NCBI GenBank assembly: GCA_902806085.1
Contig: CADCVH010000131.1
Coordinates: 1-57,932 of the forward strand
Source: an uncultured Rubrobacteraceae bacterium
GTDB lineage: Bacteria > Actinomycetota > Rubrobacteria > Rubrobacterales > Rubrobacteraceae
Reading direction: 5' to 3'
Length of the DNA: 57,932 bases
Shown: positions 1-57,932 of the stretch, piece by piece
Layout: every line of letters begins with the position of its first letter
How positions within the stretch are numbered: position 1 is the stretch's first letter
Made by a program: the position numbers and the translations under genes
Notes under the pieces: generated by a model
The model's input: the letters and a program-made list of their open reading frames with translations, nothing else
What the model was told of the DNA's origin: nothing
The model's database searches: none

Positions 1-328
1 CGAACACCACCGCCCACATCCTCAGCATGTTCGGCACGGCCCTCGGGTCGGTGAGCGCCACGGCCACCGGCGTCACGGTGTTCTCGGTGTAGAGCTGCGC
101 CTTGCCCAGGATGACGATGAGGAAGCCCAAGGGGTAGGCCAGGTAGGCGGCCAACCCCGCGCCCCCCGTCAGGGCGCCTACGACCGCCAGGGCCACCGCC
201 GAGAACGAGATGTTGAGCCCGGCGGCGAAGCCGCTGAAGGTCAGCCCCAGCGAGGCCCGGTCCAGCTCCTCGCGCCCGTCCTCGACGACGGCTTGGAGGA
301 TCTCGCCAGCGTTCTTGGTGTCCGCCAT
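1..328 (-). CDS. Formate/nitrite transporter (FNT) family channel, N-terminal part
   Basis: The reading frame starts at an ATG whose complement is at 326-328 and runs off the left edge, so only about 109 N-terminal residues are visible. After a charged cytoplasmic start there are two hydrophobic segments, the first containing GLNISFSA and the second YPLGFLIVILGKAQLYTEN. These match the first helices and the re-entrant signature of FNT-type pentameric channels, which carry small monovalent anions such as formate or nitrite across the cytoplasmic membrane. The sequence most resembles the YfdC-like branch with an acidic N-terminal segment. The substrate cannot be judged from this part. It is divergent from the SDR gene that follows. 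Confidence 0.8.
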   Translation of the reverse strand, partial: MADTKNAGEILQAVVEDGREELDRASLGLTFSGFAAGLNISFSAVALAVVGALTGGAGLAAYLAYPLGFLIVILGKAQLYTENTVTPVAVALTDPRAVPNMLRMWAVVF

Positions 329-481
329 GCTCCCATCTAAGCGGTGTTCGCGACCGTGGGCAAGGTTTCGGCGGGCGATGGGGAGGAAATGGGTCGAAGT
401 GTGCAGCCCATACGGGGTTACCCGCCGCAGGTACCAGGGCACAACAGAGGCAAGCCAGTTTCGCAACGCAAAGGAGCTTCC

Positions 482-1378
482 GTGACCGACCAGTACACCC
501 AGCAGGACCCGACGACCCAGTACCCGCAGCCCAACTTCGGCGAACAGAAGCTGGATCACCCCGGCCTCGAGCCGGAGATGAACCCCAAGCCCGACTACGG
601 CTACGATACCTACCGCGGATCCTGGCGGCTGGAGGGCAAGAAGGCGATCATAACCGGCGGCGACTCGGGCATCGGCCGCGCCGTGGCGCTCGCCTTCGCG
701 CGTGAGGGCGCGGACGTCCTGATCTCCTACCTCGAAGAAGAAGAGCCCGATGCCCTGGAGACGGCGCGCGTGGTCGAGGAGGCCGGCAGGAAGGCCGTCA
801 AGGTTCCCGGTGACGTCAGGGACGAGGCCCACTGCCAGAACATCGTGCAGAAGGCCGTGGACGAGTTCGGGCGGATCGACGTCCTCATCAACAACGCCGC
901 CTACCAGATGGTGCAGCCCGGCGGCATAGAGGACATCACGTCCGAGCAGTTCGACCGCGTCCTGAAGACCAACATCTACGCTATGTTCTGGCTCTCGAAG
1001 GCGGCGATCCCGCACATGCGGCCCGGCGCGAGCATCATCAACACCACCTCCATCGAGGCCTACCAGCCAGATCCGGGGCTTCTCGATTACGCCTCCACCA
1101 AGGGCGCCATCGTCACCTTCACGAAGGGCCTTGCCCAGGACCTGATAGCCCAGGGCATCAGGGTGAACGCGGTGGCGCCGGGGCCGGTGTGGACGCCGCT
1201 GATCCCGGCCACCATGCCCGCCGAGCAAGTCTCGCAGTTCGGCGCCTCCGAGTCCCCCATCGGGCGCCCGGCCCAACCGGCCGAGCTGGCGCCGCCCTAC
1301 GTCTTCTTGGCCTCCCAGGAGTCGAGCTACGTCAGCGGCCAGGTTCTGGGGGTCACCGGCGGCGCGCCGCTCTCGTAG
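482..1378 (+). CDS. SDR family oxidoreductase (YghA / general stress protein 39-like)
   Basis: A 298-residue NAD(P)-dependent short-chain dehydrogenase. The start is a GTG just after AAAGGAG; the frame is open further upstream but has no comparable ribosome binding site. The first 48 residues are Q/P/D-rich (TQQDPTTQYPQPNFG), typical of the YghA/GSP39 branch. The Rossmann motif TGGDSGIG is at residues 58-65, NNAA at 137-140, and the catalytic Ser190, Tyr203 and Lys207 are in place (YASTK). Members of this branch are often stress-induced reductases of aldehydes or ketones with poorly known substrates. The HAD and hydrolase genes follow on the same strand, so a small stress or detoxification operon is plausible. 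Confidence 0.9.
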   Translation: MTDQYTQQDPTTQYPQPNFGEQKLDHPGLEPEMNPKPDYGYDTYRGSWRLEGKKAIITGGDSGIGRAVALAFAREGADVLISYLEEEEPDALETARVVEEAGRKAVKVPGDVRDEAHCQNIVQKAVDEFGRIDVLINNAAYQMVQPGGIEDITSEQFDRVLKTNIYAMFWLSKAAIPHMRPGASIINTTSIEAYQPDPGLLDYASTKGAIVTFTKGLAQDLIAQGIRVNAVAPGPVWTPLIPATMPAEQVSQFGASESPIGRPAQPAELAPPYVFLASQESSYVSGQVLGVTGGAPLS

Positions 1379-1510
1379 CCCCACCCGTTGCAAAAGCACC
1401 GAAGCTTCCGTCAAGAAAGACAGCGAGGACGCCGCCCAAAAGGGGGCCTGGAAGTTTTCGGTAATCTTCTGGGCTCGTCGAGGCGGGTCGAGAATAACGA
1501 GGAGGATACT

Positions 1511-2170
1511 TTGGTAAAGGCGGTGTTCCTGGATATAGACGGGACACTCATGGACACGAACTACCTGCACATCGAGGCCTGGGCGCAAGCCTTCGAGGAA
1601 GTGGGGGCGCGGCCGCCGCGCTCGAGGATCCACCACGAGGTGGGCAAGGGCTCCGACAAGCTGATCCCCGGGTTTGTCGAGGAGGGGCAGAAGGCCGAGC
1701 GGGTCAGCGAGCTCCACAGCGAGTACTACGCCGAGATGCAGGAACGCGGGCACCCCCTGCCCGGTGCCAAGGAGCTCATAGCCTCGTTGGCAGAGCTGGG
1801 CTACGAGGTCTGGCTGGCCACCAGCGCCAAGCCCGAGGAGCTAGAGCACCACATGAAAGAACTCGCGGCCGAGGGCAAGATCTCCGGGGTCGGCTCCTCG
1901 GACGAGGCCGAGGAGCCGAAGCCCGCCCCCGACATCTTCGGGCTCGCCCTGGAGCGGGCGGGGGTCTCCCCCGAGGACGCCGTGGTGGTCGGCGACTCGG
2001 TCTGGGACATCGAGGCCGCCAAGGAGGCCGGGATAAGGGTCGCGGCGGTCATGACCGGGGGCGCCTTCAGCCGCGCCGAGCTGGAGGAGGCCGGGGCCTA
2101 CGCGGTCTACGAAGACTGCGCCGAGTTGCTGAAGGCCGGCTTCCCCGAGCAACCAGAACCTTCCGCTTAG
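1511..2170 (+). CDS. HAD family hydrolase (phosphoglycolate phosphatase / beta-phosphoglucomutase-like)
   Basis: A 219-residue haloacid dehalogenase-fold phosphatase. The proposed start is the TTG at 1511, behind a GGAGGA ribosome binding site, which puts the catalytic motif DIDGTLMD directly at the N-terminus (Asp8 nucleophile, Asp10 acid/base). An alpha-helical cap domain follows (about residues 20-80), then motif II (TSAKPEE), motif III lysine (EPKPAPDIF) and motif IV (VVGDSVWDIEAAKEAG). The layout is that of subfamily I phosphatases acting on small sugar or glycolate phosphates. The substrate cannot be predicted. It ends 11 bases before the next hydrolase gene, so the two are probably cotranscribed. 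Confidence 0.85.
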   Translation: MVKAVFLDIDGTLMDTNYLHIEAWAQAFEEVGARPPRSRIHHEVGKGSDKLIPGFVEEGQKAERVSELHSEYYAEMQERGHPLPGAKELIASLAELGYEVWLATSAKPEELEHHMKELAAEGKISGVGSSDEAEEPKPAPDIFGLALERAGVSPEDAVVVGDSVWDIEAAKEAGIRVAAVMTGGAFSRAELEEAGAYAVYEDCAELLKAGFPEQPEPSA

Positions 2171-2181
2171 GGGGTGGGGTT

Positions 2182-3069
2182 ATGGCGGGAGATTACCGGG
2201 ATGATCGGCCACAGGAGATAAACGCGGCGATCGAGGAGCATAGGTTCGAGGTCGACGGGCTGCCCATCCGCTACCTTGCCGCGGGCGAAGGTCCGCCCCT
2301 GATCTTGCTGCACGGCGTCGGCGACAACGCCCTCGACTGGCGGTGGGTAATACCCGCCCTGGCGCGCGACCACGCCGTCTACGCGCCGGACCTGCCCGGC
2401 TCGGGCGGCAGCGCAAGGCCCGAGCCGGGTGGCTACTCGCCGGCCTCCTTCGAGCGGTTCGTGGGCTCGTTCCTGGACTCCTTGGGAGTCGAGCGGGCCG
2501 CGGTGGTCGGCAACTCCTTGGGCGGCCTCGCCGGCCTGCGCCTAGCCTTGTCCGAACCGGGACGGGTAGCGGCGCTGGGCCTCGTCGCCGCCGCGGGCAT
2601 GGGGCGCAAGGTCAGCCCGGCGCTGAGGTCGCTGTCGGTGCCGGGCTACGGCAGGCTGGCGGCCGCCTGGGGCGCGAGGCGGCCCGGGGCGGCCCAGAGG
2701 GCGCTGGGGCGGTCGGCGTTGCTCTTCGCCCGCCCCCGGCGCGTCCCGCGGGGGTGGCTCAAGGAGCAGTACCGGCTGGCGAGGATTCCCGGCTTCCTCA
2801 AGGCCCAGCTGGCCACCGTCCGCGGGCAGGTGGGCATAAAGGGGCAGCGCGGGGTGCTGTTGGATCGACTCCCCCGCCTACAGACGCCCACGCTCGTGGT
2901 GTGGGGGGAGCGCGACAGGGTGCTCCCGGCCTCCCAGGCGCACGAGGCCGCCGCCCGCTTGCCCAACGGCTCCCTCGAACTGATACCGGACTGCGGGCAC
3001 CTGCCCCAAGTCGAACACCCCGACCGGTTCGCCGCCGTCCTCGGTCGGTTCCTGGGCGAGCATGCATGA
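2182..3069 (+). CDS. Alpha/beta hydrolase
   Basis: A 295-residue alpha/beta-hydrolase-fold protein, full length for the family. The oxyanion-hole segment LLHGVGDN is at about 42-49, the nucleophile elbow GNSLGG has Ser112, and the probable acid and histidine are Asp245 (WGERDRVLP) and His273 (CGHLPQVEHP). There is no signal peptide, so it should be cytoplasmic. It resembles the BphD/MhpC-type and epoxide-hydrolase-like branch, but the substrate is unknown. It starts at ATG 11 bases after the HAD gene, and its last codons overlap the start of the CsbD-like gene by 8 bases, so these genes look translationally coupled. Confidence 0.85.
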   Translation: MAGDYRDDRPQEINAAIEEHRFEVDGLPIRYLAAGEGPPLILLHGVGDNALDWRWVIPALARDHAVYAPDLPGSGGSARPEPGGYSPASFERFVGSFLDSLGVERAAVVGNSLGGLAGLRLALSEPGRVAALGLVAAAGMGRKVSPALRSLSVPGYGRLAAAWGARRPGAAQRALGRSALLFARPRRVPRGWLKEQYRLARIPGFLKAQLATVRGQVGIKGQRGVLLDRLPRLQTPTLVVWGERDRVLPASQAHEAAARLPNGSLELIPDCGHLPQVEHPDRFAAVLGRFLGEHA

Positions 3070-3229
3070 TCCACGCTCACAGCAGGCAGGCATCAATTCG
3101 AAGGGCCGCGCGAGGCAGGCCGTCGGTTGCCTGAACGGGGACAAGGGCAAGATGGCCGAGGGGCGATCGGACCAGCGCGAGGGCACGGCCAAGGAGAAGT
3201 CGGGGGCCGCGAAAGACTTGGCGGGGTAA
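3062..3229 (+). CDS. CsbD-like stress protein, very small
   Basis: A 55-residue hydrophilic protein. Its ATG lies inside the last codons of the alpha/beta hydrolase gene (8-base overlap in another frame). The sequence contains KGRARQAVG, LNGDKGKMAEGRSDQ and EGTAKEKSGAAKDLAG, which match the repeated pattern of CsbD proteins (GRxKEAxGxLxGDKxxxAEGKxDQxxGxxxxxxGxxKD). CsbD-family proteins are general-stress proteins of unknown biochemical role. An N-terminal piece with HDPRSQQAG replaces the usual MNKDxxKG. The match is by eye but spans most of the protein. Coupling to the upstream hydrolase suggests coexpression. Confidence 0.7.
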   Translation: MHDPRSQQAGINSKGRARQAVGCLNGDKGKMAEGRSDQREGTAKEKSGAAKDLAG

Positions 3230-3281
3230 CGACCGCACACGGATCCCCGGACCGGGGTCATGCGAACTTCCTAGAACCACC

Positions 3282-4526
3282 TCAGCGCGGAGTTGGCGCA
3301 ACCTTCCTTCTGGGACGAGCCGCCCACCGCGATCGAGAAGCCAGGCGCGCGCAGGAGATCTCGAGCCTGCCCGTCCGCCCCCCGCCGACCAGCTGGTAAC
3401 GAACGATGAGTATCTCGAGCAGCCGAAGCAGCCGCTCGACCTCTGCTTGCGGAAATCTCTCGAGGGCGGAGAGCAAGACGGGGTGCACCTGCTGCCCGCC
3501 CAACAGCTTCAGGTTCCTCACGCGCTCCTTGGCCTCCTCGGAGTAGCCCGACCATAGCGGGTCGTCGGCGACCTCGAGCGCGGTGTACTGCTCGGAGGCG
3601 GCTAGCATGTCGCTGGACAACTCACCCGCATCGCCCCTTGACGAGACGCGCTCCTTGAAGCGGGCAAACAGCTGCGGATTCTGGACGCGCCCGTTGCGGG
3701 AGGTCCACCACGCCTTCAGGAAGTCGTCGGCCTTGACGTTGGTCAGGTTCGCCATCATCTGCGACCATCTCCCCTGGATGTCCCGCAGGAGCACCCCGTC
3801 GCCGGCCTGGCCGAACAGGTGATTCTTGGCCAGGTCGAGGACACTGAGGTCCAAGCCGCGGTCGTTGAGTGTCTCGAAGACGGTGTAGGCGTTCACCTCG
3901 CTGGGGACGTTCAGCGTGACCCCCTTGACGCTGTCCCGGAGGTAGCGGACCAGATCGAAGAGGCGGCGGGCGCCCTGTGCCGGCTCGTCCGCCTCCGACG
4001 CTATCTCGTCGACGCGGGCCCGGCAGAACAGGGCGGCCTCGAGCAACGCTCTGTTCGGATCGTAGCGGTTGAGCGCGGCCAGCTCCCGCCTGATGTCCTC
4101 CACCGGCGACTCGTGCACCACGCGCCTCACGAACGCGTCGTTGTTGGCCTGGTTGAGCACCAGGATCGGCTCCATCTCGTCCTCGCCAAGCTCGCGCGAA
4201 GCTATGTAGTCGCTCTGGATCTTTCGGAAGTCGTCCTCGAAGCCCCGGGCCGTAAGCCAGCTCCGGATCGCCGCCAGGATGATCACCGTCGTGGCCAGTC
4301 GCTGCTGGCCGTCGAGGATCGTGTACACGCGCTCCGACTCCGGCTTGAACACCATCAAGCCGACGAAGTACTCGCCCTGGCCGGAGTCCTTGGCGTCGTA
4401 CACGTCCTTAAAGAGCTGATCCAGTTCGTCTTCCGTCCACGAGTAGTCGCGCTGGTGGTGCGGGATCAAGAACCGGCCGCCCTCCTTGAGCAAGCGCCCA
4501 ATGCCCACCGTTGGCGCTTCTACCAT
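3282..4526 (-). CDS. DUF262 domain protein, probably truncated at the C-terminus
   Basis: A 414-residue protein with an N-terminal DUF262 domain (ParB/Srx-like fold, as in the GmrS half of GmrSD). Visible motifs are IPHHQRDYSW near residue 22, the YFVGLMV block and ILDGQQRLATTV, the signature of the NTP-using DUF262 fold. The start ATG sits behind GGGAGGTTAGG. Relatives of this type run 550-700 residues and often end in a DUF1524 HNH nuclease domain. Here the family-like sequence stops at ISCARLA and an arginine-rich tail of about 18 residues runs to the stop. No HNH motif is present downstream. It lies beside three tRNA genes. It may be a decayed type IV restriction-like gene or a short stand-alone form; no partner gene is visible. 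Confidence 0.7.
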   Translation of the reverse strand: MVEAPTVGIGRLLKEGGRFLIPHHQRDYSWTEDELDQLFKDVYDAKDSGQGEYFVGLMVFKPESERVYTILDGQQRLATTVIILAAIRSWLTARGFEDDFRKIQSDYIASRELGEDEMEPILVLNQANNDAFVRRVVHESPVEDIRRELAALNRYDPNRALLEAALFCRARVDEIASEADEPAQGARRLFDLVRYLRDSVKGVTLNVPSEVNAYTVFETLNDRGLDLSVLDLAKNHLFGQAGDGVLLRDIQGRWSQMMANLTNVKADDFLKAWWTSRNGRVQNPQLFARFKERVSSRGDAGELSSDMLAASEQYTALEVADDPLWSGYSEEAKERVRNLKLLGGQQVHPVLLSALERFPQAEVERLLRLLEILIVRYQLVGGGRTGRLEISCARLASRSRWAARPRRKVAPTPR

Positions 4527-4688
4527 CCTAACCTCCCGAAGTTGAAGCAGTCGCGGTCCATAAGATGCAGCGTGGTCCCAAGGTCTCGTTTTCCGGTTAG
4601 AGTCAAACTAGAGTCAACCGAGCCAAATGGGCCATAGGTCCTCCGACCACCTGTTGTCTTTTACCTGCAAATACGTGGTTTTCTGGGG

Positions 4689-4762
4689 CGCGCCCGGCAG
4701 GACTCGAACCTGCAACCTGCGGATTAGAAGTCCGCTGCTCTATCCAATTGAGCTACGGGCGC
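4689..4762 (-). tRNA. tRNA-Arg (anticodon TCT)
   Basis: A cloverleaf on the minus strand with a perfect 7-base-pair acceptor stem (4756-4762 with 4690-4696), a T-loop carrying GTTCGAGTCC and an anticodon loop read as CTTCTAA, giving TCT for AGA codons. The CCA end is not encoded. It is the last of three closely spaced tRNA genes, all transcribed leftward. AGA is rare in a GC-rich genome, so this is probably the only tRNA for that codon; that is inference. Confidence 0.93.
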
Positions 4763-4784
4763 AGGCGACGCCGTGCGACGCGAG

Positions 4785-4856
<72 letters not shown>

Positions 4857-4878
4857 CGCCGGTCTTCCGGGCTCTGCT

Positions 4879-4953
<75 letters not shown>

Positions 4954-4986
4954 CGGAGACCGGGGATGAGTATAACAAAGGGTGGC

Positions 4987-5799
4987 TTAGATGACGGCGG
5001 CCGGGGAGACGGCCTCTATCTCCTCGTCGAGGAAGCGGCTGCCGAGCAGGGCGAACTCTTCGGGGTCGGCGCTGCAGACGTAGGTGGCGTTGCCTTTGTC
5101 TTCGGTGTTGCGCGGGCGCCGCAGGTGGCCGCGGCGGGAGAGCATGCGGCCGACCTCGAGGGCGGTCTGGCCTGCGGAGGAGATCAGCCGCACCTCGGGC
5201 CCCAGGATGCGGTTGATGGGCGCGGAGATGAGCGGGTAGTGGGTGCAGCCGAGCACGACGGCGTCCACCCGCTGCCGCATGAGAGGCTCCAGGTACCCGG
5301 CTGCCACGGACTCCAGGGCGGGCCCGTCCACGATGCCCTTCTCGATCAGGGGCACGAACTCCGGGCACGCCTGCTCGTAGACCTCGATGCCGGCGTCCAG
5401 CGAGTGGACCGCCCGCCGGTACGCGGCGCTCCTGGCCGTGAGCTGCGTGGCGAGAACGCCCACGCGCCGGTTGCGCGTCTCCTCCACGGCGGCCCGGGCG
5501 CCCGGTTCTACGACGCCGATGATCGGGACGTCGAAGGAGCGCTGCAGGGTGCGCAGCGCCGCCGCCGCGGCCGTGTTGCAGGCGATCACGACCATCTTGA
5601 CGTCCTGCTCGATCAGGTAGCGCACGATCTCGAACGCGAACCACCTGACCTCGGCGGGGTCGCGCGGCCCGTAGGGAACCCGCGCCGTGTCCCCGAAGTA
5701 CACCGTGTGCTCGTAGGGCAGCCGGTCCCGGATCTCCGCGAGAACCGTCAACCCCCCGACACCAGAATCGAAAACCCCGATTGGCCGTGGATCGCTCAC
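4987..5799 (-). CDS. murI: Glutamate racemase
   Basis: A 270-residue cofactor-independent racemase that makes D-glutamate for peptidoglycan stem peptides in the cytoplasm. GVFDSGVGGLTV is at residues 8-19 (Asp11, Ser12), the first catalytic cysteine is Cys74 (ACNTA) and the second Cys185 (LGCTHYPL). Length is normal. The start is GTG at 5797-5799. There is no Shine-Dalgarno sequence, but TATAAT ends 8 bases before the GTG, so the mRNA is probably leaderless. The Nudix gene is divergent, and the three tRNA genes follow on the same strand. Confidence 0.95.
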   Translation of the reverse strand: MSDPRPIGVFDSGVGGLTVLAEIRDRLPYEHTVYFGDTARVPYGPRDPAEVRWFAFEIVRYLIEQDVKMVVIACNTAAAAALRTLQRSFDVPIIGVVEPGARAAVEETRNRRVGVLATQLTARSAAYRRAVHSLDAGIEVYEQACPEFVPLIEKGIVDGPALESVAAGYLEPLMRQRVDAVVLGCTHYPLISAPINRILGPEVRLISSAGQTALEVGRMLSRRGHLRRPRNTEDKGNATYVCSADPEEFALLGSRFLDEEIEAVSPAAVI

Positions 5800-5807
5800 G
5801 GGGCCCT

Positions 5808-5813
5808 ATTATA
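5808..5813 (-). promoter_or_regulatory. murI -10 box, leaderless start
   Basis: On the minus strand this reads TATAAT, a perfect -10 hexamer, with 8 bases (5800-5807) before the murI GTG. Transcription would begin within a base or so of the start codon. No good -35 is seen (TTATGG-like at the expected spacing). The AT-rich core may also serve the divergent Nudix gene. Confidence 0.55.
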
Positions 5814-5850
5814 TCTATTCGCTGAGCTTTCCCATAAACTCACCCGCAAC

Positions 5851-6330
5851 GTGATCTCCTTTGGCAAAGACGGCAAGCGTTTCAAGTACCGCGTCGCCGG
5901 CCTCTGCGTCCATGACGGGTACGTGCTCCTGACGAAAGCGGATCAGGACGACTACTGGATCCTACCCGGCGGAAAGGTCGAACTCTCCGAAGACACCCGC
6001 ACCACGCTCCGGCGCGAGTTGGTCGAAGAGACCGGTTACGAGGCGGAAATTAAAGACCTGCTCTGGATAGTCGAAAACTTCTTCCACCTGGACGAAACGC
6101 ACTACCACGAACTCGCCTTCGTCTACGCCATCGCCCCCACGGACCCGGCCATTCTCGACGACTCCTGGTCCCACCAAACCACGGACGGCGACGTCCGCAT
6201 CGAACTGCGCTGGTTCGAGCTGGACAAACTCGAGGCCGTCAACTTCCGACCGGCCTTCCTCAGGCCCCTCCTGCAAGACCCACCCGAGGCACCCCGGCAC
6301 ATGATCGTGAAAGAGCCATACCAGGGATAG
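5851..6330 (+). CDS. Nudix hydrolase
   Basis: A 159-residue Nudix-fold protein, predicted to cleave a nucleoside diphosphate linked to another group. The full Nudix box GX5EX7REUXEEXGU is present, from GKVELSE through RRELVEETGY (about residues 47-69). The GTG at 5851 begins ISFGKDGKRFKYRVAG, the usual N-terminus of this branch, and there is no ATG, GTG or TTG in frame for many codons upstream. No Shine-Dalgarno sequence precedes it; a TAAACT box 10 bases upstream hints at a very short or absent leader. The substrate is unknown. It is divergent from murI and convergent with ssrA. Confidence 0.85.
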   Translation: MISFGKDGKRFKYRVAGLCVHDGYVLLTKADQDDYWILPGGKVELSEDTRTTLRRELVEETGYEAEIKDLLWIVENFFHLDETHYHELAFVYAIAPTDPAILDDSWSHQTTDGDVRIELRWFELDKLEAVNFRPAFLRPLLQDPPEAPRHMIVKEPYQG

Positions 6331-6375
6331 GCCAACCGGCCGAAAGCCGCCAAAAGTGACGTGTTGACGAAATAC

Positions 6376-6407
6376 GGGCCCCGGAAGGATCTCTCCTTCC
6401 GGGGCCC
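6376..6407. terminator. Bidirectional hairpin terminator between the Nudix gene and ssrA
   Basis: A perfect 14-base-pair inverted repeat (6376-6389 with 6394-6407) with a four-base loop. It lies in the 84 bases between the end of the Nudix gene and the 3' end of ssrA, which converge. On the minus strand the bases after the stem include GTATTTCG, a weak T-run, so it probably ends ssrA and may also end the Nudix transcript. Confidence 0.8.
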
Positions 6408-6414
6408 GACTCAG

Positions 6415-6766
6415 TGGAGGCGGCGGGACTCGAACCCGCGTCCGCGAGCGCGCCGTCCGTGAGATTCTACGAGCGTAGCTCCCGGTTTGTTTTCGCCTTT
6501 CGCGACGGACCGGGGCGCCGCCGCGGGGCTAGCCCGTTAAGTGTCCCCCAGAGGCTCCGGGCCAGAACCCCAGGGGTAGAGCCCACTTGATGACACCGGA
6601 CCCCGGGCCGTGGGCCGCCCGGACCGATGGGCTACTCAGTTAATTAAGCAGCCAGAGCCATTTCGTTGTTGGCGTGTATCTTTGGTGCCGGCGTTTTACG
6701 AGTCTCCAGCAAACTCGGCTCGTCTCACTGGACGCTGACCACTCCCGTCGAAGCCAAAACGCCCCC
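6415..6766 (-). ncRNA. ssrA: Transfer-messenger RNA (tmRNA)
   Basis: The RNA is about 352 bases, minus strand. The 5' end matches the conserved GGGGGCGTTTTGGCTTCGAC start, and the 3' end carries a T arm (GGGTTCGAGTCCC) and an acceptor strand CGCCTCC plus A that pairs over seven positions with the 5' GGGGGCG (one G-T). CCA is not encoded. The tag reading frame is at 6644-6673: GCC AAC AAC GAA ATG GCT CTG GCT GCT TAA, giving ANNEMALAA, with the usual ALAA degradation end. With smpB next door this makes the ribosome-rescue pair that tags products of stalled translation. Confidence 0.95.
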
Positions 6767-6836
6767 ATGAAGGGACTATTTTACCATCGCGCAAGGGTTC
6801 TTCAAAGCAAGAGCACGGGCGAGGGCCGTCTCGATC

Positions 6837-7289
6837 TTACCGGCGCAGGCTCTCCTTGACGGCCCGCTGCATCTCGCGTTCTGCCGTCTTGCGGGCGATG
6901 TCGCGGCGCTTGTCGTACTCCCTCTTGCGGCTGGCCACCCCGAGTTGGAGCTTCAGGTTGCCGTTTTTGGTGTAGAGCTTGAGCGGCACGAGCGTGTTGC
7001 CCTCGGTAAGCGTCTTGCCCGTGAGGCGGTCGATCTCCTTGCGGTGCAGCAGCAGCTTGCGCTCGCGCGTCGGCCGCTGCTCCCGGTGGGTGGCGTTCTC
7101 GTAGGGCGAGATGTGGGCCCCGATCAGGAACACCTCGCCGTCGCGCACCCGCGCGTAGCTCTCTTTGAGGTTGGCCCGGCCTTCCCGTATAGATTTCACC
7201 TCGGGCCCGGTGAGCGCGATGCCGGCCTCGTAGGTCTCCTCTATCGTGAAGTCGTGCAGGGCCTTCTTGTTGCGTGCAAAGTCTGTCAT
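6837..7289 (-). CDS. smpB: SsrA-binding protein SmpB
   Basis: A 150-residue OB-fold RNA-binding protein that delivers tmRNA to stalled ribosomes. Family blocks are all visible: NKKALHDFTIEETYEAGI, LTGPEVKSIREGRANLKESY, HISPYENATH and TERKLLLH-like RERKLLLHRKEI, and a basic C-terminal tail (KRRDIARKTAEREMQRAVKESLRR, in parts) that enters the empty mRNA channel. Length is normal. It overlaps the rnr stop by 4 bases (ATGA) and lies 70 bases upstream of ssrA, so the rescue factors and the RNase R that clears the faulty mRNA are encoded together. Confidence 0.97.
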   Translation of the reverse strand: MTDFARNKKALHDFTIEETYEAGIALTGPEVKSIREGRANLKESYARVRDGEVFLIGAHISPYENATHREQRPTRERKLLLHRKEIDRLTGKTLTEGNTLVPLKLYTKNGNLKLQLGVASRKREYDKRRDIARKTAEREMQRAVKESLRR

Positions 7290-8899
7290 AGTCGTTTAAC
7301 TACCCTCAGTTCGGCCCGCCTCATGAGCGGGAGTACGTCGATCAATTCTACCAGCACCCGGTCCCCCACCCTGTAGGAGACCCCGATCGCGTCGTTGGAG
7401 AGCACGACGCCGTTCTCCTCGAGCTCCCACCAGCCGGGGAGCTTGCTGACGTGGACGAGGCCGGTGGCGCCGGTCTCCAGCTGGACGAAGAGGCCGAAGG
7501 ACGCCGTGCTCACTATGGTTCCTTCGAGGTCCTCCCCGACGCGTTCGCGCATCAACCACATCAGCGTGTAGTCGTCGGCGGTTCGCTCGCAGATCGCGGA
7601 GCGGTACTCCCGCTCGGAGATCGCGGTCGCCACCTCCGGCAGGTCCGCGGGCGCCTCGTCGCCAAGCAGCGCCCGGTGGACGAGGACGTCGGCGTAGCGC
7701 CGGATCGGGGAGGTAAAGTGCGTGTAGTGCTCCAGCGCGAGCCCGTAATGCCCCGCGTCTTGCGGGGAGTACAGCGCGCGGGGCATGGCGCGCAGGATCA
7801 GGTAGTTCACCGCGTCGGACTTCGCCATCTGGGAGATGGTCCCGAGGTTCTCCGGCGTCGGCTCGACCTGCATCCCGACCGCAGCTAACCTCACGCCCAG
7901 CGTCTCCAGGGATTCCTCGTCGGGCCGCTCGTGCACCCGGAACACGCCGCCGTTCTTGCCCGATAGCATCTTCGCCACCGCCTCGTTGGCGAGCACCATC
8001 AGCTCCTCTATAAGCTCCCGCGCCGGCGTCGAGCGCCGCGTGGTCGCCCCGACGGGCACATCGTCCTCGTCCAGCTCGTACTCGGGCTCCCGACCGCCGA
8101 GCTCCAGCTTGCCGCGCCGGGCCGCCCTCGTCTTCAGGCGCAGGGAGAGGTCGTAGGCCGCCCGGACGAGGTCCGCCTGCTCCGTCTGCCCCCCGCCGGC
8201 CAAAAACGCGTCCACGCCCCCGTACGTGAGCCTCGCGTCGCTGAAGATCAGGCTGCGAAAGGCGACGGCGCTCTGCACCCCGCCGTCCCCGGAGACCTCC
8301 ATCTCGACCGTAACCGTCGCCCGCTCCTCGTTCGGCTTCAGCGAGCAGACGTCGTTGGAGAGCTCCTCCGGGAGCATCGGCGCCACCGTGCCCGGCAGGT
8401 AGACCGAGTTGCCCCGCAACGACGCCTGCTTGTCCAGCGCGGAGCCCGGCTCGACGAAGTGGGTCACGTCCGCGATGTGCACCCACACCCGGTAGCCGTC
8501 CCCAACGCGCTCCACCGAGATCGCGTCGTCGAAATCCTTCGCGTCGTCGCCGTCGATGGTGACCGTGGGCAGGTGACGCAGGTCGCGGCGTTCGCCCACG
8601 GGCTTGCCGGCCGCCGCCCCCGCCTCTTCCTCGACCTTGCGGGGAAACGTCCGCCCGGTCTCGATAGAGGCGAACAGGGCCTCGTAGACGTTGCGGGGGT
8701 CGTCTGAGGGCCCGATCACGCGCGTAACCTCGCCGCGCAGCGACCGGTTCATCTCCCTGGCGTTCACCAGGACGATGTCCCCGGCCTCCGCCCCGCGCCG
8801 CACCTTGCGGCCGACCAACACGGGACGCCGCTCCTCGACAAACAAGGGATCGGCGACGGAATACTTCCCCCTACGGACCAGCACGGCGGGGATGATCAA
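7286..8899 (-). CDS. rnr: RNase R/RNase II family exoribonuclease, short form
   Basis: A 537-residue processive 3'-5' exoribonuclease of the RNB superfamily. The RNB catalytic block DGDDAKDFDDAI lies near residues 116-127 with the four metal-binding aspartates, followed by HYTHFTSPIRRYADV and a C-terminal S1 domain (EGTIVSTASFGLFVQLETG). Usual RNase R proteins have 700-800 residues with an N-terminal helix-turn-helix and two cold-shock domains. Here the helix-turn-helix and most of the first cold-shock domain are missing. The start is TTG, six bases after a clean GGAGG (8906-8910), so the short N-terminus looks genuine. It is coupled to smpB and probably degrades mRNA freed by trans-translation. 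Confidence 0.92.
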   Translation of the reverse strand: MIIPAVLVRRGKYSVADPLFVEERRPVLVGRKVRRGAEAGDIVLVNAREMNRSLRGEVTRVIGPSDDPRNVYEALFASIETGRTFPRKVEEEAGAAAGKPVGERRDLRHLPTVTIDGDDAKDFDDAISVERVGDGYRVWVHIADVTHFVEPGSALDKQASLRGNSVYLPGTVAPMLPEELSNDVCSLKPNEERATVTVEMEVSGDGGVQSAVAFRSLIFSDARLTYGGVDAFLAGGGQTEQADLVRAAYDLSLRLKTRAARRGKLELGGREPEYELDEDDVPVGATTRRSTPARELIEELMVLANEAVAKMLSGKNGGVFRVHERPDEESLETLGVRLAAVGMQVEPTPENLGTISQMAKSDAVNYLILRAMPRALYSPQDAGHYGLALEHYTHFTSPIRRYADVLVHRALLGDEAPADLPEVATAISEREYRSAICERTADDYTLMWLMRERVGEDLEGTIVSTASFGLFVQLETGATGLVHVSKLPGWWELEENGVVLSNDAIGVSYRVGDRVLVELIDVLPLMRRAELRVVKRL

Positions 8900-8905
8900 A
8901 GCCTG

Positions 8906-8910
8906 CCTCC
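8906..8910 (-). promoter_or_regulatory. Ribosome binding site that fixes the TTG start of rnr
   Basis: GGAGG on the minus strand, with six bases before the TTG at 8897-8899. This supports the short form of RNase R rather than a longer protein starting upstream. A TAGAAT -10-like box lies at 8942-8947 without a recognisable -35. Confidence 0.65.
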
Positions 8911-9202
8911 GGTCTGAAAAGTCGCGAGAAGCACCTCAACGATTCTACCACGAGCCCTGTAGCACGCCGCCTCCGGCAGCTTATCGGCACAGCGCCGTTG
9001 GCGCCTTTAGGCACGCTTCGGCCAGAAGGCCTCGCCTTCAGCTTTCCGCCGTACGGGACCGGCCGCGTGACGGAGGCCGCTGCGGTCGTACAACCCAAAA
9101 CGGTTACGCTACGACGCCTCGGGAAACGCCGCCGAATGTGGCGTGCCGAATGTGGCGTGCCGAAAGCGCGGGCAAAGCCGGCGCGGCCGGCGTGCTACGA
9201 CG
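8911..9202. other. Intergenic region between ftsX and rnr with repeats
   Basis: About 300 bases (8900-9202) without a credible gene. It holds a possible rnr promoter on the right of the rnr start, a set of GC-rich inverted and direct repeats around 8990-9060, a 14-base tandem repeat (9131-9164) and one copy of the dispersed intergenic repeat (9159-9196). Possible reading frames here are arginine- or proline-rich shadows with no family resemblance. Confidence 0.6.
9131..9196. repeat. 14-base tandem repeat fused to a dispersed GC-rich repeat
   Basis: Positions 9131-9144 and 9145-9158 are identical 14-base units (GCCGAATGTGGCGT), followed by a partial third unit. The partial unit runs into a dispersed element at 9159-9196. 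Its first 23 bases are identical to the reverse complement of 16131-16153. Related copies are near 31530 and 56191. Confidence 0.75.
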
Positions 9203-10087
9203 CTATATCTTTCTGAGGAACCTCGTGACCGAGAGGAAGCTGCCGACGACGCCTATTGCGACGCCTACTACGATGAGGATCAGGAGGATGGAGACCGTGT
9301 TGACGGCGTCGGCGGCTATCGGGACGAAGGTCAGCTCCTGGCGCGACCAGTCAACGAAGAGGAAGTTCAGCCAGACGACCGTGAGGGCGGCGAGGCCCGC
9401 GCCGAGGAGGCCCTGGATCAGGCCTTCCAGGACGAACGGCGTCCGCACGAACCCGTCCGAGGCCCCGACGAGCTTCATGACCTCTATCTCCTTGCGGCGG
9501 GCAAAGATGGAGAGGCGGATGGCGTTTGAGATCAGGAGCACGCTCGCGATCAGGAACAGTACCGTCGCAGCGTAGAGGCCCCAGATCATGTATGACGTGA
9601 CGGAGTTGAGCCGCTCGATGGTCTGCTGCGGGTAGCTCAAGTTCTCCTCGTCGTACCCTTCGGCCTCGAGCTTACCCGCCACGCTGTTGGCGAGGTCGGG
9701 GTCGGTGAGCTGTATCTGCAGGGAGGCCGGCAGCACGCCGCGGTCGAGGTTCTCGTAGATCTCGGGCTGCTCCTCGAACGTGTCTTTAAAGGAGGCGAGC
9801 GCCTCGTCCTCGGAGACCCGATTCACGCTGGCGACCTCTTCCCAGCCCTTCGCCTTCTCCTCCAGGGCCGCCATCTCCTCCTGGCCCCGTCCCGGCATAA
9901 AGACCTCGACGCTCACGTCCTCGCGCACCGACCCGATAACGCCCTCGACGTGCGAGCTCACGAGCAGCCCGACCCCGAGGACGAGGATGCAGATGAACGT
10001 GGTGGTGACGGCGGTGATGCTCATGAGCAGGTTCAGGCGGATGTTCTTGAACGCCTCCCCCAGGAAGAAGCCCAGGTTAAACCTCAT
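9203..10087 (-). CDS. ftsX: Cell division protein FtsX
   Basis: A 294-residue membrane protein, the permease-like partner of FtsE, that activates peptidoglycan hydrolases at the division site. It has an N-terminal transmembrane helix (about 25-48), a large extracellular loop with the FtsX ECD (EVFMPGRGQEEMAALEEK...), and three more helices at about 180-280, the four-helix FtsX topology. The start is the ATG at 10085-10087 (MRFNLGFFLGEAFKNIR), the usual family start; it overlaps ftsE by 11 bases. A longer upstream reading is only the ftsE shadow. The operon order is ftsE-ftsX. Confidence 0.95.
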   Translation of the reverse strand: MRFNLGFFLGEAFKNIRLNLLMSITAVTTTFICILVLGVGLLVSSHVEGVIGSVREDVSVEVFMPGRGQEEMAALEEKAKGWEEVASVNRVSEDEALASFKDTFEEQPEIYENLDRGVLPASLQIQLTDPDLANSVAGKLEAEGYDEENLSYPQQTIERLNSVTSYMIWGLYAATVLFLIASVLLISNAIRLSIFARRKEIEVMKLVGASDGFVRTPFVLEGLIQGLLGAGLAALTVVWLNFLFVDWSRQELTFVPIAADAVNTVSILLILIVVGVAIGVVGSFLSVTRFLRKI

Positions 10088-10763
10088 CTGCGTACGCCCC
10101 CTTGACCTTGTCGCGGACGATGCGGCCCTCGTCGAGGGCGACGACCCGCTTGCGCATGACGTCAACCATCTCGCGGTCGTGGGTGGCGACGACGACGGTG
10201 GTGCCTGTGCGGTTGATCCTGTGCAAAAGCTGCATGATGCCGACGCTCGTGTTCGGGTCCAGGTTGCCCGTTGGCTCGTCGGCGACGAGTATAGGCGGCT
10301 GGGAGACGAAGGCCCTGGCGATCGAGACGCGCTGCTGCTCGCCGCCGGAGAGCATCTCGGGGAACTTGTCCATCTTGCCCGAGAGGCCGACGAGGTCCAG
10401 GATCTGGGGCACCTTCGTCTTTATGACGCGCCGTCTCTGTCCCGTGACCTCCATGGCGTAGGCGACGTTCTCCGCGGCGGTCTTGTTCGGGAGCAGCTTG
10501 AAGTCCTGGAAGACGCACCCGATACCCCGCCTCAGTTGCGGGATGTGACGCCGGGAAACAGAGGAGAGCTTCGTGCCGTTTACGAAGATCGCGCCCGCCG
10601 AGGGCTCCATCTCCTTTATCATGAGGCGGACCAGCGTGGACTTTCCCGAGCCGCTGGGCCCGACCAGAAACACGAACTCGCCCTGATCTATCTCGAGGTT
10701 GAGCCGCTCGAGCGCGACCGTGTCCCTGCCATAGACCTTCGTGACGTTGCTGAATCGGATCAT
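10077..10763 (-). CDS. ftsE: Cell division ATP-binding protein FtsE
   Basis: A 228-residue ABC-type ATPase, the cytoplasmic partner of FtsX. Walker A is GPSGSGKST (about 36-44), the signature is LSGGEQQRVSIARAF, Walker B is ILVADEPTGNLD, and the H-loop is VVATHDREM. The N-terminal motif IRFSNVTKVYGRD is characteristic of FtsE. Length is normal. The start ATG has GGAGAGG close upstream. It is separated from the LmeA-like gene by 113 bases. Confidence 0.97.
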   Translation of the reverse strand: MIRFSNVTKVYGRDTVALERLNLEIDQGEFVFLVGPSGSGKSTLVRLMIKEMEPSAGAIFVNGTKLSSVSRRHIPQLRRGIGCVFQDFKLLPNKTAAENVAYAMEVTGQRRRVIKTKVPQILDLVGLSGKMDKFPEMLSGGEQQRVSIARAFVSQPPILVADEPTGNLDPNTSVGIMQLLHRINRTGTTVVVATHDREMVDVMRKRVVALDEGRIVRDKVKGAYADEV

Positions 10764-10876
10764 GACCTCTCCGGATGTGGCTTACCGCCCTCCGCGCGCG
10801 GCGGGGTCCGGCCCGAGGTTCCCCCTCCAGGAACTTTTTCGGCCACTGAAGACCTTAGCAACAAAGAGTGGCATTA

Positions 10877-11593
10877 TCAACCGCCCCGCCCGAGCTCGAT
10901 CCCGGAGACGTTCCCCGTGAGCACGACCGCCCCGTCGGTGGTCCTGGCGTCGGTGATGGTCGCCCCATACGGCAGCCCCTCAACCGGATACCGAAACGCA
11001 GTCCCCGCCAACAGCGAGTCCGCCAGATACCCCGGCACGGCCATCCCGGCCGCCCGCACGGAGCCGGGCCGGAAGACGAGCCCGTTCCCCTCGACGCCGA
11101 CGCCGCCATCGACCTCCACCGGGAAGGTCGCGCCGAGCAACGACGCCTCCGACTTCACGGTCATGCCGCTGCCCCGCACGTCCACGCCGTTTACGGGCAC
11201 GTCGGCGTTCTGCCGTGCCAGCCGCGAGACTTCTTCCTCAGGTACGGTTAGCCGCATACGTCCGGAGATCGGCCCCTCGACGACGGCCGTCCTGCTCCTG
11301 GCGCTCTCGCCCACGTCGACGCTGAACGGGTCGAGGTCCATCGTCACGTTCTCGGCGCGCACGCCCCGCAGATCCGTCGCCCCCGCGGAGATCCGGCCTC
11401 CCGAGAACTCGCCCAGGAGCATCCTCCACTGGGGATCGCTGTCCAACTCCACGTCGGGCCGCCCGGCCAACCCGAGCCGCTCCTGCGCCTCCCGCGCGAC
11501 CAAATTCTCGAGCATGGTCGGCAGGACGAAGTACGGGACCATCACAAACACCAGGACGCCGAGCACGAGCAGGACGAACAGAAGCTTGCGCAT
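10877..11593 (-). CDS. LmeA family phospholipid-binding protein (DUF2993)
   Basis: A 238-residue secreted or membrane-anchored protein. Residues 1-25 (MRKLLFVLLVLGVLVFVMV) form a signal-anchor. The rest is the DUF2993 beta-rich fold, with ENLVAREAQERLGL after the anchor and the block PYGATITDARTTDGAVVLTGNVSG at the end (given in parts). LmeA of mycobacteria binds phospholipid at the cell envelope and helps lipoglycan mannan elongation; that role is only a family guess here. It starts 9 bases after prfB ends and is probably cotranscribed with it. Confidence 0.8.
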   Translation of the reverse strand: MRKLLFVLLVLGVLVFVMVPYFVLPTMLENLVAREAQERLGLAGRPDVELDSDPQWRMLLGEFSGGRISAGATDLRGVRAENVTMDLDPFSVDVGESARSRTAVVEGPISGRMRLTVPEEEVSRLARQNADVPVNGVDVRGSGMTVKSEASLLGATFPVEVDGGVGVEGNGLVFRPGSVRAAGMAVPGYLADSLLAGTAFRYPVEGLPYGATITDARTTDGAVVLTGNVSGIELGRGG

Positions 11594-11602
11594 CGTGAGG
11601 CT

Positions 11603-12694
11603 CTAGGCGGCGGTCCGGGACTTCAGGAAGGCGTAGATGAGGTTGTCGAGCTCGCCGTCCAGGACCCGGTCCACGTTGGCCGTCTCCTCGTTGGTGCGGT
11701 GGTCTTTTACGAGCTTGTAGGGGTGGAGGACGTAGGAGCGGATCTGGCTTCCCCACTCGTTCTCCGCCTTCTCGCCGCTCTGCGAGGCGATCTCCTGCTG
11801 CCGCTTCTCACGCTCGAGCTCGAAGAGCCTTGCTTTCAGGACCCGCATCGCGACCTCGCGGTTCTGGTGCTGGCTGCGCTCGTTCTGGCACTGCGCCACG
11901 ATCCCCGTGGGCAGGTGCGTGATGCGCACCGCCGAGTCGGTCTTGTTGACGTGCTGCCCGCCGGCGCCCGAGGCCCGGTACGTGTCGACCTTCAGGTCCT
12001 TCTCGTCGACCTCGACCTCGACCGCCTCCCCGACCACGGGCGCGACGGCGACGGAGGCGAAGCTCGTGTGCCGGCGGCCGCCGGCGTCGAAGGGGCTGAT
12101 CCTGACGAGCCGGTGGATGCCCCGCTCGGCCGAGAGAAGGCCGAAGGCGTACTCGCCCTTGGCCGTGAAGGTCGCGCTCTTGATTCCGGCCTCCTCGCCC
12201 TCGGTGTACTCGATGACCTCGAGGTCGAAGCCCCTACGCTCCGCCCACCTCCGGTACATCCTGGCCAGCATCTCGGCCCAGTCCTGGGAGTCCACGCCGC
12301 CGGCGCCGGGGTTGATCGTGAGGATCGCATCCCCCTCGTCGTACTCGCCGGAGAAGAGCCGGGCCACCTCCTGCTCCTCCAGCGACCCCTCGACCCGCCG
12401 CAGTTCTTCTTCCACTTCCCCGAGCAGGCCCGCCTCCCCGTCCGAGAGCTCCAACAGCTCCCCCGAGTCCGAGAGGCGCTCGCGCAGGTCCCGGAGAAGC
12501 TCGAGCCTGCCCTGAACCCGCGAGAAGCGGCCCGAGACCTCCCTGGCCGTCTCCTGGTCGTCCCAGAAGCCGGGCCGGCTCATCTCCTCCCCGAGCTCCT
12601 CGGCCTCCGCCTCCAGGCGCCCCACGTCGAAGAACGCCTCAAGCTCCGCGAGGCGCCCCTCGAGTTCCTGCGTCTTGTCCCTGAGCTCGGTCAA
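11603..12694 (-). CDS. prfB: Peptide chain release factor 2
   Basis: A 363-residue class I release factor that ends translation at UGA and UAA. The stop-codon-reading tripeptide SPF is in [15 protein letters not shown], and the peptidyl-hydrolysis motif is [13 protein letters not shown]. The frame is open from the TTG start through the whole protein, so the +1 programmed frameshift common in other bacteria is absent. The secA TAG stop is followed directly by this TTG, so coupling by termination-reinitiation is likely. Confidence 0.96.
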
Positions 12695-15307
<2,613 letters not shown>

Positions 15308-15396
15308 TCGCGAACACCAACCTAGATCAGAAACAGTATGCGCCGGCCCGCCGCCGAGGGGACCGTTCCACGCAATAGTTTACAGCGAATCACCGG

Positions 15397-15507
15397 TTAG
15401 GTATTAGGTTCGAGGTTCGAGGTCGCCCGCTTCGCGGGCTTCAAGGTTTTGGTACGGTAGTCTGGACCCTGCTGCGCAAACCACCCCTAGAACCTAATAC
15501 CTGAAAC
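15397..15507. repeat. Long inverted repeat between hpf and secA
   Basis: Arms of about 20 bases (near 15397-15416 and 15486-15507) share the core AGGTATTAGGTTC in opposite orientation, with mismatches at the outer ends. Between them is an inner perfect hairpin, GCCCGC TTC GCGGGC (15424-15438). The whole could fold into a large cruciform or RNA hairpin that fills most of the 200-base gap. Its position just after the hpf stop suggests a terminator or RNA-stability role, but it lacks a T-run on the minus strand. Confidence 0.65.
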
Positions 15508-16071
15508 CTACCTCGCGGGCTCTATGAGCCCGTAGTTGCCGTCGCGACGCTTGTAGACCACGTTGATGTCCCCGCTCTCGGCGCTCGTGAACACGTAGAA
15601 GTCGTGGTCGAGCAGGTCCATCTGGAGCACGGCCTCCTCGGCCCCCATCGGCTTCATCTGGAACTGCTTTGTCCGCACGATCCGCGCCTGGAGGTTCGCC
15701 TCTTCCTCGGGGGTGATCGGCTCCTCGGGGGGTGGCGGGACGTTTTTGTCCTGGCCCTGCCAACGGTCGATCTGGCGCTCCCTGTAACGCCTGACCTGCC
15801 GCTCCAGCTTGTCCGCCACCTTGTCTATGGACGCGTACATGTCCTCGGAGGCCTCGGTGGCCTTGAGCACGGTCCCGTTGATGAACAGCGTGGCCTCCGC
15901 GACCTCCGCGTCCACCACCGAACGGTTGCGCGCGTGGATCAACTCCACCTCCGCCCGCGAGTCGCTCCTCTCCGAATCGAAGAACTTGCTCACCCGCTCG
16001 ACTTTCTCCAGCGCGTACGCCTCCAACGCCGGCGTAACAGAGATATTCCGCCCCTTCACCAACACGTCCAT
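15508..16071 (-). CDS. hpf: Ribosome hibernation promoting factor, long form
   Basis: A 187-residue protein that dimerises and inactivates ribosomes in stationary phase. The N-terminal S30AE domain (about 1-100) starts DVLVKGRNISVTPALEAYA and has KVERVSKFF; a linker rich in proline and glutamate (VPPPPEEPITPEEEA) leads to the C-terminal dimerisation domain (residues 130-187) with VRTKQFQMKPMGAEEAVLQM and LDHDFYVF. The start ATG follows GGGAGGAG. It lies between comF and secA, as in many Gram-positive bacteria. Confidence 0.95.
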   Translation of the reverse strand: MDVLVKGRNISVTPALEAYALEKVERVSKFFDSERSDSRAEVELIHARNRSVVDAEVAEATLFINGTVLKATEASEDMYASIDKVADKLERQVRRYRERQIDRWQGQDKNVPPPPEEPITPEEEANLQARIVRTKQFQMKPMGAEEAVLQMDLLDHDFYVFTSAESGDINVVYKRRDGNYGLIEPAR

Positions 16072-16103
16072 GCGGTTGCTCCTCCCTTCGGTCGTCGCGG
16101 CAC

Positions 16104-16153
16104 GCCGCCTTCGGCGGCCCTCAGCACGCTCCGGCTTTGCCCGCGCTTTCGGC
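16104..16153. repeat. Intergenic hairpin and dispersed GC-rich repeat upstream of hpf
   Basis: A perfect hairpin (GCCGCC TTC GGCGGC, 16104-16118) is followed by a copy of the dispersed element at 16123-16153 in reverse orientation. Positions 16131-16153 are identical over 23 bases to the reverse complement of 9159-9181. It lies within the 168-base gap between comF and hpf, so an hpf promoter would have to lie in or beyond it. Confidence 0.75.
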
Positions 16154-16239
16154 TTCTTTACGGGTCGCGTGTTCGTGGCAGTTTCGGTCGGAAGCGGGAA
16201 AAATCCGAAAGCGGGGCCCCCGGAGCGCGGCGTGCTTTC

Positions 16240-16923
16240 TCATACCGTTCTGCACAGCGTCACGGCGTGGACTTCGGCGGCCCCGGCCCGCAGGAGGGCG
16301 CCCGCGCAGGCGCCGAGGGTGGCGCCGGTCGTGAGGACGTCGTCTACGAGGAGGAGCCTGCCCCGCGCGCGGGCTTTAGGCGCGAAGGCGCCGGCCACGT
16401 TGGCCCGCCTCTCGGCGGCCGAGAGCTCGACCTGGTCCCGTGTGCTCCGCACGACTTGAAGTGTATCCGATACGCCTGCGTTTATCCCGTGCGCGAGCCC
16501 GTGGGCGAGCAAGGCGGCCTGGTTGAAGCCGCGCTTTCTGAGCCGTTTGCGGTGTATGGGTACGGGCACTACCGCGTCGAACGGGGCGGTCCCGCGTAGG
16601 GTCCCGGACAACAGCGGGACGGCCAGCTTCTCGACGACGCGGGTGTAGCCGCGGTACTTGAGGGCGTGCACGATCTCCTTTCCCACGCCCTCGTAGCGCA
16701 GCGGCGCACGCACGCCCTCGAAGCCGAAGTCCACGTTCTTGCACTCTCCGCAAACCGGGGTCTCGAATGCCGTCGGGAGGCCGCACCGGCCGCAGGTCGG
16801 GCCCCAGATCCGGGGCAGGGCATCGAAGCAGGCGCGGCACAGGACGTCGCTCGCCCGTCCGTCACAAGAGAGACACCACTGCGGGTAGAAAAGATCGGCG
16901 AGCGCTTCGACATAAGCCTGCAA
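16240..16923 (-). CDS. comF: ComF family phosphoribosyltransferase-like protein
   Basis: A 227-residue ComF/GntX protein. Residues 17-63 hold cysteine pairs of a zinc ribbon (CLSCDG, CRACFD, CGRCGLP, CGEC); the C-terminal half is a type I phosphoribosyltransferase fold with the PRPP loop LLVDDVLTTGATL. ComF is needed for DNA uptake in naturally competent bacteria, though GntX members occur without competence. No other competence gene is nearby except the ComEB-type deaminase far away, so the role here is open. The start ATG has GAGGGGGAT upstream. Confidence 0.88.
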   Translation of the reverse strand: MQAYVEALADLFYPQWCLSCDGRASDVLCRACFDALPRIWGPTCGRCGLPTAFETPVCGECKNVDFGFEGVRAPLRYEGVGKEIVHALKYRGYTRVVEKLAVPLLSGTLRGTAPFDAVVPVPIHRKRLRKRGFNQAALLAHGLAHGINAGVSDTLQVVRSTRDQVELSAAERRANVAGAFAPKARARGRLLLVDDVLTTGATLGACAGALLRAGAAEVHAVTLCRTV

Positions 16924-17112
16924 GCGTTATCCCCCTCGAATCGTTTGCAGAAAGCTGTCGGCTCCCTACATCAAAACCTTAAACGAAGGGCAGCTAACTT
17001 CCTAACTTCCCGAACCCGACGAGAAGCTGAACGCGAGGCCGCGAGGCCGGAGCCGTGCTGGGGGTCGCGAAGCGTCGTGCTGAGATCTGCCAAAGGCAGC
17101 GGTGCTGCGAAG

Positions 17113-18210
17113 CTAGAACCTGAGGCTGCGCGGGGGAAGAACGACGCCGGGGTTCACACGGATTCCCTGGTCGAGGACGTTGCTTTCGCCGACGACGCAC
17201 CCCGCGCCGAGGACCGAGAGCCCTCGGACGATAGCGCCGCGGCCGACCCTGGCGTTGCGGCCTATGATCGAGCCTCGGACCACGGCCCCGGCCTCGACCT
17301 GGGCGCCGTCGAGCATGATGCTGCCCTCCACGACCGCGCCGCGCCCCACGCGGCAGTTTCGGCCGAGGGAGGAGCGCCCGCCTATGGTGGCGAGGTCTGA
17401 GATCTCGCATCCCCCCGCCACGGAGAGCGGCGGTAGGAGCTTGACGTTCTTGCCGCAACGGGCGTTCTCGGCCACGTCCATGTACTCGAAGGTCCCCCGG
17501 TTCGTGCCGACGGCGCCGGAGAGCACGTCGTGGGAGGCGGCCAGGTAGCTGCGCGGCGTGCCTATGTCCCGCCAGTAAGAGCTCGAGACGTGCGCCCGCA
17601 GGCGGCCCCGGGCCTGGAGTTCGGGGAAGATCTCGCGCTCGATGGAGACCTCCTGGCCGGCCGGTATCATGCCGAGGACCTCCGGATCGATGACGTAGAC
17701 GCCGGCGTTTACGAGGTTCGTCGTCACCTCGTCGGCCGCCGGTTTCTCGATAAACCGCCTGACGACCATCTCGTGGTCCACCTCGACGAGGCCGTAGGCC
17801 GTCGGATCCTCCACGCTCGTCAGGGTGATCGTCGCCAGCGCGTCGGACTCTTTGTGGATCCTGATGGCCTCGGCCAGGTCCATCCCAGTGAGCACGTCGC
17901 CGTTGACGACGACGAACGGGTCTCCGTCCAAGTACTCCTCGGCGTTCTTTACGCCGCCGGCCGTGCCGAGCGCGTGCTCCTCGACGGCGTAATCTACGGA
18001 GAAGCCGCGCCAGCCGGCGAGGTACTCCTGGATCGGGTCGGGCAGATACCCCAACGAGAGTACGGCCCCGTCGACCCCCCCGCCGCGCAGGAAGTCCAGC
18101 ATGTACCCCATAAAGGGCCGGTTGCGCAGCGGAACCAGGGCCTTCGGGATGTCGTAGGTGATCGGCCGTAGCCGGGTCCCCTGTCCGCCTACGAGGACTA
18201 CGGCCTTCAT
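17113..18210 (-). CDS. NDP-sugar pyrophosphorylase (mannose-1-phosphate guanylyltransferase-like)
   Basis: A 365-residue nucleotidyltransferase with a left-handed beta-helix tail. The N-terminal signature is VLVGGQGTRLRPITYDIPKAL (in parts), with VVNGDVLTGMDL for metal binding and FIEKP near 155. Residues about 250-350 show hexapeptide repeats (GRNCRVGRGAVV, GRNARVGRGAIV). The arrangement fits GDP-mannose or glucose-1-phosphate activation for cell-envelope glycans. Which sugar is used cannot be decided from the sequence. It is a likely single gene, 72 bases after the nuoN stop region and 189 bases before comF. Confidence 0.85.
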   Translation of the reverse strand: MKAVVLVGGQGTRLRPITYDIPKALVPLRNRPFMGYMLDFLRGGGVDGAVLSLGYLPDPIQEYLAGWRGFSVDYAVEEHALGTAGGVKNAEEYLDGDPFVVVNGDVLTGMDLAEAIRIHKESDALATITLTSVEDPTAYGLVEVDHEMVVRRFIEKPAADEVTTNLVNAGVYVIDPEVLGMIPAGQEVSIEREIFPELQARGRLRAHVSSSYWRDIGTPRSYLAASHDVLSGAVGTNRGTFEYMDVAENARCGKNVKLLPPLSVAGGCEISDLATIGGRSSLGRNCRVGRGAVVEGSIMLDGAQVEAGAVVRGSIIGRNARVGRGAIVRGLSVLGAGCVVGESNVLDQGIRVNPGVVLPPRSLRF

Positions 18211-18282
18211 GAGCGCCCGGGCCCGCGACCGCCGCCGGCCGGCGACGGTGCCAGGCGCTTCGATCCCGCGCGCAGTTGCGGC

Positions 18283-19716
18283 CTAGCCCAATCCCGAGCC
18301 GCCGGCGAGGGCGGAGATCGGGACGATGAGGAGGAAAAACAACGCCGTCAGGAGCGCAAGCACGTAGACGGAGGCCTTGAGAGCGCCGCCCCCGGGCGGC
18401 TCGGCGGCGTCAAGCGTCGGCTTCTCGAAGAACATGTTGCGGATGATGCCGAAGTAGTAGGGCACCGAGAGGACGCTGTTCACGACCAGCGCCCCGACGA
18501 CCACGTAGACCAGCACGGACCCGGACTGGGCCCCGCTGAAGATGATCCAGGCCTTCCCCCAGAACCCGCTGAACGGGGGGATACCGACGAGCGAGGCCAT
18601 AAAAACCCCCATGCTCGCCGCCAGCGCCGGCCTCGTGCGGAAAAGCCCGTTGAAGCTCTTCGCGTCCTCCCCTACGAGGTCAATGACGAGGAAGGCCCCG
18701 AGGTTCATCACCGCGTAGGCGGCGGAGTAGATGAGCACCGCCTCGACCGCCTGCCCCGCGCCCTGCCCCTGCAACGCCGCGAACGCCGCCAGGATGTACC
18801 CGGAATGCGCCACGGAGCTGTAGGCCAGCATCCGCCTCACGTTCCGCTGCCGCAGGGCGGCCAGGTTGCCGACGAACATCGTCAGGATCGCCAGGAAGGC
18901 CATCACCGCCGTCCACGTCGGCCTCGCCTCCGGCATCCCCTCCAGGAGTATCCGGAGCAGGACCGCGAAGAGCGCGGCCTTCGGGGCCACCGAGAGGAAC
19001 GCCGCGGCGCTCGTCGGGGCGCCCTGGTAGGCGTCCGGGGTCCAGAAGTGGAAGGGCGCGGCCGAGACCTTGAACGCGAAGCCGGAGAGGAGCAGCACGA
19101 GGCCGAGCAGGGCGACCGGGGAGAGGCTGCCGGAGAACGTCCTGGCCACGTCCCCGAGAAGGGCCGAGCCGGAGACGCCGTAGATCAGGACGATGCCGTA
19201 CAACAGCACCGAGGAGGCGACGACGCCGGTTATGAGGTACTTCATGCCGCCCTCGGCGCTCTCCCGCCGCCTCCGGTCGAAGGCGACCATCGCGTAGGAG
19301 GGTATCGTCGCGAGCTCTATCGCGAGGAAGATGCCGAAGAGGTCGCGCATGGAGACGACCAGGATGGAACCGAGCACGACCGCGAGGATGAGCGTCAGGT
19401 ACTCCGGGGCGTCGCCCGTGTCGCCGGACCACCGGGCCGCCGCGAGCACGGCGAAGAAGGCGCTTCCGGCCACGATCAGCTTGAAGTAGAGGGCGAAGTT
19501 GTCCACCACGAACCCGCCCCCGAAGAACTCCCCGGAGAACCCGGCCGCGAGCAGGCCGGCGGCGCTCCCGAACACGGCGAGCGCCCCGAGGGCCGCGAGG
19601 CCGGCGACGACCCCGACGCTGCGCTGGAAAAACACGCCGACCATGAGAACCAGGATCAGGAACCCCACCGCCACGAGCTCAGGCAAGAGCGCGACGAAAG
19701 TCTGTCCGGTAACCAC
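18283..19716 (-). CDS. nuoN: NADH-quinone oxidoreductase subunit N
   Basis: A 477-residue antiporter-like proton-pumping subunit of complex I. It is almost wholly hydrophobic, about 14 transmembrane helices. The family helix ELATIPSYAMVAF carries the key TM5 glutamate, and FKVSAAPFHFWTPDAYQGAPTSAAAFLSV (quoted in parts) carries the TM7 lysine motif. Start GTG overlaps the nuoM stop by one base (TAGTG). It is the last gene of the nuo operon. Confidence 0.96.
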   Translation of the reverse strand: MVTGQTFVALLPELVAVGFLILVLMVGVFFQRSVGVVAGLAALGALAVFGSAAGLLAAGFSGEFFGGGFVVDNFALYFKLIVAGSAFFAVLAAARWSGDTGDAPEYLTLILAVVLGSILVVSMRDLFGIFLAIELATIPSYAMVAFDRRRRESAEGGMKYLITGVVASSVLLYGIVLIYGVSGSALLGDVARTFSGSLSPVALLGLVLLLSGFAFKVSAAPFHFWTPDAYQGAPTSAAAFLSVAPKAALFAVLLRILLEGMPEARPTWTAVMAFLAILTMFVGNLAALRQRNVRRMLAYSSVAHSGYILAAFAALQGQGAGQAVEAVLIYSAAYAVMNLGAFLVIDLVGEDAKSFNGLFRTRPALAASMGVFMASLVGIPPFSGFWGKAWIIFSGAQSGSVLVYVVVGALVVNSVLSVPYYFGIIRNMFFEKPTLDAAEPPGGGALKASVYVLALLTALFFLLIVPISALAGGSGLG

Positions 19717-21170
19717 TATCCACCCCCTATCGCGCTAATAACGGCCTCCACGCCCGGACGCTGCACGCTTACCAGAAGCGCGGGGAAGACCCCGAACAGG
19801 ACAAGCAAAACCGCGAGCGGCACCGCCGCCGCCATCTCCATCGGCCTCGCGTCCTCGACGGCCTCGTAAGCCGGCGTCTCTATCGGGCCGAAGACCACGC
19901 GGGCCAGCATATACAACAGGTACATCGCCGAGAGCACGATGCCTAAAGACGCGAGGATGCCCTGCACGGGATAGGCGTCGTACCCGCCCATGATGCTCAT
20001 GAACTCAGAGACGAAGACCGCCAGGCCCGGCAACCCCATCGCCGCCATCGCCCCGAGCGCGAGCAGGCCCCCCGCCCACGGCATCCTGGCCGCGAGGCCG
20101 CCGAGCTCCCGGATCTTGCGCGTCCCCGTCCTCGCCGCGATCACGCCGACAAGCACGAACAGCAACGCCGAATAGAGCCCGTGCGTCACCTGCTGCAACA
20201 CGGCCCCGTTCAGCCCGACCGCGTTCCCGGAGGCCGCCCCGAGCAGGATAAAGCCGAGGGTGCCGATCGAGGAGTAGGCGACGAGCGCCTTCAGGTCGGG
20301 CTGCGCGAAGGCCACGAACGCGCCGTAGATGATGTTTATGACCCCGAACGCCGCCAGGTAGGGCAAGAACGGCTGCACGCCCTGCGGGAGGAGCGGGATC
20401 GCGACCTTGATGAGGCCGTAGGTCCCAAGCTTCGGCAAGATCCCCGAGAGCACCACGTTCGTCGAGATCGGGCTCGAGACGTACACGTCCAGCAGCCAGC
20501 CGTGCAGCGGCACCGCGGGGACCTTCACCAGCAGGCCGAAGAGGATGGGTGCCGCCACCGCGATCTGGGCGGTCCTGCCCAAACCGCCCCCCGCCGAGAG
20601 CGCCTCCATCGCGTAGGTGCCGGCGAGGATGCCGAAGGCCAGGAACCCGGCCAGCATCACGGTGCTGCCGAGGAACGTGTAGACGAAGAACTTTATCGCC
20701 GCCTGGCGGCGGTTCTCGTCGCCCCAGATGCCGACGAGGAGGTACATCGGGATCAGCGTGATCTCGAAGAATATGTAGAACAGGATCAAATCCTCGGACG
20801 CGAAGACCCCGAGCATCCCGACCTCCGCGATAAACAGGATCGCGAAGTACTGCTTGAGGTTCTCCCGCACGTCGTAGGACGCGACCACGGCTATGAGCGT
20901 GAGCAGGGCCGTCAGGAAGAACATCCCGAACCCGAGGCCGTCGAGGCCGACCCGGTAGCCCATGTTGAGCGACTCGATCCAGGTGAAGTCCTGGGTGAGC
21001 GACGGGGCGTCGAGGCCGCTACCGTAGGCGAGGTAGATATAGAGCGTGAGCAGCAGCGGCACCGCCGCCACGGCGAGCGCCGCGTAGCGCAAGGGACGCT
21101 CCTCCTCCGGGAGCAGGAGCATCAGGATCGCGCCGAGAAGCGGGACGAAGATGGTTATCGTCGTGATCAC
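19716..21170 (-). CDS. nuoM: NADH-quinone oxidoreductase subunit M
   Basis: A 484-residue antiporter-like subunit of the complex I membrane arm. The start is the GTG at 21168-21170, overlapping the nuoL stop (GTGA); the open frame runs further but that part is arginine-rich shadow of nuoL. The TM5 region IFFEITLIPMYLLVGIWG contains the conserved glutamate, and VKVPAVPLHGWLLDVYVSSP (TM7 lysine, PLHxWLPD-like) is present. About 14 helices are expected. Confidence 0.96.
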   Translation of the reverse strand: MITTITIFVPLLGAILMLLLPEEERPLRYAALAVAAVPLLLTLYIYLAYGSGLDAPSLTQDFTWIESLNMGYRVGLDGLGFGMFFLTALLTLIAVVASYDVRENLKQYFAILFIAEVGMLGVFASEDLILFYIFFEITLIPMYLLVGIWGDENRRQAAIKFFVYTFLGSTVMLAGFLAFGILAGTYAMEALSAGGGLGRTAQIAVAAPILFGLLVKVPAVPLHGWLLDVYVSSPISTNVVLSGILPKLGTYGLIKVAIPLLPQGVQPFLPYLAAFGVINIIYGAFVAFAQPDLKALVAYSSIGTLGFILLGAASGNAVGLNGAVLQQVTHGLYSALLFVLVGVIAARTGTRKIRELGGLAARMPWAGGLLALGAMAAMGLPGLAVFVSEFMSIMGGYDAYPVQGILASLGIVLSAMYLLYMLARVVFGPIETPAYEAVEDARPMEMAAAVPLAVLLVLFGVFPALLVSVQRPGVEAVISAIGGG

Positions 21171-23149
21171 AGCTTCACCCCCACGGCGAAGGCGGCTATG
21201 GTTATCACCGCTATGAGCGCCACGACGAGGAACGCGTACTGCGCCCCCACGATGACGCCGATGACGAGCACGGCCAGCAGGATAAAGAGCGCGTAGTTCT
21301 GCACCCCGCCCGTCTGGAACCGCTGCAACAGGCCGCCGGTCCCCATGGCGCCGCGCCTGACCCCGCCTACCATCCCGCCGAGCACGTTGCGGTCGAACCC
21401 CCTCGTCGCCCGCCCGAGCCACCTGGCGGCGCGGACGAAGGTCGCGCCGTAGAGCGCGTCGAAGTACCAGCCCTTGTCAAGGAACGTGTGTATCGGCGCG
21501 AACCTCCTCGCCAGGGCCCCGGAGCGTTCCGGCCTCTGGACGTAGAGCGCGTAGGCGAGCCCTATGCCGAGCAGCGCCACGGCCACCGAGATCGCGCCTA
21601 GCAAGAAGCTGAAGGAGTGTTCTTCGAGCCCGAGCGTCTCCGTCGCGAACTCGCTCGGCGTGACGAAAGCGGCGAAGTAGTCCCGGATCGGGAGCCCGAA
21701 GCCCTCGGGGATGCCGACCCAGCCGCTCACCACGGAGAGGAAGGCCAGGATCAGCATCGGCCCGGTCATGATCCCGGGCGACTCGGTTGCGTTCCTGGCG
21801 GCCTCCGTCCGGGGCTCCCCCATGAAGGCCACGAAGATCGCGCGGAAGATGTAAAACGCCGTCAGGAACACGGTCAGCAGCGCCATCGCGAAGAGCACGT
21901 ACAGGTGCTCCTCGTAGGCGGACGCGACGATGGCGTCCTTGGACCAGAAGCCCGCGAAGGGGAAGATCCCCGAGAGCGAGAGCCCGCCGAGGACCATCGC
22001 CCAGAAGGTTATAGGCATCCTGCGCCTCAGGCCGCCCATCTCGAACATGTCGTACGAGTCCATCGCGTAGATGATGCTGCCGGCGCAGAGGAAGAGCAGC
22101 GCCTTGAAGAAGGCGTGGTTGTAGAGGTGGAAGACACCCGCCGTGTAGGAGCCGATCCCGAGGCCAAGCATCATGTACCCGAGCTGGGAGACCGTCGAGT
22201 AGGCGATCACGCGCTTGATGTCCCTCTTCACCAGCGCCATCGTCCCCGCCATAAGCGCCGTGAACCCGCCGATGTAGGCGACGACGAGCATCGCGCCCGG
22301 GCTCTGCACGAAGATGTCGTAGGTGCGGGCCACCAGGTAAACCCCCGCCGCGACCATCGTCGCCGCGTGGATAAGCGCTGAGACCGGCGTCGGCCCCTCC
22401 ATCGCGTCCGGCAACCAGACGTGCAGCGGGAACTGGGCGCTCTTGCCTATCGCGCCGACAAAGACCAGCACCACGGCAGCCGTGAGCAGCGATCCGCCTA
22501 TAAAGCCGGCCTGGGCGGCCTCCGAGATCCCCTCGAAAGCCGTCGTCCCGGTCGTCGACCAGAAGATGATGATCCCGATAAACAGCGCCGCGTCCCCGAT
22601 CCTCGTGACGAGAAAGGCCTTCTGCGCCGCGTCGCGGGCCGAGCGCTTCTCGAACCAGTGGCCGACCAGCAGGTAAGAGCAGACGCCGACAAGCTCCCAG
22701 AAGATGTAGAGCTGGATAAAGTTCGGCGCCAGGACCAGGCCGAGCATCGATGCGGTGAACAGATTGAGTACCGCGTAGAACCAGGAAAACCTGCGGTCGC
22801 CCTCCATAAAGGCGCCTGAGTAGAGCTGGATCATGAGGCTCACGAAGCACACGACGACCAGCATCACCGCCGCCAGGCCGTCGATAAAGACGCCCATCGA
22901 GAAGACGCCGCCGTCGCCGAGGTTTATCCAGGGTTTCGAGAACTCTATGGGCGCGCCGCCGCCCGGGATGATCCCGGCGACGAACAGCAGGGCGAAGACG
23001 GAGAAGACGAGCGAGATCGTCACCCCGAGGATCGCGACGTACTGGGCGTTCTCCTTGAGCACCCTCCCGAAGAGCGCCAGGACCAGAAAGACCAGCGCCG
23101 GCAGCGCGGGTATCGCGGTGATGATTAGTTGTTGGCCGACCGTCTCCAC
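21167..23149 (-). CDS. nuoL: NADH-quinone oxidoreductase subunit L
   Basis: A 660-residue distal antiporter-like subunit with about 16 transmembrane helices and the long lateral helix region near residues 520-590. FWELVGVCSYLLVGHWFEK holds the TM5 glutamate and GKSAQFPLHVWLPDAMEGPT the TM7 lysine. The start GTG follows GGAAGGTGA. Length is normal. It lies 15 bases after nuoK. Confidence 0.97.
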   Translation of the reverse strand: METVGQQLIITAIPALPALVFLVLALFGRVLKENAQYVAILGVTISLVFSVFALLFVAGIIPGGGAPIEFSKPWINLGDGGVFSMGVFIDGLAAVMLVVVCFVSLMIQLYSGAFMEGDRRFSWFYAVLNLFTASMLGLVLAPNFIQLYIFWELVGVCSYLLVGHWFEKRSARDAAQKAFLVTRIGDAALFIGIIIFWSTTGTTAFEGISEAAQAGFIGGSLLTAAVVLVFVGAIGKSAQFPLHVWLPDAMEGPTPVSALIHAATMVAAGVYLVARTYDIFVQSPGAMLVVAYIGGFTALMAGTMALVKRDIKRVIAYSTVSQLGYMMLGLGIGSYTAGVFHLYNHAFFKALLFLCAGSIIYAMDSYDMFEMGGLRRRMPITFWAMVLGGLSLSGIFPFAGFWSKDAIVASAYEEHLYVLFAMALLTVFLTAFYIFRAIFVAFMGEPRTEAARNATESPGIMTGPMLILAFLSVVSGWVGIPEGFGLPIRDYFAAFVTPSEFATETLGLEEHSFSFLLGAISVAVALLGIGLAYALYVQRPERSGALARRFAPIHTFLDKGWYFDALYGATFVRAARWLGRATRGFDRNVLGGMVGGVRRGAMGTGGLLQRFQTGGVQNYALFILLAVLVIGVIVGAQYAFLVVALIAVITIAAFAVGVKL

Positions 23150-23164
23150 TAAGCCGTCACCTTC

Positions 23165-23515
23165 CTAGCCCCTCATCGAGGTGACTTCGTCCACGTTCAC
23201 GGTCCTCCTGGACCTGAACACGGCCAGCACTATAGCAAGACCCACCGCGATTTCCGCCGCGGCTATGGCGATCACGAGCACGGCGTAGCCCACCCCGAGC
23301 CCGCCGGCGTTCGGCAGAAAGTCCGCGAAGGCCACGAGCGTCAGGTTCACGCCGTTTATCATCAGCTCGACGCACATAAAGATCACGACCGCGTTCCTGC
23401 GCACCAGCGCCCCCCACGCCCCGATGGCGAACATGATCGCCCCGACTATGAGGTAAGCCTGGAGCGGCGGCGAAGCCAGCAGCGCATCCAGAACTGACTG
23501 CGCCTGCGCCGGCAT
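23165..23515 (-). CDS. nuoK: NADH-quinone oxidoreductase subunit K
   Basis: A 116-residue three-helix membrane subunit (MrpC-like). The helix NAVVIFMCVELMINGVNLTLVAF contains the two conserved glutamate/asparagine positions of the proton path (E of CVELM). It has about 15 more N-terminal residues than usual (MPAQAQSVLDALLASPP). The ATG overlaps the nuoJ stop in a TAATG arrangement. Confidence 0.95.
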   Translation of the reverse strand: MPAQAQSVLDALLASPPLQAYLIVGAIMFAIGAWGALVRRNAVVIFMCVELMINGVNLTLVAFADFLPNAGGLGVGYAVLVIAIAAAEIAVGLAIVLAVFRSRRTVNVDEVTSMRG

Positions 23516-24051
23516 TACTCCTCCACCCCCCGGTCGACGCCCGTGCCGACCTTCCGGCGGCTAACGACGATCGCCGCGACGATGGCGACCAGCAGCAACA
23601 CGGAGACCACCTGGAAGAGCAGCGCGAAGATCTCCGACCCCGGCGACACCCCGAGCATGTCGCGCCCCAGCTGCGCCACCTCGCGCGGCCCGTTCCCGGC
23701 CTGCGCCGAGCTCCAATCCTCGATCCACAACACGTAAGAGAGGAACGCCCCGACGCCCGCCGCGACGCACAGCCCCGCCCAGAATTGGCGGTTGATTATG
23801 GTGCGGTAATGCCGAACCTGGGGCCTCTGGGTGAACATGATCCCGAACAGGATCACCACCGTAACCGCCCCGACGTAGATCAAGACCTGAAACGCCGCGA
23901 GCGACGGTGCGTTCAGCATCACGAAAAACCCCGCGACCCCAAGAAAAGACCCGGACATAAAGAGCGCCGAGTGGACCACGTTCCGGCTGACCACGACCCC
24001 GAGCGCGGAGACGAGCACCATCCCCGCGAGGAACCCGAACGCTATGGTCAA
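23515..24051 (-). CDS. nuoJ: NADH-quinone oxidoreductase subunit J
   Basis: A 178-residue five-helix membrane subunit. The first helices (GFLAGMVLVSALGVVVSRNVVHSALF, in parts) and the TM3 region with QVLIYVGAVTVVILFGIMF, including the pi-bulge helix, are typical. Its start overlaps the nuoI stop by 4 bases (ATGA) and its stop overlaps nuoK by one base. Confidence 0.95.
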   Translation of the reverse strand: MTIAFGFLAGMVLVSALGVVVSRNVVHSALFMSGSFLGVAGFFVMLNAPSLAAFQVLIYVGAVTVVILFGIMFTQRPQVRHYRTIINRQFWAGLCVAAGVGAFLSYVLWIEDWSSAQAGNGPREVAQLGRDMLGVSPGSEIFALLFQVVSVLLLVAIVAAIVVSRRKVGTGVDRGVEE

Positions 24052-24533
24052 GCCGCCGCCTCTTTCTTCGGCGCCTTCTTCGCGGCCTTGGGCTTCTTCT
24101 TCACGGCCGGCTTGGGGTCTATCGTCGGGTCCACGGGGCGCTCACCGAACTGGCGGGCGAGCTCCAGGCGGTTGTACGCCTGGGCCTCGAACTCCTCCGT
24201 GTGGTAGATGCAGTTCACCGGGCAGACCTCGACGCACAGGGAGCAGTACATGCACCTGGAGTCGTCGATCACGAAACCGACCGCGTAGGGCTTGGCCTTT
24301 CCCGAGCCGTCGGCGTCGCGCTTCTCCTGCTCGATGGAGATGCAGTGGTCCGGGCAGATGCGCATGCACTGCAGGCACGCTATGCAGCGGTCCATGTCCA
24401 CGGTGAGCATCCCGCGGCTGCGCTCGAACGTCTCCTTCTTGTATTCCGGGTACTGCCGCGTGACCTTGTTATCGAAGAGGTGCTTGAGGGTGATCCCCAT
24501 CCCCTTCAAAATTCCCTGTCCTAGCTGGGGCAT
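24048..24533 (-). CDS. nuoI: NADH-quinone oxidoreductase subunit I
   Basis: A 161-residue peripheral-arm ferredoxin-like subunit holding clusters N6a and N6b. Two perfect [4Fe-4S] motifs are CIACLQCMRICPDHC and CMYCSLCVEVCPVNC. The start is the ATG at 24531-24533 (MPQLGQGILKGMGITLKHLF), 17 bases after nuoH. After the core there is a basic tail of about 18 residues, KKKPKAAKKAPKKEAAA, that ordinary NuoI lacks. In this complex NuoI would be the outermost Fe-S subunit, because NuoE, F and G are not encoded here, so the basic tail may help dock an acidic electron donor; that is inference. Confidence 0.96.
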   Translation of the reverse strand: MPQLGQGILKGMGITLKHLFDNKVTRQYPEYKKETFERSRGMLTVDMDRCIACLQCMRICPDHCISIEQEKRDADGSGKAKPYAVGFVIDDSRCMYCSLCVEVCPVNCIYHTEEFEAQAYNRLELARQFGERPVDPTIDPKPAVKKKPKAAKKAPKKEAAA

Positions 24534-24550
24534 TTGTAAAAACCTTTCCT

Positions 24551-25564
24551 TTAAAACACCGAAGGGAGCAGGAGCATAGCGCCCGCGGTGACGAACAGCC
24601 AGATGAGACAGACCGGCACGAGTATCTTCCAGCCGAAATCCATGAGCTGGTCCATCCGGAGACGCGGGAGGCTCCACCGGATCCACTGGAACGTGAAGAT
24701 GATGAGCGCCGTCTTTATGGCGAACCAGAGCCAGTTGAAGTTCCCGAGGTCCAAAAACTCGAAGGGCGGCTGCCAGCCCCCCAGGAAAAGCGTGGCGGTG
24801 ATCGCCGACACCAGGGCCATCGAGGCGAACTCGGAGGCCTGGATCAGGCCCCACGTCATCCCGGAGTACTCGACCATGAACCCGCCGACGATCTCGCTCT
24901 CGCCCTCCGGCAAGTCGAAAGGCACCCTTCTGGCCTCCGCCACCCCCGCGATGTAGAACGTGATGAACATCGGCAACTGCGGCAGGAAGTACCAGTGCCA
25001 GAACCCGCCGCTCTGGGAGTTGACCACGTCCTGGAACGAGAGGCTCCCGGAGAGCATTATGACCCCGAGCAGGCTCAGGATCAGCGGCACCTCATAAGAG
25101 ATCATCTGCGCGGCACCCCTCATCGCGCCCAGGAGCGAGAAGGTGGACCGGCTTCCGTAGCCCGCCATGATCAGGCCCAAAGCCCCGATGGAGGTCAGCG
25201 CTATAAAGAACACGACCCCGACGTTGAGGTCCGCGACCACCGACCTCGGCGCGAAAGGCACCACGAGCCAGACGGCCGCCGCCGGGAGGAACATGGCTAT
25301 CGGGGCCCCCAGGAAGATCCACATGTCGGCCCTGTGGGGCATGACGTTCTCTTTGGTGAACAGCTTGACGACGTCGGCCGCCGGCTGCAAGAACCCCCGC
25401 GGCCCGACCCTGTTGGGCCCGTAACGCAGCTGTATGTAGGCGGCAACCTTGCGCTCCGCGAAGGTGAGGATGCCGGCCAGGTTCAGGACCAAAAACAGTA
25501 TGAGGGCGAACGAGAGTAAAAGCCGAATCGGCTCCGCTTCGAGCAGGTTCAGAACCGTCTGCAT
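24551..25564 (-). CDS. nuoH: NADH-quinone oxidoreductase subunit H
   Basis: A 337-residue, eight-helix heel subunit of the membrane arm that forms the quinone chamber with NuoB and NuoD. Signature blocks are AERKVAAYIQLRYGPNRVGPRG (in parts), ADVVKLFTKE, and FDLPEGESEIVGGFMVEYSG. The start is taken as the ATG at 25562-25564, overlapping the nuoD stop (TAATG), as in the neighbouring genes; a GTG four codons upstream is possible. Confidence 0.96.
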   Translation of the reverse strand: MQTVLNLLEAEPIRLLLSFALILFLVLNLAGILTFAERKVAAYIQLRYGPNRVGPRGFLQPAADVVKLFTKENVMPHRADMWIFLGAPIAMFLPAAAVWLVVPFAPRSVVADLNVGVVFFIALTSIGALGLIMAGYGSRSTFSLLGAMRGAAQMISYEVPLILSLLGVIMLSGSLSFQDVVNSQSGGFWHWYFLPQLPMFITFYIAGVAEARRVPFDLPEGESEIVGGFMVEYSGMTWGLIQASEFASMALVSAITATLFLGGWQPPFEFLDLGNFNWLWFAIKTALIIFTFQWIRWSLPRLRMDQLMDFGWKILVPVCLIWLFVTAGAMLLLPSVF

Positions 25565-26748
25565 TACTTGTCCCACGCCCCCGACACGGGATCTATGAGG
25601 CCCATGATCGGCATGATGTCAGGCAGGTAGTGGCCCGGCACGATCTCCTGCAACAGCTGCATGTTGACGGTGCACGGGGTCCGGTAGTGCACCCGGTAGG
25701 GCGTGTCCGAGCCGTCGGAGACGACGTGGACCGCGTACTCGCCGCGCGCGGACTCGACCCGGCCGATGCCGTCCCCCTCCGTCGGGCGGATGCGGCGGCC
25801 CATGTCCCCCATCACCTCGCCCTCCGGCAGGCTCTGAAGGATCTGCTTTATCATACGGATGCTCTGCCTGACCTCGCCTATCCTGCAGCGGTAGGAGGCC
25901 TCGACGTCGCCGGCCTGATCCGTGACGACGTCGAAGTCGAGGTTCTCGTACCAGCCGTAGGGGTAGTGCTTGCGCACGTCGAATTCCACCCCGGTGCACC
26001 GCAAGGGCACCCCGGTGAGGCCCATCTCCACGGCCTTCTCCGGCGTGATCTTCCCCACGCCGCGCGTGCGGGCTATAAAGATCTCGTTCCCCTCTATGAG
26101 GTCTATAAAGTCGGGCTGTAGCCGGCTCTCGAGGCCCTCTATGTACTCCCACATCTTCTCGGGCATGCCCTCGGGCAGGTCGGCCTTCACGCCCCCGAGC
26201 CGGATGTAGTGGAACATCATCCTGGCGCCGGTCACCTCTTCCATGATCGACTGGATGCGCTCCCGCTCCCTGAAAGCGTACAGGATCGGGGTGAAGGCCC
26301 CGAGCTCCAGCAGCAGGAAGCCCAAAGAGGGTATGTGGCTCATGATGCGGCTGAACTCGTTCATCAAGGCGCGGATGGCGTCGGCCCGCGGCGGTATCTC
26401 CACGTCGAGGAGCTTCTCCACCGCCAGGCAGTAGCCGTACTCCATCGCCATGTTGTTCATGTAGTCGATGCGGTCGGTGATCGGGATGACCGCGGGGTAC
26501 ATGCGGTTCTCGGAGATCTTCTCCTTGCTGCGGTGCAGGTACCCCATCACGGGGTCGCAGCGCACCACGGTCTCCCCGTCGAGCTCCAGTATCAGGCGCA
26601 GCAGGCCGTGCATGGCCGGGTGCTGGGGCCCCATGTTCATGTCGATCGTCTCTAGCCCGAACTCGTCCCTGATGTCGGGGCTGGCGAGCCTGCCGCTCGC
26701 CGGCTGGGTGAGGGCCGTTCCTTCCGTCCTGCGCTCTTCGCCAAGCAT
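25564..26748 (-). CDS. nuoD: NADH-quinone oxidoreductase subunit D
   Basis: A 394-residue 49-kDa subunit of the quinone-binding module. The block [15 protein letters not shown] contains the histidine at the quinone site, followed by [12 protein letters not shown] and, at the C-terminus, [14 protein letters not shown] with the essential aspartate region; the conserved final Arg is replaced by Lys at the very end. The start is the ATG at 26746-26748, behind GGTAGGG and 2 bases after nuoC. The longer open frame upstream is nuoC shadow. Confidence 0.96.
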
Positions 26749-26750
26749 CC

Positions 26751-27242
26751 CTACCTCAACCCCTCGAACGTGCGCCTGGTGCTGATCTCGAAGCTCTTTA
26801 GCAGCGGGTGGTGGTCGAAGTGGTCCTGCCACATGTACAGCCGCCTGAGGTCCGGATGCCCCTTGAAGGCCACCCCGAACATGTCGTAGGCCTCCCTCTC
26901 GTGCCAGTTGGCCGTCGGGTAGATGCCGGTAACGGAGCCGATCACCGGCTCCTCGCCCTCTATGGTCGTCTTCACCCTGACCTGCGCGCCGCGCAGATCC
27001 AGGAGCTCGTAGGTCAACTCGAAGGAGCCCCGCCTATCCACCACGGTGATAAACGAGAGGTGCAGTATGCCCAGGGTCTCGCGCGCGGTGGTCAGCACCG
27101 CCGGCAGATCGCCGGGCTTCACGACCACCAGGACGAGGTTGCCCTCGACCGAGGAGTCTTCGATCCCGTGGCGGCCGTTGAAACCGTCGAGGTAGCGCGA
27201 GAGGCGGGTCTCCAGGTTCCCCTCCGGCAGCGTCACGGCCAT
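26751..27242 (-). CDS. nuoC: NADH-quinone oxidoreductase subunit C
   Basis: A 163-residue 30-kDa subunit. The family signature is [24 protein letters not shown] (in parts), with SITGIYP-like [15 protein letters not shown]. Length is that of the separate NuoC (not fused to NuoD). It starts directly after the nuoB stop. Confidence 0.95.
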
Positions 27243-28058
27243 CTAGGCCGTCCCCTTCGGGTCGGCCGGCTCCTCCGGGGAGCCGTTCTTCTGGCCGCCG
27301 GCCTCGGCGGTGGCCGTCGCGGTCCCGCCGTCGGCGGCCTCCTTTTCGGCGGCCTTCTTCGCCCTCGCCTCCTCCTTGAGCTTCTTTTTGACGTCGGACG
27401 GGATCCAGCCCACGTCCGTCTGGGAGGCGGGGGGCATGCCCTTGCGCTCGAAGACGTAAGTACGATCGAGAGGCCGGATGCCCTCGAGTCGCGGCGCCTT
27501 GCCCGCGCTTATGTCCGTGTACTCCCGCTCGGGGAGGTACTCCATGACGTTGCCGTCGTCGTCGACGAGCGACGGGCGCGGCCTGTTGTAGCCGACCTGC
27601 TGGTCGCGCTCTATCTTTTTCTGCAGCGTCATGATGCCGAAGATGAGCGCCTCGGGGCGCGGCGGGCAGCCGGGCACGTACACGTCAACGGGTATTACCC
27701 TGTCAGCCCCCATCAGGACTGAGTAGCCGTCGAGGAACGGGCCGCCGGAGATGGCGCAGGCCCCCATCGCTATGACCCACTTGGGCTCGGGCATCTGCTC
27801 GTAGAGGCGCGTCATCCGCTCGGCCATCTTGGTCGAAACGGTGCCGGAGACGATCATCACGTCGGCCTGCCGCGGCGAGGCCGTGAAGAAGCCGGCGCCG
27901 AAGCGGTCGAGGTCGTTGTGGGCCATCCCGGTGGACATCATCTCTATGGCGCAGCACGCCAGGCCGAACTGCAGCGGCCAGAGCGAGTTCTTGCGGGCCC
28001 AGTTAAAGAGCTTGTCCGTGCTCGTCGTGAGCATATTCGGTTCGTTGAACTGCTGCAT
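27243..28058 (-). CDS. nuoB: NADH-quinone oxidoreductase subunit B, with long C-terminal extension
   Basis: A 271-residue subunit that holds cluster N2, the final Fe-S centre before quinone. Cysteines are Cys35-Cys36 (LACCAIEMM), Cys101 ([10 protein letters not shown]) and Cys131 (VPGCPPRPE), the full N2 set. The usual NuoB is 160-180 residues. Here about 100 extra residues follow: a charged segment, then [22 protein letters not shown] and a low-complexity tail ending [13 protein letters not shown]. The ATG overlaps the nuoA stop (TAATG); a GTG three codons upstream is an alternative. The extension is unusual and of unknown role. Confidence 0.95.
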
Positions 28059-28447
28059 TACACCCACTTAAGGGCCCCCTTCTTCCAGGCGTAGACGAGA
28101 CCTACCGTCAGGATCACTACAAAGATAACCATCTCCACAAACCCGTAGAGGCCAAGATCCCGGTAGATGACGGCCCACGGGTACAGAAACGCCGCCTCCA
28201 CGTCAAAGATCAGGAAGAGCAGCGCGAATACGTAGTAGCGCACCGGAAAAGGCCGCCACGGGTCGGTCACGGTCGTCTCTCCGGTCTCGTAGATCTGCCC
28301 CTTCGTGCCGGAGCGCCGGCCCGGGGAGAGCAACCGCGCGAGCACCAGGGTCGTCGCCACGAAGCCGGTTATCAGCAACATGAAGATTCCCACGTACAGG
28401 TAGAGTACTCCGTAAGAAGAGCCCTGCTGCAACAGACCTAGAGCCAA
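28058..28447 (-). CDS. nuoA: NADH-quinone oxidoreductase subunit A
   Basis: A 129-residue, three-helix membrane subunit. The loop with [12 protein letters not shown] and the helix [20 protein letters not shown] (containing the conserved D and E) are diagnostic. The start is TTG at 28445-28447, with AAAGG upstream, about 23 bases from the predicted transcription start. It is the first gene of the 11-gene nuo operon. Confidence 0.95.
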
Positions 28448-28477
28448 ACCGAACCTTTCTACCCGATAACTGCCCGC

Positions 28478-28506
28478 AATATACTCTTGTGGGTAAAAAC
28501 TTTCAA
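28478..28506 (-). promoter_or_regulatory. Promoter of the nuo operon
   Basis: Minus strand TTGAAA (28501-28506), 17-base spacer, TATATT (28478-28483). Both boxes are close to the housekeeping consensus. Transcription would begin near 28470, giving a leader of about 23 bases before the nuoA TTG. It lies back to back with the ferredoxin promoter, about 120 bases apart. Confidence 0.75.
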
Positions 28507-28626
28507 GGAGTAACTAAGCGTAGCAAACGACGATTAAGTACCGTCGTCGACGTTCCTTTAGAAGGGCGTAGGAATCCCGTCCTCAGCGGCTCTTGCCGTT
28601 GCGGCCGGCGACGATCCCCCCATCCG

Positions 28627-28654
28627 TTGACAGGGGGTGTGCGTTGGTTAGACT
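28627..28654 (+). promoter_or_regulatory. Promoter of the ferredoxin / RnfC-like operon
   Basis: TTGACA (28627-28632, perfect -35), 16-base spacer, TAGACT (28649-28654). The start would be near 28661, about 32 bases before the GTG of the ferredoxin gene. AGAAGGGA near 28680 serves as the ribosome binding site. The strong match suggests steady, high expression divergent from nuo. Confidence 0.7.
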
Positions 28655-28692
28655 GGATACAAGGGTTCTCGGAGGCGAGAAGGGATATTTTA

Positions 28693-28959
28693 GTGGCCTA
28701 CGTCATAACCGAAGCGTGTATCGGCACGAAGAACACGGCTTGCGTGGGGGCATGCCCGGTCGACTGCATCTACGACGCCGACGACCACTTCGTGATCAAC
28801 CCCGCCGAGTGCATCGACTGCTCGATGTGCATGCCCGAATGCCCGGTGGAGGCCATCTACCCCGGCGACGAAGTGCCCGAGGACATGCAGCACTACGTGA
28901 GCAAGGCCGCCGAGTTCGACTACTCGACGACCGCACCGGGCGTCGAGGTCAATCCGTAG
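28693..28959 (+). CDS. 7Fe-type ferredoxin ([3Fe-4S][4Fe-4S])
   Basis: An 88-residue acidic electron carrier. It starts AYVITEACIGTKNTACV. Cluster cysteines are Cys9, Cys17, Cys21 and Cys25 in the first half, with the long CX7CX3CP spacing typical of the 3Fe site, and Cys40, Cys43, Cys46 and Cys50 (CIDCSMCMPECP) in the second half. This is the Thermus/Mycobacterium FdxA pattern. The GTG at 28693 behind AGAAGGGA is the start. It is the first gene of a two-gene operon with the RnfC-like protein and is divergent from nuo, suggesting it carries electrons to or from complex I. Confidence 0.93.
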   Translation: MAYVITEACIGTKNTACVGACPVDCIYDADDHFVINPAECIDCSMCMPECPVEAIYPGDEVPEDMQHYVSKAAEFDYSTTAPGVEVNP

Positions 28960-28984
28960 GACGAACGTCCGGGGGCGGGGGATC

Positions 28985-30145
28985 ATGGCCGAAATAAAGC
29001 AGCGCAGCCTCGAAGAGGTCAAGACCCTTAGCGTCGAGGAGGCCGTGGAGATCATGCGCCAGGCAGGCATCGTCGGCGCGGGCGGCGGCGGTTTCCCGAC
29101 CTACTTCAAGTACAAGTCTCCCCTGCCGCACCTGATCGTCAACGCCACCGAGAGCGAGCCCGGTTACTGGGGGGACAAGCTCCTGCACAAAGAGCACCTC
29201 GACGAGTTCCTCCAGCTCTTCGACGCCTTGAAGACGGTCTTCGGGTTCGAGCAGATCTCCATGGGCGTCCACGAGAAGGACCGGGAGTGGTTCGCCGACT
29301 ACGCCGAGCACGCCGGCGACGGCGTCTTCGACATCCGCTACGTGCCGAACACGTACGCGCTGGGCGAAGAGAAAACGCTCGTCAAGCACGCCACCGACGC
29401 CAGGGTGCCCCGGTTCGTGGACACCCCGGACGGCATAAGGCGCCCCGGGATGCCGCCGGACGTCGGCAAGGTCATCAACAACACGGAGACCTTGCTAAAC
29501 GTCTACAACGCGCTCTTCCTCGGCAAACCCCTTACCACCAAGTTCTTCACCCTCTACGGCGAGGAAATCGAGACGAACGTCTACGAAACGCCGATAGGCG
29601 CCGCGGTGAGCGAGGTCCTGAAGATCGCGGGCCTGGGCCTGGAGGATTCTGGCCACCTCTCGGTCCTGGACGGTGGGCCCTACCTCCACGACGTCAGCAT
29701 CGAGGCCGTGGGCGAGGGCGACGCCTACGTGCGCCGGATGACCAACGCCCTCTTCCTGATCCCGCGTGGCCGGCAGGGCAAGGAGTACGCCAACATAGAG
29801 ACGGAATGCCCCGAAGACGGCATCGTCTCCCTGGTCGGCAAGATCTCGGGCGTGGACCTCCCCTTAGGCGGCGGCCTGTTAAAGCCGGCCACGCCGCTCG
29901 TCTGCGAAGGCGACGAGGTGGAGTACGGGCAGAAGATAGGAGAGCCGGTTGACGAGGGCTTCTCCATCGGCGTCTGGGCGAGCGTGGGGGGCGCAATCTC
30001 CACTATAGAGAACGACATCGTCGCCATCTCGGGCGGCGCGATTCCCCAGGAGGATGCTGAAGCCGAGGCCGAGGCGACGATGGCCGGCGGCGCGTCACCC
30101 CGCGGCGAGGCCGAGCCTTTCCGGGAGGCCGACTCGAGCAAATAG
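28985..30145 (+). CDS. RnfC/PduS-like NuoF-fold protein without Fe-S cysteines
   Basis: A 386-residue protein. Residues 28-190 form a NuoF/RnfC-type FMN/NAD fold: GAGGGGFPTYFKY (31-43), VNATESEPGYWGDK, GEEKTL (127-132), and GMPPDVGKVINNTETLLNVY (155-174). An SLBB-like segment follows (180-260). Residues 295-345 form the RnfC-type barrel hybrid (LLKPATPLVCEGDEVEYGQK). In RnfC, PduS and NuoF a cysteine-rich Fe-S part is present; here the only cysteines are Cys275 and Cys307, so no cluster can form. The tail is acidic and low-complexity. Its operon partner is a ferredoxin, which may supply the missing Fe-S centres. Function is unproven: possibly NAD(P)H or flavin electron input to complex I. Confidence 0.75.
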   Translation: MAEIKQRSLEEVKTLSVEEAVEIMRQAGIVGAGGGGFPTYFKYKSPLPHLIVNATESEPGYWGDKLLHKEHLDEFLQLFDALKTVFGFEQISMGVHEKDREWFADYAEHAGDGVFDIRYVPNTYALGEEKTLVKHATDARVPRFVDTPDGIRRPGMPPDVGKVINNTETLLNVYNALFLGKPLTTKFFTLYGEEIETNVYETPIGAAVSEVLKIAGLGLEDSGHLSVLDGGPYLHDVSIEAVGEGDAYVRRMTNALFLIPRGRQGKEYANIETECPEDGIVSLVGKISGVDLPLGGGLLKPATPLVCEGDEVEYGQKIGEPVDEGFSIGVWASVGGAISTIENDIVAISGGAIPQEDAEAEAEATMAGGASPRGEAEPFREADSSK

Positions 30146-30194
30146 GCTCCAGGGGTAGTCGGCGGGGTGGGGTCCCGACGTACACGCCCATCAC

Positions 30195-30222
30195 GAGCTC
30201 AAAGCCTCCGAAGGAGGGGAGC
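30195..30222. terminator. Possible bidirectional terminator hairpin
   Basis: An imperfect hairpin in the 94 bases between the convergent RnfC-like gene and the M20 peptidase gene: GAGCTC, a bulge, CCTCC, loop GAA, GGAGG, then GAGCTC. There is no T-run on either side. It may end both transcripts or only stabilise the 3' ends. Confidence 0.45.
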
Positions 30223-30239
30223 TCGAACCTGATACCTCC

Positions 30240-31394
30240 TTACCGACGGCTCTTGCCGTTGCGGCCGACGATCTGGACGAACTGCACGATCATCTGCCGG
30301 TAGGTTTCTAGGGTGCCGGTGACGACATACTCGCTGGGGCCGTGGTGGCCGCCGCCGACGGGCCCGAACTCCACGCCCGGCACCCCGGCCCGCTGGAAGT
30401 AGACGATGTCGCTCGCCCCGTGGCGCCCGACGCCCACCGGGTTTCCGTGGAAGTGGCGGGCGGCGACCTCGCGCAGGGTCTTCACGTAGGGGTTGGCGCG
30501 GGAGACGTAGGCGGGCTCGCGGCCGGACAGGATCTCGACCTCGGCGGGAAGGTCTACCGACCGGATCTGGCGCGCTATCTCCTTCGGGTCCTGGCCGGGC
30601 AGGTAGCGGATGTCCAGGTCGTAGGTGCAGCGGTCCGGGACGCGGTTGAGCACGTCGCCCCCGATGATCCTGGCGAGGTTGACGCTCGGGTACGGGAAGA
30701 GGTCCGACCTCTCGGCGGCGAACGGCAGCTCCAGAACCCGGCGGTAGTGCTCGTAGGCGAGAAGTGCCGCGTTCTTGCCGAGCCAGGGCTGGGAGCCGTG
30801 GGCGCTCTTGCCCCGCAGCGTTACGCGCAGGTCGAGCACGCCCTTCGCCTGGGTTCCGATGTGGAAGTCCGTGGGCTCCCCCGTGATGAGGAAGTCCCCG
30901 ACGTGGCCGTGCCCGATCAGGACCTCCGCCCCGTTCGGACCGCCGTGCTCCTGCTCCTCGTCCGGCACGATAAGAAGCTCCACGGTCGCCTCGCAGCCGA
31001 CCGACCGCAAGTCCTCGACGGCGTACATCATCGCCGCCAAGGCGCCCTTCATGTCGTAGACGCCGCGGCCGTAGAGCTCCTCGTGTTCCTCGCGCGCCTC
31101 GAACTGGCCCTCTTCCCCTGGAACCACGTCCACGTGGCCGTGGAGCAGGATCCTCGGCTCCCCCGAACCGACGCGCACGACGAGCGAGGTCAGCTCACCC
31201 TTGGAGCCCGCGCCACCGTACCGGATGGTCTCCAGCCCCCGAGCCCCGAACCACCCGTTTATAAAGTCCATCGCGGACAGGGCAACGCCCGGCGTATACG
31301 ACCTGTAGCGGACGAGCTGCCGGGTAAGGGCGAGCACCTCCGTACTATTCTCCACTACCGCCAGATCCCGCCTCCAGAGCGCCTCGGCATTCAA
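30240..31394 (-). CDS. M20 family metallopeptidase (ArgE/DapE/ACY1-like)
   Basis: A 384-residue zinc-dependent amidohydrolase or peptidase of the cytoplasm. Metal ligands sit in LLHGHVDVVP, GRGVYDMKG, DEEQEHGG and TGEPTD, with a dimerisation domain inserted (about 185-290) and a final histidine in VGGGHHGPSEY. The family includes succinyl-diaminopimelate desuccinylase and acetylornithine deacetylase; the substrate here is not evident. The start is uncertain: TTG at 31394, 7 bases after a TAGACT box (possible leaderless start), or a GTG at about 31355 behind GGAGGCGGG. Confidence 0.85.
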   Translation of the reverse strand: MNAEALWRRDLAVVENSTEVLALTRQLVRYRSYTPGVALSAMDFINGWFGARGLETIRYGGAGSKGELTSLVVRVGSGEPRILLHGHVDVVPGEEGQFEAREEHEELYGRGVYDMKGALAAMMYAVEDLRSVGCEATVELLIVPDEEQEHGGPNGAEVLIGHGHVGDFLITGEPTDFHIGTQAKGVLDLRVTLRGKSAHGSQPWLGKNAALLAYEHYRRVLELPFAAERSDLFPYPSVNLARIIGGDVLNRVPDRCTYDLDIRYLPGQDPKEIARQIRSVDLPAEVEILSGREPAYVSRANPYVKTLREVAARHFHGNPVGVGRHGASDIVYFQRAGVPGVEFGPVGGGHHGPSEYVVTGTLETYRQMIVQFVQIVGRNGKSRR

Positions 31395-31497
31395 CGACGA
31401 GAGTCTACTCTATCTGCAGGACGGTATGCGAATCGAAGGCACCGCCAGCACTTGGACTCTTCGGCCGAAAATGCCGGGGGCGAAGCCCGCGAAACAG

Positions 31498-31558
31498 GCC
31501 GAAGCGTGCTGAAAGACGCAAAGCGCCGCGCTGAAAGCCGGCGGAGCCGGGGCGTGCT
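31498..31558. repeat. Dispersed GC-rich repeat between murA and the M20 gene
   Basis: Two related units in tandem (31498-31519 and 31530-31558), each built from GCC/TGAAAG and GGCGTGCT-like parts and related to the elements at 9159-9196, 16123-16153 and 56191-56218. The right end touches the murA stop codon. The region 31395-31556 otherwise shows no gene. Confidence 0.6.
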
Positions 31559-32846
31559 AAGAAGCCACCGGCGCGCCGGCCTCGAAGGCCACGGTCGCCC
31601 CGAGGGCGGTTAGCTTCTCTTCGAAGAGCTCGTAGCCGCGCAGGATGTGGTTGGCCCCGTCCACGACCGTTGTGCCGTCGGCGGTAAGGCCGGCCATGAC
31701 GAGGGCGGCGCCGCCGCGGAGGTCCGGCGACTGGACGATGGTGCCCGCGAGCCGGCGCGGGCCGCGCACGAGCGCCCGGTGGCCGCCGAACAGGTCTATG
31801 CCTGCGTCCATCCGGTTGAGCTCTTCGGCGACCTGCAGACGGTTCTCGTAGACGTTCTCCGTCAGGATCGAGGTCCCCGACACCTGGGTGAGTAGCACGA
31901 GCATCTGGGCCTGCAAGTCCGTCGCGAAACCGGGAAACGGCAACGTCGAGACGTCCACGCCGGCGAGAACGGCCGGGTCCCCGACCCGCGCCCGGATACC
32001 CGGCGTGCCGGGGGAGGCTTCGATCTCCACGCCCATCTCCCGGAGCTTGTCCAACTCCATCTTGAGGTGCTCGGGCGCGGCGTTCTTGACGAACACGTCC
32101 CCGCCGGTCGCCGCGGCGGCCATCAGGAACGTCCCGGCCTCGATGCGGTCCGGCATGACGGTCCACTCGGTCGGCGCCAGCTCGTCCACGCCCTCGATGA
32201 CGACGCGTCCCGTGCCCGCGCCCATCACGCTCGCGCCCATCGCGTTCAGCATGTCCGCGATGGCCACGATCTCGGGCTCCCTGGCGGCGTTCTCGATGAT
32301 GGTCATACCCTCCGCGAGCACGGAGGCCATCATCACGTTCTCGGTGGCCCCGACGCTCGGGTACTCGAAGATGATCTCCGTCCCCTTGAGCCCCCCAGGC
32401 GCCGTCGCCTTGATGAAACCGTGGTCGAGCTCCACGTCCGCCCCGAGCCGCCTGAGCCCGTCCACGTGGAAGTTGAACTTCCGAAGCCCTAAGTTGCACC
32501 CGCCGGGCGCCGAAACCTCGGCCTGCCCGAACCGCGCGACGAGCGGGCCGAGCACCACGAGGCTCGCCCTCATCTGGCGCACGAGCTCGTAGGGTGCCGT
32601 GTAGGAATCGACGCTGGACGCGTCTATCTCCAGCGTGTGCCCGGAAAAGGAGGTCTTGACCCCGAGCTCGTCGAGCAACGAGATCATGGTCCAGACGTCC
32701 TTGATGCGCGGTACGCCGTGCAGGACGGTCTTGCCCGGCGCGAGAAGCGCCGCGGCCACGAACTTCAGGGCCGCGTTCTTGGCCCCCGAAACCTCGACCT
32801 CGCCGTTTAGCCGCGCCCCGCCCTCGACGTAGAACCTCTCGGACAC
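31557..32846 (-). CDS. murA: UDP-N-acetylglucosamine 1-carboxyvinyltransferase
   Basis: A 429-residue enzyme for the first committed step of peptidoglycan synthesis, transferring enolpyruvate from PEP to UDP-GlcNAc in the cytoplasm. VSGAKNAALKF near residue 20 is the substrate lysine-asparagine motif. The active-site cysteine is in APGGCNLGLRKF (near residue 117), so fosfomycin sensitivity would be expected from the residue. Length is normal. It follows the atp operon by 116 bases, a spacing that would allow its own promoter. MurA near atpC is common in Gram-positive bacteria. Confidence 0.96.
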   Translation of the reverse strand: MSERFYVEGGARLNGEVEVSGAKNAALKFVAAALLAPGKTVLHGVPRIKDVWTMISLLDELGVKTSFSGHTLEIDASSVDSYTAPYELVRQMRASLVVLGPLVARFGQAEVSAPGGCNLGLRKFNFHVDGLRRLGADVELDHGFIKATAPGGLKGTEIIFEYPSVGATENVMMASVLAEGMTIIENAAREPEIVAIADMLNAMGASVMGAGTGRVVIEGVDELAPTEWTVMPDRIEAGTFLMAAAATGGDVFVKNAAPEHLKMELDKLREMGVEIEASPGTPGIRARVGDPAVLAGVDVSTLPFPGFATDLQAQMLVLLTQVSGTSILTENVYENRLQVAEELNRMDAGIDLFGGHRALVRGPRRLAGTIVQSPDLRGGAALVMAGLTADGTTVVDGANHILRGYELFEEKLTALGATVAFEAGAPVAS

Positions 32847-32962
32847 CGGTCCCCCTCTGTGTCTCCCGAACTGTATGCCCTCGAAGGGCTATCTCGTAGC
32901 CACACTATGCCCGCGTAATGTCACAAAGTGGTTACAACCGCGTTAAGTCTCTTTGGGCGGCC

Positions 32963-33418
32963 CTAGCCTTGCCCGTACCGGCCGGCCACGCGCATGAGAT
33001 TCTCCCCCATCCTGCGCTTGCGGTCGATCTCGGCCCGGACCCTTTCACGATCTTCGTCGTCTTCGGAGATCTCCGAGAGCTCGCGCTCGGCCTCCTCGAC
33101 CTGGTTGCCGGCGGCTTCGACATCGATCTCGCCCGCCTCGACGGCCTCTTCGACCAGGATCTGGACGAGGTTCTCCGCCACCTTGAAGAAGCCGTCTGAG
33201 GTGGCGAAGACGTGCAGCTCCTCGCCCTCCCTGATGCGGACGTCCCCGACCTCGGCGGTGGAGACGAGCGGGGCGTGATCCACCATCACCCCGACGTCCC
33301 CGTCGGCTATGCGGGCCATGACGAGGTTGGCCTCCCCGTCGTAGACCATCCTCTCGGGCGTGATGATCCGGCAGAAAAGTGTCCGGCCCCCGCCCCCCTG
33401 CCCGCGGTCCTCCGACAA
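32963..33418 (-). CDS. atpC: ATP synthase epsilon subunit
   Basis: A 151-residue central-stalk subunit. The beta-sandwich domain (FCRIITPERMVYDGEANLVMAR, in parts) has the family block GDVGVMVDHAPLVS, followed by a C-terminal helical hairpin (VEAAGNQVEEAERELSEI), which in other bacteria inhibits ATP hydrolysis. About 12 extra residues precede the domain. The TTG start comes one base after the atpD stop (TAGGTTG). It is the last gene of the operon. Confidence 0.95.
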   Translation of the reverse strand: MSEDRGQGGGGRTLFCRIITPERMVYDGEANLVMARIADGDVGVMVDHAPLVSTAEVGDVRIREGEELHVFATSDGFFKVAENLVQILVEEAVEAGEIDVEAAGNQVEEAERELSEISEDDEDRERVRAEIDRKRRMGENLMRVAGRYGQG

Positions 33419-33419
33419 C

Positions 33420-36102
<2,683 letters not shown>

Positions 36103-36105
36103 ACC

Positions 36106-37707
36106 CTAGCTCCCCTCGTCCTCGGCGCCGTTCGATTCGCCGCCGGAAGATCCGTTGGCGCTCGCGTCGACGATGCTGCCCGTCTGGGGCTCGTAGTTCT
36201 CGTTGAAGCGGCCGGTGGCCTCCTTCAGGTTCTCGCGCGTCTCGTCGGAGACCTGCTGCTCCTCGCGGATGGAGTCGAGGATCCCGCCGTGGCTGTCGCG
36301 CAGGTAGTCGCGGTACTGGGCCTCCCAGTCCGGGACGTCGTCCGTCCCCACCTCGTCGAGGTAGCCGTTGGCGGCGGCGAAGATCACCGCGACCTGCTCC
36401 TCCACGGGTATCGGCTCGCGCTCGTTCTGCTTGAGCATGGCCGTGAGGCGCTCGCCGCGGTTGAGGGTCTGCTGGGTGGCCCTATCGAGGTCGCTGCCGA
36501 ATTGGGCGAAGCTCGCAAGCTCCTGGTACTGGTTGAGGTCCAAACGGAGGGTACCGGCCACGCTCTTCATGGCCTTGATCTGGGCCGACGAGCCCACGCG
36601 GCTCACGGAGTTGCCCGTGTCGATAGCCGGCCGCTGGCCCGCGTTGAAGAGGTCCGAGTCGAGGAAGATCTGTCCGTCGGTGATCGAGATGACGTTGGTC
36701 GGGATGTACGACGAGATGTCCCCGGCCTTCGTCTCGACGACCGGCAGCGCCGTAAGCGAGCCGCCACCGGCGGCGTCGGAGAGCTTGGCCGCCCGCTCCA
36801 GGAGGCGCGAGTGCAGGTAGAACACGTCGCCGGGGTAGGCCTCGCGGCCCGGCGGGCGCCTGAGCAGCAGCATCATCTGCCGGTAGGCGACGGCGTGCTT
36901 GGAGAGGTCGTCGTAGATCACGAGGGCGTCCTCGCCGCGGTTCATGAAGTACTCGCCGATGGCGCACCCCGCGTAGGGGGCCAGGTACTGGAGCGTCGCG
37001 GACTGCGAGGCCGAGGCGTTCACGATGGTCGTGTAGTCCATGGCGCCGGCCTCCTCGAGCGAGGAGACGATGCCGGCGACCGAGGAGTCCTTCTGGCCGA
37101 TGGAGACGTAGATGCACCTCACGCCTTGGCCGGCCTGGTTGATGATCGCGTCTATAAGGATCGAGGTCTTGCCCGTCTTGCGGTCCCCGATCACGAGCTC
37201 GCGCTGCCCGCGGCCTATCGGGATCATCGCGTCTATGGCCTTAACACCCGTCTGGAGCGGCTGCTTTACGGGCTGGCGCTTGATGATGCCCGGCGCCACG
37301 ACCTCGACCGGGACCTGCTCCTCGGCCTCGATCTCGCCCTTACCGTCCAGCGGACGGCCCAGGGCATCGATCACCCTGCCGAGCACGCCCCCGCCGACCG
37401 GCACGCTCGCCAGGCGCTCCGTGCGCCTGACGACGTTGCCCTCCTGGATGTGGGTGTCGTCGCCGGCGATGATGACGCCGACGTTGTCCTCTTCGAGGTT
37501 GAGGGCGAGGCCCGTGATCTTGTTCCCGCGGCTGTCCTCGAACTCGAGCATCTCCTGGTACATGGCGTTCGTCAGGCCGTGGACGCGCGCGATGCCGTCC
37601 CCGACCTCCAACACCTGCCCGACCTCCTCGGTGCGGACCCGGTTCTCGTAATCGGTTATGGCGCCTTTGAGTATGGAGGAGATCTCCTCCGGCCTGAGCC
37701 TACCCAC
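36106..37707 (-). CDS. atpA: ATP synthase alpha subunit
   Basis: A 533-residue non-catalytic F1 subunit. Walker A is GDRKTGKT, with the family blocks [15 protein letters not shown] (in parts), the alpha signature [17 protein letters not shown] and the C-terminal catch domain. The last 25 residues ([23 protein letters not shown]) form a low-complexity acidic tail beyond the usual end. The GTG start overlaps the atpH TAG stop. Confidence 0.96.
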
Positions 37708-38246
37708 TAAACAACACTCCTCTCGAGCATGCCCTCCCGGAGGCTCTCCAACCGCCCCCGGATACTTCCGTCCATCATCTGCCCCCCGAACCGGAAGACC
37801 GCGCCACCCAGAAGATGCGGGTCGACCCGCGTCTCGAGCACGACCTCCCGGCCCTCAAGCACTTTGCCCAGCCGCTCCCTTAGCCGGCCCATCGCGTCTT
37901 CCGAAAGCTCGACCGCGGTCGTAACCTCCACCTCGACGCGGCCCAGGTGTTCTTTGACGAGGTCCTCGTAGCGCCGCGCCACGTCCTCTAGTATATGCTC
38001 GCGCCCGTTGTCTACGAGGATCTTGAGAAAGTTGCGGGTGGAGAGCGTCATGCCCTCGGTGAGGGCGTCTATGGCCCGGCGCTTCTCGCGCTCGGGCACC
38101 TGCCCGCCGTAGAAGAAGAGCCTGAGCTCCTCGCTACCTTCGAGGGCCGCGGAGAACTCGTTCACGTCCTCAAGGACGGCCTCCAGCTCGTCCCTCTCGC
38201 GGGCGGCCTCGAAGAGGGCCTCCGCGTAGGTGGAGGCGGCGCTCAA
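37707..38246 (-). CDS. atpH: ATP synthase delta subunit
   Basis: A 179-residue peripheral-stalk subunit. N-terminal [13 protein letters not shown] and the C-terminal block [31 protein letters not shown] (in parts) are the OSCP/delta signature. The TTG start overlaps the atpF stop by 4 bases (TTGA). Confidence 0.94.
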
Positions 38247-38788
38247 GCGGTCCTGCTCCCGCTGCCCGTCGAGGCCCCGGCCACCTCGGCTTCGAGGTCG
38301 TCGAGGGCCTGGGCCACCAGCCGCTCGTGCTCGTCGTGGTCCACCGTGCGCCCGAGGACCTGCTCGGAGGCCTGTATCACCATCCCGGCCACCTCGCGGC
38401 GGACGTCGCGGATGGCGCTCTCGCGCTCGCGCCCGATCTCGTCGCGGGCCCGCTGGACGATGCGGTCGCCCTCCTCGCGGGCCTCCTTCTTCGTCCGCTC
38501 GCGCTGGGCGTCGGCCTGCTTGCGGGCGTCCTCCAGGATGCGTCGGCCCTCGCCGCGGGCCTCCTCGATCTGGCGCCGGTACTCGGTCAGGAGCTCGCGG
38601 GCTTCTTCCCGCGTCTTCTGCGCCTCGTCAATGGCGCCCTCGATCTCGGCCTGGCGCTTCTGGATCTGGTCCCGGATCGGCGGGTACACGAAGTAGGCGA
38701 CCAGGACCAGCAGGATGGCGAAGGTGATCATCTCCCAGAACAACAGACTGGTGCTGATCAGATCGAAAATGCCCGTTTCGTCCAGCAT
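38243..38788 (-). CDS. atpF: ATP synthase b subunit
   Basis: A 181-residue peripheral-stalk subunit with one N-terminal membrane helix (FWEMITFAILLVLVAYFVY) and a long charged coiled coil (RQAEIEGAIDEAQKTREEA...) that reaches the top of F1. A single b gene is present, so the stalk is probably a homodimer. Start ATG at 38786-38788, 35 bases after atpE. Confidence 0.95.
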   Translation of the reverse strand: MLDETGIFDLISTSLLFWEMITFAILLVLVAYFVYPPIRDQIQKRQAEIEGAIDEAQKTREEARELLTEYRRQIEEARGEGRRILEDARKQADAQRERTKKEAREEGDRIVQRARDEIGRERESAIRDVRREVAGMVIQASEQVLGRTVDHDEHERLVAQALDDLEAEVAGASTGSGSRTA

Positions 38789-38823
38789 ACTTTCTCCTTA
38801 AATCTGCCCCGAACCCTCCCCGA

Positions 38824-39084
38824 CTACGGAAGGATCCCGAGCCCGATGAGCAGCGCGAAGGCCAGGCCGAAGAGCGCCTGCGCCTCGACGAGCCCGATGC
38901 CGACGAAGAGCCACGTCCTCGAGAGCTCGAACGCCTCCGGCTGGCGGTGGATCGAGGCGATGGTCTGCCCGAAGAGGTAGCCCATCCCGATCCCCGACCC
39001 GATCACCGCGGTACCTGCGGCCACGCCGAAGCCTATAGCCAGCAACCCGGCCTCGGGCACCTGCGCGAGCATCATCATGTCCAT
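38824..39084 (-). CDS. atpE: ATP synthase c subunit
   Basis: An 86-residue proteolipid that forms the rotor ring. Helix 1 has the glycine pattern GSGIGMG, the polar loop is RQPE (47-50), and helix 2 carries the ion-binding Glu67 (GLVEAQALFG). The residue after the glutamate is alanine rather than serine or threonine, and helix 1 lacks a clear sodium-site glutamine, so proton coupling is expected. Confidence 0.95.
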   Translation of the reverse strand: MDMMMLAQVPEAGLLAIGFGVAAGTAVIGSGIGMGYLFGQTIASIHRQPEAFELSRTWLFVGIGLVEAQALFGLAFALLIGLGILP

Positions 39085-39135
39085 GTTTTCTGTCTCCTCT
39101 CGTTCACTTGTACGTCCGACGTCTGGCCCTGGTGG

Positions 39136-39927
39136 TTAGTGCTCCTGACGGAACAGGGCGATCTCGATGTAAACCTGCGTAAGGATAGCGAATATGTAAG
39201 CCTGCAACACGGCGACGAATATCTCGAAGGCGTACAGCACGAGCGCCATCGGGACGGAGATCACCGCCATGTACGTGCCGAAGTACAGGATGAAGCTCAG
39301 GAAGATGAAGATGAGCAGATGGCCGGCCAGTATGTTCGCGTAGAGCCGCATCGCCAGCGTGAGCGGCTTGGAGAGCTCGGAGATCCACTCGATAAAGAAC
39401 ATGAACGGCACGAACACGATCTTCAGCGGCAACCCCGGCGGCACGAAGGCCTTCACGTACCCCCCGAGCCCGTTGCGCTGGATGCCGACGAACTGCGTGA
39501 TAAAGAACGTCAGCAGCGCGAGCCCCAACGTGAACGTGATGCTGCTCGTCACGGGGTAGCTGTTGGGGATAAGGCCGATAAGGTTCAGCACCAAAAGAAA
39601 GACGAAGAGCGTGAGCGTGTACGGGAAGAACTTCCTCCCCTCCTCGCCCATCTGCCCGGCGAGGCTGTTGCGGCCGAAGCCGTAGATCTCCTCGACTATG
39701 ACCTGGTACGCCCCCGGCCGGTTCTTGAGCATCCTGCTCCCGACGAACATGAGGAGGAACGTCACCGCCGCCCCGATCCACAAGAACGCCACGGCCTTGG
39801 TGATCGAGATGTCTATCCCCAACAGCGAGAGGTGCACGTACGCGTGCTGCCCGGCCTCGAAGGTGTGGATGATCTCCTCGCGCACCTTCTCCGGACTCAA
39901 CTGACCCAACGTGAGCAAGCCGCTCAA
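39136..39927 (-). CDS. atpB: ATP synthase a subunit
   Basis: A 263-residue stator subunit with the proton half-channels. The essential arginine is in LTLAMRLYANILAGH, with LQAYIFAILTQVYI near the C-terminus. The start is TTG at 39925-39927, overlapping the stop of the AtpI-like gene (TTGA). The gene order atpI-B-E-F-H-A-G-D-C is standard. Confidence 0.95.
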   Translation of the reverse strand: MSGLLTLGQLSPEKVREEIIHTFEAGQHAYVHLSLLGIDISITKAVAFLWIGAAVTFLLMFVGSRMLKNRPGAYQVIVEEIYGFGRNSLAGQMGEEGRKFFPYTLTLFVFLLVLNLIGLIPNSYPVTSSITFTLGLALLTFFITQFVGIQRNGLGGYVKAFVPPGLPLKIVFVPFMFFIEWISELSKPLTLAMRLYANILAGHLLIFIFLSFILYFGTYMAVISVPMALVLYAFEIFVAVLQAYIFAILTQVYIEIALFRQEH

Positions 39928-40352
39928 ACCTCAGTCCTCCGTTCTAGTCCCCCGCGCACCGGACGGGCCGAACTATCCGCCCGCATCGTCCTCGGCGCCA
40001 TCTTTAAAAGCAACAAGTTCTCCACCACGTAGACCCCGGCCAAGCCGCAAAGCATCGGAAGAACCGGCCACGCATCGAGGTAGACCGCCACCCCCACCGC
40101 CGCGACCACCAGCACGAGCCTGCCACCGTAAGACGCGACCCCGAGCAGTATCCTCACCCCGGACGGCCGCACGGTCAACAGCGACACGGTGAGCGCGATG
40201 GAAGCGAACCCGGCCACCCCAACCCCCACACCATATAGGAACGAGACCGTGTGCGCCCGCTCGAAGTAGTACCAGACCGCCCCCGCGACGGGTATCGCCA
40301 GCGCCAACGCCAGGGCCGCGCCTTTCAGCGCGAGCCGCGAGTGCGTGCTCAA
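39924..40352 (-). CDS. atpI: ATP synthase I-like membrane protein
   Basis: A 142-residue protein with four hydrophobic segments (ALALALAIPVAGAVWYYF, SFLYGVGVGVAGFASIAL, GRLVLVVAAVGVAVYL, PMLCGLAGVYVVENLLLLK) in the place where atpI is usually found. AtpI helps assemble the c ring and may carry magnesium. The start is the TTG at 40350-40352, overlapping the stop of the preceding gene (TTGA); the open frame to 40622 is shadow. Sequence identity to AtpI is weak, so the assignment rests on size, topology and position. Confidence 0.75.
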   Translation of the reverse strand: MSTHSRLALKGAALALALAIPVAGAVWYYFERAHTVSFLYGVGVGVAGFASIALTVSLLTVRPSGVRILLGVASYGGRLVLVVAAVGVAVYLDAWPVLPMLCGLAGVYVVENLLLLKMAPRTMRADSSARPVRGGLERRTEV

Positions 40353-40576
40353 CCGCCCCCCACCTGCTTCAGGGCCGTGTACAGGTAGTAGAGCGAAGCC
40401 ACGAAACCTACCAACATACCGAGAAGCAGGAAGAGCGGCAGCGTCCCGACCAACCAGTCGAGCCCGTACCCGCCCAACGTAAAGATCGCTATGATGAACA
40501 TGAAGGCGAACCCAACATGGAAGAAACGGGCGTAGTTGCCACCGGAGTCGTCCCGTTGAGAATCGGCGTTCGGCAT
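40349..40576 (-). CDS. atpZ: AtpZ/AtpI family small membrane protein
   Basis: A 75-residue protein with two membrane helices (VGFAFMFIIAIFTLGGYGLDWL and FLLLGMLVGFVASLYYLY, in parts), of the AtpZ type that co-occurs with AtpI and is thought to aid ATP synthase assembly. The GGYGLDWLVGTLPLFLLLG pattern is characteristic. An ATG at 40586-40588 lies inside the promoter -10 box, so the start is taken as the ATG at 40574-40576, giving a leaderless message. It is the first gene of the atp operon. Confidence 0.85.
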   Translation of the reverse strand: MPNADSQRDDSGGNYARFFHVGFAFMFIIAIFTLGGYGLDWLVGTLPLFLLLGMLVGFVASLYYLYTALKQVGGG

Positions 40577-40583
40577 CACGGGA

Positions 40584-40612
40584 ATCATACCCTACGGCGA
40601 AAATTGTTGCAA
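40584..40612 (-). promoter_or_regulatory. Promoter of the ATP synthase operon, leaderless
   Basis: Minus strand TTGCAA (40607-40612), 17-base spacer, TATGAT (40584-40589). Seven bases separate the -10 box from the ATG at 40576, so transcription should start at or next to that codon. It lies in the 60-base gap after the alpha/beta hydrolase gene. Confidence 0.7.
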
Positions 40613-40647
40613 AGAGTTTCAAGCTCCTCGGCTCCGTGCCCGTCGGG

Positions 40648-41529
40648 TCATCGGAGGATCCCGGCTTCGCTTCTGGGCCGAACGAAATCGGCTATGTGCG
40701 CGGCAAGGGCCCCGGGCCGGTCTTCTGGCACGAACGCACGGGACCCGGTAACGAACCGCAGTCGAGCGTCGGGGAAGTCGTCCTGCAGGCGCCGGGCGTA
40801 CCGCGGCAAGAAGAAAACGTCGTCGGTTCCCCAAACTATCAAGACCGGACGCCGGAAACCCGGAAACCGCTTTGCGGCCTCCAACGTGTACCGTTTCGAA
40901 ACCTGCCGTAGAAACCGCGTCAGGTCACGGCGAACCCCCGCGTTGCCGATCAGGTTCGCGAAGTAGGCGTCGAGCGTGGCCTCATCCATCCGCCGTTTCG
41001 CGACGGTTTTCAGCAATAAGCGCCGGGCCGACCGGGCCCTGAGCAACCACGCCAGGAGGTCCACGTAGCGCGGGCCGAGCAAGCGCGGAACGTGATGAAA
41101 AAGGAGGTTGAACTGCCACGGGAAGAAGGCTTCGTACGCGTCGCAATTGGTCAGGACGAGGCGGCCGACCCTCTCGGGGTGCTCGGCGATCACGATCTGG
41201 CAGATGGCCCCGCCCGTGTCGTTGCCGACGAGGGTTACGTCGCCCAGACCCAGGGCCGACATAAAGTCCGCGACGAGCCGGGCAACCCCCCGCGGGCTCA
41301 TGTCCGTCTCGCGGCCCATCGGAAGGGCGTGCGCGCCGAGCGGTAGATCCGGCACGATGCACCTGAACCGCCCCGACAAACCCGCAACCACGTCCCTCCA
41401 CAGCACGCCACTGGCCAGTAGGCCGTGCACGAAGACTATCGTCGGCCCGCTCCCGACCTCCCTGTAACGGATCACGTCCTGCCCCAACCGAACTTCCCTC
41501 TCCTCCCCCATCACCCGCAATTCCGTCAC
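40648..41529 (-). CDS. Alpha/beta hydrolase, TetR-linked
   Basis: A 293-residue alpha/beta-hydrolase-fold protein. The oxyanion region is FVHGLLASGVLW, the elbow is VGNDTGGA, in which aspartate replaces the usual serine nucleophile (GNDTGG). This is the haloalkane-dehalogenase/epoxide-hydrolase pattern, where the aspartate attacks the substrate. The acid is in VWGTDDVFF. The region near the C-terminus (RLRFVTGSRAFVPEDRP) lacks the typical histidine motif GHFP and instead reads GSRAFVPED, so the catalytic base may be missing. The start is GTG at 41527-41529 behind GAAGGGAG. It is divergent from tetR and probably regulated by it. Confidence 0.82.
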   Translation of the reverse strand: MTELRVMGEEREVRLGQDVIRYREVGSGPTIVFVHGLLASGVLWRDVVAGLSGRFRCIVPDLPLGAHALPMGRETDMSPRGVARLVADFMSALGLGDVTLVGNDTGGAICQIVIAEHPERVGRLVLTNCDAYEAFFPWQFNLLFHHVPRLLGPRYVDLLAWLLRARSARRLLLKTVAKRRMDEATLDAYFANLIGNAGVRRDLTRFLRQVSKRYTLEAAKRFPGFRRPVLIVWGTDDVFFLPRYARRLQDDFPDARLRFVTGSRAFVPEDRPGALAAHIADFVRPRSEAGILR

Positions 41530-41559
41530 CCTGCGCTCCCTTCGTCGGGTTGTAACAGC

Positions 41560-41588
41560 ATGATACCTCTTTACTGACATCACGTCAA
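41560..41588 (-). promoter_or_regulatory. Promoter of the TetR-linked alpha/beta hydrolase
   Basis: Minus strand TTGACG (41583-41588), 17-base spacer, TATCAT (41560-41565). Its -35 lies inside the operator-like palindromes at 41575-41602, so a bound repressor would block it. Confidence 0.65.
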
Positions 41589-41602
41589 TAGACATCGTGT
41601 CA
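41575..41602. promoter_or_regulatory. Tandem palindromes, probable TetR operator
   Basis: Two palindromic units in the 120-base divergent gap: TGAC ATCAC GTCA (41575-41587) and GACA TCG TGTC (41591-41601). Their centres lie about 15 bases apart, near one and a half helical turns. Position and symmetry fit binding by the adjacent TetR-family protein controlling both genes. Confidence 0.6.
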
Positions 41603-41649
41603 ATAAGGAGGTAGATTGTCGCCATGCAGAGAGGGAGCCGGGTGGGAAG

Positions 41650-42285
41650 GTGAGTGGGGAGCGCAGGCGGCGTCGAAAGCCGGAGGAGGCGGAGCGTGCG
41701 ATCCTGGCGGCGGCGAGGTCTTTTCTGGCGGAGCATCCGTTTCGGGAGATGAAGGTGGAGGACGTGATGGCCCGCACGGGACTGTCGCGGCCCGCGTTCT
41801 ACGCGTACTTCAAGGACCGCTACGAGTTGGTGACGCGTCTTTTGGAGGGCATAGGCGGGCTATTGTTCGCGGTTGACCGCCGCTGGTTGGTCGGGGATCC
41901 GGCCGTGGGCCGGGAAGAGTCTAGTGAGATCTTGAGGCAGGCATTGCGGGGAGGGGCGGAGACGTTCGAGCGGTACGGGCCGGTGCTGCGGGCGATCTCG
42001 GATGCGGCGAGCTACGACGGGCGGGTCGAAGAGATGTACAGGTTCGGCCTGATCGAACGCCTCATCGTCGCCGTGACGGCCAGGGTCTCCCGCGACGTGG
42101 AGGCCGGCATCTCACCCGAAGGCCTGGCCCCCCGGGAGACCGCCCGGGCGCTCGTGTTCATGACCGAGCGGTACCTGATCGAGGCCTACGGGCGGACCCC
42201 GGGGCGGAAGCGCGACGACCGCGAGGCGGTAGTCCGCACGCTGGAGACGGTCTGGATCAGCACGCTCTACGGCACCGACGGTTAA
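41650..42285 (+). CDS. TetR family transcriptional regulator
   Basis: A 211-residue repressor. The N-terminal helix-turn-helix (about 13-58) reads ILAAARSFLAEHPFREMKVEDVMARTGLSRPAFYAYFKDR (in parts), the classical TetR DNA-binding signature. The C-terminal ligand domain is EthR-like (ETFERYGPVLRAISDAASYD). The start is GTG at 41650, the only start-type codon in frame before the domain, behind GGGAAGGT. A short open frame of nine codons (41624-41653) ends across this start and could act as a leader. The ligand is unknown. It converges with the deaminase gene, the last 4 bases overlapping. Confidence 0.88.
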   Translation: MSGERRRRRKPEEAERAILAAARSFLAEHPFREMKVEDVMARTGLSRPAFYAYFKDRYELVTRLLEGIGGLLFAVDRRWLVGDPAVGREESSEILRQALRGGAETFERYGPVLRAISDAASYDGRVEEMYRFGLIERLIVAVTARVSRDVEAGISPEGLAPRETARALVFMTERYLIEAYGRTPGRKRDDREAVVRTLETVWISTLYGTDG

Positions 42286-42779
42286 GCCGCGGGCCCGAAC
42301 CTGACCATCTCCAGACCGCCTTCGGCCGCGAGCTCCATAGCCAGCGGGTCCGGGTAGCCGCCGGCGTAGCGGACCTCACCGATGCCGGCGTTCATGATCA
42401 TCTTCACGCACATGAGGCAGGGTTGGTGGGTGCAATAGATGGAGGCGCCTGTTACGGAGACGCCGTGGTAGGCGGCCTGGATGATGGCGTTCTGCTCGGC
42501 GTGTAGGGTACGCTGGCAGCTCTCGCGGCCGTCCACTATCCGGATCAGGCACCCCACGTCGTCGCAGTGGGGCAGCCCGGGCGGGGAGCCGTTGTAGCCG
42601 GTAGTGAGGATGCGCTTGTCGCGCACGATCACGGCCCCGACCGCGAGCCGCGGGCACGTCGAGCGGGTCGCGACCTCGTGCGCGATGCGCATGAAGTACT
42701 CGTCCCAGGAGGGACGGACCCTTTTCAGGGTCTCGTGTTCGCGTGCGGTGTCCACCTCGGGGTTCTTAAAGGGTTCCAT
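42282..42779 (-). CDS. Deoxycytidylate (dCMP) deaminase / ComEB-type deaminase
   Basis: A 165-residue zinc deaminase that makes dUMP from dCMP, feeding thymidylate synthesis. Zinc ligands are in HAEQNAI (His and catalytic Glu) and PCLMC (two Cys). A CDD-fold block with STCPRLAVGAVIVRDKRILTTGYNGSPPG (in parts) is characteristic of dCMP deaminases. The start overlaps the upp stop by 14 bases, linking it to glyA and upp in one nucleotide and one-carbon operon. Confidence 0.92.
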   Translation of the reverse strand: MEPFKNPEVDTAREHETLKRVRPSWDEYFMRIAHEVATRSTCPRLAVGAVIVRDKRILTTGYNGSPPGLPHCDDVGCLIRIVDGRESCQRTLHAEQNAIIQAAYHGVSVTGASIYCTHQPCLMCVKMIMNAGIGEVRYAGGYPDPLAMELAAEGGLEMVRFGPAA

Positions 42780-43393
42780 AGAGCCTGTCGCCCGCGTCGC
42801 CGAGGCCGGGAACTATGAACGAGCGGTCGTCGAGCTCCGGGTCGATGGCGGCGGTGTAGAAGTTTACGTCGGGGTGCTCGCGCGTTACGCGCTCGACGCC
42901 GGGCACGGCGGCGACGGCGTGGAGGCAGGAGATCCAGGCCGCCCCCTCCTCCTTGAGCTTGTCGATGGTCGCCGAAAGGCTGCCGCCGGTGGCGAGCATG
43001 GGGTCGAGGACGAGCACCAGGTACTCTTCGAGGTTCCGGGGCAGGTTGACGTAGTACTCGACGGGCAGGGCCGTCTCCTCGTCGCGCCGGAGGCCCATGA
43101 AGCCCACGGTGGCGCGGGGGAGCAGGGCCAGGGCGCCGTCCAGCATCCCGAGGCCGGCGCGCAGGACGGGCACGAGGCAAACGGGGCCCGAGATATGGTC
43201 GACCTCGGTCTCCGTGAGCGGGGTGTTTATCCTCTCCGGCCGGGTCGGCATCCTCCTCGTCGCCTCGGCGACCATGATCAGGGCGAGCTCGCGCATCGCC
43301 TGCCGGAAGTCCGTCGTAGGCGTCCGCTCGTCGCGCAGGACGGCGAGCTTGTGACGGCTCAACGGGCCGTCCACGACGAAGAGGTTTTTAGCC

Positions 43394-43401
<8 letters not shown>
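42766..43401 (-). CDS. upp: Uracil phosphoribosyltransferase
   Basis: A 211-residue pyrimidine salvage enzyme converting uracil and PRPP to UMP. The PRPP loop is [16 protein letters not shown], and the uracil-binding end is [13 protein letters not shown]. The start is the ATG at 43399-43401, overlapping the glyA stop by 8 bases; the longer open frame is glyA shadow. Length is normal. Confidence 0.96.
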
Positions 43402-44617
<1,216 letters not shown>

Positions 44618-44735
44618 GTTCTACCTCCGCTCGGGGTTGGGCCTCTCGGGTGTTCTCTCTTGGCGGTGACGCCGGGGTTGCGGTCTGTGGGCCTGTATCT
44701 CCCCCCGTCCTCCCTGTCGCCTGGCACTGACCGGG

Positions 44736-44764
44736 AGTATAGAGGCTGCCCGCCACGCCCTCAA
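44736..44764 (-). promoter_or_regulatory. Promoter of glyA with a long leader
   Basis: Minus strand TTGAGG (44759-44764), 17-base spacer, TATACT (44736-44741). Transcription would start near 44729, about 110 bases before the glyA ATG. The leader is purine-rich with a small hairpin (GGCG TCAC CGCC), but no known glycine, SAM or tetrahydrofolate riboswitch pattern was recognised. Confidence 0.65.
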
Positions 44765-44777
44765 ACGGGGGCTGCCC

Positions 44778-45365
44778 TTACCGTACTCCGGACTCCTTGG
44801 CGAGCATCGAGCGGAGCCGGCCCGGCTCCGCGGCCCCGTAGAAGAGGACCTCTTCTGCGGTGGCGACGGTAGGCACGCCGTGTATCCCGAGGCGCAGGGC
44901 CTCCTCACGGGTGGAGCGCAGGGCGACGAGCCTGGCCGGGTCCCATGCGGCCTCCAGCGCCGCGTCGGCGTCGAGCCCGGCCTCCCCGGCCGCCTCGCGC
45001 AGCACGGCGTCGTCTCCGATATCCAGGCCCTCCACGAAGAAGGCCCGGTGGGCGGCGTTCCGGAACGGCCTGCCCCTCCCTCTCTCCACCGCGAAGGCGT
45101 GGAGGGTGAGGGCCAGCGTCGAGCGGGGCTGGTAGCGGGGGACGTGGATCTCGACCCCGTGCTCGCCCGCGAGCCGGTAGACCTGCCCGCGCCAGTGCCC
45201 CCGGATGTACTCCCCACGCGGCGCCGGCAGCGGGACCGGCGCCGGCCTCAGCTCGAACGGCAGCCACTCCACCTCCGCCAGCCCCTCGTCCTCAGCCTCC
45301 TCGACCTCGAAGCCCATTACGTAACTGTACGGGCAAACCACGTCGAAAAAGTATCGTAGCGCCAT
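44778..45365 (-). CDS. DsbA family (FrnE-like) thioredoxin-fold protein, single-cysteine
   Basis: A 195-residue protein with an N-terminal thioredoxin strand and FFDVVCPYSYV: the active-site position is CPYS, with only the first cysteine. A helical insertion (about 60-150) follows, then GIHGVPTVATAEEVLFYGA with the cis-proline (GVPT). The FrnE/2-hydroxychromene-2-carboxylate isomerase branch of DsbA often has this form and acts on small molecules or with glutathione-like thiols. There is no signal peptide, so it is cytoplasmic. Function unknown. It is downstream of tsaC on the same strand. Confidence 0.82.
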   Translation of the reverse strand: MALRYFFDVVCPYSYVMGFEVEEAEDEGLAEVEWLPFELRPAPVPLPAPRGEYIRGHWRGQVYRLAGEHGVEIHVPRYQPRSTLALTLHAFAVERGRGRPFRNAAHRAFFVEGLDIGDDAVLREAAGEAGLDADAALEAAWDPARLVALRSTREEALRLGIHGVPTVATAEEVLFYGAAEPGRLRSMLAKESGVR

Positions 45366-45415
45366 CCTTGAGTACCCCCGGATCTCGTTCCAGCAATCGG
45401 AGGAGTTGTACTACG

Positions 45416-45991
45416 TTAGCCGGGCGGACCGCCGGTCAATTTGCGAAGCGTCTCACCGGTGAGCCCCTCCGTCGCGCGCAGAAGCCGCGTCTTCCCGCCC
45501 GAAAGGTCCACCACGGCCGAGGCCTCGCCGCTCCCGGGCTCGCCCTCCACCACAAGATCCACGGCGGCGGCCACATCCTCCTCCACCTCACCGAGCGACC
45601 GCGGCGCCGGCCCCCCCGACGGGTTGGCGCTCGTCGCGTACAAAGGCCCACCGTAAGCGCGCAGCACCCCCACCACGGCCCCGTCCGGAACGCGAACCCC
45701 GACGGTTCCCCCTCCACGCCGGTCCAGCACCAGCGTCAACGGGCCGGGCCATAGGGCTTCCGCAAGCGTCCGCGCGGGCGGAGGCACCTCGGCGGCGAGC
45801 GAGAACGCCTCCTCGGCCGACACGCAGAGCAGGGCGAGCGGCTTGCCGGGGTCGCTGCCCTTGATCTCGTTCAAGGGCCCCGCCTCCGCCGCCACGAGCC
45901 CGACCACGGTCTCGGTCGGTACAAGCACGACCCCGCCCCCCCGAAGAACGCGGGCCGCCTCCTCGCAAAAAGCCGTCTTCACCTTCCCCAC
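45416..45991 (-). CDS. tsaC: Threonylcarbamoyl-AMP synthase (Sua5/YrdC/YwlC)
   Basis: A 191-residue YrdC-fold enzyme that makes threonylcarbamoyl-AMP for the t6A37 tRNA modification. The block VLVPTETVVGLVA and the KGSDPGKPLALL region bind substrate, followed by LWPGPLTLVL and TSANPSGG. It is the short YrdC-only form. The typical K-R-x2-K motif is partly altered (IKGSDPGKP). The start overlaps the end of prmC by 13 bases. Confidence 0.9.
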   Translation of the reverse strand: MGKVKTAFCEEAARVLRGGGVVLVPTETVVGLVAAEAGPLNEIKGSDPGKPLALLCVSAEEAFSLAAEVPPPARTLAEALWPGPLTLVLDRRGGGTVGVRVPDGAVVGVLRAYGGPLYATSANPSGGPAPRSLGEVEEDVAAAVDLVVEGEPGSGEASAVVDLSGGKTRLLRATEGLTGETLRKLTGGPPG

Positions 45992-46839
45992 CTCAGCAGC
46001 GCCGCCCGGGGCGTGCCCGCGAGGTCCTCGCGCAGGCCCAGGGGCACGAAACCGGCGTCTTTGCCGAGGCCGAGCACGGCCTCCCCCTGCCCGTCCCCCA
46101 CCTCAAGCACCACGCCCGCGCCGTCCCTTAGCAGCGGTGGCGCCTCCTCGAAGACGCGGCGGTAGAAGAGGAGGCCGTCCGGTCCGCCGTCGAGGGCCGG
46201 GCGCGGGTCCCAATACCGCACCTCCGGGGCCAGTTTCTCCACGGCCTCCGCTTCGATGTAAGGCGGGTTTGAGACCAACAGGTCCACCCCGCGTTCCAGG
46301 ATGGTGAGGCCGGCGAAGAGGTCCGCGCGGTGGAAGCGGACGGATGCGCCGTTCTCCGTCGCGTTTTCTTTCGCGGCCTCCAGCGCCCTCGCCGAGAAGT
46401 CCGTGGCGTGCACCGTGGCGCGCGGGCGTTCCTGGGCGATGGAGATCGCGATGGCGCCGGAGCCCGTTCCGACGTCGAGGACGACGCCCTCGCCGCCGCG
46501 TTCGTCCAGAAGTTCGAGGGCGGCGTCTACCACGCTCTCCGTGTCGGGGCGCGGGATGAGGGTTTCTTCGTTTAGCCCGAGCACGAGGTTGCGGAAGTAG
46601 GCACGGCCCACTATCCGCTGCACGGGCTCCCGGTTGGCGCGGCGTTCGATCCAGCCGGCGTAGAGCCGCGCCTGCCCGTCGCTCAACGGTTGCCCGTGAA
46701 GGGAAAGCTCACCGCGCCCGACGCCGAGAAGCTCCGACAGGAGGACCTCAGCGGAGGCCTCGGGCTCGGGAGCGCCGGACCCCCGGAGTCTTCGCCCGGC
46801 GTCGCGGGCGGCATCCCGCGCGCGGAGGCCGGTCGGCAT
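45979..46839 (-). CDS. prmC: Peptide chain release factor N5-glutamine methyltransferase
   Basis: A 286-residue SAM-dependent methyltransferase that modifies the GGQ glutamine of RF1 and RF2. The N-terminal helical domain (1-85) is followed by the SAM motif VLDVGTGSGAIAIS and the catalytic LLVSNPPYIEAE. It is in the standard prfA-prmC-tsaC order, starting 3 bases after the prfA stop. Confidence 0.95.
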   Translation of the reverse strand: MPTGLRARDAARDAGRRLRGSGAPEPEASAEVLLSELLGVGRGELSLHGQPLSDGQARLYAGWIERRANREPVQRIVGRAYFRNLVLGLNEETLIPRPDTESVVDAALELLDERGGEGVVLDVGTGSGAIAISIAQERPRATVHATDFSARALEAAKENATENGASVRFHRADLFAGLTILERGVDLLVSNPPYIEAEAVEKLAPEVRYWDPRPALDGGPDGLLFYRRVFEEAPPLLRDGAGVVLEVGDGQGEAVLGLGKDAGFVPLGLREDLAGTPRAALLRWGR

Positions 46840-46842
46840 CGC

Positions 46843-47937
46843 TCAGCCGGGGGTTCCGGCGGCCTCGGCGGCGAGCTTCTCCGAGCGCTCCTTGGCGGCC
46901 AGGGCCCGGGTGAACTCTTCGAGGTCGCCGCCCAAAGTGGCCTCGAGGTTGTGGGAGGTGACGCCGACGCGGTGGTCCGTGATGCGCCCTTGGGGGAAGT
47001 TGTAGGTGCGGACCTTCGCCGAACGGTCGCCCGTGCCGACCTGGGCCTGGCGCAGGGCGCCCTCTTCCTGGGCCCGCTCCTGCATCTCGCGTTCGAGGAG
47101 GCGGCTCTTCAGGATCTTCATCGCCTGCTCCTTGTTCTGGAGCTGGCTCTTCTCGTTCTGGCACGTCACGACCAGGCCCGTCGGCTTGTGCGTGATGCGG
47201 ACGGCGGAGTCCGTGGTGTTCACGCTCTGGCCGCCGGGCCCGCTGGAGCGGTAGACGTCTATCTCGAGGTCGCCGGAGTTGATCTGCACGTCAACGTCCT
47301 CCGCCTCCGGCAGAACGGCGACCGTCGCCGTAGACGTGTGTATACGACCCTGGCTCTCGGTCTTGGGCACGCGCTGGACCCGGTGGGTGCCGCCCTCGTG
47401 CTTGAAGACGGAGAAGGCCCCGTCGCCCTGGACTTCGAGGGAGACCTCCCTGAAGCCGCCGACCTCCGCCGGGCTGGAGGAGAGCGTGTCGTGCTTGAAC
47501 CGCAGGCGTTCGGCGTAGCGGGAGTACATCTCCATAAGCTCGCCGGCGAAGAGGGCGGCCTCGTCGCCGCCGGCGCCGGCCCGGATCTCGATGATCACGT
47601 CCTTGTCGTCGTTCGGGTCGCGGTCGATAAGCTCCGTCCGGATCGTCTCCGAGAGCTCCTCGATCTTCTCCTCGGCCTCCCGCGCCTCCGCCTCGTAGTA
47701 CTCCCTCGTCTCGGCGTCCTCCGCCTGGGGAACGAGCTCCCGCGCCTCCTTCTCGGCCTCGACCGCGTCGAGAAGCTCCTGGCTCATCTCGGCGCCCCGA
47801 CGCATCCTCGCGTGCTCCTTGGCGACCTCGGCGTAGTGCCGCTGGTCGCTGTAGATGTTCGGGTCCGAGAGTTCTTTGGTTAGCGCTTCGTAGCGGCCGA
47901 GGGTCTCCTCGGCCAGCTTCACTACTTGACCGTCCAT
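46843..47937 (-). CDS. prfA: Peptide chain release factor 1
   Basis: A 364-residue class I release factor for UAG and UAA. GPGGQSVNTTDSA is the hydrolysis motif, and the stop-codon-reading tripeptide lies in HRVQRVPKTESQGRIHTS, where PKT replaces the usual PAT/PVT (PxT kept). The start is the ATG at 47935-47937, overlapping the stop of the DUF1385 gene (TAATG); the longer open frame is shadow. Confidence 0.96.
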   Translation of the reverse strand: MDGQVVKLAEETLGRYEALTKELSDPNIYSDQRHYAEVAKEHARMRRGAEMSQELLDAVEAEKEARELVPQAEDAETREYYEAEAREAEEKIEELSETIRTELIDRDPNDDKDVIIEIRAGAGGDEAALFAGELMEMYSRYAERLRFKHDTLSSSPAEVGGFREVSLEVQGDGAFSVFKHEGGTHRVQRVPKTESQGRIHTSTATVAVLPEAEDVDVQINSGDLEIDVYRSSGPGGQSVNTTDSAVRITHKPTGLVVTCQNEKSQLQNKEQAMKILKSRLLEREMQERAQEEGALRQAQVGTGDRSAKVRTYNFPQGRITDHRVGVTSHNLEATLGGDLEEFTRALAAKERSEKLAAEAAGTPG

Positions 47938-48851
47938 TAGATCACCAGCTTGTTCGTCGCCTCGTTGGGCGCTATCTTGGCCTGCTCTTCCATCGAAAGC
48001 ACCTTCTTCAAGGACGCCATGGCCACCTCGACCATGTCGTCGGAGGGCTCGCGCGTGGTCAGCCGCTGCATCTGCAGCCCCGGCCACACCAGCACCTTCA
48101 CCAGCGGCTTCTTCTCGTTGCGCGCGCTCCACATGATGAACTCGAAGGCAATGCCCGCGACGAGCGGGATGACGACCACCCGGCTCGCCAGCATGTACAG
48201 CCAGCCCTCTACGCCTAGCAGCGAGAACGCCAGGATAGAGAGGACCAGCACGTACAGGACGAAGCTCGTGCCGCAGCGGACGTGGCTCGTGTCCAGCTTG
48301 TGCGAGTTCTCCGGGACCAACTCCTCGCCCCGTTCGTAGACCTTTATAGCCTTGTGCTCGGCGCCGTGGTAGGCGAAGAAGCGCTTTATGTCCTTGCTGA
48401 TCCAGGTGATGCCGACGATGTACAGGATAAAGATCCCGATCCTGATCACGCCCTCGACGAGGTTGAACACGACCGGGTTCTCGATGCTGGTCCCAAGCAG
48501 CGCCCCGAGGCCCTTGGCCCCGAAGACCGGCGCGGCCAGAAAGAGCCCGAAGCCGAGCACGAGCGCGAAGAGCATCGTGCCAGCGATCTCCTTCTTGGAG
48601 AGCTCCTCTTCCTCGCCGAGCGCGATGTTCGTCGAGAGGGTGAGCGCCTTCATGCCGAGCCAGAGCGTCTCCCCGAGGGAGAGCGCCCCCCGGACGATCG
48701 GCAACCTGAAGAGTTTGTTTTTGCGGGTCACGGAGCGGAAGGGCTCGGCCCGGATCTCCACGTTGCCTTCGGGCGCGCGGACGGCCATCCCCCAGAAGTT
48801 GGGGGAGCGCATAAGCACGCCCTCCATTATGGCCTGCCCACCGACCCTCAA
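47937..48851 (-). CDS. DUF1385 family membrane protein (YqhQ-like)
   Basis: A 304-residue protein whose N-terminal block VGGQAIMEGVLMRSP is the DUF1385 signature. Several membrane helices follow (about 90-115, 140-165, 205-250), with the conserved motif FAYHGAEHKAI between them and CGTSFVLYV before the next helix. Conserved histidine and glutamate suggest a metal-dependent membrane enzyme, but no activity is established. It is commonly next to rpmE and prfA in Gram-positive genomes, as here. Confidence 0.9.
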   Translation of the reverse strand: MRVGGQAIMEGVLMRSPNFWGMAVRAPEGNVEIRAEPFRSVTRKNKLFRLPIVRGALSLGETLWLGMKALTLSTNIALGEEEELSKKEIAGTMLFALVLGFGLFLAAPVFGAKGLGALLGTSIENPVVFNLVEGVIRIGIFILYIVGITWISKDIKRFFAYHGAEHKAIKVYERGEELVPENSHKLDTSHVRCGTSFVLYVLVLSILAFSLLGVEGWLYMLASRVVVIPLVAGIAFEFIMWSARNEKKPLVKVLVWPGLQMQRLTTREPSDDMVEVAMASLKKVLSMEEQAKIAPNEATNKLVI

Positions 48852-48860
48852 AGGGCCTCC

Positions 48861-49118
48861 CTACTGGTTGCCCTGGCGGGCCCTGCGGCGGTTCTCGAAC
48901 CGCTGCACCCGGCCGCCGGTGTCCACTATGCGCTGCTTGCCTGTGTAGAACGGGTGGCTGGCGCTAGAGATGTCCAGCTCGACCAGCGGGTACTCGTTGC
49001 CGTCCTCCCACGTGATCGTGCGGCTCGTCTCTATCGTCGAGCGGCTGAGGATCGAGAACTCCGCGCTGTTGTCGCGGAACACGACCGGCCTGTACTCCGG
49101 GTGGATGCCTTTTTTCAT
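48861..49118 (-). CDS. rpmE2: 50S ribosomal protein L31 type B
   Basis: An 85-residue ribosomal protein. [18 protein letters not shown] and [13 protein letters not shown] are the type B signature, and there are no zinc-ribbon cysteines (C- form), so the protein does not depend on zinc. It follows the rho terminator and starts the operon that leads to prfA and prmC. Ribosome binding site GAGGAAAG. Confidence 0.95.
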
Positions 49119-49173
49119 CGTCTTTCCTCTTCCCTTACTCGTCTCTACGGTCCTACAGTTTAACCACGAAAAC

Positions 49174-49204
49174 GGGCAAGGTCCGGAAACCTCGGACCTT
49201 GCCC
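49174..49204 (-). terminator. Intrinsic terminator of rho
   Basis: A perfect 12-base-pair stem (49174-49185 with 49193-49204) with a 7-base loop. On the minus strand the stem is followed by GTTTTCG, a short T-run, and it begins 10 bases after the rho stop codon. An intrinsic terminator is a fitting way to end the rho gene itself. Confidence 0.85.
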
Positions 49205-49213
49205 TCGATGCTT

Positions 49214-50743
49214 CTAGCCGCGGACGCGCTGGATCTCGCGCAGGAACTCGGCGTTGGAGCGGGTCTCTTTGAGCTTCTGGATCAGGAGCTCTATCTTCTG
49301 CGCCCCGTCAAGGGCGTTCAAGATGCCCCGCACCTGCCAGACCCGCTGGGCCTCGGCCGGCTCCATGAGCAGCTCCTCCTTGCGCGTCGAGGAGTCCTCG
49401 ATGTTGATGGCCGGGTAGATCCTGCGGTTCGCCAGCTTGCGCTCCAGGTGGATCTCCATGTTCCCTGTGCCCTTGAACTCCTCGTAGATGACCTCGTCCA
49501 TCCGGCTCCCGGTCTCGACGAGCGCGCTCGCAAGTATCGTCAAAGACCCGCCGTCCTCTATGTTGCGCGCGGCCCCGAAGAACCGCTTGGGCGGGTAGAG
49601 CGCGGCGGAATCCACACCACCGGAGAGGATACGCCCGCTCGCCGGCGCCGCCAGGTTGTACGCCCTTGCAAGGCGCGTGATGGAGTCCAGGATCACGACG
49701 ACGTCCTCGCCCTCCTCCACCAGCCGCCTGACCCGCTCTAAGAGAAGCTCAGCCACGGCTATGTGGTTGTCGGCGGGCTGGTCGAACGTGGAGGCGACGA
49801 CCGTTGCCTCCTGGACGCTGCGCTGCCAGTCCGTGACCTCCTCGGGCCGCTCGTCGGCGAGCAGGACGAAGAGCTTGGCCTCGGGGTAGTTGGCGGCTAT
49901 GGACTGGGCGATCTGCTTGAGGATCGTAGTCTTGCCGGCCTTCGGCGGGGAGACGATCAGGCCGCGCTGACCCTTGCCTATCGGCGTAATGAGGTCCATG
50001 ACGCGGGGGGCGATGTCGTTCGGCTTCCACTCCAGGCGCAGGCGGTCCTGCGGGAAGAGCGGGGTGAGGTCGTCGAAGTTCTGGCGCCAGCGGCCCTTCT
50101 GGGGCTCCTCGCCGTTCACCGTCTCGATGCGGACCATCGCCGGGTACTTCTCGCCCTCGCGCGCCGGCCGGATCTGGCCGACGACCTGGTCGCCGCGCCT
50201 GAGGTTGAAGCGCTTGATCTGGCTAGTCGAGACGTACACGTCGCCGCGGCTCTGGCTGTACCCGCCGGTCCTCAGGAAACCGAACCCGTCGGGCAAGACG
50301 TCGAGGATGCCGCTCTGGACGTTCTCCTCGCCACCGCGCCCGTCCTGCTGTCCGCCCCGGTCCTGCTGCTGCTTCCCGTCTTTCCCGTCCGGACGCTTGC
50401 GGTTCTCCTTGCGCTCCTCGCGCCGTCCTTCCTGGCGCGGCGGGCGGCCCTCCTCAGGCGTCGGGGCCTCGCCGTCGGCCTCTTCGGCCGGGGCGGGGGC
50501 CGTCTGGGGCTCAGGGAGGGTGGCCGTGGCGGTGCTCCCGTTGCCGGCCGGCGCCTCAGGGGCGGGGGGGGCGCCGCCGTTCGTGGTCTCCGTGGCCTGG
50601 CCCGCCTGCTCGGTGGCGACCTGGTAGATCATCTCGGCCAGCTCGGGCTTGCGGTACTTGCGGTACTGCTTGATGCCGAGCTGCGAGGCGATCTGGTGCA
50701 GGTCGCTCAGGCGTTTGCGCTCTAGGGTTGCTTTTTCGGTCAT
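49214..50743 (-). CDS. rho: Transcription termination factor Rho, with actinobacterial insertion
   Basis: A 509-residue hexameric RNA helicase. The N-terminal helix bundle ([13 protein letters not shown]) is followed at about 50-140 by a low-complexity R/G/Q/E-rich insertion typical of high-GC actinobacteria. The cold-shock RNA-binding domain ([14 protein letters not shown]), the Walker A-like [16 protein letters not shown] and Walker [17 protein letters not shown] come next. Rho of this type binds RNA through the insertion as well. It lies 67 bases after glpX and may be cotranscribed with it. Confidence 0.97.
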
Positions 50744-50810
50744 GCTGGTGCTCCATCCTTCTTGTTTTGCGATACGGGTACGGCTAGCGCGAGATCGGTT
50801 CTCGGGGTTT

Positions 50811-51800
50811 TCAAAGCTGGAATCCCTTTCGCCCTGCCTCGGGCTCCAGGGCGTGAATGGTGTCCATAAATCTTACCACACGGGGCTCGGTGGACATAAC
50901 GACCGTGTGCGTCCGGGCGCCGCCCCGGAAGTACCTGACCCCGTTCAGGGGCTCGCCGGAGGTTATGCCCGTTGCCGCAAAAACGACGTCGTCCCCCCGG
51001 ATCAGGTCGTCCAGGGCAAGCTTTCTCTCCGGGTCATCGAACCCGTACTCCTTGAGCTTGTCCACCTGCGAGCGCTGCGTGGGCCACATCCGGGCCTGCA
51101 TCTCGCCGCCCAGGCACTTTATGACCGCGGCGGCAAGGACGCCCTCGGGGGCGCCGCCGATACCCATTATGGCGTGGACCTCCGCCCCCCTCATGCCCAC
51201 CGCGATGGCCGGCGTGAGGTCCCCCTCGGGGCGGATCTGGATCCTGGCCCCCGTCTTCCGGATCTCCTCTATGAGGTTCTCGTGCCTGTCCCGGTCGAGC
51301 ACGGCGACCGTGGTCTCCTCTGGACGGCGACCGATGGCTTTGGCTATCGCCCGCACGTTCTCGGCGACCGGCGCGTCTATGTCTATGGTCCCCCTCGCCC
51401 CCGGCCCGACGATGAGCTTGCTCATGTACATGTCCGGCGTCCTAAGGATGCTGCCCCTCGGGGCCGCCGCGACCGCGGAGATCGACCCCTCCTGCCCCCG
51501 GATTAGCAGTTGCAACCCCTCGACCGGCTCAACCGCAAGATCCACCTCCGAACCGCCCGACCCCAGCACGTCCCCCACGTTCAGAGCCCTCGGACCGCCC
51601 TGCAGGCCCCGGACCCTGCCCTTCTCGTCCAGGCGCTCCTCGCGCAGGCTCGCCACCTCGCCCTCGTTTGAGACGCCCCTCAAGCCGTCGCCGAAGGCCT
51701 CCATGGCGAGGCTGTAGGCACGCTCCGGGTCGCCGGAGCCCTCGAGGCGCGCGACCTGCAGTGCCACCATCTCGGTAACGGCCGCGTACTCGACGGCCAC
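50811..51800 (-). CDS. glpX: Divergent GlpX-like (class II fructose-1,6-bisphosphatase) protein
   Basis: A 329-residue protein clearly of the GlpX family: YMSKLIVGPGARGTIDIDAP (in parts), LDRDRHENLIEEIRKTGARI, MGIGGAPEGVLAAAVIKCLGGEMQ (in parts) and FAATGITSGEPLNGV. However, the N-terminal catalytic part is altered. The usual VIGEGEMDEAPM is replaced by VASLREERLDEKGRV (49-63), and the metal-binding DPLEGT by EPVEGL (91-96). Such changes should weaken or remove phosphatase activity, or change the substrate. The start is GTG. A leader of about 170 bases precedes it if the TATACT box at 51977-51982 is the promoter. Confidence 0.82.
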   Translation of the reverse strand: MAVEYAAVTEMVALQVARLEGSGDPERAYSLAMEAFGDGLRGVSNEGEVASLREERLDEKGRVRGLQGGPRALNVGDVLGSGGSEVDLAVEPVEGLQLLIRGQEGSISAVAAAPRGSILRTPDMYMSKLIVGPGARGTIDIDAPVAENVRAIAKAIGRRPEETTVAVLDRDRHENLIEEIRKTGARIQIRPEGDLTPAIAVGMRGAEVHAIMGIGGAPEGVLAAAVIKCLGGEMQARMWPTQRSQVDKLKEYGFDDPERKLALDDLIRGDDVVFAATGITSGEPLNGVRYFRGGARTHTVVMSTEPRVVRFMDTIHALEPEAGRKGFQL

Positions 51801-51976
51801 GGATGCTATGGACCCCGGGCGGGGATCGATCTCGCTAATGGGCTCTCACCAGACCTTCCGTGCCGCCCAAGGCCCTCCGCCCGAGACGGGCGCCTTTGAT
51901 GGCAGGATGTGCTCGGAAACGTCGCGAAGCGGTTCCTCGCCTTTTGAGAATCGGAACCGACGTATCGGACGCGGAA

Positions 51977-51982
51977 AGTATA
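51977..51982 (-). promoter_or_regulatory. Possible glpX -10 box
   Basis: Minus strand TATACT, without a good -35 at 17 bases (TGGTCG-like). It lies in the 213-base gap between the cDPG synthase homologue and glpX and would give a leader of about 170 bases that includes several GC-rich stems. No known riboswitch was recognised. Confidence 0.4.
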
Positions 51983-52013
51983 CACGGTCCCCCGGATTAC
52001 GACCACCGGGAGG

Positions 52014-53324
52014 TTACCCTCCCCCCACCGCCCGACGCGCCAGCCGCAACAACTCCCCGTCGAGGCCCTCCCCCACGGGATCGTTGTCGCAGTAGAGCAC
52101 GGGCCGCCCCTCCTCCGCCCCCCGACGCGTCACGACGTCGACGGCCGCGGCCTTTATCTCCGTGAGGTAGCCGTCCACGGGCGGCATCCGGTCGAGGTCC
52201 TCGGCGAGCCGCCTCCTGTCCGAGAGGTTGCCCGAAGACGCCGCCACCTCGCACCCGTAGCGCTCCTCCAAATGACGCGCGAGCTTGTCGAGCACCGATG
52301 CCGGCGCGGTCGAGACGTAGGCCAGGCGCATCCCACAGACGTCGCCGACGGGGCGTGGCCTGAAGACCGTCGGCACGACGGGAAGGTCGGGCCGGATCTC
52401 GCGCACCCGCCCTATAAGGTCGCCCACCTTCCGCTCGCCGGCGAGCGGCTCCTCGCTCATCGTGAGCAGCAGCAGGTCGGAGATCAGGAGCCGGTACGCG
52501 CCGAGGAAACCCGCGACGTACTCGGGGTCCTGGTGCGCCCCGGCGACGAGTATCCTCCCGTCCACCCGAACCGGCGGCATCGCAGCACCCGAGCCGTCGA
52601 AGAGCGTCACACCGGTGTCGAGGCCGTTGGCGATCTCGGCCCCTTCGAGCACGTTTGAGACGAACGGCTCCCCGGCGAGCCCGCCGCCGCACCTGCGGCA
52701 CCCGACGGTCGTAACCCGGCTGAGGGCCGCCGTCTCGTAGTAGTCGCTCGCCGCGTGGGCCCCCCGCCCGAGCGCCTCAAGCAGGTACGAGCTGCCGACC
52801 TCCAGCTTGTGGCCCTCGATGACCTCGGGCCTCGGCGGGCCCCCGCGCCCCATCGAGACCACCCCAGGATCGAAGCCCTCCCGCGCCAACAGACGCGCCA
52901 GGTAACCCGACACGGCCGTCTTCCCCACGCGCTTTCCCGTTCCCACCACCGCCAGGGAAGGCTTGGTCGAGACGTCCCGCAGCTCCGGCGGCCTCAGCTC
53001 GAAGTCGCTGCCGACGTACCGGGCGTTCGCCGCGAGGGAGAGGGAGGCTATCCGCATCCGTTCGCGGTAGCCGACCACGGGCTCGTCGGAGAGGTCCACG
53101 ACGACCTCCACCTCGTACTCCGAGAGCGCCCTCCCGACCGCGGAGACCGGGTCGTCCCCGTGGACGAGCGGCAGGCCGTAGTCCGTTCCCTCCTTCAGCT
53201 TCTCCGTGCCGCCGAGAAAGGCCGCCGCCACACCCCTGGCACCGAGGGATTCTTGCACGCTGCGCACGGCGTCAAGGACGACGGGCGGGTAGTGCTCGCC
53301 GTCTATAAGAAAGAGCGCCCGCAC
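52014..53324 (-). CDS. Cyclic 2,3-diphosphoglycerate synthase homologue
   Basis: A 436-residue ATP-dependent enzyme. The start LFLIDGEHYPPVV is the family signature of the methanogen cDPG synthetases, and a P-loop GTGKRVGKT lies at residues 128-136, followed by VVSMGRGGPPRPEVI. In archaea the enzyme closes 2,3-diphosphoglycerate to the cyclic form, a thermoprotective and phosphate-storing solute. A GCRRCGGG cysteine pair near residue 208 is also present. Activity in this organism is inference, since no 2-phosphoglycerate kinase is seen here. The start GTG has a weak ribosome binding site. Confidence 0.72.
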   Translation of the reverse strand: MRALFLIDGEHYPPVVLDAVRSVQESLGARGVAAAFLGGTEKLKEGTDYGLPLVHGDDPVSAVGRALSEYEVEVVVDLSDEPVVGYRERMRIASLSLAANARYVGSDFELRPPELRDVSTKPSLAVVGTGKRVGKTAVSGYLARLLAREGFDPGVVSMGRGGPPRPEVIEGHKLEVGSSYLLEALGRGAHAASDYYETAALSRVTTVGCRRCGGGLAGEPFVSNVLEGAEIANGLDTGVTLFDGSGAAMPPVRVDGRILVAGAHQDPEYVAGFLGAYRLLISDLLLLTMSEEPLAGERKVGDLIGRVREIRPDLPVVPTVFRPRPVGDVCGMRLAYVSTAPASVLDKLARHLEERYGCEVAASSGNLSDRRRLAEDLDRMPPVDGYLTEIKAAAVDVVTRRGAEEGRPVLYCDNDPVGEGLDGELLRLARRAVGGG

Positions 53325-53339
53325 GAGAGAGGCCCGGGG

Positions 53340-54164
53340 CTACTCGCCGCCGAGCGCGACCTCCGGGTCCACGCCCACGTTGGCGTCGATCTTCTCCTCG
53401 TAACGCACGTACTCGTGGGTGGTCGAGTCGAAGTCCACGGTCAGCTCCCGCTGCTTGAACGGGTACTTGCGGAAGACCTTCACGCGCCCGTCCTCTATCT
53501 CGATGATGTTGTAGCAGGGCCGCGTGTTGCCCCGCAGGCGGGTCGTGGAGGCGGTGCCGGCGTTCACGATAAAGAAGTCCTCAAGCTTCCACGAGTACGG
53601 GACGTGCTTGTGGCCCGAGAGGACCAGGTCGACACCCACCTCGTCCAGAAGCTCCAGGACGTCGCCCGCGTCGAAGATGATGTTGCGTTCGCGGCCGGTT
53701 CCGGGGATGGGGATGAGGTGGTGGTGGATCACGAAGATCCTGAGTTTATCCCCGGCGTTCGCGAACGCCTGGTGGATAAACCCGTAATGCTCCCGCCCCA
53801 CCCTACCGTCGTTGAGGTCCGGCTCGGACGAGTCTATGCCGACCATAACCGCGTTGTCGAACTCGATGCAGGAGTACCGCTCCCCGAAGAGCCGCTCGAA
53901 ATGGACGTACCCGACGTTGCGCGAGTCGTGGTTGCCCGGGATGACCATCACGTTCGGGCAGTCGAAGCGCCGGACGTACTCGGCGGCGATCTCGAACTCC
54001 TGGCGGTAGCCCGCGTTCGTGAGGTCGCCCGAGACCACGACCGCCGCGGGGTCCAGGTCGTTTATCTCCAGGATGGAGCGCTCCAGAAGGTCGGGGATGA
54101 AATACGGGCTTCCGCAGTGGATGTCGCTGATCTGGCAGATCGTCAGCCGGCCGCCTGTGCTCAT
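53340..54164 (-). CDS. Metallophosphoesterase (calcineurin-like)
   Basis: A 274-residue binuclear metal phosphoesterase. Ligand motifs are QISDIHCGSPYF (DxH), VVSGDLTNAG (GDx2), VIPGNHDSRN (GNHD), FVIHHHLIP and LSGHKHVPY (GHxH), so the set is complete. The start is the ATG at 54162-54164, behind GGGGAG. It resembles the CpdA/Icc branch (cyclic nucleotide phosphodiesterase), but the substrate is not known. It lies 15 bases before the cDPG synthase homologue on the same strand, so the two are probably cotranscribed. Confidence 0.88.
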   Translation of the reverse strand: MSTGGRLTICQISDIHCGSPYFIPDLLERSILEINDLDPAAVVVSGDLTNAGYRQEFEIAAEYVRRFDCPNVMVIPGNHDSRNVGYVHFERLFGERYSCIEFDNAVMVGIDSSEPDLNDGRVGREHYGFIHQAFANAGDKLRIFVIHHHLIPIPGTGRERNIIFDAGDVLELLDEVGVDLVLSGHKHVPYSWKLEDFFIVNAGTASTTRLRGNTRPCYNIIEIEDGRVKVFRKYPFKQRELTVDFDSTTHEYVRYEEKIDANVGVDPEVALGGE

Positions 54165-54288
54165 GCTCTCCCCGTCCTCGACCAATCCCGGTAAACCCCC
54201 GAAAAGTATAGCAAAGCCCCGCTTGGCTCTGTCTTGCTTTGGTTACGACCGCGCCGCCCTCCGGGATCATCCCCCCGGCTTGCTTCCC

Positions 54289-55926
54289 CTACATCTTCTC
54301 CGGGGCGGCGACGCCGACGAGGTCCAACCCCGTGCGAAGCACGGCCTTCGTGGCCGCGCACAGGGCGAGGCGGCGGGCGCGCAGGTCGGCGTCGTCCACA
54401 AGGACGCGGTGAACCGTGTAGAACTGGTGGAAGCGGTGGGCGAGGGTCTCAAGGTACGTCGGGATCGGGTGCGCCTCCCGCCGCGCCCCGGCGTTCTCGA
54501 CCACCCGGGGGAAGTCCAAAAGCTCCAGCACGAGCTGGCGCTCCTCGGCGGCGAGCCCGCCGGCCGGGACGTTCCCGACGTCTTCCGGCGCGGTCCCGGC
54601 CCGCTCGAAGATGCTCGAGATGCGGGCGTGGGCGTACTGGACGTAGAAGACGGGGTTCTCGTCGGACTGGTTCACGGCGAGCTCGAGGTCGAAGTTGATC
54701 TCGCTCTTGTGCGAAGACCGCACGTAGAAGTACCGCGCCACGTCCTCCCCCACCTCGTCCAAGAGCTCGTCTAGCGTCACCACGTTGCCGGCCCGCCTGC
54801 TGAACTTGACCTGCTCGCCCTCGCGCACGAGCTTCACGAGCCGCACGAGCTCCACCTCGTAGAAGTCCTCCGGGAGGCCGAGCGCCAGCAGCCCCGCCCG
54901 GATGCGGGGCGGGTAGCCTGCGTGGTCCGCGCCGAGCACGTCCACCGCCGTCGCGAACCCGCGCTCGTGCTTGTTGCGGTGGTAGGCGACGTCAGGCGCC
55001 ATGTAGGTGTAGGAGCCGTCCTGTTTGCGGAGGACCCTGTCTTTGTCGTCCCCGAGTTTCGAGGAGTCGAGCCAGAGGGCGCCGTCGCTCTCGTAGACGT
55101 GGCCCGACTTTTCGAGCTCGGAGATCAGGGCCTCTATCTCCCCCGACTCGTAGAGATCCTTCTCGTTGAAAAAGTTGTCGAACCTCACCCGCACCCTGGC
55201 GAGCGTCCGCTCGATGTCGTCCATGCACCAGCGCGTGGCGAAGGCCTGTATCTCCGGAAGGGCCTTCTCCGAAGGCATCCCCAGGTAGGCCTCGCCCCGC
55301 TCGTCGGCGAGGGCCTGGGCTATCTCGCGCACGTACTCTCCAGGGTACAGCGCCCCCGGGTCGGCAACGGGCCACCCTTTTTCGTAGATGCCGGCGTACT
55401 GGACGGCGACGGACTCGCCGAGGATGCGGATCTGGTTCCCGCCGTCGTTGAAGTAGTACTCCCTGTAGACCGGCCGGCCGGCCGCCTCGAGTATCCGGGC
55501 GAGCGAGTCCCCGTAGGCGGCCTGCCGCCCGTGACCCACGTGCATCGGCCCCGTCGGGTTGGCGCTGACGTACTCCAGCATGAAGGGACGCCCCTCCGGC
55601 TCCTTCAGTCCGTACCGGTCCCCGGCCTCGAGCAACGCCCCGATCTCCGCGCAGAGCACCTCGTCCGCCAACCGGAAGTTGACGAACCCGGGCCCGGCCA
55701 CCCCGGCCTCCCGGACGTAAGGGGCGTCGAGCGCCCCGACCAGATTCTCGGCCACCTCCCGCGGGTTTCGCCTGAACACCCGGGCGTTAGCCAGCGCGAC
55801 GTTGGTGGCAAAGTCCCCGTGCTCCGGGTCGTTCGGCCGCTCGACGTGGACGGTGTCCAGCTCCAGGTCGTAGACCTTCTTCACCGCGTCCCTGACGGCC
55901 CCAGCCAGACGCCCCTCGAAGCTCAC
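54289..55926 (-). CDS. argS: Arginyl-tRNA synthetase
   Basis: A 545-residue class I tRNA synthetase. The HIGH-type motif is NPTGPMHVGHGRQAAYGDS, and the KMSKS-type loop is VKFSRRAGNVVTLDEL. A C-terminal anticodon-binding DALR domain ends with AALCAATKAVLRTGLDLVGV (in parts). Length is normal. The start GTG overlaps the DUF3006 stop by 4 bases (GTGA). Confidence 0.96.
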   Translation of the reverse strand: MSFEGRLAGAVRDAVKKVYDLELDTVHVERPNDPEHGDFATNVALANARVFRRNPREVAENLVGALDAPYVREAGVAGPGFVNFRLADEVLCAEIGALLEAGDRYGLKEPEGRPFMLEYVSANPTGPMHVGHGRQAAYGDSLARILEAAGRPVYREYYFNDGGNQIRILGESVAVQYAGIYEKGWPVADPGALYPGEYVREIAQALADERGEAYLGMPSEKALPEIQAFATRWCMDDIERTLARVRVRFDNFFNEKDLYESGEIEALISELEKSGHVYESDGALWLDSSKLGDDKDRVLRKQDGSYTYMAPDVAYHRNKHERGFATAVDVLGADHAGYPPRIRAGLLALGLPEDFYEVELVRLVKLVREGEQVKFSRRAGNVVTLDELLDEVGEDVARYFYVRSSHKSEINFDLELAVNQSDENPVFYVQYAHARISSIFERAGTAPEDVGNVPAGGLAAEERQLVLELLDFPRVVENAGARREAHPIPTYLETLAHRFHQFYTVHRVLVDDADLRARRLALCAATKAVLRTGLDLVGVAAPEKM

Positions 55927-56144
55927 CGCCCACCGCCCGCGAGCCCGTCGAGCAACCGCCGGTTCTCGCCCGCCACCCGCTCCGTCTCCCCGCGGACGTG
56001 CTCGACCCGCACCTCGAACACGTCACCCGCCGAAGCCCCCTCGGGGAAAAACTCCCGCGGCACATCGAACCCGCGCCCGCCGTCCGGGTAAGGCAAGACC
56101 ACAGCCCACCCGCCGTCCTCGAACCTGTCGATCTGCAAGCGCAT
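55923..56144 (-). CDS. DUF3006 family small protein
   Basis: A 73-residue protein: MRLQIDRFEDGGWAVV followed by FDVPREFFPEGASAGDVFEV and a helical end with RVAGENRRLLDGL. This matches the DUF3006 pattern (xxDRxExxxAVL...P...lPxGxxxGdvl), a small beta-barrel of unknown role. The start is the ATG at 56142-56144. A TATATT box ends 7 bases before it, so it may be leaderless. It is the first gene of a pair with argS. Confidence 0.8.
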   Translation of the reverse strand: MRLQIDRFEDGGWAVVLPYPDGGRGFDVPREFFPEGASAGDVFEVRVEHVRGETERVAGENRRLLDGLAGGGR

Positions 56145-56151
56145 ATAGGTA

Positions 56152-56157
56152 AATATA
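56152..56157 (-). promoter_or_regulatory. -10 box of the DUF3006-argS operon, leaderless
   Basis: Minus strand TATATT, with 7 bases before the ATG at 56144. No Shine-Dalgarno sequence fits in the gap, so the message would begin at or close to the start codon. A -35 is not clear (GACAAT-like at 17 bases). Confidence 0.5.
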
Positions 56158-56190
56158 GCAGTCAGCACGGCGCCATTGTCGCCTTTGGAC

Positions 56191-56218
56191 GCGCTCCGGC
56201 TTCGCCTGCGCTTTCGGA
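56191..56218. repeat. Dispersed GC-rich repeat between rlmH and the DUF3006 gene
   Basis: Its reverse complement matches the element at 9159-9181 and 16131-16153 with two or three changes over 28 bases. It lies in the 134-base gap between the rlmH stop and the DUF3006 promoter. Confidence 0.65.
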
Positions 56219-56278
56219 CTCTCAGCCCGCGAGGTTTGCGGCCGGCAGGCCGGGAGTCAACGTAGGCGGCCTGCTCGC

Positions 56279-56752
56279 TCACCAGTGGTACTTCTCGCCG
56301 CGCTCTATCTTTACGGCGCGGTAGAGCTGTTCGAGCAGGACGACCCTGGCGAGGGCGTGAGGGAGCGTGATGTTGCCGAACGACCATGCCTCGTCGGCCC
56401 GGTCGAGCACCTCCGGGGAGAGCCCCAGGGGGCCGCCTAGCACGACCGTTAGGTCGCTGCGGCCCGCGACGCCGAGCGCCCCGAGCCGCCGGGCGAGGTC
56501 TTCGGAGGAGTGGCGCTTGCCGCGCTCGCGGTCGAGCGCGACGACGTGGGAGCCGGACTGGATGCGCCTGGAGATGCGGTCCCCTTCGGCCGCGAGCACC
56601 TCGCCTGGGGAGCGGCGGTTCATGTCTTCCTCGGGGACCTCTATCGTCTCCACGGGGAAGTGGCGCCGCAGGCGCTTCGCGTAGTCGGCGCAGGCGTCGG
56701 CGGGCCAGCCTTTCAGCTTGCCGACGGCGAGGATGGTGGCGCGCCGGATCAC
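56279..56752 (-). CDS. rlmH: 23S rRNA (pseudouridine1915-N3)-methyltransferase RlmH
   Basis: A 157-residue SPOUT-fold methyltransferase that modifies helix 69 of 23S rRNA. ILAVGKLKG at the start, VALDRERGK, VVLGGPLGLS (SAM-binding knot) and the C-terminal RVVLLEQLYRAVKIERGEKYHW (in parts) are diagnostic. The GTG start at 56750-56752 overlaps the MBL gene stop (GTGA); the longer open frame is shadow. Confidence 0.96.
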   Translation of the reverse strand: MIRRATILAVGKLKGWPADACADYAKRLRRHFPVETIEVPEEDMNRRSPGEVLAAEGDRISRRIQSGSHVVALDRERGKRHSSEDLARRLGALGVAGRSDLTVVLGGPLGLSPEVLDRADEAWSFGNITLPHALARVVLLEQLYRAVKIERGEKYHW

Positions 56753-57597
56753 TCGATGCCGAAGAGTTGGCCGGCGGCGTCGCCGCGGGCGTCGCCGCGG
56801 GCGTAGCGGTAGGTGTACTCTGGGGGTTCGGCCGGCGCCCCCACCTCGATCCAGGGCGTCGGGTGGTTCGCGATGGCCGCCCGAACCCGCACGCCGCCGT
56901 ATCCCGCCTCCCTGAGCGCGCCGTGGACGGTCCCGCAGGCCCGGGCCGGGGAGTTGTTGGTCTTCGAGAGGTGGGCGAGGACGAGGTCTTTCAGGCCGTG
57001 CGGGGCGAGCGAGACGGCGGCCTGGGCGGCCTGCCGGTTGGAGAGGTGTCCGTTTGGGGAGGAGATCCTGCGCTTCAATTGCGCCGCGTACGGCCCCCTC
57101 GCGAGCCATTCGGGGTCGTGGTTCGCCTCGAGCACCGCGGCCTCGGTTCCGCGCATCCAGCGGATCACCCCGGACCCCGCCTCCCCGAGGTCGGTCGCCA
57201 TGGCAAGGTCGCGCCCGTCGCCGGAGATACGGACGCCGTAGGTCGGCGAGTCGTGCGGCACCCCGAAGAAGGTCGCGGCCATGCCGCCAATCGCGAACGG
57301 CTCCTCCGCTTCGACCGCCGCGACGGACACGGGACCCTTCAGGCCCTCCCGCACCCCGGGCGGGGCGAAGATCGGGACGCCACGGTCCCTCGAAAGCGCC
57401 AGCGCGCCACAGGTGTGGTCCGAGTGGTCGTGCGTGAGCAAAACGGCCCCGACATCGCGCAGCGACCGGCCGACGCGGGCGAGGAGCTTTTCGAGCCGCC
57501 GGCGCGAGAGCCCGGCGTCGATCAGCAGGCCGCCCCCGCCGCACTCGACGTACGTTGCGTTTCCGGAACTGCCGCTCGAAAGGACGCTCAAACGCAA
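56749..57597 (-). CDS. MBL fold metallo-hydrolase (WalJ/YycJ-like)
   Basis: A 282-residue metallo-beta-lactamase-fold exonuclease-like protein. SSGSSGNATYVE at the start is the YycJ/WalJ signature, the zinc motif is LTHDHSDH, and ATDLGEAG and LAHLSKTNNSP follow. YycJ acts in DNA repair and in coordinating cell division with replication in Gram-positive bacteria. The last 15 residues contain a small repeat (ARGDARGDAAG). It starts with ATG and is coupled to rlmH, as in many genomes. Confidence 0.92.
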   Translation of the reverse strand: MRLSVLSSGSSGNATYVECGGGGLLIDAGLSRRRLEKLLARVGRSLRDVGAVLLTHDHSDHTCGALALSRDRGVPIFAPPGVREGLKGPVSVAAVEAEEPFAIGGMAATFFGVPHDSPTYGVRISGDGRDLAMATDLGEAGSGVIRWMRGTEAAVLEANHDPEWLARGPYAAQLKRRISSPNGHLSNRQAAQAAVSLAPHGLKDLVLAHLSKTNNSPARACGTVHGALREAGYGGVRVRAAIANHPTPWIEVGAPAEPPEYTYRYARGDARGDAAGQLFGIE

Positions 57598-57659
57598 GCC
57601 CGCACCGTGCTCTCCGTCGGGGTCAGGACGGGCGAAATCTTAGCACGGTGGCGGGGCGG

Positions 57660-57932
57660 TCAGGCCTGCCCTTCGACGAGTTCGCCCTGCACGATCAGGC
57701 GGTCCTTGTAGTCCGGCAGGGTGCAGGTCTGGAGCGTGATCAGGGACTTCCCGTCGACCACGTTCATCACGTCTACGGCGTCCGGGCCGACGACCTTCGT
57801 CTCGGTCACGCGGTACAGGTACTCGTCCCCGGCGGCGTCCTGGAGCCGGATCTCATCCCCCTCCCGCAATTCGTCGAGGCGGAAAAACACGTAGTAGGAC
57901 GGCGTCCCCTCGAAGCCTATCCGGTGCCCCGC
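57660..57932 (-). CDS. Class E sortase, C-terminal part
   Basis: A partial gene entering from the right edge; 90 residues are visible. AGHRIGFEGTP holds the catalytic histidine, and ITLQTCTLPDYKDRLIVQGE holds the catalytic cysteine (TLxTC) and the arginine. These belong to class E sortases, extracytoplasmic transpeptidases that attach proteins to the actinobacterial wall. The protein stops soon after (VEGQA), the usual end. It is 62 bases upstream of the MBL gene on the same strand. Confidence 0.92.
   Translation of the reverse strand, partial: AGHRIGFEGTPSYYVFFRLDELREGDEIRLQDAAGDEYLYRVTETKVVGPDAVDVMNVVDGKSLITLQTCTLPDYKDRLIVQGELVEGQA

Follow-up and report, generated by a model that had tools for sequence, protein, structure and literature searches.

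The window analysed here, a stretch of 57,932 nucleotides from an uncultured Rubrobacteraceae bacterium, contains a ferredoxin gene and a flavoprotein gene that together diverge from the genes for a complex I. The open reading frame at positions 28985-30145 of the plus strand is a real gene of 386 codons, which has been kept across the Rubrobacteraceae with dN/dS values of 0.13-0.19 against four relatives. On the basis of Pfam matches, an AlphaFold model, fold matches in the PDB and a family tree, its product was assigned as an Fe-S-free, NuoF/PduS-like flavoprotein belonging to clade A of the family described below. Located 25 nucleotides upstream on the same strand is the gene for an FdxA-like ferredoxin of the 7Fe type (28693-28959), which comprises 88 residues when read from its GTG start codon. 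Both genes are under purifying selection.

A divergent intergenic region of 245 nucleotides (28448-28692) separates the ferredoxin gene from nuoA, the first gene of a complete nuoABCDHIJKLMN operon on the minus strand that is devoid of nuoE, nuoF and nuoG. nuoA (28058-28447) was recognised by reading its sequence and by its position in the operon, the order of which is conserved in relatives, and nuoB (27243-28067) by the four visible N2 cysteines. These genes are followed by nuoC (26751-27242), nuoD (25564-26832; PF00346), the true start of which is probably downstream of position 26832, and nuoH (24551-25576). nuoI (24048-24533) has two Pfam Fer4 matches, and its product carries the CxxCxxCxxxCP motif twice and ends in a Lys-rich tail. 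The remaining genes are nuoJ (23515-24051; PF00499), nuoK (23165-23515; PF00420), nuoL (21167-23149; PF00361 and PF00662), nuoM (19716-21182; PF00361) and nuoN (18283-19716; PF00361), which is the last gene of the operon with no nuoE, nuoF or nuoG behind it. Elsewhere in the window, a tmRNA gene and three tRNA genes are found on the minus strand (6412-6766 and 4689-4953). The same assembly also includes an 8.4-kb contig (G000:C75, locus L003) with a second copy of the locus in the same gene order, its flavoprotein being 87% and its ferredoxin 97% identical. This copy probably derives from a second strain in the assembly, or represents a duplicate.

Residues 25-174 of the flavoprotein (29057-29506) match the Pfam family Complex1_51K (PF01512) with 97.9 bits at a cut-off of 31.2. 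The protein thus passes the gathering score and is a member of this superfamily of FMN domains. A further match of 31.8 bits, at a cut-off of 25.6, places an RnfC barrel (Pfam RnfC_N) at residues 293-347 (29861-30025), where it forms a C-terminal barrel-sandwich domain. The SLBB domain stays under the Pfam detection level, and no Pfam match was obtained for Fe-S families in the protein, including the domain for the N3 [4Fe-4S] cluster of NuoF (PF10589). The resulting order of an FMN domain, an SLBB domain and a C-terminal barrel is that of PduS. An AlphaFold model built from an alignment of 24 sequences (pLDDT of 77.7, pTM of 0.80) showed, for residues 1-272, a match to RnfC with a Z-score of 19.1 and an rmsd of 3.1 Å over 243 residues, and a match to NuoF with a Z-score of about 17. 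The match stops around residue 341 of NuoF and residue 363 of RnfC, which we take to be about where the Fe-S domains of these two proteins start. The presence of a NuoF-like fold, an SLBB-like region and a barrel, as put forward in the original prediction, is confirmed by Pfam, by the comparison of the model with RnfC and NuoF, and by an alignment with PduS-like proteins.

The nearest NCBIfam models, rnfC, RsxC and PrdC, all scored far under their cut-offs. For the RnfC model TIGR01945 the score was 128.1 bits against 245.95, and for the nuoF_fam model TIGR01959 it was 30.7 bits against 558.65. The N-terminal barrel and the two [4Fe-4S] clusters that characterise RnfC were not found in the flavoprotein, its barrel being at residues 293-347. 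The barrel is C-terminal in PduS but N-terminal in RnfC (PMC1796856). The flavoprotein shares the former arrangement with PduS, and the two [4Fe-4S] clusters that PduS carries between SLBB domain and barrel are gone together with the dicluster block. The protein of 386 residues belongs to the NuoF/RnfC/PduS flavoprotein superfamily as a member without Fe-S clusters.

The exact site of this absence was apparent from two actinobacterial PduS-like relatives of about 445 residues (L101 and L102), in which a dicluster Fe-S domain is placed between the SLBB domain and the barrel. Upon alignment with these proteins, a block of about 115-120 residues was the sole part missing from the flavoprotein and from its whole family, the site of the absent block lying between residues 260 and 283 (29762-29833). 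The loss of the Fe-S domain is thereby directly visible. As had also been noted beforehand, the flavoprotein has exactly two cysteines, namely Cys275 (29807-29809) and Cys307 (29903-29905). Neither of them is conserved and some members of the family are devoid of cysteines, which means that no cluster can be formed in the flavoprotein.

The pocket for FMN and NAD has not been lost, although its loss would have spoken against the original prediction. The Gly-rich loop at residues 31-39 (G31AGGGGFPT), N53, E56-S57-E58 and D64 (N53ATESEPG...D64), Y124, G127-E128-E129 (G127EE129), and N165 and N166 (N165N166) are all invariant or almost invariant. Five of these residues, E56, S57, E58, D64 and E128, are invariant in 24 sequences and correspond to E95, S96, E97, D103 and E184 of Aquifex aeolicus NuoF, which are active-site or NADH-contact residues (PMC6560083). 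The backbone contact made by G394 of NuoF has disappeared, because this residue belongs to a portion of NuoF for which the flavoprotein has no counterpart.

The ferredoxin next to the flavoprotein indeed appears to be a two-cluster protein. Its cysteines at positions 9, 17, 21, 25, 40, 43, 46 and 50 are invariant in all copies compared that are linked to clade A, and they have the Cx7CxxxCxxxC ... CxxCxxCxxxC spacing of 7Fe FdxA proteins. We take this to be the same seven-iron spacing as that of the cysteines 8/16/20/24/39/42/45/49 of Azotobacter vinelandii FdI. In view of this spacing, the two clusters are probably a [3Fe-4S] and a [4Fe-4S] cluster. The ferredoxin matched FdxA_Actino at 3.2e-25, its scores remaining under the NCBIfam cut-offs for FdxA proteins (88.4 against 125 for FdxA_Actino and 63 against 65 for FdxA_fam). 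A second ferredoxin of the FdxA type is encoded elsewhere in most genomes of the family. The net charge is -14 for the ferredoxin and -25 for residues 1-350 of the flavoprotein.

Homologues of the Fe-S-less flavoprotein were detected in 24 of 25 Rubrobacteraceae genomes, several of which are fragmented metagenome assemblies. In a scan of 296 genomes across the phylum Actinomycetota, the Fe-S-less form was confined to this family. The next matches in the phylum were reading frames of 447-475 residues, none of which had an E-value better than about 1e-35. Two of them were read fully, and these carry the Fe-S domain; we therefore do not assume a wider home within the Actinomycetota. Other phyla were searched thinly and with patterns of close relatives only, and rarer cases may occur there. 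One match from the Tenericutes (L031) was discarded as an Fe-S-less relative, since it is a true RnfC that is followed by what reads as RnfD.

The family tree divides into two main clades, A and B, the flavoprotein of the window belonging to clade A. At every distinct clade A locus for which upstream sequence was available, the same 7Fe-type ferredoxin is encoded on the same strand, 7-33 nucleotides upstream. Clade A and its ferredoxin occur together in 12 of the 25 genomes, and in no genome does one of them occur alone. Clade B is represented in nearly all genomes of the family, including contig C118 of the genome that carries the window. Its members are also devoid of the Fe-S domain, have no adjacent ferredoxin gene and are not linked to nuo genes. 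Clade B loci (e.g. L069) have a conserved place between a cluster of acyltransferase, diacylglycerol kinase and AIR carboxylase-like genes and genes for polysaccharide synthesis. The ferredoxin is likewise missing from a small group that is sister to clade A (L018, L047, L096 and L099).

Two separate arrangements connect clade A with complex I genes. In the larger group, the pair is positioned between a gene for an M20 peptidase and nuoA, from which it diverges. Where the pair is missing or located elsewhere, the peptidase gene directly adjoins nuoA in most of the nuo operons read (L055-L062). Five other genomes (G016, G017, G018, G063 and the one with L022) have the pair beside a copy of nuoI and away from the nuo operon. 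The complete genome G016 has a nuo operon without nuoI, and the nuoI that was found adjoins the pair (L058 and L065). The same order of nuoI, ferredoxin and flavoprotein genes is present in G063 (L093), which belongs to the same genus. The relocated module of G016 (L065, at about 9944-11322) is flanked by AhpC/TSA-like and hemerythrin-like proteins, which suggests a link with oxygen or peroxide.

We also searched for the NADH dehydrogenase module of complex I in the genome that carries the pair, which is listed as 100% complete with a listed contamination of 4.55%. No match over the cut-off was obtained for the Fe-S domain of NuoF (PF10589), and none for the Fe-S domain of NuoG. The sole match to PF01257 in this genome is a stand-alone protein of 131 residues. 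We do not consider this protein a NuoE subunit, as it is a small thioredoxin-fold ferredoxin without NuoF or NuoG neighbours. The NuoF Fe-S domain was likewise absent from all 25 Rubrobacteraceae genomes searched, 24 of which had NuoD matches. With nuoABCDHIJKLMN present and NuoE, NuoF and NuoG absent, the genome encodes an 11-subunit complex I. Rubrobacter radiotolerans was previously reported to be devoid of nuoE, nuoF and nuoG (PMC6741124). For 11-subunit enzymes in general, the direct electron donor has been called unresolved, and a previous hunt for a donor protein shared by these complexes failed (PMC11238625). The original prediction did not extend to this context, namely the divergent operon for complex I, a genome devoid of nuoE, nuoF and nuoG, and the five other genomes in which the pair is linked to nuoI.

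The same genome was inspected for other routes of electron entry. No match to PF01558 was found in it, and a reduction of the ferredoxin by 2-oxoacid:ferredoxin oxidoreductases was therefore rejected. An F420-dependent input of the FrhB/FpoF type was rejected as well, because the sole FrhB-like protein more likely serves sulfur assimilation. This flavoprotein (L105/L107, G000:C106:24760) has two ferredoxin motifs, its neighbours read as sulfite/nitrite reductase and ATP-sulfurylase-like genes, and the locus resembles a split version of an F420-dependent sulfite reductase. Proteins resembling NDH-2 are encoded in the genome.

Taken together, these observations suggest to us, with a probability of roughly 55%, that the ferredoxin and the flavoprotein constitute a dissociable NADH-input module for the adjoining 11-subunit complex I. 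According to this model, which relies on gene content and sequence conservation, NADH would bind to the flavoprotein and reduce its FMN, as the conserved pocket implies. The reduced flavin would then pass single electrons to the 7Fe-type ferredoxin, and this transfer would have to occur in trans since no internal cluster is left in the flavoprotein. The acidic ferredoxin may dock on the peripheral arm of the complex, probably at the basic tail of NuoI, from where electrons would flow through the clusters of NuoI and NuoB to menaquinone with concomitant proton pumping. Every NuoI checked in the family has a variable, lysine-rich C-terminal tail with a net charge of +2 to +9, and this would suit docking of a ferredoxin with a charge of -14. 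The Rubrobacteraceae would in this manner have swapped the fixed NuoEFG module for a two-protein shuttle. The chances that the fixed NuoEFG arm has truly given way to a soluble 7Fe ferredoxin and a NuoF-like flavoprotein without Fe-S clusters, with NADH electrons reaching complex I via a mobile carrier in a lineage without 2-oxoacid:ferredoxin oxidoreductase, seem to us slightly poorer than even.

The strongest functional evidence for an NADH-input module is provided by the two separate arrangements of clade A with complex I genes, one of which involves nuoI, the expected electron-receiving subunit. The idea is further supported by the complete nuo operon in a genome without NuoE, NuoF and NuoG, by the perfect co-occurrence of clade A with its ferredoxin, by the invariant NADH-contact residues and by the purifying selection on both genes. 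Moreover, the absence of PF01558 makes NADH the likeliest reductant of the ferredoxin. There are also observations that count against the module. Roughly half of the genomes in the family encode the same complex I but neither a clade A protein nor its ferredoxin, and in these genomes clade B and the second ferredoxin would presumably have to serve complex I. The flavoprotein and the ferredoxin are both strongly acidic, which does not favour a simple electrostatic docking, and the charge of the flavoprotein is of no help to its own docking. The NDH-2-like proteins imply that complex I is possibly not the sole NADH oxidase and that NADH can also feed the quinone pool in other ways. Lastly, 7Fe ferredoxins often have lower potentials than NADH.

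A conserved FMN/NADH pocket and a conserved ferredoxin partner would also be expected if the pair were a soluble NAD(P)H:ferredoxin oxidoreductase of general function, providing other enzymes with reduced ferredoxin, and its proximity to nuo were incidental. This is what one might conclude from the paralogous clade B, which is unlinked to nuo and resides among unrelated genes whose clustering is conserved. However, clade A is tied to complex I genes in two ways, including its co-relocation with nuoI, and the subunits of the N-module are missing from the genome. We therefore regard a general oxidoreductase as rather unlikely. Even less probable, in our opinion, is that complex I takes ferredoxin directly, like the photosynthetic complex I, and that the flavoprotein mainly works in reverse by making NADH from ferredoxin that complex I has reduced at the expense of the proton-motive force, or regulates the ferredoxin pool. 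The basic NuoI tails and the acidic ferredoxin fit this possibility, as does the use of ferredoxin by related systems, namely RnfC and photosynthetic complex I, but the genome has no 2-oxoacid:ferredoxin oxidoreductase, although other reductants of ferredoxin are possible. The PduS-type domain order could point to a reductase for cobalamin or another small molecule that is derived from PduS and uses the ferredoxin as electron carrier. This would be most surprising given that pdu or B12 genes were not seen beside the family loci examined, that PduS-like relatives retain the Fe-S block and that the flavoprotein is linked to nuo. Finally, the original prediction explained the pair by the split of one ancestral flavin-FeS protein, in line with the fused Fe-S domains of RnfC, PduS and NuoF, but this origin has hardly any probability left, as the ferredoxin is of the FdxA type, its cysteines are arranged differently, and the loss of the Fe-S domain in clade B was not accompanied by the gain of a linked ferredoxin.

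The predicted partnership itself has thus stood up in the form of a conserved operon, whereas the ferredoxin does not represent an excised dicluster domain of the PduS/RnfC type. The Fe-S block is missing from both clades, and the ferredoxin is restricted to clade A. This implies that the loss of the Fe-S block probably preceded the pairing, and that the FdxA-type ferredoxin was recruited later.

If the NADH-input module is real, a shuttle can take the place of the NADH dehydrogenase that is built into complex I, and the NuoF/RnfC/PduS superfamily includes a flavoprotein that functions without an iron-sulfur cluster of its own. In any case, the pair is a specific and expressible candidate donor for the 11-subunit complex I of one family, in which the donor question is directly testable.

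Compared with known systems, the flavoprotein is colinear with PduS-like proteins in its FMN domain, SLBB domain and C-terminal barrel and shows 29-31% identity to L101 and L102, its relatives from actinobacteria, but it has no dicluster Fe-S block and is linked to nuo instead of pdu or B12 genes. RnfC, a subunit of the Rnf ferredoxin:NAD+ oxidoreductase that works with NADH and ferredoxin, has the closest solved fold and gave the best NCBIfam match. Unlike RnfC, however, the flavoprotein carries its barrel at the other end and is devoid of Fe-S clusters, its locus includes no Rnf genes, and it has the GEE motif of NuoF instead of the GAEK or GGAK of the RnfC sequences compared. With NuoF/Nqo1 of the 14-subunit complex I it shares the FMN fold, the NADH-contact residues and the neighbourhood of complex I genes, but it differs by the missing N3 Fe-S domain, the extra barrel domain and the lack of NuoE and NuoG partners. 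The ferredoxin resembles 7Fe ferredoxins of the FdxA type in its cysteine spacing and its match to FdxA_Actino, and is set apart by its lower scores and its role as operon partner of a flavoprotein. The complex I itself is encoded by nuoABCDHIJKLMN and lacks nuoE, nuoF and nuoG, in the same way as the 11-subunit enzymes of Desulfitobacterium hafniense and of cyanobacteria (NDH-1). Unlike these enzymes, the one encoded in the window has a specific, gene-linked pair of a ferredoxin and a flavoprotein that is predicted to bind NADH.
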